Shown in pieces: positions 1 through 64,000 of a stretch of 64,000 bases of DNA. Position 1 is the stretch's first letter, and every line of letters begins with the position of its first letter. Where the stretch lies: the NCBI GenBank assembly GCA_025351785.1, contig JANXVF010000059.1, forward strand, positions 1 through 64,000, written 5' to 3'. This DNA comes from Flavobacterium sp. (GTDB taxonomy: Bacteria; Bacteroidota; Bacteroidia; Flavobacteriales; Flavobacteriaceae). The notes under the pieces are model-generated. The model was not told the origin of the DNA and did not search any database. It saw only the letters and a program-made list of their open reading frames with translations. A program made the position numbers and the translations under genes.

Positions 1-1144
1 AAGTTGTACAAGGCGTTGGATCAGTAGAAGTTCCAGTTACAGGAGTTCCAATTGGAGGGGTTCCAGTAGCTGTAGCTAAATTGTTGACCACACCAGCATC
101 AATATCTGCTTGAGTGATGATATGTACTGCAGTAAATGTAGTACTATCAGAAGCACCAACAGCAAGAGTTGCCAATGGACCACCAGTTACGGTTGCATTA
201 GGGTCAGTTACAGTAATGTTAGTAAGCGTTACGTTACCCGTATTAGTTACCACAAAAGCATACGTAATAGTATCCCCAACATTAGTTACACCAAATGGCG
301 CAGTAGTGTCAGTATATGTTCCGTCTTTAGTAACAGCAATACTTGGCGATGGCGTAAGCGGCGTTTGAGTACAAGTAGTACAAGGATTAACAGGACAAGT
401 TGTACAAGGCGTTGGATCAGTAGAAGTTCCAGTTACAGGAGTTCCAATTGGAGGGGTTCCAGTAGCTGTAGCTAAATTGTTGACCACACCAGCATCAATA
501 TCTGCTTGAGTAATAATGTGAACCGCAGTAAACGTTGTATTATCAGAAGCACCAACAGCAAGAGTTGCTAATGGACCACCAGTTACGGTTGCATTAGGGT
601 CAGTTACAGTAATGTTAGTAAGTGTTACGTTACCAGTATTAGTTACCACAAAAGCGTAAGTAATAGTATCCCCAACATTAGTCACACCAAATGGCGCAGT
701 AGTGTCAGCATACGTTCCGTCTTTAGTAACAGCAATACTTGGCGATGGCGTAAGCGGCGTTTGAGTACAAGTAGTACAAGTTGTTGTTGGACAAGTAGTA
801 CAAGGCGTTGGATCAGTAGAAGTTCCAGTTACAGGATTTCCAGTTGGAGGCGTTCCAGTAGCTGTAGCTAAATTGTTCACTACACCAGCATCAATATCTG
901 CTTGAGTAATAATGTGAACCGCAGTAAACGTAGTACTATCAGAAGCACCTACTGCAAGAGTTGCTAATGGACCACCAGTTACGGTTGCATTAGGGTCAGT
1001 TACAGTAATATTAGTAAGCGTTACGTTACCCGTATTAGTTACCACAAAAGCATAAGTAATAGTATCCCCAACATTAGTTACACCAAATGGCGCAGTAGTG
1101 TCAGTATACGTTCCGTCTTTAGTAATAGCAATACTTGGTGATTC
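1..1144 (-). repeat. Tandem 396-bp (132-aa) coding repeats: units 749..1144, 353..748 and partial 1..352
   Basis: The string gttggatcag in the same context recurs at 15, 411 and 807 (spacing 396 and 396). Units are nearly identical in nucleotide sequence and joined by CTTC-rich linkers. Confidence 0.92.
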
Positions 1145-4100
1145 TACAAAAACTGTTACAATTGCTGTATCACAATTTGTTGGATTTAAAGTTTCACAAA
1201 TTTGATATGTTACTGTGTAAGTTCCACCTGGTGTTGTTGGAGTAACATTAATTGAACCATCAATAGGATTTAAAGTCACACCAGGATTAGTAGTTGACAC
1301 TTGTGTCAAATTAACCATTGTAAGTGTTGCAGGATTACTATTCAACGTATCATTTATTAATACATTAGGATAAGATTGTCCACCTACTCCAGTTAAAACA
1401 TTATTACCGTTATCATTTACTGCATTAATATTTGCATTATTTACATTTACTGTTACAATTGCAGTATCACAATTAGTTGGATTTAATTTTTCACAAATTT
1501 GGTATGTAACTATATACGAACCAGAAGCAGTTCCTTGAGCAACATTTACTGACCCATCAATTGGATTCAATGTCACACCTGAATTAGTAGTTGACACTTG
1601 TATTAAATTAACCGTTAATAGCGTTGCAGAATTACTGTTAAGAGTATCATTTACAAGTACATTTTGTAAAGATTGTCCACCAGTTGCACCCACAATAGAA
1701 ATACCGTTATCATTTATTGCATCAATAGCAGGAGCCGTAACGGTCACAGTTGCAATAGCCGAATCACAATTGGTTGGATTTAATTTTTCACAAATTTGGT
1801 AAGTGATAGCATAAGTTCCAGCAGGTGTGTTAGCCGGAATAACCACATTACCCGTTGTAGGATCAATTGTTGGAACTGCTGCATTAGTAAATACAGGTGT
1901 TGCAGGGTTTGTTACAGTTAAGTTTACTTGCGCAATAGTAACGGGATTAGTGTTTAAAGTATCCGGAGTGTTACCACTAGACGGATTACTTAGAAGAACA
2001 TTTCCAGCATTAGGATTACCAGTAGTTCCATTACCACCAGCAATTGCATCGTTTACCGCATCAATAGCAGGCGCCGTAACTGGAATAGTAATTATTGCAG
2101 GGTCACAATTAGTTGGATTTAATTTTTCACATATTGTATAAGCGATAGTGTAGTTTCCAGCAGGCGTACCAGCAGGAACCGACACTACACCAGTTGTAGT
2201 ATTTAAAACAGGCACTAAAGCATTAGTAGCTACAGGAGTTGCTGCAGTTGTCACTGCAATATTTACAGTAGATACAGTAGCTTGAGCACTATTTAGAGTA
2301 TCAATACCACTACCATTATTAGCTAAAGCATTTCCAAGATTAGTATTACCAGTTGTTCCATTAGTAGGAGCAAAAGCATCATTTTGTGCTAGGATAGCAG
2401 GAGCCGTAACGGGTACAGTTACAATAGCGGTGTCACAATTGGATAAATTTAGAGTTTGACAGATTTTATAAGTTAAGGTGTAAGTTCCCGCAGGAGTTCC
2501 TGGAGCAACCACAACATTAATACCTGATAGAGTAACGCCAGGATTAGTTGAAGAGACAAATGTGGTTGTAACTTGCGAAGTGTTTGTTAGAGAACCGTTT
2601 AAAGTATCGTTTATAAGTACATTAGTAAAAGATGTTCCACCAACAAATCCATTTACTGGAAAACCAGCATCATTCCGTGCATCTATAACTGCTGCAACAG
2701 GAGTTGGGGTAACAGTAGAGGTATTGTTAACTAGATTGATGTCTTTTTGTAGACCCGATATTGTAGCAGTATTTGTATAGTTTCCACTACTATTAACTAA
2801 AGCAGTAATTATAAGTGAAACTGTACTGCCTACATTTAAATTTCCTATAGTCCAATTTGGACTTGTAAATGTGCCATTTCCTCCAGTATTAGCAGATATA
2901 AGAGTGTAACCAGAGGGTAATACGTCATTTACATTTACATTAGTTGCATTATTTGGACCATTGTTGGTCGCAGTCAATGTAAAAGTCATATTAAAACCAA
3001 TTGCTGGCGAACTTGTACTTGCAACTTTAACAATAGCTAAATCTGCAACAGGAACAGGAACTGGAGTTATAGTAGAAGTGTTATTAGATAAAACAGGATC
3101 GGGTAATGTACCAGAAATAGTTGCAGTATTAGAATAGTTGCCTGTAGAATTAACAGTTGCTAAAATAGTTAATGTAGCACTAGCACCATTTGATAGATTA
3201 CCAATATTCCAATTAGGTGAAGTCCAAGTACCTGTAGATGGTGAAGCACTTAAAAAAGTATAACCAGAAGGAAGAACATCATTAACTGTAACATTAGTAT
3301 TATTACTAGTACCAAGATTACTAGCTGTTAGTGTAAAAGTAACATTACTTCCTACATCAGGAGTTGAATTACTTACTGTTTTTATTATTTTTAAATCAGA
3401 ACAGCCTTTGTAAACAACAGAACTTACTGACGAACTTGTTAGTCCCCAACCCCAAGTATTTAATAATCTTACATTCCCATAGTCATTACAAGTAATACCA
3501 TCTGTTTCATTTGCACCAACTGCTGGTGCAGGAATAGTTTGTAGTAAATTTCCATCACCGCTCCATGCACGTGCAGGACTTGGTGTTCCATTTATAGAAT
3601 TGTTTAAACCAGCACCTGTTAAATTATTTTGGGCGTCTGCAGTACCTGCAGCACAAGTTGTTCCAACATTGATTAAAAAACTATCATCCCAAAACATTAA
3701 AGAATTAGGAATGGCTGTTGGAGCAATAGATTGGACATTAAATCCTTGTTTATTTAATTCAGCATCATATATAGGAAGGTTAAATCGTCCAGCCAAATAA
3801 TTTAAAGTTAAAGTCATATTAGTACCATCTGGCACCACATTTCCCATACCATCTAATCCATCCCAAGATAAACTATTATTTCCTGCAGGAACGCTGTAAG
3901 CTTCTATAATTAAATCTGAAGTCATTGGCTGATAACCAGGAGTACCATTCAAATCAAATAATAATCTGACATCTCCAGGGTTTGTAATATTATAGTTTAT
4001 AGCATAATTACCACTACCACAACCAGTTATTACTGGATTTAAAAAAGTAGGTGCTGCAGGAATTGCTGCAACAGGATATACTGAACTATCAGGATTATTT

Positions 4101-4975
4101 AAGAAAACTTTATAACCGTTTGTTAATGCTGGAATGGTTGCAGAATTTATTGAACGTCTTGTTACGTTAAATGCACCAGTTGGTGTAACACCATAACTAT
4201 TTACGGCTAGATTCCAAGCAATAGGCTCAAATCCGGGTCTAAAATCAATAAATAATATTACACTGTCAGCCGTGTAAACATAAAAATTCGGCTCAGAACT
4301 GGCCGTAACTGAATTTCCATATTGAGGACTAACTGCTACAAATCCCCATTTATCGCTGTGCAAACGACCATTTATTTTTAAACCTGATGACTTTGCAACC
4401 GTCATATCAAATAAAGCACCAACTGCTCTTCCAGTATTTGCACTTGCATCAACCGAAACGCCATTATCTAAACTTCTATAAAATTCAATCCAATGTTCAC
4501 CAGTAGTGGTTGGGTTAAATACTAATGGAGTATAACCTGTTGTAACACCACCTATATTTGGACCTATTAATGCTTTGGCATGTGTATCGATACTACCGGC
4601 TACACCTAATGTAGCATCCCACAACCCGCTCATAACAACAACACCAGATGGGTTGTAAATTTTATAATATAAATTTGTTATTCGTGCTGGAGTACCCACA
4701 GAATATCCCCGGAAATCGAAACCAAAATACATTTTTTCGTTACCAGAATTGGCAATATTAAAATATATTCTGTTGTCTTCTCCGCATCCACTGTAAGAAC
4801 CACTCTGTAAATCGGGAGCTACAAGTACAGCAGTAATATTTGATGCATTTGGAGAAAGTGTAGGTGTACCTTCTGCAAAAATTGTAGAACTGAATAAAAA
4901 AGCAACTAAAGTTAGTGAAAATTTAATTTTGTTAATAACTTTAGAAAATTCAGAAATTGAAGTAATTTTTTTCAT
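1..4975 (-). CDS. Large secreted repeat protein (surface adhesin-like; two DUF11-type domains, several Ig/cadherin-like repeats, DUF7507-like tandem repeats); C-terminus truncated by window edge
   Basis: Reverse complement from ATG at 4975 reads MKKITSISEFSKVINKIKFSLTLVAFLFSSTIFAEGTPTLSPNAS... (signal peptide) and stays open to base 1. Contains ADLAIVKVAS...GFNMTFTLTATNNGPNNATNVNVNDVLPSGYT (DUF11-like), repeated INPTNCDTAIVTV units, and SPSIAVTKDGTYTDTTAPFGVTNVGDTITYAFVVTNTGNVTLTNITVTDPN repeats. Confidence 0.9.
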   Translation of the reverse strand, partial: MKKITSISEFSKVINKIKFSLTLVAFLFSSTIFAEGTPTLSPNASNITAVLVAPDLQSGSYSGCGEDNRIYFNIANSGNEKMYFGFDFRGYSVGTPARITNLYYKIYNPSGVVVMSGLWDATLGVAGSIDTHAKALIGPNIGGVTTGYTPLVFNPTTTGEHWIEFYRSLDNGVSVDASANTGRAVGALFDMTVAKSSGLKINGRLHSDKWGFVAVSPQYGNSVTASSEPNFYVYTADSVILFIDFRPGFEPIAWNLAVNSYGVTPTGAFNVTRRSINSATIPALTNGYKVFLNNPDSSVYPVAAIPAAPTFLNPVITGCGSGNYAINYNITNPGDVRLLFDLNGTPGYQPMTSDLIIEAYSVPAGNNSLSWDGLDGMGNVVPDGTNMTLTLNYLAGRFNLPIYDAELNKQGFNVQSIAPTAIPNSLMFWDDSFLINVGTTCAAGTADAQNNLTGAGLNNSINGTPSPARAWSGDGNLLQTIPAPAVGANETDGITCNDYGNVRLLNTWGWGLTSSSVSSVVYKGCSDLKIIKTVSNSTPDVGSNVTFTLTASNLGTSNNTNVTVNDVLPSGYTFLSASPSTGTWTSPNWNIGNLSNGASATLTILATVNSTGNYSNTATISGTLPDPVLSNNTSTITPVPVPVADLAIVKVASTSSPAIGFNMTFTLTATNNGPNNATNVNVNDVLPSGYTLISANTGGNGTFTSPNWTIGNLNVGSTVSLIITALVNSSGNYTNTATISGLQKDINLVNNTSTVTPTPVAAVIDARNDAGFPVNGFVGGTSFTNVLINDTLNGSLTNTSQVTTTFVSSTNPGVTLSGINVVVAPGTPAGTYTLTYKICQTLNLSNCDTAIVTVPVTAPAILAQNDAFAPTNGTTGNTNLGNALANNGSGIDTLNSAQATVSTVNIAVTTAATPVATNALVPVLNTTTGVVSVPAGTPAGNYTIAYTICEKLNPTNCDPAIITIPVTAPAIDAVNDAIAGGNGTTGNPNAGNVLLSNPSSGNTPDTLNTNPVTIAQVNLTVTNPATPVFTNAAVPTIDPTTGNVVIPANTPAGTYAITYQICEKLNPTNCDSAIATVTVTAPAIDAINDNGISIVGATGGQSLQNVLVNDTLNSNSATLLTVNLIQVSTTNSGVTLNPIDGSVNVAQGTASGSYIVTYQICEKLNPTNCDTAIVTVNVNNANINAVNDNGNNVLTGVGGQSYPNVLINDTLNSNPATLTMVNLTQVSTTNPGVTLNPIDGSINVTPTTPGGTYTVTYQICETLNPTNCDTAIVTVFVESPSIAITKDGTYTDTTAPFGVTNVGDTITYAFVVTNTGNVTLTNITVTDPNATVTGGPLATLAVGASDSTTFTAVHIITQADIDAGVVNNLATATGTPPTGNPVTGTSTDPTPCTTCPTTTCTTCTQTPLTPSPSIAVTKDGTYADTTAPFGVTNVGDTITYAFVVTNTGNVTLTNITVTDPNATVTGGPLATLAVGASDNTTFTAVHIITQADIDAGVVNNLATATGTPPIGTPVTGTSTDPTPCTTCPVNPCTTCTQTPLTPSPSIAVTKDGTYTDTTAPFGVTNVGDTITYAFVVTNTGNVTLTNITVTDPNATVTGGPLATLAVGASDSTTFTAVHIITQADIDAGVVNNLATATGTPPIGTPVTGTSTDPTPCTT
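1145..2720 (-). repeat. Five degenerate ~100-114 aa repeats (xINAVNDxxx...LNPTNCDTAIVTV)
   Basis: The tcacaattxgttggattta block recurs near 1165, 1468, 1765, 2102 and 2437, giving irregular spacings of about 290-340 bp. Confidence 0.75.
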
Positions 4976-5402
4976 GCTTATTGTTGTTTTTTTGATTGGG
5001 TCAATAAAATTCAAATTCTAAAAATTGAACTTTAATTATTAAAATACGAAACAAAACTAACGTTCAATTTTGTTTATCAACTATTAAATCTATGAATAAC
5101 AGTAATAGTCGTTAAAATGCTTAAATTAAAAAATAAATTTTAGTTACTTTGCTTTTCATATTTCATAATCGTAATCTTTACAAATAAAATTTTTATAAAA
5201 ATTAATTTGAATATTTAGTTATTAACAATTTTAAACACTGAATTGTTTAACGCTAAATACTTCACAAAACTAAATTTCATTATTCAATAAAACAAGTATT
5301 TTATCGATTAAATACAAAAAATGACTGTTTAAATGCAAAAATATATTTAAAATTAAATATATTCTTACAAATCTGTTTAAATCTTATATTATAAATTCTG
5401 TA

Positions 5403-5885
5403 ATGAAAAATATCAAACTAATCAGACATGCAAAATCAGAATCTCAAAACTTAGTTTCTGACTTCAATAGAAATTTAATTCAAAAAGGAATAGATGATTC
5501 TAATAAAATGGCAGTTGTTACATCAAATATGATATTAAATTCTGAACTATTTTATTGTAGCCCAGCAAAAAGAACTATGGAAACAGCAAAAATTTTCTTT
5601 AAAAATTGGAATTTGTCTTTAGATAATTTAAAAACTATTGACCAACTTTACGCTTTTAGTTTACCAAATCTTGAAGTAACTGTTAAATTAGCACCAAATA
5701 TGTTTGATAATCTAATTCTTTTTGGTCATAATAATGCTATTACAGAATTTGTTAATAAATTTGGCGATATTTACATAGATAATGTACCAACTTCGGGTTT
5801 TATATCAATTACATTTGAAACTGATGATTGGCAAACTATTACAAAAGGAAAAACTGACAAAATTTTATTTCCAAGTCAACTTTAA
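5403..5885 (+). CDS. SixA-like histidine phosphatase family protein
   Basis: N-terminal KLIRHAKSESQ motif and LFGHNNAITEFVN; immediately upstream of ppk. Confidence 0.85.
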   Translation: MKNIKLIRHAKSESQNLVSDFNRNLIQKGIDDSNKMAVVTSNMILNSELFYCSPAKRTMETAKIFFKNWNLSLDNLKTIDQLYAFSLPNLEVTVKLAPNMFDNLILFGHNNAITEFVNKFGDIYIDNVPTSGFISITFETDDWQTITKGKTDKILFPSQL

Positions 5886-5887
5886 AT

Positions 5888-7987
5888 ATGCATACACCTA
5901 AGAATTATAAATATATAGACCGAGAAAAAAGTTGGTTAACTTTTAATGCTCGTGTACTTCAAGAAGCTGCAGACGACACGGTTCCCTTATTAGATAGATT
6001 GAGGTTTTTAGGAATTTTTTCTAATAATCTAGACGAATTTTTTAGAGTTCGCTTTGCCGCTATTCGTCGCTTAAGTTTAGCAGGAGTTTCTGGTGAGAAA
6101 ATTTTAGGGGGAATTTCATCTCAAAAATTAGTTAAAGAAATTACAGAAATCGTCATAAAACAACAAGAGGAAAGTCTTAAAATTTTAAATATAATTGAAG
6201 ATAAACTCAAAACCGAAAATATTTTGATGGTTAATGAGAAAGAACTTTCTATAGACCACCAAAATTTTATTCATGAATATTATGTACAAACTATAAGTCC
6301 TGCATTAGTTACAATTATTCTTAATGATCTTGCTGAATTTCCCTTGCTCAAAGATACTTCGGGATATCTTGCCGTAAAGTTGGTAATGAAATCCGACGAA
6401 AAACCGAAACTTCTGGGACTAGTAAAACCCAAAAAAGTAATCAGATATGCTTTGATCGAAATCCCAAAATCAATAAACAGGTTTGTAGTTTTGCCTTCAA
6501 AAGATGAGAAACAATATGTAATTTTTCTTGATGATGTAATTCGGTTTTGTCTGGGAAGCATTTTTAATATATTTGATTACGAAAGTATTTCGGCTCACAT
6601 GATTAAGATAACAAGGGATGCACAATTAGATATTGACTCTGATCAAAGTAAAAGCATGCTCGAAAAAATAGCAACTTCTGTAAAAGATAGACGCATTGGC
6701 GAGCCAGTTCGATTTGTTTATGATACCGAAATCGAAAAAGACACCCTTAATTTTTTCCTTCACAACATGAATATCGAATCAACCGACGGAATCATTCCAG
6801 GAGGAAGATATCACAACAGACGCGATTATATGAATTTTCCAAATCTGGGAAGGTTCGATTTATTATACAAACAAAAAATACAATTACCTGTAATAGGACT
6901 CTCGCTAGATGGAAGTTTGTTAAACAAGATTGCCAAAAAAGATTATTTAAATTGCGCACCATATCAATCGTTCTCCTACATTATAAAATTTTTGAGAGAA
7001 GCAGCTCTAGACCCAAAAGTAACTGCAATAAAAATCACGCTCTACAGATTAGCAAAGAATTCACAAGTTATAAGTTCGCTAATTAATGCCGCAAAAAACG
7101 GTAAAAAAGTTACAGTACAAATTGAACTTCAAGCACGGTTTGATGAAGCCAGCAACATATCATATGCTGAAATTATGCAAACAGAAGGAATAAATTTAAT
7201 TTTTGGAATAAAAGGATTAAAAGTGCACAGCAAAATTTGTGTAATCGACCGAATCGAAAATGGAAAATTAAAACGGTACGGATTTATTTCTACAGGAAAT
7301 TTTAACGAATCAACTGCAAAAGTTTATACAGATGTTACCCTTTTTACATCTCATCAAGAAATTTTAAAAGATGTTTCTAAAGTTTTTGATTTTTTTGAAG
7401 TAAATTATAGAATACATAGATACAAACATTTAATTGTTTCTCCACATTACTCAAGATCAAGATTTTACAAACTTATCGACAGAGAAATTCATAATGCAAA
7501 TGCACAAAGAACGGCATATATTAAATTAAAAATGAACAGCTTATCAGATTTTGCAATGATTGATAAATTGTATGAAGCAAGCAATGCCGGTGTCAAAATT
7601 AAACTTCAAGTTCGAGGTATTTGTTCTTTAATTCCAGGAGTTAAGGGAATGTCAGAAAATATTGAAGCAATTAGTATTGTAGATAATTTTTTAGAGCACT
7701 CTCGAATTTTTATCTTTGGAAACGATAATAATCCCGAAATTTACATATCATCTGCAGATTTTTTAACGAGAAACCTCGACGGTCGAGTAGAAGTAAGTTG
7801 TCCTATATATGACGAAGATGTAAAAAAACAACTCTTGGATAATTTTGAATTAGGATGGAAGGGAAATGTAAAAGCAAGATTTCATTCAGAAAAGTTAGAT
7901 AATAAATATCGAATTCGAAAACCAAACGAACCTATTTTTAGAGCACAACAAGAAACATATAATTACTACGAAAATAATTTAATATAA
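5888..7987 (+). CDS. ppk1: Polyphosphate kinase 1
   Basis: 699 aa; YIDREKSWLTFNARVLQEAAD, FSNNLDEFFRVRFA, KVHSKICVIDR and FISTGNFNESTAKVYTD are PPK1 signatures. Confidence 0.97.
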   Translation: MHTPKNYKYIDREKSWLTFNARVLQEAADDTVPLLDRLRFLGIFSNNLDEFFRVRFAAIRRLSLAGVSGEKILGGISSQKLVKEITEIVIKQQEESLKILNIIEDKLKTENILMVNEKELSIDHQNFIHEYYVQTISPALVTIILNDLAEFPLLKDTSGYLAVKLVMKSDEKPKLLGLVKPKKVIRYALIEIPKSINRFVVLPSKDEKQYVIFLDDVIRFCLGSIFNIFDYESISAHMIKITRDAQLDIDSDQSKSMLEKIATSVKDRRIGEPVRFVYDTEIEKDTLNFFLHNMNIESTDGIIPGGRYHNRRDYMNFPNLGRFDLLYKQKIQLPVIGLSLDGSLLNKIAKKDYLNCAPYQSFSYIIKFLREAALDPKVTAIKITLYRLAKNSQVISSLINAAKNGKKVTVQIELQARFDEASNISYAEIMQTEGINLIFGIKGLKVHSKICVIDRIENGKLKRYGFISTGNFNESTAKVYTDVTLFTSHQEILKDVSKVFDFFEVNYRIHRYKHLIVSPHYSRSRFYKLIDREIHNANAQRTAYIKLKMNSLSDFAMIDKLYEASNAGVKIKLQVRGICSLIPGVKGMSENIEAISIVDNFLEHSRIFIFGNDNNPEIYISSADFLTRNLDGRVEVSCPIYDEDVKKQLLDNFELGWKGNVKARFHSEKLDNKYRIRKPNEPIFRAQQETYNYYENNLI

Positions 7988-8096
7988 AAAATTTCAACAA
8001 CGGTATAATTTCTATTTTTTTGAATTTTTAAAATGGTATCAATCCTGAAATTTTTTAGTTACACCAACTTAAATGAAATTTTTAAAATCCTTCATA

Positions 8097-8519
8097 ATGG
8101 AAACATGGATACTCTATGCATTAATCTCAATGGTTTTTGCAGGTTTAACTTCGGTTTTAGCCAAATATGGTTTACAAAATATTAATTCCGACTTGGGGCT
8201 TGGCATCAGGACTACTACTATTTTTATAATACTTTTAGTCTTTATTTTATCAACAAATAAATTAAAAGACTTACCGCTTATTACTAACAAACAATTTTTA
8301 ATTCTCATATTGTCAGGAATTACAACTACATTAAGTTGGGTTTTTTATTATCGAGCGATGAAAACAGGATTAGTGTCATATGTTGCAGCTATCGATAAGG
8401 CAAGTATTATAATCACATTAGCACTCTCTTTTATTTTATTGAAGGAACCAATGACACCAAAAATAATTCTGGGTGGATTATTTATTTTTGGTGGTATGTT
8501 AATTTTAATTTGGAAATAA
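8097..8519 (+). CDS. EamA/DMT family transporter (single-domain, about 4-5 TM)
   Basis: METWILYALISMVFAGLTSVLAKYGLQ...SFILLKEPMTPKIILGGLFIFGGMLIL. ORF track start 8073; the internal ATG at 8097 looks more natural. Confidence 0.8.
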   Translation: METWILYALISMVFAGLTSVLAKYGLQNINSDLGLGIRTTTIFIILLVFILSTNKLKDLPLITNKQFLILILSGITTTLSWVFYYRAMKTGLVSYVAAIDKASIIITLALSFILLKEPMTPKIILGGLFIFGGMLILIWK

Positions 8520-8525
8520 ATTACA

Positions 8526-8897
8526 ATGTTAAAAACAATTTTATTTGTGGCTGTTGGCGGTGCTATTGGCAGTGTTTTGCGCTACCTAGTTGCTCTTTTG
8601 GTTTCTAAATTTTGGTCAAATAATTTCCCAGTGGCAACTTTAATTATCAATGTTTCTGGATGTTTTTTAATTGGGTTACTCATTGGCATTTTAGATAAAA
8701 ATCAAATTTCAAACAGCAATTTCAAATGGTTTCTCATTACAGGATTTTGTGGTGGTTTTACCACATTTTCAACTTATAGTTATGAAAACTTAGTATTGTT
8801 TCAAAATAATAATTCGGCTTTAGCCTTTACATATATAGCTTTGAGCACTATTTTTGGTATTGTTGCAGTTTGGTTTGGATTGTTTTTGTCCAAATAA
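8526..8897 (+). CDS. crcB: Fluoride efflux transporter CrcB
   Basis: GGAIGSVLRYLV...PVATLIINVSGCFLIGLLIG...TGFCGGFTTFSTYSYE. Confidence 0.96.
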   Translation: MLKTILFVAVGGAIGSVLRYLVALLVSKFWSNNFPVATLIINVSGCFLIGLLIGILDKNQISNSNFKWFLITGFCGGFTTFSTYSYENLVLFQNNNSALAFTYIALSTIFGIVAVWFGLFLSK

Positions 8898-8909
8898 TTT
8901 TCTCAAATT

Positions 8910-9077
8910 ATGAAAACAAAAACTTGCGAAATTTGTAAAATTATCGAAACCACACTTTTCAGAATTCAAATTAAAAATAATAAATCGTGGATTTTTGTTT
9001 GCAAATCGTGTTGTAGTCAATCTAAAACTCTCGAATATTACAAATATGGTGGCACTTGGAAGGGAAGCAGTAAGTAA
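8910..9077 (+). CDS. Small (55 aa) Cys-rich putative zinc-binding protein
   Basis: ATG at 8910, stop at 9075-9077: MKTKTCEICKIIETTLFRIQIKNNKSWIFVCKSCCSQSKTLEYYKYGGTWKGSSK. Two CxxC pairs and a YGGTWKG tail. Below the ORF-track cutoff. Confidence 0.7.
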   Translation: MKTKTCEICKIIETTLFRIQIKNNKSWIFVCKSCCSQSKTLEYYKYGGTWKGSSK

Positions 9078-9183
9078 AAAATTATTTACTAGAAGTTCAA
9101 CTCTATTTAACTCAATTTTTTAAAACCTAAAATAACTGTTAATCTATTCCATTCAACAGCAATTTTTAGTATTTTCGCACATT

Positions 9184-10191
9184 ATGAATAAAAATGATAT
9201 TGATTTACTACAAGATTTACTTGCTAAACCTAAAAAAATTGCAATAATTCCACATCGAAGTCCAGATGGAGATGCCATGGGATCAACATTAGGATTGTAT
9301 CATTTTTTAATAAAATTAAATCATACTCCAGTAATTATAATCCCAAACGATTTTCCTGATTTTTTATCGTGGCTTCCCGCATCTGATAAGGTTTTAGTTT
9401 ATGAAAATGACAAAAATAATGTTGCCAAAATTTTACAAGAACAAGAATTAATTTTCACTTTAGATTTTAATGCATTGCATAGAACAGGCGAATTAGAAAA
9501 TATTTTGAATAAACTAAGCGTTCCTTTTGTAATGATAGATCATCATCAAGCTCCAGATGATTATGCAACTGTAACTTATTCTGATACAAGTTTTGGCTCG
9601 ACTTGCGAAATGGTTTATAATTTCATCGAATTTTTAGATAAGAAAAGCTTAATCGACAAAACCATTGCAACTTGTTTATACACTGGGATTTTAACCGATT
9701 CAGGTGGATTTAAATTTCCTAAAACAACCGGAAGAACGCATCGGATTGTTGCAGAATTTATTGATATTGGCGTGCAAAATACAGAAATTCCCAACTTACT
9801 TTTTGATAACAATTCTTTAAACAGATTACAATTGCTTGGACGAAGTTTACAAAACATGAAAGTTTTACCAACCTTTAAGACTGCCTACACCACACTTTCT
9901 CAGAAGGAATTAAATGAATTTTATTATGAAAAAGGTGATACCGAAGGAAATGTAAATTACGCTTTATCAATAAAAGGTATTATTTTTGCTGCAATATTTA
10001 TTGAGCACCGAGATGAAAATATTATTAAAATATCTTTTCGATCACAAGGCGATTTTGATGTAAATCAGTTTGCTCGTGAACATTTTAATGGAGGAGGTCA
10101 CATTAATGCGGCAGGAGGAAAATCAAATGATACGTTAGAAAATACAATCAAAAAATTTGAAGAATTAGTTACTAAATTGAAATTTAATTAA
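9184..10191 (+). CDS. DHH family phosphoesterase (NrnA-like oligoribonuclease/pAp phosphatase)
   Basis: IIPHRSPDGDAMGSTLG, MIDHHQAPDDY and FNGGGHINAAGG motifs. Confidence 0.93.
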   Translation: MNKNDIDLLQDLLAKPKKIAIIPHRSPDGDAMGSTLGLYHFLIKLNHTPVIIIPNDFPDFLSWLPASDKVLVYENDKNNVAKILQEQELIFTLDFNALHRTGELENILNKLSVPFVMIDHHQAPDDYATVTYSDTSFGSTCEMVYNFIEFLDKKSLIDKTIATCLYTGILTDSGGFKFPKTTGRTHRIVAEFIDIGVQNTEIPNLLFDNNSLNRLQLLGRSLQNMKVLPTFKTAYTTLSQKELNEFYYEKGDTEGNVNYALSIKGIIFAAIFIEHRDENIIKISFRSQGDFDVNQFAREHFNGGGHINAAGGKSNDTLENTIKKFEELVTKLKFN

Positions 10192-10192
10192 A

Positions 10193-10759
10193 ATGAAATT
10201 ACTCAAAAATACAATATGGATTTTTATATTAATAATTATTTTGTCGAGTTGCAAGCAACAGCAACAAGCCAGAATGCCTATTTCACATTCATCAGGAATA
10301 TTTTTAAAACAATCTGCAGAGCGTAACAAAAAATTGATAAAAGGAGAAGAAAATCAAATTGATTCTATCATTAAAAACAATCCTAAACTTAACTACATTG
10401 CATCCAAAAAAGGATATTGGTATCATTATGAACTTAAAAATGATAAAGATACTTTATGTCCTAAAAAAGGTGATGTCGCATATTTTGATTATGAAATAAA
10501 AGATATAAAAGGTAATATCATTTATTCACAATTAGAATTAAAACCCCAAATTTATACTGTTGATAAACAAAATATTATGATGGGAATTAGAGATGGAATA
10601 AAATTGATGCACAAAAATGAAACAATTACCTTTTTATTTACATCACACATGGGATTTGGATATCATGGCGATAATAACCGAATTGGCACAAACGAGCCAC
10701 TCATTTGCACCATAACTTTAAACGATTTTAAACCTGAAAATAAAATAACTCCTCAATAA
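10193..10759 (+). CDS. gldI: Gliding motility-associated peptidyl-prolyl isomerase GldI (lipoprotein)
   Basis: Lipobox IILSSCKQ; FKBP-like domain with GIRDGIKLMHKNETITFLFTSHMGFGYHGD. Confidence 0.88.
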   Translation: MKLLKNTIWIFILIIILSSCKQQQQARMPISHSSGIFLKQSAERNKKLIKGEENQIDSIIKNNPKLNYIASKKGYWYHYELKNDKDTLCPKKGDVAYFDYEIKDIKGNIIYSQLELKPQIYTVDKQNIMMGIRDGIKLMHKNETITFLFTSHMGFGYHGDNNRIGTNEPLICTITLNDFKPENKITPQ

Positions 10760-10767
10760 GTATCATT

Positions 10768-11862
10768 ATGAAAAGATTAGTAACTTTATTATATATCCTA
10801 TTTATAGCTTTTTTTATTTCGTGCAAAGACAAGCATAGCAAACTTCCTGACGGATTGTATGCAGAAATAGAAACCTCTAAAGGTGCAATTTTAGTATCGT
10901 TAGAATATAAAAAAACACCAATTACCGTGGCAAATTTTGTCACTTTAGCCGAGGGAACAAACACTTTTGTATCTCAAGACTATAAAACAAAAAAATTGTA
11001 TGACGGCTTAAAATTCCATCGAGTTATTCCAAATTTTATGATTCAAGGTGGCGATCCTTTGGGAAACGGTTCTGGCGATGCTGGATATAAATTTAAAGAT
11101 GAAATTACAGATCTCAAGTTCAATAAAGGAGGTATTTTAGCAATGGCAAATTCTGGACCTGGAACAAACGGAAGCCAATTTTTTATTACGCATCTTGAAA
11201 CACCTTGGCTAAACGGGAAGCATACTATTTTTGGACATGTAGTCGAAAAAGGAATGGAAGTTGTAAATGCAGTAGCTCAAGATGATGCCATAAATTCTAT
11301 AAAAATTATTCGAAAAGGCGAAGACGCAAAAAAGTTTGATGCTTTAAAAGTTTTTTCGGATTATTTTTCTAAAGATGCCGAAAATCAAAAAAAACAGAAT
11401 GCTTTAGAGAGTTCAATAAAACTAAAAGCTACTACAGATAAACTTGCTTTTATTGCAAATCAAAAGGTACATGCCACAAAAACGGCAACTGGATTAGCTT
11501 ATACTATATTTGAAAAAGGAACTGGCAAAAAACCTGTTGTAGGAACAACAGTTTATATTCAATATTCGGGATATTTAGAAGATGGAACACTTTTTGATTC
11601 AAACAATACTGCGGTTGCAAAAGCTTTTGGAAAATATGACTCACAACGAGATGCACAAGGAGGTTATGCAAATATTCCGTTTCAAGTAGGTGCAAAGGAG
11701 GGAATGATTCCTGGTTTTATTCAGGGATTAGAAAAATTAAATTTGGGAGATAAAGCTATATTATTCATTCCATCAAATTTAGCTTATGGAGAAAATGGCG
11801 CCGGAAACGTGATTCCGCCTAACGCGAATATAATTTTTGAAGTACAAATGTTTGAAAAATAA
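10768..11862 (+). CDS. Peptidyl-prolyl isomerase lipoprotein, cyclophilin-FKBP fusion
   Basis: Lipobox FFISCKDK; cyclophilin FHRVIPNFMIQGGDPLGNGSG...GTNGSQFFIT; C-terminal FKBP GTTVYIQYSGYLEDGTLFDSN...GAGNVIPPNANIIFEVQM. Confidence 0.93.
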   Translation: MKRLVTLLYILFIAFFISCKDKHSKLPDGLYAEIETSKGAILVSLEYKKTPITVANFVTLAEGTNTFVSQDYKTKKLYDGLKFHRVIPNFMIQGGDPLGNGSGDAGYKFKDEITDLKFNKGGILAMANSGPGTNGSQFFITHLETPWLNGKHTIFGHVVEKGMEVVNAVAQDDAINSIKIIRKGEDAKKFDALKVFSDYFSKDAENQKKQNALESSIKLKATTDKLAFIANQKVHATKTATGLAYTIFEKGTGKKPVVGTTVYIQYSGYLEDGTLFDSNNTAVAKAFGKYDSQRDAQGGYANIPFQVGAKEGMIPGFIQGLEKLNLGDKAILFIPSNLAYGENGAGNVIPPNANIIFEVQMFEK

Positions 11863-11906
11863 TTGATTATCTCATATTAAAATAACAACTAATAAAATTA
11901 ATAACA

Positions 11907-13148
11907 ATGAAAATAATATTTAAAGTAGCTTTAATCTTTTTTCTTGGAATGACAATTTCAAACGCTCAATCTAAGAAAAAAATGATAACAGGAGGAATAA
12001 AAGCGCCAATGAAAACTCAGGTTTCAACACCAGCTCAAAGTGCAACCGATGGTATTTTTGCAGAAATAAACTCGACTAAAGGAGTTATGTTACTGAAATT
12101 AGAATACCAAAAAGCACCTGTAACCGTAGCAAATTTTATTGCATTAGCTGAAGGAACAAATACCGCAGTGGGAGAAAAATTTAAAGGAAAACACTTTTAT
12201 GATGGTTTAAAATTTCATAGAGTAATTAAAGATTTTATGATTCAAGGTGGAGACCCAGAAGGAAATGGGTCTAGTGGTCCAGGTTATGCTTTTAAAGACG
12301 AATTTGATTCATCATTAATTTTTGATAAAGGTGGTGTTTTAGCCATGGCAAATTCGGGTCCTAAAACTAATGGGTCACAGTTTTTTATCACTCACAAAGA
12401 AACACCCTGGTTAAATAATAAACATTCAATCTTTGGAAGTATTGTTTCTGGTATGGATGTAGTTAATAAAATAGAACAAAATGATGTTATAACAAAAATT
12501 GTTATCATCCGTAAAGGAGCTGATGCTAAAAAGTTTGATGCTGCTAAAGTTTTTTCAGATTATTTTGCAAATAAAGGAAATGATGATGCAAAACAAGCGG
12601 CAGTAGATGCTGAAAATAAAAGAAAATTAGTAGAAGCAGAAGCAGAAAAAAAGAAAGAATATACAGCAAAATATGGTTCTATTATGACTGCAAAAATGAA
12701 TTCATTAAGCAAAATAAAAGCAACTTCAACTAAAACAGAATCTGGGTTACAATACGCAATTACTCAAAAAGGAACTGGAAAGAAACCAGCTGACGGAACA
12801 AATATCTTAATTCATTATGCAGGATTTTTAGAAGATGGAAGTTTATTTGATAGTAGTTATGAAGAAATTAACAAACTGTATGGTAAGTATGACGAGAACA
12901 GAGCTAAAGCGAATGGGTATCAACCTTTTCCATTTGTTGCAGGAAAAAAAGATGGTTTAATTCCTGGATTTATTGAAGGTTTAAGTCAAATGTCAATAGG
13001 AGACAAAGCAACAGTTTTTATACCTTCAAAACTTGGATATGGCGAGCGTGGTGCTGGAACAGTAATCCCACCAAACTCGAATATTATTTTTGAAATAGAA
13101 ATGTTAGAAGCTCCTGCAAAAATTGAAACTACAGCAACACCTAAGTAA
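11907..13148 (+). CDS. Peptidyl-prolyl isomerase, cyclophilin-FKBP fusion (secreted paralogue)
   Basis: Signal peptide MKIIFKVALIFFLGMTISNAQ; same two-domain architecture as the preceding gene. Confidence 0.93.
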   Translation: MKIIFKVALIFFLGMTISNAQSKKKMITGGIKAPMKTQVSTPAQSATDGIFAEINSTKGVMLLKLEYQKAPVTVANFIALAEGTNTAVGEKFKGKHFYDGLKFHRVIKDFMIQGGDPEGNGSSGPGYAFKDEFDSSLIFDKGGVLAMANSGPKTNGSQFFITHKETPWLNNKHSIFGSIVSGMDVVNKIEQNDVITKIVIIRKGADAKKFDAAKVFSDYFANKGNDDAKQAAVDAENKRKLVEAEAEKKKEYTAKYGSIMTAKMNSLSKIKATSTKTESGLQYAITQKGTGKKPADGTNILIHYAGFLEDGSLFDSSYEEINKLYGKYDENRAKANGYQPFPFVAGKKDGLIPGFIEGLSQMSIGDKATVFIPSKLGYGERGAGTVIPPNSNIIFEIEMLEAPAKIETTATPK

Positions 13149-13164
13149 TAGTTTTAAAAAATTA

Positions 13165-13194
13165 AAAGCTCGAAAATTTATTTTTTCGAGCTTT
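13165..13194 (+). terminator. Intrinsic terminator after PPIase cluster
   Basis: AAAGCTCGAAAA-TTTATT-TTTTCGAGCTTT perfect stem just after the stop at 13148. Confidence 0.8.
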
Positions 13195-13314
13195 GTTTGT
13201 TTTTATAATTTTGAAATAAAACTTATTTTTAAAAAGCATTAAATAAATAACTACTTATAGAATATTAATAGTAAAGACCTAGTACTTTATATAAATAAAA
13301 TAGGATTATTAAAT

Positions 13315-13752
13315 TTAGCCTTTAAATTTCCAATCAAATTCGTCTTTGTCGTTTATTATTGCTCCAATTTCAACTCTAATAATAGTTCCAAATTCTACTT
13401 GCAACGTGAGCCAGTTACTTTCGTTAAAATAATTTTCAGTCGAATCAAAACTTTCTTGTTCCCACGTTTTAATTCCATCAAAAATTAATTTATTTTTTAC
13501 ATCCAAACCATCTTGACCAATAACATTTAGATCAAACAAAACTAAGTCTGGATTTGAAGATATCAAATATCCAAAACGAAATTGCTCATCCTCATAAAAG
13601 GTTAATCGCAATTTTAAATCGTTATATAAGAAAATAATATTTTTATCATCATCATTAAACTTCTTATCAGGATTTCCTAAAATCAAAATTACATCGCTTT
13701 GTTTCATTCCAAACTGCAATTTGTCAGTTCCTGTTTTTGGTATTACCAACAT
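13315..13752 (-). CDS. Hypothetical protein
   Basis: 145-aa ORF directly downstream of purM on the same strand; no family recognised. Confidence 0.65.
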   Translation of the reverse strand: MLVIPKTGTDKLQFGMKQSDVILILGNPDKKFNDDDKNIIFLYNDLKLRLTFYEDEQFRFGYLISSNPDLVLFDLNVIGQDGLDVKNKLIFDGIKTWEQESFDSTENYFNESNWLTLQVEFGTIIRVEIGAIINDKDEFDWKFKG

Positions 13753-13766
13753 CTTTTTTCTTTAAT

Positions 13767-14945
13767 TTAATATTCAAATGTTCCATACTCTGATAGTATA
13801 GTTAGTTTTTTTCCATCAAAAGGTTCAACTTTGCCTACAATTTGTGCATCAATATTAAACGACTTTGAAATTTCGATAATATCCTGAGCAATTTCCTTTG
13901 GAACGTACAATTCCATACGATGACCACAATTAAAAACTTGATACATCTCTTTCCAATCGGTTTTCGATTGTTCCTGAATCAATTTAAATAGTGGAGGCAC
14001 CGAAAATAGGTTGTCTTTTATTACATGAAGATTATCTATAAAATGTAAGATTTTAGTTTGTGCTCCACCGCTACAATGCACCATTCCGTGAATATCTTTT
14101 GGGGTATATTTTTCTAAAATTTGTTTAATGATAGGAGCATAAGTTCGAGTAGGCGAAAGCACTAATTTTCCTGCATTAATTGGAACATCATCTACAGGAT
14201 CGGTAAGATTTGCTGATCCCGAATATACTAAATTTGTCGGTACCGAAGCATCAAAACTTTCGGGATATTTAATAGCCAAAGCATTAGAAAACACGTCATG
14301 CCTGGCCGAAGTTAATCCGTTACTTCCCATGCCACCGTTGTATTCTTTTTCATAGTTAGATTTTCCAAAAGAAGCCAATCCAACAATAACATCACCAGCT
14401 TTTATATTAGCATTATCTATAACTTTAGAACGTTTCATTCTAGCAATAACAGTCGAATCTACAATAATTGTGCGAACTAAATCGCCAACATCTGCAGTTT
14501 CTCCTCCAGTAGAATGTATTGTTACCCCAAAAGTTTTTAACTCTTCAATTAAAGCTTCGGTGCCATTAATTATTTCTGAAATTACTTCGCCAGGAATCAA
14601 ATTTTTGTTTCTACCAATAGTAGATGAAAGCAAAATATTGTCAGTGGCTCCCACACAAAGCAAGTCGTCAATATTCATAATTAATGCATCTTGTGCAATA
14701 CCTTTCCAAACAGATATATCTCCTGTTTCTTTCCAATACAAATAAGCTAAAGACGATTTCGTTCCGGCGCCATCAGCATGCATTATCAAACAATAATCGG
14801 AATCTTGAGTCAAATAATCGGGGACAATTTTACAAAAAGACTTTGGAAACAATCCTTTGTCAATATTTTTTATAGCGTTATGAACATCCTCTTTTGAAGC
14901 GGAAACACCGCGAAGTGTGTATCGTTGACTGGTACCAGAATTCAT
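13767..14945 (-). CDS. purM: AIR synthase / phosphoribosylformylglycinamidine cyclo-ligase, Bacteroidetes type
   Basis: RYTLRGVSASKEDVHNAIKNIDKGLFPKSFCK...MHADGAGTKSSLAY...GMVHCSGGAQTKILHF. Start moved from 14981 to 14945 because a TATCTTTG -7 box lies between them. Confidence 0.92.
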   Translation of the reverse strand: MNSGTSQRYTLRGVSASKEDVHNAIKNIDKGLFPKSFCKIVPDYLTQDSDYCLIMHADGAGTKSSLAYLYWKETGDISVWKGIAQDALIMNIDDLLCVGATDNILLSSTIGRNKNLIPGEVISEIINGTEALIEELKTFGVTIHSTGGETADVGDLVRTIIVDSTVIARMKRSKVIDNANIKAGDVIVGLASFGKSNYEKEYNGGMGSNGLTSARHDVFSNALAIKYPESFDASVPTNLVYSGSANLTDPVDDVPINAGKLVLSPTRTYAPIIKQILEKYTPKDIHGMVHCSGGAQTKILHFIDNLHVIKDNLFSVPPLFKLIQEQSKTDWKEMYQVFNCGHRMELYVPKEIAQDIIEISKSFNIDAQIVGKVEPFDGKKLTILSEYGTFEY

Positions 14946-14968
14946 TTTATCAGTATTGTTGTGTTTCA

Positions 14969-14976
14969 CAAAGATA
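14969..14976 (-). promoter_or_regulatory. Bacteroidetes -7 box (TATCTTTG) for purM
   Basis: CAAAGATA on + strand matches TAnnTTTG exactly on the minus strand, about 24 nt before ATG at 14945. Confidence 0.55.
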
Positions 14977-15137
14977 GTCAAACTATTTGTATAGCTCTGT
15001 TCTGAAATTTATTTTTGGAGCAAAAGCATATTGTATCTTCTATAAATCAAACACTACTTTTTTATAAATACCAGCAAAAAAAGATTTCAATTTCTATATA
15101 ATCGAAGCATGCGAGTATAAAAATTAAAAAATAAATT

Positions 15138-15539
15138 TCAATTCAACTGTTCTTGAAATATTTTTATCAGATAGTTAGGCGAAATGGTTTTTGTTGGCGA
15201 ATCCTCGATTGCCTTTAAAACTCTTTTTATGGCAAAAGGACTTAAGTTCATTTTTAATCCAATTTCATGAATTTTTATTATTTCAGATTCATGCAAAATA
15301 CTATCACTGTGCATCAACAAAGCCAGTCTGTAAAATTGTAGAATTCTGTCAAAGTCGTTTTTTATAATTTTACAATCCATTTCTTGATGAAATAGTTCAT
15401 TAAATTCTTTTTTATCGATTCCAAGTTCAGTTGCAATCATAAGTAAAAATAAATATTCTTTTTTGTGAAGTTTACCATCAACAATTGCAAAAGCAATCAT
15501 ATTTAAAAGTAAACTCATTTTTTGTATTTTTGTTTCCAT
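15138..15539 (-). CDS. TerB-like (tellurite resistance TerB-fold) protein
   Basis: IAFAIVDGKLHKKEYLFLLMIATELGI...LHESEIIKIHEIGLKMNLSPFAIKRVL resembles TerB/DjlA-N helices with acidic residues. Confidence 0.6.
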   Translation of the reverse strand: METKIQKMSLLLNMIAFAIVDGKLHKKEYLFLLMIATELGIDKKEFNELFHQEMDCKIIKNDFDRILQFYRLALLMHSDSILHESEIIKIHEIGLKMNLSPFAIKRVLKAIEDSPTKTISPNYLIKIFQEQLN

Positions 15540-15594
15540 ATAATTTATTTTTAGCTAAAATACTATTTTTTTTAACATCTTAAAAAGCTACCAT

Positions 15595-16395
15595 TTGAAA
15601 GCATATTTCTTTATCTTTATTTTCATACTTTCTAGCAATTTATTTGCCCAGCAAAGTACAGCAGGCAAACAGGTTTCTACTTTCACTTTAGATAGTCCAC
15701 AACTAAAAACAACAAAGAAAATTTGGGTATATCTGCCTAAAAATTATGAATCATCGCGCAAAAAATATCCAGTTATTTATATGCACGACGCCCAAAATTT
15801 ATTTGATGCCAAAACTTCATATGTAGGTGAGTGGAATGTTGATGAAACCTTAGATAGTATTAATGCACAAGTTATTGTAATAGGCATTGAGCATGGAAAT
15901 GAAAAACGAATGGAAGAATTAACACCATTTAAAAACGAGAAATATGGAGGCGGAAATGCCGATAATTATTTAGAGTTTATTGTAAAAACTCTTAAACCGA
16001 ACATAGATAAAAATTACAGAACAAAATCTAATTTAAAAAATACCTGTATCATGGGAAGCTCCCTTGGTGGTTTGGTTTCTTTTTATGCCGCTATAAAATA
16101 TCCAGACGTTTTCGGTAAAGTGGGTTGTTTTTCTCCGTCATTTTGGTTTAACAGAAAGGAAATTTTTAGTTTAATAGAAAATGCAAAAAGTTTTAAAACC
16201 AAAGTTTACTTTTTATGTGGCGATAACGAAGGAGATGATGATATGGTAAAAGATATGAATGCTATGGAATATCAAGTAAATACCAAACGATGCAGTTGTA
16301 AAATGTTGAATAAAAAAATCATAGTAAAAGGGGGGAAACACAACGAAAAATTGTGGCGTGAAGGTTTTAAAAATGCTTATCTTTGGCTTTTTTAA
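15595..16395 (+). CDS. Secreted alpha/beta hydrolase (esterase family, Fes/IroE-like)
   Basis: Signal peptide; YPVIYMHDAQNLFD, CIMGSSLGGLVSFYAAIKYPDVF nucleophile elbow. TTG start. Confidence 0.88.
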   Translation: MKAYFFIFIFILSSNLFAQQSTAGKQVSTFTLDSPQLKTTKKIWVYLPKNYESSRKKYPVIYMHDAQNLFDAKTSYVGEWNVDETLDSINAQVIVIGIEHGNEKRMEELTPFKNEKYGGGNADNYLEFIVKTLKPNIDKNYRTKSNLKNTCIMGSSLGGLVSFYAAIKYPDVFGKVGCFSPSFWFNRKEIFSLIENAKSFKTKVYFLCGDNEGDDDMVKDMNAMEYQVNTKRCSCKMLNKKIIVKGGKHNEKLWREGFKNAYLWLF

Positions 16396-16434
16396 AATTA
16401 TACTTAAATACAGTATAATAAATAAGTTTGCAAT

Positions 16435-16896
16435 ATGAATAATAACGATATTTTCAAAAAGTTAAGAGTTGCTCTGCAGTTAAGGGATGATCAAATTATT
16501 GAGATTTTAGAATTAGTAGATTTCAGAATTTCTAAAGGTGAAATAGGCAATATTTTTAGAGCCGAAGATCATTCGGATTTTATGTTGTGTGGCGACCAAA
16601 TTTTAAGAAATTTTCTTAACGGATTAATAATCTATTTGCGCGGTACTAAAGAAAATCCGAAGAATGCACAAGAAGTTTTAAAGAAAAATAAACTTTCGTT
16701 ACAACCTAAAAAGGAATTTGTAAAGAAAGTACATTCAAATGAATTTAATGAAAATCGGGGCAATCAAACTCCTAAAGATTTATCTAATAAAAAAATAAAT
16801 TCTAATTTTAAATCAAAGCCAAAACCACGTCCTGAGAAAAAAATTGAAGTTGTAGAAAAGGTAAGATATAATAATGGAAAACCAAAAAAATCTTAA
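16435..16896 (+). CDS. DUF1456 family protein (YehS-like)
   Basis: MNNNDIFKKLRVALQLRDDQIIEILELVDFRISKGEIGNIFRAEDHSDFMLCGDQILRNFLNGLI. Confidence 0.9.
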   Translation: MNNNDIFKKLRVALQLRDDQIIEILELVDFRISKGEIGNIFRAEDHSDFMLCGDQILRNFLNGLIIYLRGTKENPKNAQEVLKKNKLSLQPKKEFVKKVHSNEFNENRGNQTPKDLSNKKINSNFKSKPKPRPEKKIEVVEKVRYNNGKPKKS

Positions 16897-16917
16897 AAAT
16901 TAACCTTAAGATTTTTA

Positions 16918-17517
16918 TTATTTCTTTTTTATTTCATTATACTTTAAAGTTTTAGGATCAAAAACTAGTTTCACTTCTTTAGTTTTACTTCTCTGAATTA
17001 ATGATCCATCTGGATTTAAAGTGAGTTCATAACCTTCTTTATGTAATCTTTCCTGTGTCTCACTTGCATTTTTAAGTCTATCTAAAAACACTTTTTCAGT
17101 TATTTTACTTGTCAATTGTGTGTTTACAAATAGTAGCGTTTTAGTTGCAATATCATATATCTGGCTAAAAATTGTTACAGATTCCTCATTTTTATTTTCT
17201 GTTTTGGTTACGATTTTTTCAGTCCAAGAGACTAAATAAAGTTTTGTTCCACTTGCAGTAAATGCAATTAATTTAGTTTCAGTAGGTATAAATTTTGAAT
17301 CAATATTTTTAATAACAATTGCATCATTCGATTTTCCAGAACCATTTATAGTTATCTGAAAATTTGTGTTTTTAATCTCTAGTTCAAGATTGTCCACTTT
17401 TGCTAAAGCTGTCGAAGATTTACTTATTTTTTCAGTTGATTTAGCAATTTTTTTCTTTTGTGCATAATTTGTGACACACAAAATCAATGTTAAAAATAAG
17501 ATTAGATTTTTTTTCAT
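16918..17517 (-). CDS. Hypothetical exported protein
   Basis: Signal peptide MKKNLILFLTLILCVTNYAQ; no recognised domain. Confidence 0.7.
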   Translation of the reverse strand: MKKNLILFLTLILCVTNYAQKKKIAKSTEKISKSSTALAKVDNLELEIKNTNFQITINGSGKSNDAIVIKNIDSKFIPTETKLIAFTASGTKLYLVSWTEKIVTKTENKNEESVTIFSQIYDIATKTLLFVNTQLTSKITEKVFLDRLKNASETQERLHKEGYELTLNPDGSLIQRSKTKEVKLVFDPKTLKYNEIKKK

Positions 17518-17587
17518 TTTAAATTTATTTATAGGTTTAATATTTAGATACTAAAGTAGTAATAAAAATCACAGTATAATGTTAAAA

Positions 17588-17618
17588 AAAAACCGTTTGC
17601 TTTTGGCAAACGGTTTTT
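17588..17618 (-). terminator. Intrinsic terminator after proteorhodopsin gene
   Basis: AAAAACCGTTTGC-TTTTG-GCAAACGGTTTTT, strong stem, T/A flanked. Confidence 0.88.
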
Positions 17619-17639
17619 AACCAATAAACTTAAAATAAA

Positions 17640-18365
17640 CTATTTATCAGTTGATTTAACAGCTAAACTATAAACTACTAAACCAAACCCGATTTTGTTG
17701 ATAGCATCTGCAATGTTGTAAGCTACATCTACACTACCTTTTCCTAAAACTGATGTGTACCATCCGTCAGTCCCTAACATATATCCTAAAGGATAAATTG
17801 CCCAACCAACTAATACAAACCAACATAATATTTTGTGAGCTGCTAAAACATCTCCACCAGCATTTTTTGCTAATTTTGAAGCACTTCCTAACCATATCTC
17901 ATATGCAATTGCAAAATAAGCAACTCCAGAGATGAAACCCCAAATTTGAGCTTGGTCTTTGAAAATTGTTTCTCCTAAATATCCTGTAACTAACATTACG
18001 ATAGAATAGAAGATCATTTTCCATAATAATCCTGTTTTTGCTCCTGCTACTTTCAAGATTAAATAAAACTCTACACACATCAATGGAACTGTAAGTACCC
18101 AGTCAACATATCTGAAGAATGTTGGCGACTCATGAAACTCTCCCCAGTATTCTTTCATGTAGAAATAATGCACTGCTGCAATAAAGGTAATCAATCCAGA
18201 GACTAAAACTGAAGTACGCCACTTTTTATCAAATTGATTTAATGATAAAAAGAAAAATGCAGATGCAGCCATCATAGCCATGCAACCTACAAAAAATGTA
18301 AATCCAGTGTAATCATCTGGTAACATTTTAGAAACTGAAGCAGAAATAAACATAAAATTTGTCAT
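17640..18365 (-). CDS. Proteorhodopsin, DTE-type (predicted light-driven proton pump)
   Basis: 241 aa, 7 TM; RYVDWVLTVPLMCVEFYLIL (helix C D-T-E triad), VHYFYMKEYW, helix G ADAINKIGFG retinal lysine. Confidence 0.96.
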   Translation of the reverse strand: MTNFMFISASVSKMLPDDYTGFTFFVGCMAMMAASAFFFLSLNQFDKKWRTSVLVSGLITFIAAVHYFYMKEYWGEFHESPTFFRYVDWVLTVPLMCVEFYLILKVAGAKTGLLWKMIFYSIVMLVTGYLGETIFKDQAQIWGFISGVAYFAIAYEIWLGSASKLAKNAGGDVLAAHKILCWFVLVGWAIYPLGYMLGTDGWYTSVLGKGSVDVAYNIADAINKIGFGLVVYSLAVKSTDK

Positions 18366-18421
18366 AATAAAATGAATTTGGTTAAATTATTTGTTTTACA
18401 CAATTGGTTAAATTGTTTAAG

Positions 18422-18429
18422 CAAATATA
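18422..18429 (-). promoter_or_regulatory. Bacteroidetes -7 box (TATATTTG) for proteorhodopsin
   Basis: Exact TAnnTTTG on the minus strand, about 56 nt upstream of the ATG. Confidence 0.45.
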
Positions 18430-18499
18430 AAGAACACTAAACAAAAATAAAAACTTTTGTTTACTTTTTTTTAACTATTTTTAAACAATAATTAAAATT

Positions 18500-19381
18500 A
18501 TGTTGAAAAACTCTAACTTATCAATAGTTGCAAGCTTTTTAGGGCTTTGGATAACCTCTTTTTTTGAAAATAAATTGCAAATTATATTTGGTTTTGTGCT
18601 TATTTTATCTTTTGGCATACTTCATGGCGCAAACGATTTAGTTCTTTTTATGAAAATTAACGATTCAAATAGGTCAACTTCATTTATTAAGTTAATTTCT
18701 TCCTATATATCTGTAGTTTTATTTTCGGCATTTTTATTTTTAATAATCCCTTGGCTTGCACTTTTATTATTTATACTTATAAGTGGTTACCATTTTGGAG
18801 AACAACACTGGCAGGAACTTGATGTTAATAATTCTAAATGGTTAAAATCTATTTTTCAATTTAACTATGGTATTTTTATTCTGTTGCTTTTATTTGAATT
18901 TCACATCAAAGAAGTTGATAAAATAATTTTTTCTATAATCGATATTGATGTAGCTTTTATTAATATTAAAAACTTAGCATTAATTTCTGGAATTTCACTA
19001 ATTTTTTTCTTCCTATATTTTTATTACAAATCAGAAAAATTTAGAATTAATATAATTGAGGAGTTATTTTACCTATTGGTATTTTTGATTTTGTTTAAAG
19101 TTGGGAGTTTAATTTGGGGATTTGCGCTATATTTCATTTTTTGGCACAGTATTCCTTCTCTACGTGATCAAATTCGTTTTTTGTATGGTACTTATTCTTT
19201 CGATAATTTTAAATTATATTTTAAATCTGCTTTTGCATATTGGATAATTTCACTTTTGGGAATCACTATTTTATATTTATTTTTTAAAGATTATAAACTT
19301 TTTGATGCTATATTCTTTTCTTTTTTGGCATCAATAACATTCCCTCATGCATGGGTTATTTTAAAAATGTTTAAGAAATAA
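18500..19381 (+). CDS. blh: Brp/Blh family beta-carotene 15,15'-dioxygenase (retinal synthesis)
   Basis: Multi-TM; GILHGANDLVL, SGYHFGEQHWQ, FIFWHSIPSLRDQI and FPHAWVIL histidine motifs typical of Blh. Confidence 0.92.
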   Translation: MLKNSNLSIVASFLGLWITSFFENKLQIIFGFVLILSFGILHGANDLVLFMKINDSNRSTSFIKLISSYISVVLFSAFLFLIIPWLALLLFILISGYHFGEQHWQELDVNNSKWLKSIFQFNYGIFILLLLFEFHIKEVDKIIFSIIDIDVAFINIKNLALISGISLIFFFLYFYYKSEKFRINIIEELFYLLVFLILFKVGSLIWGFALYFIFWHSIPSLRDQIRFLYGTYSFDNFKLYFKSAFAYWIISLLGITILYLFFKDYKLFDAIFFSFLASITFPHAWVILKMFKK

Positions 19382-19388
19382 ACAAAAA

Positions 19389-19416
19389 AAAGCCGAGTTA
19401 TTGCTAACTCGACTTT
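19389..19416. terminator. Bidirectional terminator between convergent blh and dnaK
   Basis: AAAGCCGAGTTA-TTGC-TAACTCGACTTT (one mismatch) flanked by A-run and T-run. Confidence 0.8.
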
Positions 19417-19464
19417 TTAAAATTAATTTAATCCAAAAGAACTAAAAGAAAAGTTTAAATTTTA

Positions 19465-21354
19465 TTATTTAACTTCTTCAAATTCTACATCTTGTGTGTT
19501 ATCACCAGATGGTTGAGCTTGTGCTTGAGGTTCATCTTGCGATTGTCCTGCTTCTGTCTGTGCATACATAGCTTCAGTTGCAGTTTTCCAAGCCGCATTT
19601 ACGTTGTCTAAACCTTTTTGAATAGCTTCAACATCTTGTGATTGATGTGCCATTCTCAATTCGGTTAATGCATACTCGATTGCAGTTTTATTATCATCAG
19701 ATATTTTATCTGCTAACTCTTTCAATTGAGATTCAGTTTGGAAAATCAAACTATCTGCTTCATTAATTTTTTCAGCTTTTTCTCTCGCAATTTTATCTGC
19801 TCCAGCATTTGCTTCAGCATCTTTTTTCATTCTTTCGATTTCTTCGGATGTTAATCCTGATGAAGCTTCGATACGAATATCATGCGATTTTCCTGTACCT
19901 TTATCTGTAGCCGAAACTTTAATGATTCCATTTGCATCAATATCAAACGTTACTTCAATTTGTGGAACTCCTCTTGGGGCTGGTGGAATACCGTCTAAGT
20001 TAAAACGACCAATAGTTTTGTTATCAGCAGCCATTGCTCTAGCACCTTGCAGAACGTGTAATTCTACCGTAGGTTGAGAATCGGCAGCTGTTGAAAATAT
20101 TTGAGATTTCTTAGTAGGAATTGTTGTATTTGATTCTATTAAAGTTGTCATGATTCCACCCATAGTCTCTATTCCTAAAGAAAGTGGCGTTACATCTAAT
20201 AATAACACATCTTTTACATCTCCAGAAAGTACACCACCTTGAATTGCTGCTCCAATAGCAACAACTTCGTCTGGGTTAACTCCTTTTGAAGCTTTTTTAC
20301 CAAAAAATTTCTCTACTTCGTCAGCAATTCTTGGCATTCTAGTAGAACCACCCACTAATATTACTTCATCAATATCTGAAGTTGACAAACCTGCATCTTT
20401 CAACGCTTTTGCAACGGGTTCCATTGAACGTTTTACCAAAGCATCAGATAATTGCTCAAATTTAGCTCTTGATAATTTTTTTACTAAGTGTTTAGGTCCA
20501 GAAGCAGTTGCTGTTACATAAGGCAAATTGATTTCAGTTTCTGCCGAAGATGACAATTCGATTTTTGCTTTCTCTGCAGCTTCTTTAATTCTTTGTAACG
20601 ACATAGGATCAAGACGTAAATCTATTCCTTCTTCAGCTTTAAATTCATTTGCCAACCAATCGATGATTGTTTGATCAAAATCGTCTCCACCTAAATGTGT
20701 ATCTCCGTTTGTTGAAAGTACTTCAAAAACTCCATCTCCTAATTCAAGGATTGAAATATCAAAAGTTCCACCACCTAAATCATATACTGCAATTTTTTGA
20801 TCTTTACCTTTTTTGTCTAATCCGTATGCTAATGCTGCTGCGGTTGGCTCATTGATAATTCTCATTACTTTAAGACCAGCAATTTCTCCAGCCTCTTTTG
20901 TAGCTTGACGTTGCGCATCATTAAAATATGCTGGAACTGTAATAACTGCCTCTGTAACTGTTTGACCTAAATAGTCTTCGGCAGTTTTTTTCATTTTTTG
21001 AAGTGTCATTGCTGACAATTCTTGTGCTGTATATAAACGACCATCGATATCTACTCTTGGCGTATTATTGTCACCTTTTACAACACTATAAGGTACTCTT
21101 TTAGCTTCTTCTGTAGTTTCAGAAAAAGTATGACCCATAAAACGTTTAATAGATGCAATAGTTTTAGTCGGATTTGTAACTGCTTGTCTTTTTGCAGGAT
21201 CTCCCACCTTAATTTCACCACCTTCTACAAAAGCAATTATAGATGGCGTTGTTCTTTTTCCTTCTGAGTTTGGAATTACAACTGCTTCCTGACCTTCCAT
21301 TACAGATACGCACGAATTGGTTGTACCCAAATCAATTCCGATTATTTTTCCCAT
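19465..21354 (-). CDS. dnaK: Molecular chaperone DnaK (Hsp70)
   Basis: [38 protein letters not shown]...; acidic C-terminal [12 protein letters not shown]. Confidence 0.99.
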
Positions 21355-21407
21355 TTTTATATTTATTTAATTTTAGAAAATTCAATTTTTTTACTCGAGT
21401 TGTCAAA

Positions 21408-21425
21408 ATGCAAGTATTGTGCCAA
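21408..21425 (-). promoter_or_regulatory. Sigma-54 (RpoN) -24/-12 promoter for dnaK
   Basis: Minus strand TTGGCACAATACTTGCAT: GG-N10-GC spacing and TTGGCAC/TTGCAT elements match the RpoN consensus; about 53 nt from the dnaK ATG. Confidence 0.75.
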
Positions 21426-21479
21426 CGGACAAAAGGTTTAAAATTGTCAGTTATTAATAAAATTCTACACAATTGTTAT

Positions 21480-21490
21480 GACAACTTGTC
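21480..21490. promoter_or_regulatory. Candidate activator-binding palindrome GACAA-C-TTGTC upstream of dnaK
   Basis: Perfect inverted repeat about 55-65 nt upstream of the -24 element; a second GACAA(21428)...TTGTC(21444-21448) pair lies between. Confidence 0.45.
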
Positions 21491-21629
21491 GGATTATGAG
21501 TTTTTTAATCTAAAATAAAGATTTTAGTTGTCTCCAAAAATGATTTTTTAGGATACTTCAATAAATTTAAATAATTTTTTAAATCAAATTTTTAAACTAA
21601 CAACAAAACACTAATTTTGAATAAAAAAA

Positions 21630-22883
21630 GTGAAACCAGAAGTTATTATAATAGGTGCAGGAATTTCAGGATTAACAGCAGCTGTTTATCTTCATAAAAT
21701 GGGTAAAAAAGTTTTAATTCTTGAAGCCACAGATAGAGTAGGAGGCAGAATTAAAACAGATGTTGTAGATGGATTTCGTTTTGATCACGGATTTCAAGTG
21801 CTTCTCGATTCATATCCAGAGACAAAAAAATTATTGGATTATGAAAAGCTACATTTAAAAAAATTTCTACCTGGTGCTACAGTTCTTTATGACGGAGGCC
21901 AGTTTGAAATTGCCGATCCGTTTCGTCGTCCTACAGCATTATTCTCTACAATCTTTGCTCCAGTTGGTAGTTTTAGGGACAAATTAAACACCTTAGTTTT
22001 AAAGTTTAGATTAGTAAAGATTTCAATTCCTACAATTTTTAAACAAGAAGAAACAGCAACTCATATTCATCTAAAAAATATCGGATTTAGTAAAAAAATG
22101 ATTGACCTTTTTTATAAACCTTTTTTTTCGGGAATATTTTTAGAGAATACCTTAGAAACCTCAAATAGAATGTTTGATTTTGTTATGAAAATGTTTTCTG
22201 ATGGAAATGCCACAATTCCAGAGCTTGGAATGGAAGAAATTCCAAAACAATTGGAATCAATGTTGCCCAAGGAAACAATTATTTTTAATACTAAAATTTT
22301 AAATATTGATAAAAACAAGATTCAAACAGAATGTAATAAAGAGTATGAAGCTCCTTTTATATTGATTGCTACAGAGGCTTCTACCTTTGTTAAGAAGTAT
22401 CTTCCTGATGTAAATATAAAATCGCATTCGGTTACCAATGTATATTTTGAAACTGATGTTGCCCCAAATAAAAATGCTGTTGTAATTTTAAATGCTTCCC
22501 ACAAAAGAAAATGGGTGACAAACTTGACAGTAATGACAAATGTTTCAAAAAAATATGCCCCAAATGGTAAAGTTTTAATATCTGTATCTTGTAATGGAAT
22601 TCCTGAAATTTCAGATCAGGAACTTGCCATCAATATTCAAACAGAATTAGCACAATGGTATGGTGAAAAAACTACAACTTGGAAATTTTTAAGAGCTTAC
22701 AGAGTTAAATATGCTTTACCAAATTTAGAAACTATCGAAAATGAAATTGATATCTCTAAAATGCAAATTTCAGAAAATCTTTTTGTTTGTGGCGATCATT
22801 TGTTAAATGGTTCTATAAATGCTGCAATGAAAACGGGAAGGTTGGTTGCCGAAATAATCTCGAAACAAGCTGTAAATAGTTAA
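21630..22883 (+). CDS. NAD(P)/FAD-dependent amine oxidase / phytoene-desaturase-like oxidoreductase
   Basis: [40 protein letters not shown]-terminal [29 protein letters not shown] start. Confidence 0.9.
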
Positions 22884-23263
22884 AAATTTCTTTTTAGTTT
22901 TATTTTTTCAATACAGATAGTAAAAATAATTCCAAATAAATAACAGCTCAAATCGATAAAGGAAAATGAATTTCCCAAAACAACTCTCGCAACTTTAGAA
23001 TTTTCCAATCTTAGTACTGTAAGTAAATTAAAGTATTGTGAAAATTCAATTAGGAAAGAAATAACCAATGTAGATAATGCAACCTTAATTTTTGAAAACT
23101 GAAGAAAACTCATCAAAAAGCAATAAATCATTATTACTACTAAAAAATCTCCGAAAAAAGGTCTAATAAAATTATCATTAACATAAAGTGCAATTATAAA
23201 TTCTACAATAAATAACATTGTAAAAAACAGAAAATATTTCTTTTTAAATGTACACCAACTCAT
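22880..23263 (-). CDS. DUF2809 family membrane protein
   Basis: Multi-[21 protein letters not shown]...[16 protein letters not shown] is typical of DUF2809. Confidence 0.85.
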
Positions 23264-23295
23264 AAAATGCCATTAAATTAAGAATTAAATAAAAA

Positions 23296-23319
23296 AATCC
23301 TGAGCCAAAACTCAGGATT
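23296..23319 (-). terminator. Intrinsic terminator after sucC
   Basis: AATCCTGAG-CCAAAA-CTCAGGATT; reading on minus it is followed by a T-run. Confidence 0.8.
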
Positions 23320-23341
23320 AATTTATAATAGTTTAAATAGG

Positions 23342-24535
23342 CTAGCTTAAAGCCTTCTTAACTTGATCTGCCGCTTCTTGAAATTGTACTGCTGACAAAA
23401 TTGGCATTCCAGAATTATCTATTAACTCTTTTGCGATTTCAGCATTTGTACCTTGAAGTCTCACAATTATAGGAACCTTTATAGCATCTCCCATATTTTT
23501 ATAAGCATCAACGACACCTTGAGCAACTCTGTCACAACGCACTATACCACCAAATATATTAATTAAAATTGCTTTTACATTTGGATCTTTCAAAATGATT
23601 CTAAAAGCAAGTTCAACTCTTTTTGCATCAGCTGTTCCGCCAACATCCAAAAAATTTGCTGGCTCAAAACCTGCATATTTTATTAAATCCATCGTTGCCA
23701 TTGCTAAACCTGCACCATTAACCATGCAACCCACTGTACCGTCAAGGTCAACATAATTTAAACCTGCCGCTTTTGCTTCAACCTCTATCGGATTTTCCTC
23801 GCGAACGTCACGATATTCTGCTAAATTTGGATGTCTATACAAAGCATTATCATCTAAATTTACCTTAGCATCAACAGCAATTATTTTATTATCTGATGTT
23901 TTTAAAACTGGATTTATTTCAAACATATAAGCATCAGAACCTATGTAAGCCTTATATAAAGCATCAATAAAATTCACCATTTCTTTAAAAGCATTTCCAG
24001 AAAGTCCCAAGTTAAAAGCAATGCGTCTTGCTTGAAAACCCTGTAAACCTACATTTGGGTCAATTTCTTCATTATGAATCAATTGTGGTGTATGCTCTGC
24101 AACTTCCTCAATATCCATTCCGCCTTCGGTAGAATATACAATCATATTTCTGCCAGAAGCTCTGTTTAATAATACCGAAATATAAAATTCGCTAGTTTCA
24201 CTTTCTCCAGGATAATACACATCTTCTGCCACTAGAACTTTGTGAACTTTTTTACCTTCGGCACTAGTTTGTGGCGTTATAAGTTGCATGCCAATTATTT
24301 GTTCGGCCAACTCTTCTACTTGCTGTAAGTTTTTAGCAAGTTTTACTCCACCACCTTTTCCACGACCGCCAGCATGCACTTGTGCCTTAATAACGTGCCA
24401 TCCAGTTCCGACTTCGGCAGTTAATCTTTTAGCTGCAGCAACAGCTTCCTGAGGATTGTTGGCAACATAACCCCGTTGTACTTTTACACCATAACTGGCT
24501 AATATTTCTTTTCCTTGATATTCGTGTATGTCCAT
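23342..24535 (-). CDS. sucC: Succinyl-CoA ligase (ADP-forming) beta subunit
   Basis: MDIHEYQGKEILASYGVKVQRGYVA...HAGGRGKGGGVKLAKN...INIFGGIVRCDRVA. ORF track starts at 24562; the MDIHEYQGKE start at 24535 is canonical. Confidence 0.97.
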   Translation of the reverse strand: MDIHEYQGKEILASYGVKVQRGYVANNPQEAVAAAKRLTAEVGTGWHVIKAQVHAGGRGKGGGVKLAKNLQQVEELAEQIIGMQLITPQTSAEGKKVHKVLVAEDVYYPGESETSEFYISVLLNRASGRNMIVYSTEGGMDIEEVAEHTPQLIHNEEIDPNVGLQGFQARRIAFNLGLSGNAFKEMVNFIDALYKAYIGSDAYMFEINPVLKTSDNKIIAVDAKVNLDDNALYRHPNLAEYRDVREENPIEVEAKAAGLNYVDLDGTVGCMVNGAGLAMATMDLIKYAGFEPANFLDVGGTADAKRVELAFRIILKDPNVKAILINIFGGIVRCDRVAQGVVDAYKNMGDAIKVPIIVRLQGTNAEIAKELIDNSGMPILSAVQFQEAADQVKKALS

Positions 24536-24611
24536 AATTGTATTAAACTTTAGAAGTGGCACAAAAATAACTAAAAATACATATAACTATAATCAATTTT
24601 CTTTTTTTTTA

Positions 24612-24760
24612 TTCGAAGCTATTCCTAACTCTTCACTTGTAGTTTTTTCATTTCGTGTTGTTTTTTTTAGCAAAAAATGTGCTTCCGTTGGTCGCAATTT
24701 TTTCGCTAAAAAAACTACCACTCCTATTTCAAAAAGCTACCGCTTCGATTTGGGCTAAAA
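24612..24760. repeat. Imperfect palindromic intergenic element (REP/MITE-like)
   Basis: Nested inverted repeats: GTAGTTTTTT...AAAAAACTAC, TTTTTTTAGC-AAAAAAT...ATTTTTTcGCTAAAAAAA, and outer TTCGAAGCTA...AGCTACCGCTTCGA. Confidence 0.6.
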
Positions 24761-24862
24761 CAAACTTAAAATCAACTACAATTTATTAACGAAAACGTTT
24801 TAATATAAATCTGTAGGTTGATATTGTTTTATAAATTATAAATTTGGTACAAAATATAAACT

Positions 24863-26068
24863 ATGTCGCCAAACGATTTACTTTTAGTATCAAAACAATT
24901 TGAAAATCCTTTGTATGTATACGATAGTCACAAAATTGAATCGCAATATAACAGACTAAAAAATGCATTTTCAAAAGTAGAAAACCTTAGAATCAATTAT
25001 GCAATGAAAGCACTTTCTAATATTTCTATTTTAAAATTGTTTAAAAATTTAGATTCAGGGCTAGATACTGTTTCTATTCAAGAAGTAAAATTAGGAATAC
25101 TTTCAGGATTTTTACCTCACAAAATAATTTATACACCAAATGGAGTTTCATTTGAAGAAATCGAAGAAGTAGCTCATCTTGGTGTTCAAATTAACATCGA
25201 CAACTTGTCAATTCTCGAGCATTTTGGCACAAAATATCCGCAAATTCCTGTGTGTATTCGAATCAATCCACACGTTATGGCTGGAGGAAACCAAAATATT
25301 TCGGTAGGTCATATTGATAGTAAATTTGGAATTTCTATTTATCAAATTCCCCACGTGTTGCGCATTGTAGAAAATACAAAAATGAATATTAACGGCATTC
25401 ATATGCACACAGGAAGCGATATTCTTGACATAGAAGTATTTCTTTATGCAGCTGAAATTTTATTTGATACGGCAAAAAATTTCAAAAATTTAGATTTTCT
25501 TGATTTTGGCTCTGGGTTTAAAGTTCCGTACAAAAAAGACGATATCGAAACTAATATAGAAGAGTTAGGTAGAAAATTATCCAAACGGTTTTTATCTTTT
25601 CAAAAAGAATATGGGCGCGAATTAACTTTAGCATTCGAGCCTGGAAAATTTTTAGTGAGCGAAGCAGGCTATTTTCTTGCTAAAGTTAATGTTGTAAAAC
25701 AAACCACAAGTACAGTTTTTGCTGGTATTGATAGTGGGTTCAATCATTTAATTCGTCCCATGTTATATGGTTCGCAACACAGCATAGAAAACATTTCAAA
25801 TCCAAAAGGTAAAGAGCGTTTTTATACTGTTGTAGGATACATTTGTGAAACCGATACTTTTGCAAACAATAGACGTATTGCAGAAATTACAGAAGGAGAC
25901 ATTTTATGTTTTAAAAATGCGGGTGCTTATTGTTTTTCGATGGCATCTAACTATAATTCAAGATATAAACCGGCTGAAGTATTATGGAAAAATGGAAAAG
26001 GATATTTAATAAGAAACCGCGAAACTATTGATGATATTTTGAAAAATCAAACTTTAATTGAGGTGTAA
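24863..26068 (+). CDS. lysA: Diaminopimelate decarboxylase
   Basis: PLYVYDSHKIESQYNRL, NYAMKALSNISIL, GIHMHTGSDI, LDFGSGFKVPY, FEPGKFLVSEAGYFLAKV. Confidence 0.92.
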   Translation: MSPNDLLLVSKQFENPLYVYDSHKIESQYNRLKNAFSKVENLRINYAMKALSNISILKLFKNLDSGLDTVSIQEVKLGILSGFLPHKIIYTPNGVSFEEIEEVAHLGVQINIDNLSILEHFGTKYPQIPVCIRINPHVMAGGNQNISVGHIDSKFGISIYQIPHVLRIVENTKMNINGIHMHTGSDILDIEVFLYAAEILFDTAKNFKNLDFLDFGSGFKVPYKKDDIETNIEELGRKLSKRFLSFQKEYGRELTLAFEPGKFLVSEAGYFLAKVNVVKQTTSTVFAGIDSGFNHLIRPMLYGSQHSIENISNPKGKERFYTVVGYICETDTFANNRRIAEITEGDILCFKNAGAYCFSMASNYNSRYKPAEVLWKNGKGYLIRNRETIDDILKNQTLIEV

Positions 26069-26089
26069 ATAAAATTTTGTAAAATAATT

Positions 26090-27703
26090 TTATTTTTTAT
26101 CGAGTATTTCAGTCAAAACTTCACATTCGCTTCCGCTCGGGAATGCTATTTTAATTTTCTGTGCTATTGTCGGTGCAATTTGTGTGATGTACTTTTTTGA
26201 GTGGGTTTCACCTTTTGGGATATTCCAGCCATAAAACAATAGTGGTACGTGAGTATCATAACTATACATAGTGCCGTGAGAAGTTCCTGTTGCACCATAT
26301 TCTATAAATCCTGGTTTGTCAAGTATAACTAGATCACCATTTTGAGTAGTGTCATAGCCTTTAGCAATACAATTTAAATAATAATCATTTCCTGAATTTG
26401 ATAAAATTTCTTCTTCAGTATAGACTCGTTTTACTTGTTCTTGTGTCATTAAAAATTCTTTAAATGCTAGTTTTACATCGGTCAATTTTAAACTTTTAGA
26501 GGCAATTATATCTTTCTTAAAATATAAATTAAAATTTGAATAATCTAAAACTAAATCTTCTCCATAAGTATCAGTAGAGAATTTTTTGATGGCTTTTGAA
26601 ATATCTTTGGGATCAATATTTTTTACATTGTATTTATTATCTTTTAAAAATTGAGCGTTTTCTGCTCCAGCATGATCAGCTGTCAAAAACAATAAATAAT
26701 TATCTTTTCCTACATTTTTATCTAAATAAGCAAGAAAATCGGCGATTGTTAAATCTAATCTCAAATAGGTATCCTGAAGTTCTATTGATCTAGGTCCAAG
26801 AATATGACCCACATAATCGGTTGATGAGAAACTAATGGTTAAAAAATCGGTAGTATCATCTTTTCCTAATTGTTCATTTTCTATTGCTTTTTTTGCAAAG
26901 TCAGCCAATAAATTGTTTCCAAAGGGTGTAGAACGAATAATTCCTGCATCTGATTTATCATACATTTCTTTTAAGTTGTAAGGAAAGATAGGTTTTGCAC
27001 CGTTTAGTTTTCCTTCATATTTATTATCATCAGCAAGACTTTCATTGTATGTTTCTATTGATTTTAACAAATCCCAGCCTTTATTTATGTAAGGCAAAAA
27101 GTTTTTTTCGTTATTAAAATTGGTAACCCAATCGGGTAATTTATCACCATAAAAATTACTCGAAATAAACGCTCCTGTTTTACTATACCAAAAAGCCCAA
27201 TTTGCAAAGTGACCTGCTGGCAATATGGCACCTCTATCTTTCAAACTGATGCCAATAACTTTTCCTTTAAAGTTGGTTGCCAACCTTAGTTCGTCAGTAA
27301 TAGTAGTGCTTTGTAAATTTTTTGGCGACATTTTGCCTTCGTTTTCAGTTCCATCACCTAGGATTTTAACAGTTGAGTCGTCTGTGCAATATACATCTTT
27401 AGATAGGCTGCGACTAAACCACTCGTTACCCACAATTCCGTGGATTGCGGGTGTCGTGCCTGTATAAATTGATGCGTGTCCTGGCGCAGTATAGGTTGGT
27501 AAATAATTGTAATGAACATTTTGAAAAGTATAGCCATTATTTATTAATCGTTTGAATCCATTGTCTGAAAAATCGTCTGAAAATCGATATAAATACTCCA
27601 TTTTCATTTGATCGACTACAATTCCTACTACGAGTTTTGGTCGTTGTTGGGCGTGTATCACAGAGACAAAACCCATTATTAAAATATGTGCTAACTTTTT
27701 CAT
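26090..27703 (-). CDS. Alkaline phosphatase family protein (PafA-type)
   Basis: Signal peptide; VVGIVVDQMKMEYLYRF, YLPTYTAPGHASIYTGTTPAIHGIVGNEW, TADHAGAENAQF. Confidence 0.92.
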   Translation of the reverse strand: MKKLAHILIMGFVSVIHAQQRPKLVVGIVVDQMKMEYLYRFSDDFSDNGFKRLINNGYTFQNVHYNYLPTYTAPGHASIYTGTTPAIHGIVGNEWFSRSLSKDVYCTDDSTVKILGDGTENEGKMSPKNLQSTTITDELRLATNFKGKVIGISLKDRGAILPAGHFANWAFWYSKTGAFISSNFYGDKLPDWVTNFNNEKNFLPYINKGWDLLKSIETYNESLADDNKYEGKLNGAKPIFPYNLKEMYDKSDAGIIRSTPFGNNLLADFAKKAIENEQLGKDDTTDFLTISFSSTDYVGHILGPRSIELQDTYLRLDLTIADFLAYLDKNVGKDNYLLFLTADHAGAENAQFLKDNKYNVKNIDPKDISKAIKKFSTDTYGEDLVLDYSNFNLYFKKDIIASKSLKLTDVKLAFKEFLMTQEQVKRVYTEEEILSNSGNDYYLNCIAKGYDTTQNGDLVILDKPGFIEYGATGTSHGTMYSYDTHVPLLFYGWNIPKGETHSKKYITQIAPTIAQKIKIAFPSGSECEVLTEILDKK

Positions 27704-28638
27704 AAACTAATGGCTTCTTTTTTGGCAATTTCAAATTCTGAAATTATTTTTTCAAAAATTATTTGAACAGGAAGTATTTCGTGAATTAACCCTGAAATCT
27801 GTCCTATTTCGAGTTCACCTTCTATTAAATCTCCTTCAAACATACCGCGTTTTGCACGACGTTTTCCCAGCAAATTTTCCAAATCTTCTTTAGATGGGCT
27901 TTGGGTGTATAATTCTTGTATATCGTTAAAGAATTTATTTTTAATCAAACGCACAGGAGCTAATTCTTTCAATGTCAATTGGGTTTCACCTTCGCTAGTT
28001 TCTAAAACAGTTTTCTTAAAGTTATTGTGTGCCGAGCTTTCGGTTGAAGCAACAAATCGACTTCCCATTTGAACGCCGTCAGCTCCAAGAACCATTGCAG
28101 CAAGCATACCGCGACCAGTTGCAATACCTCCCGCTGCTATTATCGGAATCGAAATATGTTCTTTCACTATTGGTATTAACGTTAGTGTTGTCGTTTCTTC
28201 TCGTCCGTTATGACCGCCAGCTTCAAAACCTTCGGCAACAACCGCGTCAACTCCAGCTTCTTGTGCTTTTAGTGCAAATTTTGAACTACTAACAACATGT
28301 ACAACTATAATTCCGTTTTGTTTTAATAAAGAAGTCCAAGTTTTTGGATTTCCCGCTGATGTAAATACTATTTTAACACTTTCATCGATTATAATTTTTA
28401 TGATTTCCTCAATATTAGGATACAACATTGGGACATTTACACCAAAAGGTTTGTTGGTTGCTTTTTTACATTTTTGGATATGTTCTTTCAACACTTCGGG
28501 ATACATAGAACCTGCGCCAATTAATCCTAAACCACCAGCGTTACTTACGGCACTTGCAAGTTTGTACCCACTATTCCAAATCATTCCACCTTGAATTATT
28601 GGATATGTTATATTGAAAAGCTTTGTAATTTTATTCAT
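27700..28638 (-). CDS. Nitronate monooxygenase / FabK-like flavoprotein
   Basis: YPIIQGGMIWNSGYKLASAVSNAGGLGLIGAG...VAEGFEAGGHNGREETTTLTLIP...AAGGIATGRGMLAAM. Confidence 0.93.
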   Translation of the reverse strand: MNKITKLFNITYPIIQGGMIWNSGYKLASAVSNAGGLGLIGAGSMYPEVLKEHIQKCKKATNKPFGVNVPMLYPNIEEIIKIIIDESVKIVFTSAGNPKTWTSLLKQNGIIVVHVVSSSKFALKAQEAGVDAVVAEGFEAGGHNGREETTTLTLIPIVKEHISIPIIAAGGIATGRGMLAAMVLGADGVQMGSRFVASTESSAHNNFKKTVLETSEGETQLTLKELAPVRLIKNKFFNDIQELYTQSPSKEDLENLLGKRRAKRGMFEGDLIEGELEIGQISGLIHEILPVQIIFEKIISEFEIAKKEAISL

Positions 28639-30248
28639 TAATTTTTAATCAATTTTCCAGTTTGAGTTTCATTTTTACCTTCAATTTTGTAAAAATAAAT
28701 TCCTGAGTTGAGCGAAGAAGTATCTAAAGAAATATCTGATTTTACCTGACTATTTTGTAAAATCAATTGACCTAAATTGTTATAAACAGAAATTGAAGCT
28801 TCATAGGATTTATTTGAGAAGTGAATAGCAAAATTATTTTGAATAGGGTTTGGGTAAATAATAAAATCTGTTTGTTGAAATTGATCAACAGAAAGTAAAG
28901 TATTCATTAATGCCAATTCAAAATCGGGAATTCCATATCCATAAAATTCGTTTGGAGTACTATAATTATCTGATGATTGTTTTACTAATTCAATTATAGC
29001 TTGATTACTTAAACTAGGAACTGCTTGCCATAAACAAGCAATCATTCCCGCCATGATTGGACCAGAAAAAGAGGTTCCATTGGCTGAAATAATATCGCCA
29101 TTGGTATTTGATACTGCACAATTTTGACCTTGTGCCATGACATCTGGCTTTATTCTATTGTCAAAACTTGGGCCAATTGAACTAAAATTTGCTCTGGTTC
29201 TGTCAGGTTTTACAGCTCCAATTGCTAAAACATTTGTGGCTTCTGCTGGTACACCAATATGTGGTTCAGAGGTACTACCTTCATTTCCTGCACTGGCAAC
29301 AATAATGATACCTTTGCTAAAAGCAATATTTGCTCCTTTTGAAGCAAAATTTGCATTGCCGGTCATGTCGCTGTAGGTATGGCTGTAGTCTGGATTATCA
29401 TATGAAAAATATCCTAACGAAGTTGTAATTATATCTACGCCAAGTCGGTCAGCTTCTTCTGCAGCCTCAACCCAATTACTTTCTTCAACTGGATTTTCGC
29501 TTGCGGTATCTTCTGTAATAAATAAATAATAGTTGGCATCTGGTGCAGTTCCTACTAATTGATTTTCGACATATCCACCCATCGAAGATAGCACTAAGGT
29601 GCCGTGAGAATTATTAGTATAAATATTTGTGCTTCTATCTACATAATTATAACCACCTAAAATTTGATTATTATCTCGCAGTCTTTGAAATGGTGATGCT
29701 ATATTAACACCAGGAAATCCAGCGTCTAAAACTGCAATTATTTTCCCCGTTCCAGTAAAATTTTGTTGATGAAGTAAATGTCCGTTTAACATTTGTATTT
29801 GATTTGCTGAGTTACCATAGGCAAATGCAGTTTGGACATTTAAATTTTTGTTTATTGGCGAAGTTGGTTTAATACTTGCATTTTTTGAGTTGAGCAAATT
29901 ATTTGCAAACTGAATATGATCTACAAAATTAAAAGAAGTTAAAGTCGTAATATCTGAAATGCTACCGCGAATGTGAAGACAGTTTAACCATTTCGATTTT
30001 GCTTTAACTTCGATTCCTGAAGTTGCAGTTATTTGATCAATATAGAATTGATAAACGGGTACATCATTTATGTTTAAAAGAATATTTTGAACATTTCTTC
30101 TATCTAATGCACGCTGGGTTAACATAAGTAACGGATTGTCAAAATATGTTTGGTAATCAGGTTTGTTGTTGAAATAAACCCAGGCATCTTCTTGAGAATA
30201 AGAAAGTGAAAAGGAAATCAAAACAATAAAAAGCAACAATTTTTTCAT
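28638..30248 (-). CDS. S8 family serine peptidase with T9SS type A sorting domain
   Basis: Catalytic IAVLDAGF, NSHGTLVLSSMGG, ANGTSFSGPIMAG; C-terminal FIIYPNPIQNNFAIHF...LDTSSLNSGIYFYKIEGKNETQTGKLIKN. Confidence 0.95.
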   Translation of the reverse strand: MKKLLLFIVLISFSLSYSQEDAWVYFNNKPDYQTYFDNPLLMLTQRALDRRNVQNILLNINDVPVYQFYIDQITATSGIEVKAKSKWLNCLHIRGSISDITTLTSFNFVDHIQFANNLLNSKNASIKPTSPINKNLNVQTAFAYGNSANQIQMLNGHLLHQQNFTGTGKIIAVLDAGFPGVNIASPFQRLRDNNQILGGYNYVDRSTNIYTNNSHGTLVLSSMGGYVENQLVGTAPDANYYLFITEDTASENPVEESNWVEAAEEADRLGVDIITTSLGYFSYDNPDYSHTYSDMTGNANFASKGANIAFSKGIIIVASAGNEGSTSEPHIGVPAEATNVLAIGAVKPDRTRANFSSIGPSFDNRIKPDVMAQGQNCAVSNTNGDIISANGTSFSGPIMAGMIACLWQAVPSLSNQAIIELVKQSSDNYSTPNEFYGYGIPDFELALMNTLLSVDQFQQTDFIIYPNPIQNNFAIHFSNKSYEASISVYNNLGQLILQNSQVKSDISLDTSSLNSGIYFYKIEGKNETQTGKLIKN

Positions 30249-30274
30249 TGAATCAAGAATTTAATTATACGAAT

Positions 30275-31462
30275 TTACGAAATTACACCCGAACCAACTA
30301 ATTCCTCACCAATATTCCAAGCGACAAATTGACCCTCAGTTATTGCCGATTGTGGCGTATCAAAAACTACATACAGACCAGATTCAAATTGATGTAAGCT
30401 TGCTTTTTGTAATTCTTGACGATATCTTATTCGAGCCAAAACTTTCATCGATTCTCCAATTTTAAGTTTTAAATTTTCTCGAATCCAATGAATTTCTGTG
30501 GGTAAAACTTTTAAAACTTGTTTAAATAATCCTGGATGTTGATTGCCTTGACCAGTATAAATTTCGTTGGTATTTACATTTGTGCCTATAATAAATAATG
30601 CTTCTTTTGTGCCTCCTACATTCAATCCTTTGCGTTGTCCAATTGTAAAATAATGAGCACCTTGGTGTTTTCCCACAGCTTTTCCCATACTGTTATTGTA
30701 GGAAATTGACTTGGCTTTATAAATTAACTCGTCTTCTAAATTTTTGAAATCTGGTAATGGTGTAAAATAGACTTCATTAGATGCTTCTATTTCATAAATG
30801 ATACCAACTTTCGACTTTAATTGTTGTTGTAAAAAATCGGGTAATCGAACTTTTCCTATAAAACACAAACCTTGTGAATCTTTTTTCTCAGCCGTTACTA
30901 GCTCCATTTTACTTGCTATACTTCTAACTTCTGGTTTTGTTAACTCACCGATAGGGAATAAAGATTTTGCGAGTTGATCTTGTGATAATTGACATAAAAA
31001 ATAAGATTGATCTTTGTTACCATCTGTTCCCGCAAGCAACTGATACATTGGTTTTCCATCGACATCAATTGTCCCTTTTCTGCAATAATGTCCTGTTGCA
31101 ACATAATCTGCACCAAGCGATAATGCAATTTTCATAAAAACATCAAACTTAATTTCTCGATTGCACAATACATCTGGATTGGGTGTTCGACCTTTTTCAT
31201 ATTCGTTGAACATATAGTCAACTATTTTTTCTTTGTATTGTATGCTCAAATCTACTGTTTGAAAAGGAATTCCAAGTTTTTCTGCTACTAAAAGTGCGTC
31301 GTTACTATCTTCAAGCCATGGACATTCGTTAGAAATTGTAACTGAATCATCATGCCAATTTTTCATAAAAAGACCGATTACTTCATATCCCTGCTCTTTC
31401 AAAAGATAGGCCGCAACACTCGAATCTACACCACCAGAAAGTCCTACAACAACTCTTTTCAT
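30275..31462 (-). CDS. mnmA: tRNA 2-thiouridine(34) synthase MnmA
   Basis: [54 protein letters not shown]. Confidence 0.97.
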
Positions 31463-31558
31463 TTTTTTTATTTCGATTTACAAATTTACATCAAAAATCA
31501 AAAAAAAAGTATGTGTCTTATCACTAAAACAAATACTTTTGTAAGTATAATTTATAAA

Positions 31559-32263
31559 CTATTCTTCTTTTTTAATTTCTTTTTTTACAAATTTAATTCT
31601 ATTAGGCAAACTCATATTTTCTTTTACAATTTTTCCTTTTTTGAGAAATTCCCATATTCCTTCTTTTTTACCCTTTACAAACTTACCTTTTGCGACTATA
31701 TTATTTTCTGGATTTCTAAAAGTTGCCTCTCCATCAAATTCATTATTTTTATAAAATGAATCCTCTAATATTACTCCATTTTCAGCATATTTTTTATAAG
31801 TCCCCTCTTTTATGCCATTTTTATATGTTGCTTCTTCTGCTACGGTTCCTGTTGGATAATATACTTTTCTAATACCATTTAATTTTCCGTTAGCATAAAA
31901 TTCTGAGGTCATAAGTTTATCAGAATCTTCATGATAATATTTCCACTCTCCCTCAAAAAGTTTATTAGTAACTTTACCCTCGCTAACTTTATTTTTTTTT
32001 TGATTATAAAAAATGGTGTAGCAAGAGTTTTCATTCGCACTAAATTCTCTTGTTGCAACTACAACTCCATCTTTTGTATCATCAAAAAATTTGAAAATCC
32101 CTACTTCTTTACCATGATTAAAATTACCTTCATAACGCGGACGTTTGGATTCTTCGTAAACTCCTTTCCAAAGCCCGTCTTTTTTACCGTTTACATCAAT
32201 TTTATTAATGGTTTGAGAAAAAAGTGAGTTTGTTATTAAAATTAAAATTAAAAAAATCTTCAT
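31559..32263 (-). CDS. MORN-like / YwqK-type repeat protein, exported
   Basis: Repeats such as YANGKLNGIRKVYYPTGTVAEEATYKNGIKEGTYKKYAENG; signal peptide. Confidence 0.85.
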   Translation of the reverse strand: MKIFLILILITNSLFSQTINKIDVNGKKDGLWKGVYEESKRPRYEGNFNHGKEVGIFKFFDDTKDGVVVATREFSANENSCYTIFYNQKKNKVSEGKVTNKLFEGEWKYYHEDSDKLMTSEFYANGKLNGIRKVYYPTGTVAEEATYKNGIKEGTYKKYAENGVILEDSFYKNNEFDGEATFRNPENNIVAKGKFVKGKKEGIWEFLKKGKIVKENMSLPNRIKFVKKEIKKEE

Positions 32264-32479
32264 GTGGTTTAGTTTTATAGAAATCTGTTTATTGTAAATA
32301 AAATTTCAATTTAATCTTATCAAATTTAATATTAATAAATTACAAACCAAAACTGTTCCAATTTTTTAAAGAAATATTTTAATAATGTTAAATAAAAAAT
32401 AAAATAAGTCAAATTATACTATTTCATTAGTTGCTTTATAAACTTTTAGTAACTTTAACCCAATAAAAAATAATTTTAA

Positions 32480-33442
32480 ATGAAACGAATTTTTAAAAGT
32501 ATTGTGTTTGTTTTTTGTTTGAGTTTTTTTATAAGTTGCAGTAAAACTGATGATTTACAAGATAGGACTATTACAAATTTAATCGATTCGCAACCAAATT
32601 TATCTATTTTTCGTGCAGCATTAATACAAACTGATATTTATAATTTGCTGAAAGGAACAACTGCTTATACCGTTTTTGCTCCGTCTGATGCGGCTTTTAA
32701 TACTTTTTTGACAAACAGTGGTTATACAACAATTGATGCTGTCCCTAACGATGTTCTGACTCAAATTTTATTAAATCACATTGTTGTAGGTTCGAAAACT
32801 ACAGGAAATTTTCTAGACAATACTTATGTAAAAACTTTAGCAACAAAAAATGCAACTTTGCCATTAGTTTATTTGGATTTATATGTTGGAAATAACGGAA
32901 GTGCTGTAAAAATTAATGGTACAATAAATTTGCTAACACCAAATATAGTAGCCAATAATGGGATTATTCATACTATTGATGGAGTAATAAAACTGCCAAC
33001 AGTTTTTGATCAAATAGTTTCCAATCCCAAATTAAATATTTTTAAAACGACTATAACTTCTGCTGGTCAACCTAATTTTGCACAACTTTTATCATCTTCG
33101 GTAAATGTAACTACTGCTTTTGTTCCGACTGATGCTGCTTTTAATTCTTTAAATGCTGATTTACCTGTAAATGCTGGTTTAACAACTTTTAGTACAGATA
33201 TGAAAACCAAACTTATTTACTATCATTTGGTAAATAGTTATTTGCCTTCTTCACTTTTTACAAATAATCTAGTAGTGGCAACAGAGTTAAATCCGCAAAC
33301 ATTTACAATTCAAAAAGGTGGAACTTTAAATAATTTTATCGATCAACAAGGAAGATCTGGTGCTATAATTGTAACCGATATTCAGTGTACTAATGGAGTT
33401 ATCCATTTGTTAGATAAAGTGATGTTGCCAAATTTTAATTAG
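32480..33442 (+). CDS. Fasciclin domain-containing lipoprotein (two domains)
   Basis: Lipobox SFFISCSK; YTVFAPSDAAFNTFL...LLNHIVVGS and TTAFVPTDAAFNSL...YHLVNSYL. Confidence 0.94.
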   Translation: MKRIFKSIVFVFCLSFFISCSKTDDLQDRTITNLIDSQPNLSIFRAALIQTDIYNLLKGTTAYTVFAPSDAAFNTFLTNSGYTTIDAVPNDVLTQILLNHIVVGSKTTGNFLDNTYVKTLATKNATLPLVYLDLYVGNNGSAVKINGTINLLTPNIVANNGIIHTIDGVIKLPTVFDQIVSNPKLNIFKTTITSAGQPNFAQLLSSSVNVTTAFVPTDAAFNSLNADLPVNAGLTTFSTDMKTKLIYYHLVNSYLPSSLFTNNLVVATELNPQTFTIQKGGTLNNFIDQQGRSGAIIVTDIQCTNGVIHLLDKVMLPNFN

Positions 33443-33474
33443 CAAGTTTAAATTTCACAATCTATTTCACGATT

Positions 33475-34269
33475 TTAAGAGCCTAATTCAATTGCTCGAT
33501 TATTTGCCGCAAAAACTGCTTCTATTATAAAATTCTCTACCAAATTATTTTCGAATACTAAAAGGGCTTGTTCAGTAGTACCACCTTTTGACGCCACTTT
33601 TTTAATCCATTCTTCGTTAGATAGCGCACTCGAATTTTGTAAATCGACTGCTCCCATAAAAGTTTGATTGACTAATAGTTCAGCTTCCGATTGTGTAAAT
33701 CCGAGTTTTGACGCAGCTTTAATCATCGAATTCATAAAATAAAAAACATAAGCAGGCCCACTCCCAGAAATTGCTGTTGCAGCATCGATAAGTTTTTCAT
33801 TTTCAACATAAATAGATTTTCCTGTAGTATTTATCAAATTTTGAATGATAAACAATTCCTTTCTATCAACCTGATTTGAAGCAGTAAAAACAGTCATTCC
33901 TTTTCCAATTTGCGTAGGAATATTGGGCATCGATCTTACAATTTTTGAACAACCTAATTTTGATTTTAAAGTTTCAATAGTAACACCAGCCATAACCGAT
34001 AAAACGATCTGATTCTGATTTATAAATGGAGCAATTCTTAGTGCTAAATCAGAAAAATCTTGCGGTTTTACTGCAAGTATTATAATGTCATATAAACCTA
34101 TTTTGGCGGTAGGATTTTCTAAAAAATTAGCCTCAGGAATTCCCAAATCGGTTTCTTTTTTAGATCTAGTCAATACAAAAATATCATTTTGTAATATAAA
34201 TCGGGAACTTATAAAACTATTTGCATAGGTTTTTCCCATATTTCCAAAGCCCACTATTATTATTTTCAT
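33475..34269 (-). CDS. proC: Pyrroline-5-carboxylate reductase
   Basis: MKIIIVGFGNMGKTYANSF...VKPQDF...RSMPNIPTQIGKGMTVF...GSGPAYVFYFMNSM. Confidence 0.95.
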   Translation of the reverse strand: MKIIIVGFGNMGKTYANSFISSRFILQNDIFVLTRSKKETDLGIPEANFLENPTAKIGLYDIIILAVKPQDFSDLALRIAPFINQNQIVLSVMAGVTIETLKSKLGCSKIVRSMPNIPTQIGKGMTVFTASNQVDRKELFIIQNLINTTGKSIYVENEKLIDAATAISGSGPAYVFYFMNSMIKAASKLGFTQSEAELLVNQTFMGAVDLQNSSALSNEEWIKKVASKGGTTEQALLVFENNLVENFIIEAVFAANNRAIELGS

Positions 34270-34359
34270 AATTTCATTCAATATTTAATTTTAATGGAAA
34301 ATGCTGTTTCATAAATTGTAATTTTATGAAACAGCACTTAATAAAACTTGAAAAAAAAA

Positions 34360-36267
34360 TTATTTTTTACCTATTTTTTTTTGTTCTTCAGCTTGCTCCA
34401 TAACCTCACGAAGTTTTTTCTGAAACTTTCCTTCAACCTTTGGTTTGGTTTTATTTATTTGAATTTTAGCATGAATTTTTTCGCTATCAATAAAATATTT
34501 TTTGATGACTAACATGATGCCGATTGTAATTAAATTTGACATAAAATTGTACAAACTTAATCCCGAACCATATTGATTAAAGAAAATAAGCATCATTAAT
34601 GGTGAGATATAAATCATCATTTTCATGATTTTTGTCATATCTGGCATTCCTTCTTGTTGCGGTTGTGCCATTGCATTATCGCCAGAAGTCATTTTCATAT
34701 AAAAGAAAATTGCTATTGCAGCCATAATTGCAAATAAGCTAATGTGGTTTCCATATATAGTCGACAAGAATGGAATATTCTGTTTCCATGAAACGATTGC
34801 ATCAAAAGACGATAAATCCTCTGCCCATAAAAAACTCTTTTGTCTTAAAGCAATTGATGAAGGAAAAAATTGAAATGAGGCATACATAAACGGCAATTGA
34901 ATTAAAGCAGGAATGCAACCTGCCATTGGGTTTACTCCAGCTGCATTATAAACTTTCATCGTTTCTTGTTGCTTTTTCATCGGGTCTTTTTTATATTTTT
35001 CACCTAGTTCAGCAATTTCTGGACGTAACACTTTCATTTTAGCTTGAGATAAAAATGATTTGAAAGTAATTGGCGACATGGCTAGCTTAATGAGTATTGT
35101 AAAAATAATAATAGCAATTCCGTAGGGTATAAATGAACACAAAAATCCAAATAATGGAAAGAAAATAAAACGATTAATCCATCCAAAAATTCCCCAACCA
35201 AATTGGATTATTTTATCTAAATTTTTTCCTTCATATTTACTCAAAATTTTATAATCTGTAGGACCATAATACCAGTTCATTTTATAATCTAACTCGCCAT
35301 TGTTAAATGCCAAGGGCACATTAGTTTTATATTGTTTTGTAAAAACGGTATCAATTGTTGCGTTTTTGACTAAACTTGATGAATGTAATTTTGAAGTTTC
35401 AAACGGTTTGTCTGTTACTAAAATAGAAGTAAAAAAATGTTGTCTATAAGCAATAAATGAAACTTTTTCTGGAGTTTCCTCTTTATCAGTTCCTTGCCCT
35501 ACATAATTGTCTTTTCCGTTTTCATATCCATAATGAATTTCGGCGTAACGATTTTCATAGGAAACGCTTTTTTCTGTATTAAATGCTTTCAAATTCCATT
35601 CTAAATCAGCAGGTTTAGAAGTATTTAAAATTTTATTTAAACCTTGAGAACGAATATCAAAATCTAACATATATTCGTTAGGTTTTAAAACATATTTGTA
35701 TTCTAAAAACTCATTTTCTCCTGCTTTAAGCTTCATAGACAGAATTTGATTTGCTCCAATTTTTGTTAATGAAGGTTCAAAATACATATCTTTGGTATTC
35801 AAAACTCTATTGTCGGCGGTTTGAAGTGCAATACTCAAATCGGCATTATTTTTAGAAATCAAATCGACTAATTCGCCCGAATTTTTTTTGTATTTATCAA
35901 ATTTCAACAATTTAGCTTCTGCAATATAACCTCCTTTATTGGCGATTTTTAGCAAAATTAAATCATTTTGGATTACTGTAAATCCATCTTTTGCAGATGG
36001 AAGTGTTGCTGAATAGGCAAAACTTCCTAAAATGCCAGAAAGTTTTTGAATTTTTACAGAATCAGATACTGTCGAATCTTTTGCGGTAATAAGAACTTCC
36101 TTCGGAATATTATTTTTCGCTTTCAAAATGCTATCTCGCGTTACTTTTTCCTTGATAGCTTGTTCTTTTTTGGCAGTTTGCGTGCTGTTATACATAATCC
36201 AAACCACGATAAGGAATATCAATCCAAACCCGATTATTGTATTTTTGTCTAATTTTTTTTCTTCCAT
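34360..36267 (-). CDS. yidC: Membrane protein insertase YidC
   Basis: 635 aa; NTIIGFGLIFLIVVWIMYNS, AMSPITFKSFLSQAKMKVLRPEIAEL, GCIPALIQLPFMYASFQFFPSSIALRQKSFLWAEDLSSFD. Confidence 0.97.
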   Translation of the reverse strand: MEEKKLDKNTIIGFGLIFLIVVWIMYNSTQTAKKEQAIKEKVTRDSILKAKNNIPKEVLITAKDSTVSDSVKIQKLSGILGSFAYSATLPSAKDGFTVIQNDLILLKIANKGGYIAEAKLLKFDKYKKNSGELVDLISKNNADLSIALQTADNRVLNTKDMYFEPSLTKIGANQILSMKLKAGENEFLEYKYVLKPNEYMLDFDIRSQGLNKILNTSKPADLEWNLKAFNTEKSVSYENRYAEIHYGYENGKDNYVGQGTDKEETPEKVSFIAYRQHFFTSILVTDKPFETSKLHSSSLVKNATIDTVFTKQYKTNVPLAFNNGELDYKMNWYYGPTDYKILSKYEGKNLDKIIQFGWGIFGWINRFIFFPLFGFLCSFIPYGIAIIIFTILIKLAMSPITFKSFLSQAKMKVLRPEIAELGEKYKKDPMKKQQETMKVYNAAGVNPMAGCIPALIQLPFMYASFQFFPSSIALRQKSFLWAEDLSSFDAIVSWKQNIPFLSTIYGNHISLFAIMAAIAIFFYMKMTSGDNAMAQPQQEGMPDMTKIMKMMIYISPLMMLIFFNQYGSGLSLYNFMSNLITIGIMLVIKKYFIDSEKIHAKIQINKTKPKVEGKFQKKLREVMEQAEEQKKIGKK

Positions 36268-36341
36268 AATAAGCTGTGGTTAGCACAGTATCTGTAATTA
36301 ATATATATTCTATTTGACTATTAGATTTTTTTTGTTTCAGT

Positions 36342-37970
<1,629 letters not shown>

Positions 37971-38113
37971 TTAAATGTAGAAAATACATTTATGAGTTTA
38001 TTTTAAGGTAGTATTTAAAAATCGATGCAAAAATACAATTATTTAGTGAATGTCCCTAAGTAAAAAATAAGCAATATTAGATTATCAAAAATGATTTTAA
38101 AATTAAATAATTT

Positions 38114-38341
38114 CTATTTGGGATAATGCTTTTTTATGTTTCGAATAAGCTCTTCAAGACCATTTAATTTCAACTCGTATATTAACTTTATTTGTTCGCC
38201 TAACTCTCCTTTTGGCAAGCGATTATTTTGAATCCATACTACATAATATTCTGGTAAATCAATTAGATATTTACCTTCATATTTGCCGTATGGCATTTTA
38301 GTATTTGCTAATTTTATGAGTTGTTTTTGTTGGTCGTCCAT
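38114..38341 (-). CDS. DUF3820 family protein
   Basis: KMPYGKYEGKYLIDLPEYYVVWIQNNRLPKGELGEQIKLIYELKLNGLEELI. Confidence 0.9.
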   Translation of the reverse strand: MDDQQKQLIKLANTKMPYGKYEGKYLIDLPEYYVVWIQNNRLPKGELGEQIKLIYELKLNGLEELIRNIKKHYPK

Positions 38342-38368
38342 TTTAAACTAAATTTTGACCATTATTTT

Positions 38369-38788
38369 TTATAGTTTAACCATATTAGTTGCTAAACTTT
38401 CTAGAAATTTTGATATAGGACCTTTAATCATCATGGCCATCATAGTGTTAAACTCTCCTTCAAATTGAAGTTGGATCTCACAAGAATCTTCTGAAATTGA
38501 ATCAATAAAAGCGACCAGCGAAAAAGGAAGTTTATCACTTGCAGCGTTTAAAACAACTTTAGAGTTTGGAGTCCCTTCTTTTAAACGCAACTTTATTTCT
38601 GGCATACCTTTTAATCCAAAATTAAAAATATCATTGCCAAGTACTTCAAACTTTAAAATTGTTTCGGGCATTAATTTTTCGAAATTTTTTACATCAGATA
38701 AGGCATCATAAATATATTTTGATGTTTTTTGGACTACTTGTTTTGGACTTTCTAAATTCATTTTGATTTTGTTTATGCTACATTCCAA
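38369..38788 (-). CDS. SRPBCC family protein
   Basis: LESPKQVVQKTSKYIYDALSDVKNFEKLMPETILKFEV; conserved position after pyrE in flavobacteria. Confidence 0.8.
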   Translation of the reverse strand: MECSINKIKMNLESPKQVVQKTSKYIYDALSDVKNFEKLMPETILKFEVLGNDIFNFGLKGMPEIKLRLKEGTPNSKVVLNAASDKLPFSLVAFIDSISEDSCEIQLQFEGEFNTMMAMMIKGPISKFLESLATNMVKL

Positions 38789-39417
38789 ACAGATGGATTT
38801 TCTCTCCAGTTTTGAAGTAATTTTTGTTCTTCTTCGGTTATATATTGTTTAGCTACCGCAAGATTAAGCAAATTTTCATAATTGCTTAATGTGTGTAATT
38901 CTACATTTGCATTTTTAAAATTTTCAATAGCAATATCAAATCCATACGAAAAAATAGCTACCATACCTTTTACATTTGCACCAGCCTCTTTCAAAGCATC
39001 AACTGCGCGTAAACTACTAGTTCCTGTGCTTATTAAATCTTCAACCACAACCACGTTTTGACCTTTTTGTAAAAATCCCTCTACTTGATTTTGTCTCCCA
39101 TGTTTTTTGGGTTCAGGTCTAACATATACAAAGGGTAAGCCCAGTTCTTCTGCAACTAGAATGCCTATTCCTATTGCTCCAGTTGCTACACCAGCAATTA
39201 CATCGGGTTTACCAAATTTAATTTCGATTTGTTTAGAAAATTCATCACGAATATAATTTCTTATTGCTGGAAATGAAAGTGTTAAACGATTGTCGCAATA
39301 AATAGGGGAGTTCCAACCCGAAGCCCACAAAAAAGGTGTTGACGGATTCAATTTAATTGCATTAATTTGCAATAATAATTCGGCTGTTTTTTCGGCTGTG
39401 TCTTTATTAAAAATCAT
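38773..39417 (-). CDS. pyrE: Orotate phosphoribosyltransferase
   Basis: MIFNKDTAEKTAELLLQI; PRTase motif NVVVVEDLISTGTSSLRAVDALKEAG. Start at 39417 rather than the ORF-track 39444, since a -7 box lies at 39422-39429. Confidence 0.95.
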   Translation of the reverse strand: MIFNKDTAEKTAELLLQINAIKLNPSTPFLWASGWNSPIYCDNRLTLSFPAIRNYIRDEFSKQIEIKFGKPDVIAGVATGAIGIGILVAEELGLPFVYVRPEPKKHGRQNQVEGFLQKGQNVVVVEDLISTGTSSLRAVDALKEAGANVKGMVAIFSYGFDIAIENFKNANVELHTLSNYENLLNLAVAKQYITEEEQKLLQNWRENPSVWNVA

Positions 39418-39421
39418 AGCG

Positions 39422-39429
39422 CAAATGTA
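39422..39429 (-). promoter_or_regulatory. -7 box TACATTTG for pyrE, overlapping the NUDIX gene ATG
   Basis: CAAATGTA on + strand; exact TAnnTTTG on the minus strand, 4 nt before the pyrE ATG. Confidence 0.5.
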
Positions 39430-40024
39430 TAAAGTTTTTGTCAACGATAAGCCACTTTTTTTAACAAATGAAGTTCATAAAGAAACTGATTTTCAATTAT
39501 TTCTTCTTGAAAGTGTTGATATTGAACAGCTTATTGTAAAAATGTTTAACAATAAAATTAAAAAGGCTTATCTATATTATCCTGATGAAAAAGAAATTCT
39601 AAAAAAATTAAAAGAACAAATTCCGGCACGAAAGGCAGGTGGAGGATTGGTTTACAACAAAAAAGGGGAAGTTTTATTCATTTTTAGAAACGGAAAATGG
39701 GATTTGCCAAAAGGTGGTGTCGAAAAAGATGAAGATATTGAATATACCGCCATCAGAGAGGTTGAGGAAGAAACAGGTGTAGGCAAATTATTGATTACAA
39801 AAAAGCTACAAAAAACGTATCATATTTTTAAACGAAACGGAAAATATCGTCTTAAAATTACGAATTGGTTTGAAATGACCTCTAATTTTGAGGGAACTCC
39901 AGTAGGTCAGGCTGAGGAAGGGATAGAAAAAGTAGCTTGGCTTAACCCTGAACAAGTAAAAGAGGCTATGAAAAACTCTTATGAAAATATTAAATTATTA
40001 TTTGAAGAAACTCCGGTTTTGTAA
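39425..40024 (+). CDS. NUDIX hydrolase
   Basis: WDLPKGGVEKDEDIEYTAIREVEEETGV NUDIX box. ATG at 39425 (MYKVFVNDKPLF). Confidence 0.93.
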   Translation: MYKVFVNDKPLFLTNEVHKETDFQLFLLESVDIEQLIVKMFNNKIKKAYLYYPDEKEILKKLKEQIPARKAGGGLVYNKKGEVLFIFRNGKWDLPKGGVEKDEDIEYTAIREVEEETGVGKLLITKKLQKTYHIFKRNGKYRLKITNWFEMTSNFEGTPVGQAEEGIEKVAWLNPEQVKEAMKNSYENIKLLFEETPVL

Positions 40025-40071
40025 AACCAACTACCAACTGAAATTACTAGTATAGTGCAAAGTTAAATTTG

Positions 40072-40079
40072 TAACTTTG
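40072..40079 (+). promoter_or_regulatory. -7 box TAACTTTG for DEAD-box helicase gene (possibly leaderless)
   Basis: Exact TAnnTTTG ending 5 nt before the A of the ATG at 40084. Confidence 0.5.
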
Positions 40080-40083
40080 CATC

Positions 40084-41430
40084 ATGAATAAAAATACACA
40101 TTCCACAAACTTATTGCTCAATTTAGGTATCGAAAACCTCAATGAGATGCAAGAAGTTTCACAAAATACTATCCTTAGCGATAGCAATATTTTATTATTA
40201 TCGCCAACAGGTTCTGGTAAAACTATCGCTTTTTTACTTCCAATATTTCAAATGCTTCGGGAAGAAGTAAAAACAATTCAATGTTTAATTTTAGTTCCGT
40301 CTCGCGAATTAGCTTTACAAATAGAACAGGTTTGGAAAAAAATGGGCACCAATTATAAAGTAAATTCTTGCTATGGTGGGCATTCTATAGAAACCGAAAT
40401 TAAAAATTTATCAAATCCTCCTGCTGTTTTGATAGGAACTCCTGGTCGTATTGCCGATCATATAGATAGAGGAACTTTTAAAACTGAATCTATCGAAACA
40501 TTGATTTTAGATGAATTTGATAAATCGTTACAACTTGGTTTTCATGAACAAATGTCGTTTATAATTTCAAAATTAAATAATCTTAATAAACGTATTCTAG
40601 TATCAGCAACATCTGATATTGAAATTCCAAAATATACACGAGTATTAAATCCTACAATTTTAGATTTTATTCCTCAAGAAATCAAAAACCAGAATTTATC
40701 AATTAAACGTATTGTTTCTACAGATAAAGACAAAGTAAATAGTTTGTTTCATTTGATTTGTTGGTTGCAATCAGAATCGGCAATCGTTTTTTGTAATCAT
40801 CGTGATGTTGCAGAGCGCGTTAATGATATTATGAACCAAAAAGGAATTTACACTACTTATTATCACGGTGGGATGGATCAAGAAGAGCGTGAACGCGCTT
40901 TGATACAGTTTAGAAACGGAAGTGTACGCTATTTAATTACCACAGATTTAGCTGCCCGAGGTCTTGATATTCCCGAAATGAAACATGTAATTCATTATCA
41001 TTTGCCTCTAAAACTAGACGAGTTTACCCACAGAAACGGTCGTACAGCTCGAATGTTAGCAACAGGAACAGCCTATATTATAACAAACGATACTGAGAAA
41101 AAATTGGATTATTTAGATTATGAAATACCAGTTTTAAATGTTGAAAATGCACATGTTTTACCAAAACCACCAGAGTATAAGACTATTTATATAAGCGGAG
41201 GTAAAAAAAACAAACTTAATAAAATAGATATTGTTGGGTTTTTTTCTCAAAAAGGAAAATTAGAAAAAGGCGATTTGGGACTCATAGAAGTTAAAGATTT
41301 TATTTCGTTTGCGGCAGTGAAAGCCAAAAAAGTTTCGGGTTTACTTACCGCAGTTCGTGATGAAAAAATGAAAGGTAAAAAATTTAAAATAGAAATTGCT
41401 AGACAAGTTATTAAACGAGTAGAGGAATAA
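40084..41430 (+). CDS. DEAD/DEAH box RNA helicase
   Basis: LSPTGSGKTIAFLLP, LILVPSRELALQIE, LILDEFDKSL, VSATSD, HRNGRTARM. Confidence 0.96.
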   Translation: MNKNTHSTNLLLNLGIENLNEMQEVSQNTILSDSNILLLSPTGSGKTIAFLLPIFQMLREEVKTIQCLILVPSRELALQIEQVWKKMGTNYKVNSCYGGHSIETEIKNLSNPPAVLIGTPGRIADHIDRGTFKTESIETLILDEFDKSLQLGFHEQMSFIISKLNNLNKRILVSATSDIEIPKYTRVLNPTILDFIPQEIKNQNLSIKRIVSTDKDKVNSLFHLICWLQSESAIVFCNHRDVAERVNDIMNQKGIYTTYYHGGMDQEERERALIQFRNGSVRYLITTDLAARGLDIPEMKHVIHYHLPLKLDEFTHRNGRTARMLATGTAYIITNDTEKKLDYLDYEIPVLNVENAHVLPKPPEYKTIYISGGKKNKLNKIDIVGFFSQKGKLEKGDLGLIEVKDFISFAAVKAKKVSGLLTAVRDEKMKGKKFKIEIARQVIKRVEE

Positions 41431-41637
41431 GTGAGGATGCCTTTGTAATTATATATTTCTAAAATAACAGTAGTAAATGTCAAATTATAAGTTAACAATA
41501 TTAATATACACATTTTCTAGCCATTTTTTGGACTTAAGCCTAATTGCGGTAAGCATTTTAAAATAAATAAGATTATTTGAACCCAAAGGATTTATAATAA
41601 TTCGCAATTTCTATTTTCAAATTTGAATCTATAAATG

Positions 41638-41645
41638 TACTTTTG
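41638..41645 (+). promoter_or_regulatory. -7 box TACTTTTG for guaA (possibly leaderless)
   Basis: Exact TAnnTTTG ending 4 nt before the A of the ATG at 41649. Confidence 0.5.
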
Positions 41646-41648
41646 CCT

Positions 41649-43178
41649 ATGCAACACAACGTACTTATTTTAGATTTCGGATCGCAATACACACAACTTA
41701 TTGCTCGACGCGTTCGCGAATTAAACATTTTTTGCGAAATATTTCCTTTTAATAATTTTCCTAATGATTTATCGTCATACAAAGCTGTTATTTTAGGCGG
41801 TAGTCCATTTTCTGTTCGTTCCTCTGATGCTTTAAAAATTGATTTATCACTTTTTAGAGGTAAAATCCCAGTTTTGGCTGTATGTTATGGAGCTCAATAT
41901 ATAGCTCATTTTTGCGGTGGCGAAGTAGCAAGTTCTGACATTAGAGAGTATGGTAGAGCTAATTTATCATTTATCAAAAAAGATGAATTATTATTTCAAA
42001 ATGTAGCTTTAGATAGTCAAGTTTGGATGAGTCATAGTGATACAATCAAAACGTTGCCTACAAACGGTGTAAAACTGGCTAGTACTAAGGATGTAGAAAA
42101 TGTAGCATATAAAATTGAAGGCGAAAATACATTTGCTATTCAGTTTCATCCAGAGGTGTATCACTCTACTGATGGTAAACAAATTTTAGAAAATTTTTTG
42201 GTCAATATTGCAAAAATAGATCAATCCTTTACACCAGATAATTTTGTTGAAAATACTATAAAAGAATTACAACAAAAAATTCAAAAGGATAAAGTTGTAC
42301 TAGGTCTTTCAGGAGGTGTTGACTCGACTGTTGCAGCCGTTTTATTAAACAAAGCCATCGGAAAAAATTTATATTGCATATTTGTAAATAACGGTTTGTT
42401 GCGCAAAAACGAATTTCAAAATGTTCTAGATCAATATAAAGGAATGGGCTTAAATGTAAAAGGTGTTGATGCATCAGCTCGTTTTTTAGAAGCTCTTGCA
42501 GGAATTTCTGACCCAGAAACTAAGCGCAAAACTATTGGTCGAGTTTTTATAGAAGTTTTTGATGATGAATCTAAAATTATAGAAAACGTAAAGTGGCTGG
42601 CACAGGGAACAATTTATCCGGATGTGATCGAATCAGTTTCGGTAAAAGGTCCGAGCGCTACCATAAAATCACACCATAATGTAGGCGGTTTACCCGATTA
42701 CATGAAATTGAAAATAGTAGAGCCTTTAAGAATGTTGTTTAAAGATGAGGTGAGACGTATAGGAAAAACACTTGGAATTGATGCAGAACTTTTAGGTCGT
42801 CATCCTTTTCCTGGTCCTGGATTGTCAATTAGAATTCTTGGCGAAATTACCCCCGAAAATGTACGAATTTTGCAAGAAGTAGATGCTGTATTTATCAACG
42901 GATTAAAAGAGCATAATTTGTATGACAAAGTGTGGCAAGCAGGAGCAATTTTACTTCCTGTAAATAGTGTAGGAGTAATGGGTGATGAGCGCACCTACGA
43001 AAAAGTTGTAGCACTTCGAGCAGTAGAATCTACTGATGGGATGACAGCAGATTGGGTTCACTTACCCTATGATTTTTTGATGAAAATTACTAACGAGATA
43101 ATCAATAAAGTTAAAGGAGTAAACCGAGTTGTATATGACATTAGCTCTAAACCACCAGCAACAATTGAGTGGGAATAA
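41649..43178 (+). CDS. guaA: GMP synthase (glutamine-hydrolysing)
   Basis: [43 protein letters not shown]-terminal [13 protein letters not shown]. Confidence 0.98.
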
Positions 43179-43238
43179 AAAAAGTTCGCAGTGTTCTGTT
43201 TACAGGTATCAGTCTGAATTTGAAATAAATAAAAAGAT

Positions 43239-45239
43239 ATGTTTAAAAATAGTGTTTATATTGTAGTATTTATGTTCGTAAGTTCTGTTTTCGGACAGAA
43301 TTATACAAAGCATACAGTTATTAAGGGAGAAACTATCCTTCAAATTGCCCAGAAATATAAAGTTACTCCGTATGATATATATAAACTAAATCCGGATTCT
43401 CAAAGTGGGATTCAGCCTAATTCGGTTTTATTAATTCCAAATTCGATTGTAAATACTGTAACTAAATCTGAAATTAAACCTAAAATTTCAAGTAATGAAG
43501 TAAATTTGAAACCCAGTTCTAAACCTACTCAACAAACGAAAACACATATTGTTGAAGCCAAAGAAACACTTTACAGCATTTCTAAATTGTATAAAATTTC
43601 TATTGAAGAATTGCAAAAAGCAAATACATTTTTAATAACAGATGGATTAAAAATTGGTCAGAAGTTAGCAATTCTGGATAGCCAAGTTTCACAAATCAAC
43701 ACTTCAAAAACAATTGTAAACCCAACCAGTATAGTAAATTTTGAAAATCGTACTCACGAAGTTTTGCCCAAAGAAACTAAATATAGCATAGCAAAAAAAT
43801 ATGGATTAACTGTAGAAGAATTAGAAAAACAGAATCCTGAAATTTTAGTAAATCTTCCAATAGGGTTTATACTTAAAATCAAATCTAAAATAACAACTAG
43901 CGACGAAAGAACTATTTTAAAAATCGAATCACAGGAACCAAAAGCAAAACCCGAAAATATTCAAGCCAAAACAACCGATTATACTATAAAATCGGGTGAA
44001 ACAATTTACAGTTTAACACATCTTTTTAAGATTTCTGAAGCTGCTTTAATCAGTTTAAATCCCGAATTAAAAAACCAAGTAAAAGAGGGAATAACAATAA
44101 AAGTTCCTGCAAATAGCTCCTTTTCAAAAAATATCAAATCAGATATTTCTGATTTTTCAAAATCAATAAATACCAAATCGAGAAAAGAGCTAGTACTTTT
44201 TATTCCGTTTAACGCTTCTAAAATTCAAAGCGATTCGTTAATAATCATGTCTGACAGATTAAAAAAAGACAAATTTTTGAACATGACTTTAGATTTTTAT
44301 GCTGGATCTATGATGGCAATCGATTCTGCTAAAGTTTTGGGATTAAATATCAATGTAAAAATTTATGATTCTGAAGAAACTAAAAATACAACTACGGCTT
44401 TAAATACTATTGAAACAAATAATTTTAGCAATACTGATGCGGTAATTGGACCATTTTATCAAACAAATATAGAGAAAGTAGCCGAAGCTTTATCGTCGAA
44501 AAATATTCCTGTAATTTCGCCATTATCAAAAGAGGAAGGGAATTCGTACCCTAACTTATTTCAAACAATGCCACAAATTGATGCCACTAGAACTGCAATA
44601 TTTGATTATATGCATGAAAAAAACGGCAATATTATTGCTGTTATCGATCCGAAAAAGATAGCTGTAAAGCAGTATATTGAGGAATTTCAAAAAGATGTAA
44701 AACTTGTAGGATTAAATGATAAAGGAATTTTTATTGCCGATAGTATTAAGAAGCTTTTTGTAAAAGACAAGCTTAATTTTGTAATTATGGAATCTGAAAA
44801 AACAGGAACAATTGTTACAACTACTAGTGCAATGTTAAATTCATTAAAAGAATTTCAATCCCAATTAGTGATATTTGAAAATAATGAAACACTTGATTTT
44901 GAAGAAATTGATTTGTCTAGAATTACAAAATTAAAAATGATTTATCCTTCAATTTCTAAAGAAAGTAATGCTGACGATATATTAAAATTTGAAAGAGCTT
45001 TTAAAAAGAAAAATAAAATTTTGCCAAGTCAGTATGCTACCAGAGGTTTTGATGTTACGTTTGACACAATGTTGCGATTATCGCAGGATAAAAGTTATGA
45101 ACAAACAGTTATCGATTTTGCCTCGGAGCAAGTAGATAGCAAATTTGATTATGAAAAGAAAATTTCAGGAGGTTATACAAATAAAGGAGTATACATTCTT
45201 TATTATGATAAGGATTTTTCAATAAAAGAAGCAAAATAA
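43239..45239 (+). CDS. LysM-repeat protein fused to type 1 periplasmic-binding-like domain
   Basis: At least four LysM units (HTVIKGETILQIAQKYKVTPYDIYKLNP, HIVEAKETLYSISKLYKIS, HEVLPKETKYSIAKKYGLT, YTIKSGETIYSLTHLFKIS), then a region beginning LVLFIPFNA with AVIGPFYQTNIEKVAEALSSKNIPVISPLS. Confidence 0.9.
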   Translation: MFKNSVYIVVFMFVSSVFGQNYTKHTVIKGETILQIAQKYKVTPYDIYKLNPDSQSGIQPNSVLLIPNSIVNTVTKSEIKPKISSNEVNLKPSSKPTQQTKTHIVEAKETLYSISKLYKISIEELQKANTFLITDGLKIGQKLAILDSQVSQINTSKTIVNPTSIVNFENRTHEVLPKETKYSIAKKYGLTVEELEKQNPEILVNLPIGFILKIKSKITTSDERTILKIESQEPKAKPENIQAKTTDYTIKSGETIYSLTHLFKISEAALISLNPELKNQVKEGITIKVPANSSFSKNIKSDISDFSKSINTKSRKELVLFIPFNASKIQSDSLIIMSDRLKKDKFLNMTLDFYAGSMMAIDSAKVLGLNINVKIYDSEETKNTTTALNTIETNNFSNTDAVIGPFYQTNIEKVAEALSSKNIPVISPLSKEEGNSYPNLFQTMPQIDATRTAIFDYMHEKNGNIIAVIDPKKIAVKQYIEEFQKDVKLVGLNDKGIFIADSIKKLFVKDKLNFVIMESEKTGTIVTTTSAMLNSLKEFQSQLVIFENNETLDFEEIDLSRITKLKMIYPSISKESNADDILKFERAFKKKNKILPSQYATRGFDVTFDTMLRLSQDKSYEQTVIDFASEQVDSKFDYEKKISGGYTNKGVYILYYDKDFSIKEAK

Positions 45240-45640
45240 TGACATCAAAAATAACATATTTAGGAAATCTTCGCACAGAATCTGAGCATATACAATCGGG
45301 TTCAAAAATTTTTACTGATGCACCGCTTGATAATAATGGTAAAGGCGAAGCTTTTTCGCCAACCGATTTAGTCGCAAACGCTCTTGGAGCTTGTATGTTT
45401 ACCATTATGGCAATCAAGGCTGAAACTATGAAAATAGATTTATCTCAATCGACAGCAACGGTTACAAAGGTTATGGGAGTAAATCCTAGACGAATAGTTG
45501 CGATTCAAATAACATTTGAAATGAATTTTGAAGCAGATAAAAAAATTAAAACAATTTTAGAAAAAACAGCTATGAATTGTCCTGTGCATGCGAGTTTACA
45601 TCCTGAAATTAAAAAAGAAATTATTTTTAATTGGAAATAG
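45239..45640 (+). CDS. OsmC family peroxiredoxin-like protein
   Basis: AFSPTDLVANALGACMFTIMAIKAETMKIDL and NCPVHASLHPEIKKEI. Confidence 0.93.
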   Translation: MTSKITYLGNLRTESEHIQSGSKIFTDAPLDNNGKGEAFSPTDLVANALGACMFTIMAIKAETMKIDLSQSTATVTKVMGVNPRRIVAIQITFEMNFEADKKIKTILEKTAMNCPVHASLHPEIKKEIIFNWK

Positions 45641-45643
45641 AAA

Positions 45644-46375
45644 TCAATAAAGCATAACTATTTCTTTGACTGCAAAATGCTTAACGGTATCATTATCCAA
45701 AACAATTTCTAACTTTCCGTCTCGAGTTACCGTTTTTATTATTCCCATAAATCGATTTTTGTTACTATCTTCAAAAGCCATGGGTTTATTTATTTTAAAA
45801 AGTATCGAAATATAGCTTTTCCATAAAATCTCTATTTGATTTGAGGAAATTAACTCACAATTTTTTTTAATTTGAAAATATATTTTAGCTAATAAATCGT
45901 CAAGATTAAATTCTACATTCATAATATTTGCTAATGAAGATGCATTTGGAAGATTTAAAAATTCCTTTTGATTCACATTTAAACCAATTCCAACAATTGA
46001 CTCAATTTTTGTGTCAGTTTTAAAAGTATTTTCTATCAAAATTCCCCCTATTTTTTTAGTGTCTGACATAATGTCGTTTGACCATTTAATTGATAATTTC
46101 TGTAAATTATACTCTTCTAAGGCTTGAATAACGGCTAATGAAATTGCTACATTTAAATCAAAAATCTGATTTATATTACTCAAAATATCTTTAATCAAAA
46201 TACTCATTATTAAGTTTTTACCACTATCAGAAATCCAACTTGCTCCCATTTGACCTTTACCTTTTGTTTGGTTTTGTGCCGTTACAATTGTAAAATTTTC
46301 AACAAGCTTATTTCTAGATAATTGTTTCAAATAATCATTAGTAGATTCTATGGCATCGAGTTTGATGAGTTTCAT
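45644..46375 (-). CDS. birA: Biotin--[acetyl-CoA-carboxylase] ligase
   Basis: LDAIESTNDYLKQL, QTKGKGQMGASWISDSGKNLIMSIL, IKWSNDIMSDTKKIGGILIE, GIGLNVNQ. Confidence 0.95.
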   Translation of the reverse strand: MKLIKLDAIESTNDYLKQLSRNKLVENFTIVTAQNQTKGKGQMGASWISDSGKNLIMSILIKDILSNINQIFDLNVAISLAVIQALEEYNLQKLSIKWSNDIMSDTKKIGGILIENTFKTDTKIESIVGIGLNVNQKEFLNLPNASSLANIMNVEFNLDDLLAKIYFQIKKNCELISSNQIEILWKSYISILFKINKPMAFEDSNKNRFMGIIKTVTRDGKLEIVLDNDTVKHFAVKEIVMLY

Positions 46376-46440
46376 ATAATTATTTTTGTAAAACAGTATT
46401 TAAACTTATGTTAAGCACCAAAAATAATCACAAATTTTGA

Positions 46441-46448
46441 TACCTTTG
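46441..46448 (+). promoter_or_regulatory. -7 box TACCTTTG for rsfS-ftsH
   Basis: Exact TAnnTTTG, 20 nt upstream of the rsfS ATG. Confidence 0.55.
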
Positions 46449-46467
46449 CAAACTATATAAAATTTAA

Positions 46468-46839
46468 ATGGCTAAAAAAACAGTAAGTACCGATATATTA
46501 TTGGCAAACATAATAAAAGGAATAGAAGAGGTTAAAGGGAACGATATTGAAATACTCGACTTAAGAGATATAAATACAGCGGTTTGTGACTATTTTGTAA
46601 TTTGTAGCGGAACATCAAATACTCAAGTGAATGCTATTGTGAACTCGGTTCAAAAAATGGTTTCAAAAGAGTTAAAAGATAAACCTTGGCATGTAGAAGG
46701 TACTGATAATGCAGAATGGGTTTTGATGGATTATGTAAGCATTGTAGTTCATGTTTTTCAAAAAGAAATTCGAGAATATTATAACATAGAAGGACTTTGG
46801 GGTGATGCCAAAATAACTTCGATTTCAAACAAATACTAA
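46468..46839 (+). CDS. rsfS: Ribosome silencing factor RsfS
   Basis: DILDLRDINTAVCDYFVICSGTSNTQVNAI-type sequence and KPWHVEGTDNAEWVLMDYVSIVVHVFQKEIREYYNIEGLWGDA. Confidence 0.97.
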   Translation: MAKKTVSTDILLANIIKGIEEVKGNDIEILDLRDINTAVCDYFVICSGTSNTQVNAIVNSVQKMVSKELKDKPWHVEGTDNAEWVLMDYVSIVVHVFQKEIREYYNIEGLWGDAKITSISNKY

Positions 46840-46855
46840 AAATTCATTATAGATA

Positions 46856-48775
46856 ATGGCAGATAAAAAAAAACCAAATGGTATTAAAATAAGTCCTTGG
46901 TGGATTTCGGGAGGATTGATTGCAATGTTTATTATTTTGAGCATCGTAAGTGGCTCGACCATTCAAGATCCTACGATTATTTCTTCTTCCAAACTTGAAG
47001 AACTTATCAATGCTGGGCAAGTAGATAAAATTAATGTATATAACAAATCACGCGCAGAGGTATACTTAAATGCTACTGCTTTATTAGACAAATCAAATTC
47101 TAAAATATCGAAAGACGTTTTTGGAAGTCCTAACAAAGGACCACATTACACAACTGAAATAGCTGACGCTCAAAACTTTGAAAATAAATTGATTAAAGCT
47201 GTTGCTGATGGAAAATTAAAAAATTACGATTTTAAACAAAAAAGTGATCTTACCGATTTGTTAATGAGTGTTTTACCTTTTGTTTTAATATTAGGCGTTT
47301 GGCTGTTCATCATGAAAAGAATGTCAGGTGGCGCTTCTGGGGGTGGTCAGATTTTTAATATTGGAAAATCGAGAGCAAAACTTTTTGATGAAAAAGCAGA
47401 TGTTAAAACAACATTTAAAGATGTTGCAGGACTTGAAGGCGCAAAAGAAGAAGTTCAAGAAATAGTCGAGTTTTTAAAAAATCCACAGAAATATACTGCT
47501 TTAGGAGCTAAAATACCAAAAGGTGCTTTACTTGTTGGGCCTCCTGGTACCGGAAAAACTTTATTGGCAAAAGCAGTAGCTGGCGAAGCTCAAGTACCGT
47601 TTTTTTCACTTTCGGGTTCAGATTTTGTAGAAATGTTTGTGGGTGTAGGTGCATCAAGAGTTAGAGATTTATTTAAACAAGCAAAAGATAAATCGCCCTC
47701 GATTATTTTTATTGATGAAATAGATGCAGTAGGTCGAGCAAGAGGAAAAAACAGTATGTCTGGCGGTAATGATGAAAGGGAAAGCACTCTAAATCAATTA
47801 CTTACTGAAATGGATGGTTTCGGAACCAATACACACGTTATTGTTATTGCTGCTACCAATAGAGCTGATGTACTTGATAAAGCGTTGATGAGAGCAGGAC
47901 GATTTGATAGACAGATTTATGTTGATTTGCCAGATATTAATGAAAGGAAAGAAATTTTTGAAGTTCACCTTAAACCATTGGTAAAAGTTGAAGGTTTAGA
48001 TACAGATTTTTTAGCCAAGCAAACTCCTGGATTTTCAGGAGCCGATATTGCAAATGTGTGTAACGAAGCTGCACTGATAGCTGCTCGTAACAATAAAACT
48101 GCAGTCGATAAACAGGATTTTCTGGACGCTGTAGATAGAATAGTTGGTGGTTTAGAAAAGAAAAATAAAATTGTTACACCGCAGGAAAAACGAGCTATTG
48201 CGGTTCACGAAGCGGGTCATGCAACAGTAAGCTGGATGCTTGAGCACGCAGCACCACTTATAAAAGTGACAATTGTACCGCGAGGTCAAAGTTTAGGAGC
48301 AGCATGGTACTTGCCCGAGGAACGGTTAATTGTTAGACCTGACCAAATGCTTGATGAAATGTGCGCTACAATGGGTGGAAGGGCTGCTGAGAGAGTAGTT
48401 TTCGATAAAATTTCGACTGGTGCATTATCAGATTTAGAAAAAGTTACTAAACAAGCACGAGCCATGGTAACTATTTATGGATTGAACGAAAAATTAGGTA
48501 ATATCACTTATTATGATTCATCAGGACAAAATGAATATAATTTTAACAAACCATACTCAGAAGATACTGCAATAGTTATAGATAAAGAAATTTCAAGTCT
48601 AATTGAAGGACAATATCAAAGAGCTATTAAACTACTTGAAGAAAATAAAGATAAACTTTTAAAGCTTGCCGATATTTTGATTGAGAAAGAGGTTATTTTC
48701 AAAGATGACTTGGAAACAATATTCGGGAAAAGATTGTTCTCTAATTCAGAAGATTTGATCGAAATAAAAGCATAA
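46856..48775 (+). CDS. ftsH: ATP-dependent zinc metalloprotease FtsH
   Basis: GALLVGPPGTGKTLLAKAVAGEA; HEAGHATVSWML zinc site. Confidence 0.99.
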   Translation: MADKKKPNGIKISPWWISGGLIAMFIILSIVSGSTIQDPTIISSSKLEELINAGQVDKINVYNKSRAEVYLNATALLDKSNSKISKDVFGSPNKGPHYTTEIADAQNFENKLIKAVADGKLKNYDFKQKSDLTDLLMSVLPFVLILGVWLFIMKRMSGGASGGGQIFNIGKSRAKLFDEKADVKTTFKDVAGLEGAKEEVQEIVEFLKNPQKYTALGAKIPKGALLVGPPGTGKTLLAKAVAGEAQVPFFSLSGSDFVEMFVGVGASRVRDLFKQAKDKSPSIIFIDEIDAVGRARGKNSMSGGNDERESTLNQLLTEMDGFGTNTHVIVIAATNRADVLDKALMRAGRFDRQIYVDLPDINERKEIFEVHLKPLVKVEGLDTDFLAKQTPGFSGADIANVCNEAALIAARNNKTAVDKQDFLDAVDRIVGGLEKKNKIVTPQEKRAIAVHEAGHATVSWMLEHAAPLIKVTIVPRGQSLGAAWYLPEERLIVRPDQMLDEMCATMGGRAAERVVFDKISTGALSDLEKVTKQARAMVTIYGLNEKLGNITYYDSSGQNEYNFNKPYSEDTAIVIDKEISSLIEGQYQRAIKLLEENKDKLLKLADILIEKEVIFKDDLETIFGKRLFSNSEDLIEIKA

Positions 48776-48800
48776 ATTTTAGGTTACGAGTAAAAAAATA

Positions 48801-48839
48801 AAAATCTTAATTCAAAAAATGCTTTTGAATTAAGATTTT
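48801..48839 (+). terminator. Intrinsic terminator after ftsH
   Basis: AAAATCTTAATTCAAAA-AATGC-TTTTGAATTAAGATTTT, 17-bp perfect stem. Confidence 0.82.
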
Positions 48840-48890
48840 TTTATCTTTGAAAGTTTTCAAATCACAATACCAGTAATACGAATTAGAAAT

Positions 48891-49490
48891 ATGAGTCTTT
48901 TTAAAAAAATATTTGGTTCTTCAAACGATTCTTCAAATGAAGACAATAAAAGCGAATATAACACTCACAATGATGGCTTACTCCCTGTAGATGAGCAATT
49001 TACCTTCAATTTTAAAAAAAATGGTGGTAAATTTATTTATTGCGAAAATATAGGAGAAGTAAGAGAACAATTTGAAAATATATTAGAAGAAAATGATTGG
49101 TTTGAAAGTGAGGTTTTATGTTATGAATCAAAACTACATAGCTTATTGGATGAGAATAAATTGATTTATAACAATCCATCTACACCGAAATTTATTTTTG
49201 CTAGTTGCGAAAATCTAATTGCAGATGAAGGTTCTGTATTATTTTCATCCAATCAAATAAAACAATTAAAACCAAATGAATTACCAGATAATATTGTGAT
49301 ATTGGCTACTACAAGCCAAATTCTTGAATCAAAAAGTGATGGTTTAAGAATGATAAAAAAGAAGTATGATAAAGATTATCCTTCAAATATTACTACCATT
49401 AAATATTTTGAAAAAGTACAAGATGAAGACTTCTTAACTTATGGAAGTTGTGCTAAAAATCTTTATTTACTGCTACTTGAAGATTTATAA
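48891..49490 (+). CDS. LUD domain-containing protein (LutC/YkgG-like)
   Basis: ASCENLIADEGSVLFSSNQIKQLKPNELPDNIVILATTSQI. Confidence 0.8.
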   Translation: MSLFKKIFGSSNDSSNEDNKSEYNTHNDGLLPVDEQFTFNFKKNGGKFIYCENIGEVREQFENILEENDWFESEVLCYESKLHSLLDENKLIYNNPSTPKFIFASCENLIADEGSVLFSSNQIKQLKPNELPDNIVILATTSQILESKSDGLRMIKKKYDKDYPSNITTIKYFEKVQDEDFLTYGSCAKNLYLLLLEDL

Positions 49491-49492
49491 AA

Positions 49493-50383
49493 ATGAATGA
49501 AACTCTAAAACGAGGAATTTCGGGTGCTGTTTATATCATTTTATTGTTAACATCGATACTTTTTTCAACCGAAAGTTTTTTTATATTATTTGGTATATTT
49601 TTATTCATTTCAATTTATGAATTTTGCAATCTTGTTCAAATAAATAAATTAATTCCAATACTTTTTGGGACTTTTTTTTACACAATTCTTACTGCAATTT
49701 GCTTTTATAAATTAGAAACACAGCTTGTTATTGATGAAATTTTTAATAAAAAAATTATAATTTCATTTAACAACAATCAATTAAACTTAATTTTATTGGT
49801 TATTACCTTGGTAGTTTCTATAAAATGTATACTATTTTTATTTTATGATGCAGTTTTAAAAATTAGTACATCGTCAAAATATTTATATTTAATAGGTTAC
49901 ATTATTTTACCTTTTGTATTTATAACTAAAATTTCATTTGGATTAAAAAGTTACAATCCTAAAATCATAATCGGTTTATTTATTTTAATCTGGACTAATG
50001 ATACTTTTGCATATATAGTTGGAAAATCAATAGGAAAGCATAAACTTTTTGAAAGAATTTCTCCCAAAAAAACAATTGAAGGATTTTTAGGAGGGGTCAC
50101 ATTTGCAGTTCTAGCAGGTTTTTTAATATCTAAATATTATATTCAGGCAAATTATAATTTTTCTCAAAAATCAATATTGATTTGGATTTCACTTGCCATA
50201 ATTGTAGGAGTTATGGGAACTATAGGTGATTTAATTGAGTCAAAATTTAAGCGTATTGCAGGTGTAAAAGATAGCGGAAAAATAATGCCAGGTCACGGTG
50301 GTATTTTAGATAGATTAGATAGTGTTATATTTGTAGCACCTTTTGTATTTTTGTTTTATCAAATATTAAATTATGTTTCATAA
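49493..50383 (+). CDS. cdsA: Phosphatidate cytidylyltransferase
   Basis: Multi-TM; NDTFAYIVGKSIGKHKLFERISPKKTIEGFLGG...GDLIESKFKRIAGVKDSGKIMPGHGGILDRLDS. Confidence 0.97.
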   Translation: MNETLKRGISGAVYIILLLTSILFSTESFFILFGIFLFISIYEFCNLVQINKLIPILFGTFFYTILTAICFYKLETQLVIDEIFNKKIIISFNNNQLNLILLVITLVVSIKCILFLFYDAVLKISTSSKYLYLIGYIILPFVFITKISFGLKSYNPKIIIGLFILIWTNDTFAYIVGKSIGKHKLFERISPKKTIEGFLGGVTFAVLAGFLISKYYIQANYNFSQKSILIWISLAIIVGVMGTIGDLIESKFKRIAGVKDSGKIMPGHGGILDRLDSVIFVAPFVFLFYQILNYVS

Positions 50384-51023
50384 AGAAGGCACTAAAATCA
50401 TTTTTATTTCAATGTTGCTCACCATGGCAATTTTACTTTTGTCACGTTATTTTATTCCAATAAAATGGATAGAGATGATTATACAATTAACAGCAGTTGG
50501 ATTTTTAATCATCGTATTGCAATTTTTTAGAAATCCACAGCGCATTGTTATTATTAATGATAATCATATACTCGCTCCCGTTGATGGTAAAGTAGTTGTT
50601 ATTGAAGAAGTTTTTGAGCCAGAATATTTTAAAGATAAACGGATGCAAGTTTCAATTTTCATGTCTCCCATAAATGTTCATGTTACTCGATATCCTGTAA
50701 ATGGTTTGGTAAAGTTCAGCAAATATCATCCCGGAAAGTATTTGGTAGCTTGGCATCCTAAAGCAAGTACTGAAAATGAAAGAACAACTATTGTTATTGA
50801 AAATAAAGTATTTGGTGATATTTTATACAGACAAATTGCAGGTGCATTAGCAAAACGAATAATTAATTATGCCGAGGTAGGAACACAAGTTGTTCAAGGT
50901 GAAGATGCAGGATTTATAAAATTTGGTTCAAGAGTTGATTTATATTTACCTTTAGGAACTAAAATTGATGTAAGTTTGAATCAAGTAGCAGTAGGTGGTA
51001 AAACTATAATTGCAATAAAATAA
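50373..51023 (+). CDS. psd: Phosphatidylserine decarboxylase (small form)
   Basis: MSPINVHVTRYPVNG...HPKASTENERTTIVIE...GFIKFGSRVDLYLP autocatalytic GS site; overlaps cdsA by 11 nt. Confidence 0.95.
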   Translation: MFHKEGTKIIFISMLLTMAILLLSRYFIPIKWIEMIIQLTAVGFLIIVLQFFRNPQRIVIINDNHILAPVDGKVVVIEEVFEPEYFKDKRMQVSIFMSPINVHVTRYPVNGLVKFSKYHPGKYLVAWHPKASTENERTTIVIENKVFGDILYRQIAGALAKRIINYAEVGTQVVQGEDAGFIKFGSRVDLYLPLGTKIDVSLNQVAVGGKTIIAIK

Positions 51024-51296
51024 ATGCAAAATAAGGATTTAGATACTCGGTTTGACGAAGCTGTCGAAATTGCAAATTCGATGTCTCAAGCAACGCTACC
51101 TCAAGATGTTGCGCTAAGACTTTATGCTTTTTACAAACAAGCTAATCATGGCACTATAGATACTCGAGTTTCCCCAGTTTATGATTTAAGAAATGCATTT
51201 AAAACTAATGCTTGGATGCAAATAAGTCACTTAACGCCATTTGAAGCCAAAGAAAAATATATCGAATTGATTTCAGAATTAGCTCAAAAAAAATAA
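51024..51296 (+). CDS. Acyl-CoA-binding protein (ACBP)
   Basis: DTRFDEAVEIANSM...ALRLYAFYKQANHGTID...LRNAFKTNAWMQISHLTPFEAKEKYIELI. Confidence 0.9.
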   Translation: MQNKDLDTRFDEAVEIANSMSQATLPQDVALRLYAFYKQANHGTIDTRVSPVYDLRNAFKTNAWMQISHLTPFEAKEKYIELISELAQKK

Positions 51297-51322
51297 TTTT
51301 AAGTCTAAACAAATTTCTTCAA

Positions 51323-52102
51323 ATGAAAAATTATACTATAATTTTATTTAGTTTGTTGCTTTCTATTTCTTTTATTTCTTGCAATAAAAAGAAATATAAA
51401 GAAGTTGTCGAAGTCCCATTGCCTTCTGGTGTAGAAAAAGTTGCTTTAGGTTCTCCTGATGATATAAATGCCGATAAAGGAGCTTTTGAAATGGTAAAGT
51501 TACCTTATGCTTATGACGCACTTTCCCCAAGTATTGACGCGCTTACTATGGAAATGCATTACTCAAAACATTATTTAACATATACAAATAATTTTAATAA
51601 AGCTATTGCAGGGACCGATTTAGAAAATTTACCTATTGAAGAACTATTTAAAAAATTAGACTTAACAAATACCGACTTGCGAAATAATCTTGGAGGATAT
51701 TATAATCATACTTTATTTTGGGAAATTATAGGACCAAAATCTGTAGGCGAACCAAAAGATACTTTAGCGGGAGCAATAAATAAAGATTTTGAAACCTTTG
51801 ATAATTTTAAATCTAAGTTTATTGATGAAACAACAAAGCAATTTGGCTCAGGTTGGACATGGCTAATTGTTGATAAATCAGGAAAACTTCAAATTACATC
51901 AACTCAAAACCAAGATAATCCATTGATGCCAAAAGCTATAATTGCTGGCACGCCTATACTTGGCATAGATTTATGGGAACATGCCTATTATTTGGGATAT
52001 CAATACAAGAGAAAAATTTATATAGAAAATTTTTTTAATATTATTAATTGGAAGAAAGTATCAGAAAAATATGAAGATGCAATCAGAAAGAAAACTATTT
52101 AA
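51323..52102 (+). CDS. Fe/Mn superoxide dismutase, lipoprotein
   Basis: Lipobox SISFISCNKK; MEMHYSKHYLTYTNNFNKAI, YYNHTLFWE, FGSGWTWLIV, LGIDLWEHAYYLGYQYKR. Confidence 0.94.
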   Translation: MKNYTIILFSLLLSISFISCNKKKYKEVVEVPLPSGVEKVALGSPDDINADKGAFEMVKLPYAYDALSPSIDALTMEMHYSKHYLTYTNNFNKAIAGTDLENLPIEELFKKLDLTNTDLRNNLGGYYNHTLFWEIIGPKSVGEPKDTLAGAINKDFETFDNFKSKFIDETTKQFGSGWTWLIVDKSGKLQITSTQNQDNPLMPKAIIAGTPILGIDLWEHAYYLGYQYKRKIYIENFFNIINWKKVSEKYEDAIRKKTI

Positions 52103-52221
52103 TTTCATTATTCATCCTAAAAATATTAAATAGATTGATTTACAATAATATTATATTTTATTTGTTAAATTTTTATATTCTGTTAAATATCAATTTATAA
52201 ATTAACCTTTTCTTATAATAA

Positions 52222-52261
52222 AAAAATGCCTCAAATAGTTTTTAACTTTTTAGGCATTTTT
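52222..52261. terminator. Terminator hairpin between convergent sod and glyA
   Basis: AAAAATGCCT...AGGCATTTTT with a 20-nt interior. Confidence 0.6.
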
Positions 52262-52298
52262 ATTTTTATGATGAATTGTAATTATTAATTTTTTAAAA

Positions 52299-53573
52299 TT
52301 AAAAAACAAACATTGCTCTTTCACTCATCATTTCATTTACTTCACAGGCAACTTGTTCAATAATACTTTCATCAGTAATATTTGAAAGAACTCTATCTAT
52401 AAATGCTACAATTGTTTCCATATCGCTCTCTACCAAACCACGAGTTGTAATAGCTGGTGTGCCAATTCTGATTCCCGAGGTAACAAAAGGCGATTTATCA
52501 TCAAATGGAACCATATTTTTATTTACTGTTATTTCAGCTTTTACTAATGCGTTTTCAGCTTCTTTACCTGTAATATTTTTATTTCTTAAATCTATTAACA
52601 TCATATGATTATCTGTCCCGCCAGAAATCAAATCATAACCACGACTCATAAAAGCAACTGCCATAGCTTTTGCATTTTTTTGAACTTGCATTGAATATCT
52701 AAAAAATTCATCTGTCAAACATTCGCCAAATGCTACTGCTTTTGCAGCAATAATATGCATCAAAGGACCTCCTTGATTTCCGGGAAAAACTGCCAAATCT
52801 AAAAGCGAAGACATCATTCTTATTTCGCCTTTGGGTGTTTTAATCCCAAACGGATTTTCAAAGTCTTTTCCCATCAAAATCATTCCTCCTCTTGGACCTC
52901 GCAAGGTTTTGTGAGTAGTAGTTGTTACAATATGACAATGTGGAATTGGATCGTTTAACAATCCTTTTGCAATTAATCCTGAAGGGTGCGAGATATCAGC
53001 CAATAAAAGCGCATTTACACTGTCGGCTATTTTTCTAAATCTAGCAAAATCCATATCTCTGCAATATGCAGAAGCTCCCGCAATAATCATTTTGGGTTGC
53101 TCTCTAGTTGCAATTTCCTGAATTTTATCATAGTCAAATCGTCCAGTTTCTTTTTCGACACCATAAAAAACGGGGTTGTATAATCTTCCAGAAAAATTTA
53201 CTGGTGATCCATGTGTTAAATGTCCTCCATGAGATAAATCGAATCCTAAAATTTTATCGCCTACGTTTAAACAAGCATGATAAACAGCTGTATTTGCCTG
53301 AGAGCCAGAATGAGGTTGCACATTTGCATAAGCAGCGCCAAAAAGTGTTTTAGCTCTATCAATTGCTATTTGCTCTACTACATCTACGACCTCACAACCT
53401 CCATAATATCGCTTTCCTGGGTAACCTTCGGCATATTTGTTAGTCAAACAAGATCCAGCAGCTTCCATTACATCATCGCTAACAAAATTTTCTGAAGCAA
53501 TTAGCTCAATCCCATGTATTTGTCTTTCTTGTTCTTCTAATATTAAATCAAATATTTCTTTGTCGCGTAGCAT
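52299..53573 (-). CDS. glyA: Serine hydroxymethyltransferase
   Basis: [60 protein letters not shown]. Confidence 0.98.
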
Positions 53574-53599
53574 TATAATAGATTTTCGTTAAAACTTTT

Positions 53600-53620
53600 C
53601 AAATTTACAAAATATGTTTG
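53600..53620. promoter_or_regulatory. Back-to-back -7 boxes: TAAATTTG (minus, glyA, 53600-53607) and TATGTTTG (plus, fahA, 53613-53620)
   Basis: Both are exact TAnnTTTG matches in the divergent intergenic region. Confidence 0.45.
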
Positions 53621-53683
53621 TGAAATAAATTGAAAATGATATATTTGATTACATTTTTTTTAACAATTAACCAAAATATTATT

Positions 53684-54967
53684 ATGCCAAATAGTGCGAA
53701 CGATCCTAATAAAAAATCTTGGCTTGAAGTATCTGAAAACAGCGATTTTCCTATTCAAAATATACCATTCGGAGTTTTTATTACTAAAGAGGATGTAATT
53801 ACAATAGGAACCAGAATAGGCGATTTTGCAATAGATATGGGAGCTTTGCAACAATTAAATTATTTTGAGGGTATTGAATTAACAGACGATATGTTTATGC
53901 AAGATACGCTAAACGATTTTATTTCTGACGGAAAAAAAACATGGCGATTAGTTAGAAATAGATTATCAGAAATTTTTGATGCTAAAAGTCCAATATTAAG
54001 AGATAATGTCGAACATAGGGATATTATAATTTTTAATGTTAGCGAAGTCGAAATGCAACTTCCAGTTCTGATTGGCGACTATACTGATTTTTATTCAAGT
54101 AAAGAACATGCTACTAATGTAGGCAAAATGTTTAGAGATCCAGAAAATGCATTATTGCCAAATTGGCTTCATATCCCCGTTGGATATCATGGACGAAGCT
54201 CAACCATTGTTCCCTCTGGAATTCCAGTTCATCGACCAATGGGTCAAACCTTGCCAAACGGAGAAACCTCTCCAGTTTTTGGACCTTCAAGATTAGTTGA
54301 TTTTGAATTAGAAACTGCATTTATCACCACAGATGTGAATGTTATGGGAGAAAATGTTCCTATTAATGAAGTAGAAGATTATATTTTTGGAATGGTTTTA
54401 CTAAACGACTGGAGTGCTAGAGATATTCAAAAATGGGAATATGTACCACTTGGACCTTTTTTAGCCAAAAATTTTGCATCCTCAATTTCACCTTGGATAG
54501 TAACAATGGATGCATTAGAGCCTTTTCGTGCAAAAGGTCCAAAGCAAGAACCAACACCCTTACCTTATTTACAACAAAAAGGAAAACATACTTATGATAT
54601 TAATTTAGAAGTTTACATAGAACCAGAAAATGCAGAAGCAAATTTAATTTCAAAATCTAATTTTAAATATATGTATTGGTCTATGTCGCAACAATTGGCA
54701 CATCATACCAGTAACGGATGTCGTGTAAACTCAGGAGATATGATGGGAAGTGGAACAATTTCTGGAATGACAGAAGATAGTTTTGGATCAATGTTAGAAT
54801 TGACTTGGGGCGGTAAAAATCCTCTGAAATTAAGTGACGGTTCTGAGCGTAAATTTATTAATGACAATGATACGGTAATTATGAAAGGGTATTGTCAAAA
54901 TAGTTTGGTCAGAATTGGTTTTGGCGAAGTATCTTGTAAATTATTGCCACCATTTGTAAGAAATTAA
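53684..54967 (+). CDS. fahA: Fumarylacetoacetase
   Basis: MPNSANDPNKKSWLEVSENSDFPIQNIPFGVF; PVGYHGRSSTIVPSG; GSGTISGMTEDSFGSMLELTW. ORF-track start 53630 appears too far upstream. Confidence 0.95.
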   Translation: MPNSANDPNKKSWLEVSENSDFPIQNIPFGVFITKEDVITIGTRIGDFAIDMGALQQLNYFEGIELTDDMFMQDTLNDFISDGKKTWRLVRNRLSEIFDAKSPILRDNVEHRDIIIFNVSEVEMQLPVLIGDYTDFYSSKEHATNVGKMFRDPENALLPNWLHIPVGYHGRSSTIVPSGIPVHRPMGQTLPNGETSPVFGPSRLVDFELETAFITTDVNVMGENVPINEVEDYIFGMVLLNDWSARDIQKWEYVPLGPFLAKNFASSISPWIVTMDALEPFRAKGPKQEPTPLPYLQQKGKHTYDINLEVYIEPENAEANLISKSNFKYMYWSMSQQLAHHTSNGCRVNSGDMMGSGTISGMTEDSFGSMLELTWGGKNPLKLSDGSERKFINDNDTVIMKGYCQNSLVRIGFGEVSCKLLPPFVRN

Positions 54968-55064
54968 TTTTATTTTAAAATAATCAGTATTAAATATTTA
55001 TTAAAAATCATAAAATTTTGGCATCATATTTGAATTTTGGTTTTAAATCTAAAACCTAAATACC

Positions 55065-56249
55065 ATGAAAAAAATTACTCTTTTACTAGTCGTATTATTC
55101 ATAATTACATCTTGTAGAGTCAGACAAACCAGAGAATCTATTGCAAGTGGAGATTATGAAACAGCAATTTTGACAGCTGTCGAAAGCCTTAAAAACCGAA
55201 AAGACGTTAAAGGCAAACAAGATTTTGTTTACATGCTCGAAGAAGCAAATGCCAAAGCAAATGAGCGCGATTTAAGAAATATAGAAGCTTGGTTTAAAGA
55301 TTCTAATCCTAAAAATTTAGAATTAATTTACGATGCTTATCTTGCTTTAAACAATCGTCAAGAACAAATCAGACCTTTATTGCCACTAAAATTATTGAAA
55401 GAAAATCGAAATGCACGATTTGATTTTAGTGATTATACAGATCAAATAGTTAGCAGTAAAAACGCGCTTGCAAAGCATTTATACGATAATTCAAAAGCAC
55501 TTTTAGCCACAAAAGATAAAATGAGTTTTCGAAGAGCTTATGACGATTTAGTTTATTTAAATCAACTTAGTTCAAATTTTAAAGATGTAAACCAATTGAT
55601 GGAAAGTGCAAAATTTAAAGGAACTGACTTTGTAAATGTATATACCAAAAACGAAACAAATATGATTATTCCTGTTCGTTTGCAAAACGATTTATTGGAT
55701 TTTAGCACTTTTGGTTTGAATGATAAATGGACAGTTTATCAAAGCAATAAAGTAAAAGGAATTGATTATGATTATGGATTAATTGTCAATTTCAGACAAA
55801 TAAATATTTCTCCAGAACAAATAAAAGAGAAAGAGTTTTATAATGAAAAACAAATTGCCGATGGTAAAAAAGCGTTGCTAAACGATGCAGGACAGCCTGT
55901 TAAAGATGATAAAGGTAATGTAATTATGGTAGATAATTTGAAAACTATCAAAGTTCAAATTTTTGAATCTAAGCAATTTAAATCAACTCAAGTAGTTGCA
56001 AAAGTTGATTATATAGATTTTAAAACCAATCAATTAATTGAAACTTTTCCGCTAGCGAGCGAATTTGTTTTTGAAAATACCTATTCAAAATATTCTGGCG
56101 ACCGTCGTGCTAGTGATTCTAATTATTTGTCATATTTTGATAAGCGTGAAGTTCCTTTCCCAAGTAATGAGCAAATGGTTTATGATGCTGGTCAAGATTT
56201 AAAATTAAAATTGAAAGATATTATTATTCATAATCAATTTAGAAAATAG
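55065..56249 (+). CDS. Hypothetical lipoprotein
   Basis: Lipobox LFIITSCRVRQ; alpha-helical N-terminal region; no named domain recognised. Confidence 0.8.
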   Translation: MKKITLLLVVLFIITSCRVRQTRESIASGDYETAILTAVESLKNRKDVKGKQDFVYMLEEANAKANERDLRNIEAWFKDSNPKNLELIYDAYLALNNRQEQIRPLLPLKLLKENRNARFDFSDYTDQIVSSKNALAKHLYDNSKALLATKDKMSFRRAYDDLVYLNQLSSNFKDVNQLMESAKFKGTDFVNVYTKNETNMIIPVRLQNDLLDFSTFGLNDKWTVYQSNKVKGIDYDYGLIVNFRQINISPEQIKEKEFYNEKQIADGKKALLNDAGQPVKDDKGNVIMVDNLKTIKVQIFESKQFKSTQVVAKVDYIDFKTNQLIETFPLASEFVFENTYSKYSGDRRASDSNYLSYFDKREVPFPSNEQMVYDAGQDLKLKLKDIIIHNQFRK

Positions 56250-56293
56250 CATCAGTAAATTGTGCAAGTAGACTTTTAGGATTTAAACAACAA

Positions 56294-57400
56294 TTAAAAA
56301 GGACAAAAATAAACAGGTTTGCTAATCATAATTTGTAAAGAAGTTAAGGTTATCAAACCATTTTTTTTATTTCTATCATAAACCGAAATTGTGTTTGAAA
56401 GCTCATTTGCCACTAAAATATTTTCTTCGTTTTCTGTCAAAATAAAATTTCTTGGTGACTTACCGGTTGAAACTTTTTCAATTAGTTTAATTTCGTCTTT
56501 TAGTTGCAAAACCGCGATAAAATTATCATTTCCTCTTACTGATGCATACAGAAACTGCTCATCTTTACTCAATTTAATTTCAGCTGCTGAACCATTTTTA
56601 GTTTCGTCAGTAGTTAAATTTATTATTTTTTCTAGAGTAAACTTATTGTTTACATAGTTAAAAATCCCTACTTGATTTGTCAATTCAAATGTTGCGAATG
56701 CTTTTGTTCCATTTTTATTAAAAATCAAATGTCTTGGTCCACAACCTTTGGGTAAATAAAAACTAGAAATAGATTCTTTTTTCAGAATAAGATTTTCATC
56801 ATTTTCAAACGGAATTATTTCTATTACATCTCTACCCAAATCGGTTATAAAAATTTTATTTTCTGTAGGATGAAAAACTATCGAGTGAACATGTGATTTT
56901 TCTTGTCTGTTTATATTTACACTGTTACCTTCAAACTTTATAATTTGTTTATTTTCAGATAGTTTTCCAGTTGTATCAATTGGAAATACTCCAAAATTGC
57001 CACCAGAATAATTCCCAACTAATATATTTTTTTCATTTTTGCTAAAAGTAACCGTGCAAGGATGATCGCCAAATGTGTAGCATGAATTTATTTTAAAATA
57101 TTTTTTCGACTTTTTGTTGTAGGTAAACGAAGTAACTTTGCCACCATTATTACTAGCAGTTTCTTCAACAGCTATGATTATTGTTTTAGTTTTATTTGCG
57201 ATAACAAAAGATGGATTTTCGACTCCAGTAATCACATTTTTAATTTCCAATTTTTTATTTTTTGAGTCAAACTCAACTACATTAATTCCTTGTTTTGAAT
57301 TTACAGTATAAGTTCCAATCAAAAAATTTTGATTTTTATTTGAGCCACAACCTAAAATCAAAAATGTAAATATTGAATAAAAATATAATTTAAATTTCAT
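56294..57400 (-). CDS. Lactonase family (7-bladed beta-propeller) lipoprotein
   Basis: Lipobox FLILGCGS; FLIGTYTVNSKQGINVVEFD; GCGPRHLIFNKNGTKAFATFELTNQVGIF; STGKSPRNFILTENEENILVANELSNTISVY. Confidence 0.93.
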   Translation of the reverse strand: MKFKLYFYSIFTFLILGCGSNKNQNFLIGTYTVNSKQGINVVEFDSKNKKLEIKNVITGVENPSFVIANKTKTIIIAVEETASNNGGKVTSFTYNKKSKKYFKINSCYTFGDHPCTVTFSKNEKNILVGNYSGGNFGVFPIDTTGKLSENKQIIKFEGNSVNINRQEKSHVHSIVFHPTENKIFITDLGRDVIEIIPFENDENLILKKESISSFYLPKGCGPRHLIFNKNGTKAFATFELTNQVGIFNYVNNKFTLEKIINLTTDETKNGSAAEIKLSKDEQFLYASVRGNDNFIAVLQLKDEIKLIEKVSTGKSPRNFILTENEENILVANELSNTISVYDRNKKNGLITLTSLQIMISKPVYFCPF

Positions 57401-57405
57401 CCTAT

Positions 57406-57792
57406 TTATAATTTTGATTTTAAATCATCAATTTGAATATCACTGTGCGAAACATCATAAATCGATTTTCCGTTTTGAATTAAAATTAATTGTGGCGATT
57501 GATGCGTTACCTCAAAACGTGTTGCAATTTCATTAGAAATATCGCGATGAAGCAACAAATCAAGAAAATAGGGTGTAACTTTTTCTTGTAAATTAAATTC
57601 GTTTTCAAATTGTTTTAAAACCATTCTGCTTACACTACAACGTGTGCTGTGCTTAAAAATAAGAACTGGTTTGGTTGTCGAAACATCTATAATTTCATTA
57701 AGTTGACCTAAATTATTTATAATATTCCAACTAATTTTGGACTGATTTTGGTTTTGGTCAGACGAACCAAAAATTGAATTTAATACTCCCAT
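57406..57792 (-). CDS. ytxJ: Bacillithiol-system redox-active protein YtxJ
   Basis: VLIFKHSTRCSVSRMVLKQFE; HQSPQLILIQNGKSIYDVSHSDI. MGVLNSIFGSS start inside the ORF-track ORF. Confidence 0.9.
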   Translation of the reverse strand: MGVLNSIFGSSDQNQNQSKISWNIINNLGQLNEIIDVSTTKPVLIFKHSTRCSVSRMVLKQFENEFNLQEKVTPYFLDLLLHRDISNEIATRFEVTHQSPQLILIQNGKSIYDVSHSDIQIDDLKSKL

Positions 57793-57849
57793 TTTTATTT
57801 TTTTAATTGTTTTATGCAATAATAGATTATAAATTTATTTGAAAACTGC

Positions 57850-59346
57850 CTAGGTATGAAGTTTTAAAATTGTACTTGTATTTTTTTGAATTTTATCAAA
57901 TAACTCAGGATTATCATTTAATAACACACCATATGACGGAATCATTTGTTTCAACTTGCTAGTCCACGATTCTGATTTTGATTCTTCGGGAAAACATCGC
58001 GTTAATAAATCTAACATAATTGCCACAGCAGTAGAAGCACCAGGCGAAGCACCTAATAATGCAGAAAGTGTTCCATCATGTGAATTGATTATTTCAGTTC
58101 CAAATTCTAAAATTCCACCTTCTTTTTCATCTTTTTTTATAACCTGAACTCGTTGTCCTGCTTGTAATAATTCCCAATCATCGCTTTTTGCATTCGGAAA
58201 ATATTCTCTTAAAGCCTCCATTCTATCTTCGTGTGACAGCATAACTTGTTCTACTAAATATTTGGTTAACGGTATGTTGTGAATTCCAGCAGAAATAAGC
58301 GGAATAAGATTTCCCAGTTCGATAGATTTTACTAAATCAAGGTATGAACCGTTTTTGAGAAATTTGGTCGAGAATCCTGCAAATGGACCAAAAAGCAATT
58401 CTTTTTTTCCGTTGATGATTCTAGTATCTAAATGAGGAACCGACATGGGTGGTGCGCCAACTGTTGCTTTTCCGTAAACTTTTACATCGTGTTTTTGTAT
58501 CACTTCTTCATTAGTACATTTTAACCATTGTCCAGAAACAGGAAATCCGCCATAGCCTTCGCCTTCTTTTATAGACGCTTTTTCTAATAATAATAACGAT
58601 CCACCACCAGCTCCAATAAAAACAAATTTGGTATATGCTTTTCGAGTCAAATTATTTTCTAAATTTTTTATTTTTATTCTCCAAGAGGCATCATCACGTT
58701 GTTTAAGTTTTTTTACTTCATGGTTATAAAATATTGAAACTCCATTTTGGAGCGATAAATAATCTAACATTTTCTCTGTTAAAGCTCCAAAATTTATATC
58801 AGTGCCATTTGGCATAAATGTTCCTGCAATTGCTTGATCGCTACTTCTGCCTTCCATAACTAGTGGCATTATGCTTTTTAATTCATCAAAATTATTTATA
58901 AATTTCATGGCATTAAAAAGAGGATTTTTCTGCAAAGCTTCAAATCTTTTTTTGAGATATACAACATTTTCTTCACCCCAAACAAAACTTAAATGGGGCA
59001 CACTGTGAATAAATTCTTCTGGCGATTGTAATTTGCTTTCAGAAATTAAATAACTCCAAAATTGTCTTGAAAGCATAAATTGTTCCGAAATTTTTATTGC
59101 TTTTGATGTTTCAATAGTTTTATCTTCGTTTTCTGGCGTGTAATTTAATTCACAAAAAGCGGCATGGCCAGTACCAGCATTATTCCAGACATCAGAACTT
59201 TCTAATGCTGGCTTATTTAAACGTTCGTAAATTTCTATAGTAATAGTAGGTTTTAATTCTTTTAGAAAAATTCCTAAAGTTGCACTCATTATTCCTGCGC
59301 CAATTAGCACTACATCTGGTTGCGTTTTTATTTGTGAATTGTCCAT
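57850..59346 (-). CDS. mqo: Malate:quinone oxidoreductase
   Basis: DVVLIGAGIMSATLGIFLKELKP; SSDVWNNAGTGHAAFCELNYTP; GASPGASTAVAIMLDLL. Confidence 0.98.
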   Translation of the reverse strand: MDNSQIKTQPDVVLIGAGIMSATLGIFLKELKPTITIEIYERLNKPALESSDVWNNAGTGHAAFCELNYTPENEDKTIETSKAIKISEQFMLSRQFWSYLISESKLQSPEEFIHSVPHLSFVWGEENVVYLKKRFEALQKNPLFNAMKFINNFDELKSIMPLVMEGRSSDQAIAGTFMPNGTDINFGALTEKMLDYLSLQNGVSIFYNHEVKKLKQRDDASWRIKIKNLENNLTRKAYTKFVFIGAGGGSLLLLEKASIKEGEGYGGFPVSGQWLKCTNEEVIQKHDVKVYGKATVGAPPMSVPHLDTRIINGKKELLFGPFAGFSTKFLKNGSYLDLVKSIELGNLIPLISAGIHNIPLTKYLVEQVMLSHEDRMEALREYFPNAKSDDWELLQAGQRVQVIKKDEKEGGILEFGTEIINSHDGTLSALLGASPGASTAVAIMLDLLTRCFPEESKSESWTSKLKQMIPSYGVLLNDNPELFDKIQKNTSTILKLHT

Positions 59347-59363
59347 AGCAATGATTTTTTTTG

Positions 59364-59371
59364 CAAAGATA
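59364..59371 (-). promoter_or_regulatory. -7 box TATCTTTG for mqo
   Basis: Exact TAnnTTTG on the minus strand, 17 nt upstream of the ATG. Confidence 0.5.
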
Positions 59372-59444
59372 CAATTGAAATTTACTACTATTAGAATAAA
59401 TAAGTTTTGATTATAACAGAATTGCGAAAACGTTTTTTAAATTT

Positions 59445-59861
59445 TCAGATCATTTTTCGATTCAAATAATCTTGTAACATTATTGTTGCAGCGATTTCGT
59501 CAATTAATGCTTTATTTTGGCGTTTTTTCTTCTTGAGTCCACTATCAATAATAGTTTTTACTGCCATTTTAGATGTAAATCGCTCATCAACTCGGTCAAT
59601 TTTAATTTCTGGAAATTCTGTTTTTAATTTCAAAACAAATTTTTCTATTATCGCAGTGCTTTCAGATGGTTGACCGTTCATTTGTTTTGGTTCACCAATT
59701 ATTAATACACTAACATTTTCTTTTTCAAAATAATTTTTCAAAAAATCAATTGCAGTTTCAGAAGCAATTGTTGTTAAACCCGATGCAATAATTTGTAGTT
59801 CGTCGGTAACAGCAATTCCGGTTCGTTTTAATCCAAAATCGATTGCTATAATTCTTGCCAT
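59445..59861 (-). CDS. ruvX: Holliday junction resolvase RuvX/YqgF
   Basis: MARIIAIDFGLKRTGIAVTDE; IIGEPKQMNGQPSE; VDERFTSKMA; DEIAATIMLQDYL. Confidence 0.97.
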   Translation of the reverse strand: MARIIAIDFGLKRTGIAVTDELQIIASGLTTIASETAIDFLKNYFEKENVSVLIIGEPKQMNGQPSESTAIIEKFVLKLKTEFPEIKIDRVDERFTSKMAVKTIIDSGLKKKKRQNKALIDEIAATIMLQDYLNRKMI

Positions 59862-59934
59862 TTTATTGTAAAAGTAATTAGAATGTTTTTATAATTAAAA
59901 CTCAATTAGATTTTATAACTAATATAAACAAAAA

Positions 59935-59954
59935 AATCCTCCCGTGGGAGGATT
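59935..59954 (-). terminator. Intrinsic terminator after META-domain gene
   Basis: AATCCTCCC-GT-GGGAGGATT; T-run follows on the minus strand. Confidence 0.78.
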
Positions 59955-60001
59955 ATTACAATAACCTATTAAGTTGTGATTATCAGTAGGTTTGGGTATT
60001 T

Positions 60002-60601
60002 TTATTTTTTTATAGCCTCAAATTTTGCAACTGCATTAGAGTTACCTGAATGAAAATGTAACATTGTTCCTTCAATCATATAATTGTCTACTTTTTCTAA
60101 AGCTTTAATAAATTCCATTTCTGTTTTAGAATTTGCACAAGCCATTTTTGTAGAAGCCATTTTTGAAAACATCAATTTAGTAGATGCTTTCATTACAAAT
60201 GTTCCCATAATTCCGTTACAACCTGCAAAGGCTTCAAATTTACCTGATTTTGAATCTAAATTGATAAAATAGTCTTTAGAAGTACTACTTTTTACTGCCT
60301 TTCCGTTAAGTTCAACAAGTTTCCATTTGGTTTCTGCTAATGCATATTTCCCTTTTGAAGGATCTGTTTCTGTAACAGTAGTTTTGGTTGACATTTTATT
60401 TGGTAATGACACATCTGATGAATCACTTTTTGTTGTTGAAGTTGCAGTCGAATCCATAACTTGACTGTCTTTTGTTACTGCGGTTGTATCAGTTGTTTGA
60501 ATTGAATCTGTCGACATATTAGTTTCATCAACTTTTTCCTTTTTTTGACATCCTGTAAAAGCTAAAGCAGTTAAAAGCGCAACTAAATAAATTTTTTTCA
60601 T
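60002..60601 (-). CDS. META domain-containing lipoprotein
   Basis: Lipobox LAFTGCQK; Ser/Thr/Asp-rich linker; LAETKWKLVELNGKAV...FAGCNGIMGTFVM...STKMACANSKTEMEFIKALEKVDNY. Confidence 0.9.
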   Translation of the reverse strand: MKKIYLVALLTALAFTGCQKKEKVDETNMSTDSIQTTDTTAVTKDSQVMDSTATSTTKSDSSDVSLPNKMSTKTTVTETDPSKGKYALAETKWKLVELNGKAVKSSTSKDYFINLDSKSGKFEAFAGCNGIMGTFVMKASTKLMFSKMASTKMACANSKTEMEFIKALEKVDNYMIEGTMLHFHSGNSNAVAKFEAIKK

Positions 60602-60764
60602 AATATTTTATTATTGATTAGTATTAGTCAGCAAAATTACACTTAATATAAAATGGGATGTTACAAAATTTACCCTGATAATTACATATTTGTAATATCA
60701 AATATTTTACACTAAATAATTAAGGATGTATTTCAATAAAAAAATTTGATTTAAACGAAAACTA

Positions 60765-61598
60765 TCAATCTTTATTAGGAGCAATTTTATTCATAAAAGT
60801 AATGATTTCTGAAAATCGTTTACTCCAAGGAAAAATATATTGAGTAACCATAGGAACATGTTTCTTATTCAAAATTATAGGCTGAACATTTGGTTGAAAC
60901 TCATGAAGTTTATCTAAAAATCGTTCATTTGATTCCTTGATTGATGGATAGGTTTTGCTTCCTAAATAGATTAAAAAAGGAGGACTACTTTTATTTACAA
61001 AATAAATCGGAGACGCATCTTGCCAGGTTTTAGGATTTTCAGACCAGGTTGTTATATAATCATCAGTTTGTGTAGGATGAAATTCCTCAAGATAATGTTT
61101 CATGTCTAGCCCTGCGGCATCGTTCAAAATAACTCCTTTTACAATGGATTGATCTTTTAAATATTTTGGATTTGTAGCTACTAAAGCTACTAAATGTCCG
61201 CCTGCAGAATGTCCGGTAAGAAAAATTTTATTTGGATTTCCGTTGTATGTAGCACAATTTTCTTTAGTCCATTGAATTGCTTTTGCAACTTGAATTGCCA
61301 TACCGTCATAATTAGTTTTAGGGCTTAATGTGTAGCCTACAACTACAGTTGTAACTCCTTTTTTTGCAAAGTTTCGACCTAAAAAGCCATACAGTTTTTT
61401 ATCGCCTTTGTTCCAGTTGCCACCATGAACAAAAATTAAAACAGGATTATTTGTCTTTTTATTTAGGGGTTTAAAAATATTGAGCGTTGGGTTTTCATCT
61501 TTAGAGTCGCTTTCTAAATAAGATACATTTTTAAATTTTTGAACGCTACAAGAAGAAGCTGTTAATATTAATAGGAGTAAGGCAATATTACTTTTCAT
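60765..61598 (-). CDS. Alpha/beta hydrolase (carboxylesterase) lipoprotein
   Basis: LTASSCSVQ lipobox; VLIFVHGGNWNKGDK oxyanion motif; FLTGHSAGGHLVALVA. Confidence 0.94.
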   Translation of the reverse strand: MKSNIALLLLILTASSCSVQKFKNVSYLESDSKDENPTLNIFKPLNKKTNNPVLIFVHGGNWNKGDKKLYGFLGRNFAKKGVTTVVVGYTLSPKTNYDGMAIQVAKAIQWTKENCATYNGNPNKIFLTGHSAGGHLVALVATNPKYLKDQSIVKGVILNDAAGLDMKHYLEEFHPTQTDDYITTWSENPKTWQDASPIYFVNKSSPPFLIYLGSKTYPSIKESNERFLDKLHEFQPNVQPIILNKKHVPMVTQYIFPWSKRFSEIITFMNKIAPNKD

Positions 61599-61647
61599 GT
61601 TTTAATTTAACTTACGAATTATTTTGATTGAAGGTTTATTAATCACT

Positions 61648-62070
61648 TCAGATTAATTGAAATCCATATTTAATAGCATCTTCTAGAACATCAAGGTTAA
61701 TATTTTGTAATGTTTTAAACTTTATGCAATAACCGGTTATTGATGCTTTTCCGATGGTTTTGCTGTATTTTTGTATTAAATAATTTTTATCTAAAATTCC
61801 AAGGATGTAAATAGAAATTCCTGATGTATTTGCACTCAATCCTATCCTGTAAAACTCTTTGTTCATTCCGTTTGCATATTTTTTCATTTGGATACCGTAA
61901 CCAATATTTGGATTTGAAACAATTTTGCCCTGATTATCAATTCCTGATAAATACCACAATTTACAATCTGGAGAAAGTGAAAGTATGCGTATATGCAATA
62001 TTTGCAATTCGATACTCTTAATCTGGGATTGTGTATTTATATAATTTTGAATTTGATCTTCAACACACAT
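61648..62070 (-). CDS. DUF1801 family protein
   Basis: CKLWYLSGIDNQGKIVSNPNIGYGIQMKKYANGMNKEFYRIGLSANTSGISIYILGILDKNYL...GYCIKFK. Confidence 0.85.
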   Translation of the reverse strand: MCVEDQIQNYINTQSQIKSIELQILHIRILSLSPDCKLWYLSGIDNQGKIVSNPNIGYGIQMKKYANGMNKEFYRIGLSANTSGISIYILGILDKNYLIQKYSKTIGKASITGYCIKFKTLQNINLDVLEDAIKYGFQLI

Positions 62071-62115
62071 TTTAAGTAAGGTTTTTATAAGGTCTATATT
62101 TTATTTTTTTTTAAA

Positions 62116-63486
62116 TTAAATTCTAAATAAAATGGCAAACACAAGTCTGTTTTCTACTTTTACTAAGTCTGGTCGCCAATCTGGCGGAAGTGGAGTAGTT
62201 GTATATCCGTTTGGTGAAGTTACACCACCTGAACCCGCAAAATAAGGAACATTGGCTTCTCTGTGAACTAATTCTACTCTGAAAGTGATACTCTGATTTG
62301 GCATAAAATCGAATCCTGTCGAACAGTCCCAACCTGTAAATTTATCGCCAGGATTAGCAGAAAAAGGATAAGTTCCTGCAGTTTGAGTTGGATTATTAGG
62401 ATCGGGTAAAGGACTTGCTTGTCCTGTAGGATAAAGAACTAAATAGCGACCAGGATTTGTCATGATTCCTCCACCAATAGTCCAAGCTTCTTTATTGTTA
62501 TTAAACCAAATTCTATTATATACCATTCCACTTAAAAAATATTGTGCGGGACTATCTGTATTTTCTTTAAAACCACTAACACCACTACCACTTTCAAAAC
62601 CTACATCAAAAGTTGATGAAAATGCTGCCTTAGAAATTCCTTTGGATTTTGGATTATTAAAATAACGAACTAACAAACTATTATCTGAGTGAAATCGAAT
62701 TCGATCCGGAATTCCTGCTGCATCTTTACCATAATAGTCATTTGAAATAAGCTTGACTGATTCGTTTGGGCAATACGTAATATTTCCGCCAACTCCTGGC
62801 ATATTATTAAATCTCCCATAACTTTGCCAACCATTAATTAACCAACCTTCGATTTTTAATTTTTTTGTTGGAAATATTTGAATACGCACTCCATTAAAAA
62901 ACCACGGTGTATTATCCGAAGTAAATGATGCCTGATATTCCCAGTTTTCAACTTGATAGTAAGAGTTTAAACCAATATATGACATAAACATACCTGCATC
63001 AACATTGATACCATACCATTTTTTGAAATGATAACCAGCATAGGCTTCAGATAAATATCGATATGCATTATCCAGCTGATACTGACCTTTGTAAACGCTA
63101 AAATCGTTTCTTGGAATTACAGTCGACCGAGTTCCAAATTGCATCATTATTTTAGCTCTTGCTCCTTCATAATTAAATTCGCCACCTAAATTTGCGCTCG
63201 AAAGTTGAATTTCATTATTTCTGGCCAATGCAGTTGAGCCTACTACTGTATTATCGTTTGGATTGTTGAATGAATGTGTGTAATTTACATCAACCATAAT
63301 GTTGCCAGTGAAATATTTTGAAGTTAAAACTGGAGGCGATGTTCGTCTATCTGAACCGTTTTGCCAACTCATATCCATGCCATCAAAGGGTATCTTTTCA
63401 GCCAATGAGTCTGTTTTTTTTTCTTGTTGGGCGTGAGCCAAATAAATTGTAAAAATAAATAAAAGTGTAAAAAAATTTGTTTTCAT
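62116..63486 (-). CDS. Outer-membrane beta-barrel porin (BBP2/OmpL-like)
   Basis: Signal peptide; repeated aromatic-terminated strands; FTGNIMVDVNYTHSFNNPND...WEYQASFTSDNTPWFFNGVRIQIFPTKKLKIEGWLINGWQSYGRFN. Confidence 0.85.
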   Translation of the reverse strand: MKTNFFTLLFIFTIYLAHAQQEKKTDSLAEKIPFDGMDMSWQNGSDRRTSPPVLTSKYFTGNIMVDVNYTHSFNNPNDNTVVGSTALARNNEIQLSSANLGGEFNYEGARAKIMMQFGTRSTVIPRNDFSVYKGQYQLDNAYRYLSEAYAGYHFKKWYGINVDAGMFMSYIGLNSYYQVENWEYQASFTSDNTPWFFNGVRIQIFPTKKLKIEGWLINGWQSYGRFNNMPGVGGNITYCPNESVKLISNDYYGKDAAGIPDRIRFHSDNSLLVRYFNNPKSKGISKAAFSSTFDVGFESGSGVSGFKENTDSPAQYFLSGMVYNRIWFNNNKEAWTIGGGIMTNPGRYLVLYPTGQASPLPDPNNPTQTAGTYPFSANPGDKFTGWDCSTGFDFMPNQSITFRVELVHREANVPYFAGSGGVTSPNGYTTTPLPPDWRPDLVKVENRLVFAILFRI

Positions 63487-63490
63487 AGTA

Positions 63491-63766
63491 TTAGTTAAAG
63501 TTCATAATTGAGTTGTCTTCTAAAAATTTTATTTTAAAAATGTTTTTATGATAAATTATTTCTCCCACTAAAAAACCAAAATTATCTATCCCCAAACATA
63601 CATCTGGATTTACAAAATGCCATCTAGAAATGTAGGTTTTATTCCCTCTGAAAAATCCAATAAATTTTCCTGTGAGTAATAAATGATTTTTAAATTCGAT
63701 TACAATAATACGGTTTTTAAGATTGAAATATTTGTTGTATAATATAAATGATGAATCTGTTTTCAT
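63491..63766 (-). CDS. Hypothetical small protein
   Basis: 91-aa ORF starting 2 nt after the stop of the upstream minus-strand gene; same operon. Confidence 0.6.
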   Translation of the reverse strand: MKTDSSFILYNKYFNLKNRIIVIEFKNHLLLTGKFIGFFRGNKTYISRWHFVNPDVCLGIDNFGFLVGEIIYHKNIFKIKFLEDNSIMNFN

Positions 63767-63768
63767 TT

Positions 63769-64000
63769 TTATCTATTTTCTCGATCCAACTTTACGTTTG
63801 TCATAGGTTGGTAAACCAATGGAATTTGTTCTATTTCGACATCAGATTTTTCTAAACCAAATGCTTTTTCATCGCTTACACCTAGACGTTTCAAAAAGAA
63901 ATATCCGTTTAATAATAGTCCTTCACGCAATGCAAATTCGTTTTCGATTGATAAAAATTTCTCGATAACAACAAATTTAAAATCAGGTTCAATATTATAT
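63769..64000 (-). CDS. Partial CDS (C-terminus only), function unresolved
   Basis: Open frame from the right edge to TAA at 63771-63769: ...YNIEPDFKFVVIEKFLSIENEFALREGLLLNGYFFLKRLGVSDEKAFGLEKSDVEIEQIPLVYQPMTNVKLDRENR*. Confidence 0.7.
   Translation of the reverse strand, partial: YNIEPDFKFVVIEKFLSIENEFALREGLLLNGYFFLKRLGVSDEKAFGLEKSDVEIEQIPLVYQPMTNVKLDRENR

Follow-up and report, generated by a model that had tools for sequence, protein, structure and literature searches.

Proteorhodopsin (PR) and the retinal-forming enzyme Blh probably belong, in a Flavobacterium, to a light regulon of the CarH/LitR type that would be repressed in the dark. The two genes lie in a stretch of 64,000 nucleotides, hereafter called the window. 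The gene pair itself is ordinary and its arrangement has already been published; the new part is a set of operator-like dyads in the 134-bp gap between the two genes. In the openly accessible, non-preprint literature that we searched, we found no paper linking CarH/LitR to proteorhodopsin and no transcriptional regulator named for a flavobacterial proteorhodopsin. If our reading is true, the harvesting of sunlight and the defence against it depend on a single light switch, which ties light-energy capture to photoprotection in a group of bacteria common in lakes and seas. The dyad is also a motif that could be used to map the regulon in metagenomes, and a defined operator together with a candidate photoreceptor makes the regulatory idea testable.

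Both open reading frames lie where the initial annotation had placed them: PR (241 aa) occupies 17640..18365 on the reverse strand, and blh, encoding a beta-carotene 15,15'-dioxygenase of the Brp/Blh family (293 aa), occupies 18500..19381 on the forward strand. The genes stand head to head, and the distance between their ATGs, previously given as about 134 bp, is exactly that (18366..18499); the corresponding gap measures 102-142 bp in nearly all congeners. A hairpin with a T-run lies directly 3' of PR (17590..17619, reverse strand, aaaccgtttg...caaacggttttt) and another 3' of blh, ahead of the convergent dnaK (19384..19418, forward strand, aaagccgagttattgctaactcgacttttt). Both hairpins, which were read by eye and are unscored, are likely terminators, and since one of them ends each gene, PR and blh are probably separate transcription units. 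The host genome (2.86 Mb, Flavobacterium-type, 176 contigs, 99.9% complete) contains a single rhodopsin gene and a single blh, a genome-wide search having found no second copy of either. At the start of the window, positions 2-5014 of the reverse strand encode a very large repetitive protein of secreted type (at least 1671 aa), which is built of near-identical tandem repeats and runs off the window start.

PR matches the bacteriorhodopsin-like seven-helix family PF01036 (135 bits, cut-off 24.6, E=2.9e-39), and its closest solved chains in the PDB, 9jov and 9jou, are both named Proteorhodopsin (E ~5e-113, with 238 residues aligned with 9jov). In an alignment with PDB sequences, the residues D88-T92-M96-E99 of RYVDWVLTVPLMCVE fall on D97-T101-L/Q105-E108 of proteorhodopsins, which gives D88, T92 and E99 as the acceptor, Thr and donor positions and M96 as the tuning position. 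The Schiff-base lysine is K224, in helix G, and H66 and D220 are also present. The D-T-E triad of helix C and the methionine eight residues after the aspartate, both read from the sequence earlier, are thus borne out. None of the seven residues varies among 29 congeners, and for the triad, M96 and K224 this extends to 80 named-genome loci. Methionine at the equivalent of position 105 suggests that green light is absorbed.

Blh is placed in the Brp/Blh family by its matches to PF15461 (E=1.7e-38) and TIGR03753 (E=7.7e-55; 186 bits, with the cut-off at 95), both above cut-off, and by the histidine motifs HGxxD, YHFGxxH, WHS and FPHA, all of which are found in the translation as had been annotated; no PDB sequence matched it. 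A search of the genome for crtEBIY, the check proposed at the outset, located a cluster on C58 that comprises a MerR/B12-domain regulator, CrtI (NF058655, 718 bits; TIGR02734, 375 bits), a squalene/phytoene synthase (CrtB) and, 3' of crtB, a CrtZ-like reading frame of 147 aa to which no Pfam or NCBIfam model matched. The lycopene cyclase gene crtY lies on C108, apart from crtIBZ, and one of the two polyprenyl synthases in the genome is probably crtE. As crtI, crtB, crtY and crtZ were found, the beta-carotene route is present in the genome, and Blh would cleave the beta-carotene made by the crtB/crtI/crtY pathway, yielding retinal for PR. An amine-oxidase-like flavoprotein encoded in the window itself (21630-22883) was considered as a carotenoid desaturase and rejected, as it scores far below every CrtI cut-off.

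The triad, K224, the PF01036 and TIGR03753/PF15461 matches and the crt genes together lend good support to the earlier claim of a proton pump with retinal synthesis. By its sequence, PR is almost certainly such a pump, served by Blh; it would be retinal-based, driven by light and directed outwards, probably with green absorption. Some rhodopsins of similar fold are sensory, and on this general ground PR might be taken for a light sensor instead of a pump. However, the D-T-E triad does not vary among relatives, nor do H66 and D220 among congeners, no transducer gene is adjacent and the nearest solved structures bear the name proteorhodopsin, which makes a sensory role very improbable.

The initial annotation had described the locus as minimal. 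This is incomplete, since PR also bears the glycine of a carotenoid antenna site. The equivalent of XR Gly156 is G143, in the motif WGFIS-G, and that of XR Tyr207 is Y191, so that the protein has the residues of an antenna rhodopsin, with Gly and not a bulky side chain at XR 156 and Tyr at XR 207; at the G143 position, Trp is found in 4jq6, the structure of a green-type PR. XR Gly156 (Kin4B8 Gly153) has been named as the main residue by which a carotenoid site is recognised, and KR1, a flavobacterial PR of Dokdonia eikasta, binds the xanthophylls lutein and zeaxanthin (PMC12308411). KR1 is of the same flavobacterial PR family and has a Kin4B8-like carotenoid site, of which the window PR carries the defining Gly and the conserved Tyr; however, carotenoid binding was shown for KR1 and is only predicted for the window PR, whose host is of freshwater type. 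As the genome also encodes CrtY and a CrtZ-like protein, zeaxanthin is a plausible antenna, and PR can probably take up this hydroxylated carotenoid.

Rhodopsins of the PR type occur in 60 of the 200 Flavobacterium genomes searched, nearly always head to head with blh. The head-to-head arrangement was found in 29/29 congener loci (in L013, a second PR copy takes that place) and in 72 of 80 named-genome loci, the others being cut by contig ends (4), having blh on the other side (2) or having no adjacent blh (2). L197, one of the two loci with blh on the other side, is a contig of the PR-blh-PR tandem. In two congener genomes, G143 and G014 (L040:5862-8364, L041:1-2150), near-identical PR copies flank blh, and the key motifs are intact in both copies of L040. 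The PR genes of a Fluviicola-labelled MAG (L250) and a Flavobacteriales MAG (L265) have no blh nearby, and the retinal source or the location of blh therefore differs in them. Two MAG records with Flavobacterium-type PR loci bear the titles Rhizobium sp. Q54 (L201) and Bifidobacterium breve (L208) and are evidently mislabelled. Between the window (17640-19381) and the congener loci L009-L037, PR is conserved at 79-93% and Blh at only 39-75%. Divergent PR/blh genes have been described before in Bacteroidota, among them Flavobacterium sp. TH167 (PMC5887021). Strain TH167 resembles the window host in that PR and blh stand head to head, crtI-crtB-crtZ form a cluster under a regulator of the MerR family, and both crtY and crtE lie elsewhere; however, that paper names no operator and does not connect the MerR regulator with PR/blh.

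When the gaps are aligned, their conserved blocks resolve into a 32-bp inverted repeat, TTGTTTAA-N16-TTAAACAA. The window gap holds two copies with one mismatch each: dyad 1 (TTGTTTAA-N16-CTAAACAA, 18413..18444) lies on the PR promoter, and dyad 2 (TTGTTTAC-N16-TTAAACAA, 18457..18488) ends 11 bp 5' of the blh ATG. No further copy with at most one mismatch was found in the 64-kb window. Among 29 PR/blh gaps, from the host genome and 28 congeners, 27 contain the N16 dyad with at most two mismatches (41 sites) and two do not; in 200 Markov shuffles, the number of regions with a dyad averaged 0.4 and never exceeded 3. Other spacers in the same gaps mostly gave 0-10 sites, spacer 6 giving 23. The pattern recurred in 78 upstream regions of named genomes, a collection partly shared with the congener set: N16 accounted for 103 sites in 64 regions and any other spacer for at most 10, and the N16 matches extend to Winogradskyella, Psychroserpens, Lacinutrix and Algibacter.

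The position of the dyad relative to the promoter is also conserved. The PR -7 box TATATTTG (18422..18429, reverse strand), of the Bacteroidota type TAnnTTTG, falls within the spacer of dyad 1; among 24 PR-proximal dyads, TAnnTTTG keeps the same offset of 15 in 15, and the TA does so in 22-23. Because the -7 box sits between the half-sites, a protein bound at the dyad would cover the PR promoter. The TTGTTTAA near PR was considered as a -33 box and rejected: its distance to TAnnTTTG is just 12 bp, and it recurs as N16 inverted pairs. It is very likely that the dyad is a real regulatory site common to several loci. Co-regulation of the two genes by light or redox had been proposed from the closeness of their start codons: the gap sequence strongly supports light, whereas the 134-bp distance alone is weak grounds and nothing supports redox.

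Elsewhere, the host genome has two exact dyads, one ahead of a flavin reductase/cryptochrome-DASH/DPRP photolyase-like operon and the other ahead of msrA-folE. With one mismatch there are the two gap dyads and one more upstream of TetR_C_23-AarF, and with two mismatches the sites include those at carH-crtIBZ, SRPBCC-SDR-photolyase, DUF2452 and DUF3050; this gene list is partly picked, as 8 of about 30 places with at most two mismatches were inspected. No listed dyad accompanies crtY. At up to three mismatches the dyad is not enriched over the whole host genome (257 matches against 391 in a reversed control); near-exact matches alone are informative. In 40 Flavobacterium genomes, 129 exact dyads with a spacer of 8 to 24 were counted, against 22 in the reversed control. 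The surroundings were examined for 62 of these 129, exact dyads at PR/blh loci being left out: 44 have spacer 16, and 40 of the 44 are intergenic. Homologues of the light set, defined as the genes at host-genome dyads, adjoin 30 of 42 N16 sites outside the host genome and 0 of 17 sites with another spacer (Fisher p=1.9e-7). The congener genes concerned encode cryptochrome-DASH, photolyases, msrA-folE and similar functions. A shared operator is thus well supported, and the regulatory claim that we attach to it rests on sequence statistics.

The candidate for the protein that binds the dyad is encoded at C58:41265-42164, at the head of crtIBZ. It combines MerR DNA-binding domains (PF13411, PF00376) with a B12-binding domain (PF02607, B12-binding_2) and aligns with CarH of T. 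thermophilus, of which W131, E141, H142 and H177 are kept in 30/30 orthologues. The motifs Wx9EH and D/ExHxxG are intact, with W143, E153, H154, H193 and G196 invariant in these orthologues; Wx9EH and ExHxxG are said to mark B12-dependent CarH (PMC9304148). The rest of the classic B12 motif has drifted: SxT/V has its Ser in 16/30 and Cys instead in 11/30, and GG has become GR/GK. In addition, CarH H132 is Gln in 29/30, and the protein reaches 61.5 bits with the NCBIfam CarH equivalog, for which the cut-off is 400. We call it CarH-like, and not CarH, because of the degenerate later B12 motif and the Gln at H132. Each of the 29 loci read has the dyad at the CarH-like gene, with N16 in 23 and N17 in 6; the carH-proximal copy often ends in the start codon, its half-site partly coinciding with ATG AAC AA. 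In several species, a dyad also lies between carH and crtI. The operator-like element of PR/blh is thus common to the regulator's own gene and to photoprotection genes. Binding of the CarH-like protein to the dyad appears likely, and the chances that B12 itself senses light directly in this protein are about even.

Two known systems are close to the one proposed here. CarH of Thermus thermophilus/Myxococcus (PDB 3whp, 5c8d; PMC8156234, PMC9304148) likewise joins a MerR DNA-binding domain to a B12 domain with intact Wx9EH and ExHxxG, its gene heads a carotenoid cluster and its operator overlaps the promoter. The differences are that its operators are 11-bp direct repeats (PMC8156234) whereas the window dyad is inverted, that H132 and the later B12 motif are altered in our protein, and that neither PR nor blh is a known target. 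Class II LitR of Pseudomonas (PplR1/PmlR2) is a MerR-type repressor that gets its light signal from a LOV protein and controls the light-inducible phrB, SDR, folE and cryB (PMC9758184). These genes, with their short-chain dehydrogenase, closely match the company of the dyad, and the LitR site, TGTACA-N12-TGTACA, also consists of two spaced half-sites overlapping promoters (PMC9758184). However, the half-site and spacing differ from TTGTTTAA-N16-TTAAACAA, and PR, blh and crt genes are included here.

Against such a regulon count the incomplete B12 motif and low CarH score of the regulator, the direct-repeat form of known CarH operators, the partial overlap of the carH-proximal half-site with the start codons, the two gaps that lack the dyad, the missing genome-wide excess at up to three mismatches and crtY, which has no listed dyad. 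The gap motifs could also be mere promoter elements (TTG / TAnnTTTG) in AT-rich DNA, serving an ordinary PR/Blh pair with constitutive or growth-phase promoters. Divergent PR/blh genes are indeed normal in Bacteroidota (PMC5887021), the flavobacterial -7 box does lie inside dyad 1 and the background is AT-rich, but promoter elements leave unexplained why inverted half-sites keep a fixed spacer of 16 in 27/29 gaps (0.4 in shuffles) and why exact dyads stand at photolyase, cryptochrome and carotenoid genes of other genomes; we regard this explanation as quite unlikely. It is unlikely that the dyad is real and bound by another light or oxidative-stress regulator, for instance the TetR_C_23 protein, in which case PR and blh would belong to a photo-oxidative stress regulon that CarH does not control directly. 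The TetR_C_23-AarF operon carries the dyad not only in the host genome (one mismatch) but also, exactly, in several congeners, and a long palindrome with separated half-sites is unlike the published CarH direct repeats (PMC8156234). Spaced half-sites are, however, what LitR-class MerR proteins use (PMC9758184), the gene company at the dyads matches LitR regulons, and the dyad accompanies the CarH-like gene in every one of the 29 loci read and also lies between carH and crtI in several species.

In the CarH/LitR-type regulon that we favour, PR and blh would be transcribed outwards from one 134-bp region with two 32-bp inverted repeats, and the same type of operator would front the CarH/LitR-like MerR gene with crtIBZ and the photolyase, cryptochrome-DASH, msrA-folE and similar operons. 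Darkness would leave these operators occupied by the CarH-like repressor and the promoters blocked. Light would release the repressor, with either its bound adenosylcobalamin or a partner photoreceptor as the sensor, and the release would switch on the pump, retinal, carotenoids and photo-repair together. In its strictest form, in which a CarH-like B12 photoreceptor-repressor directly controls PR and retinal synthesis through the dyad common to carotenoid synthesis and photo-repair, in Flavobacterium and related Flavobacteriaceae, we hold the proposal with confidence and doubt in equal measure.

Other genes were also found beside the dyad. Seven further N16 sites precede fasciclin-domain lipoprotein genes in other species (L128, L133, L142, L147, L152, L153, L167), and as these genes recur directly 3' of N16 dyads, the lipoproteins may be light-regulated. 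The fasciclin gene of the window (32480-33442) was rejected as a regulon member, there being no dyad with at most three mismatches nearby. In seven loci (L134, L136, L140, L144, L149, L159, L168), an FAD monooxygenase of 446 aa, which we take to resemble kynurenine 3-monooxygenase, faces the flavin reductase/cryptochrome operon head to head across the dyad, which suggests a conserved light-linked pair.
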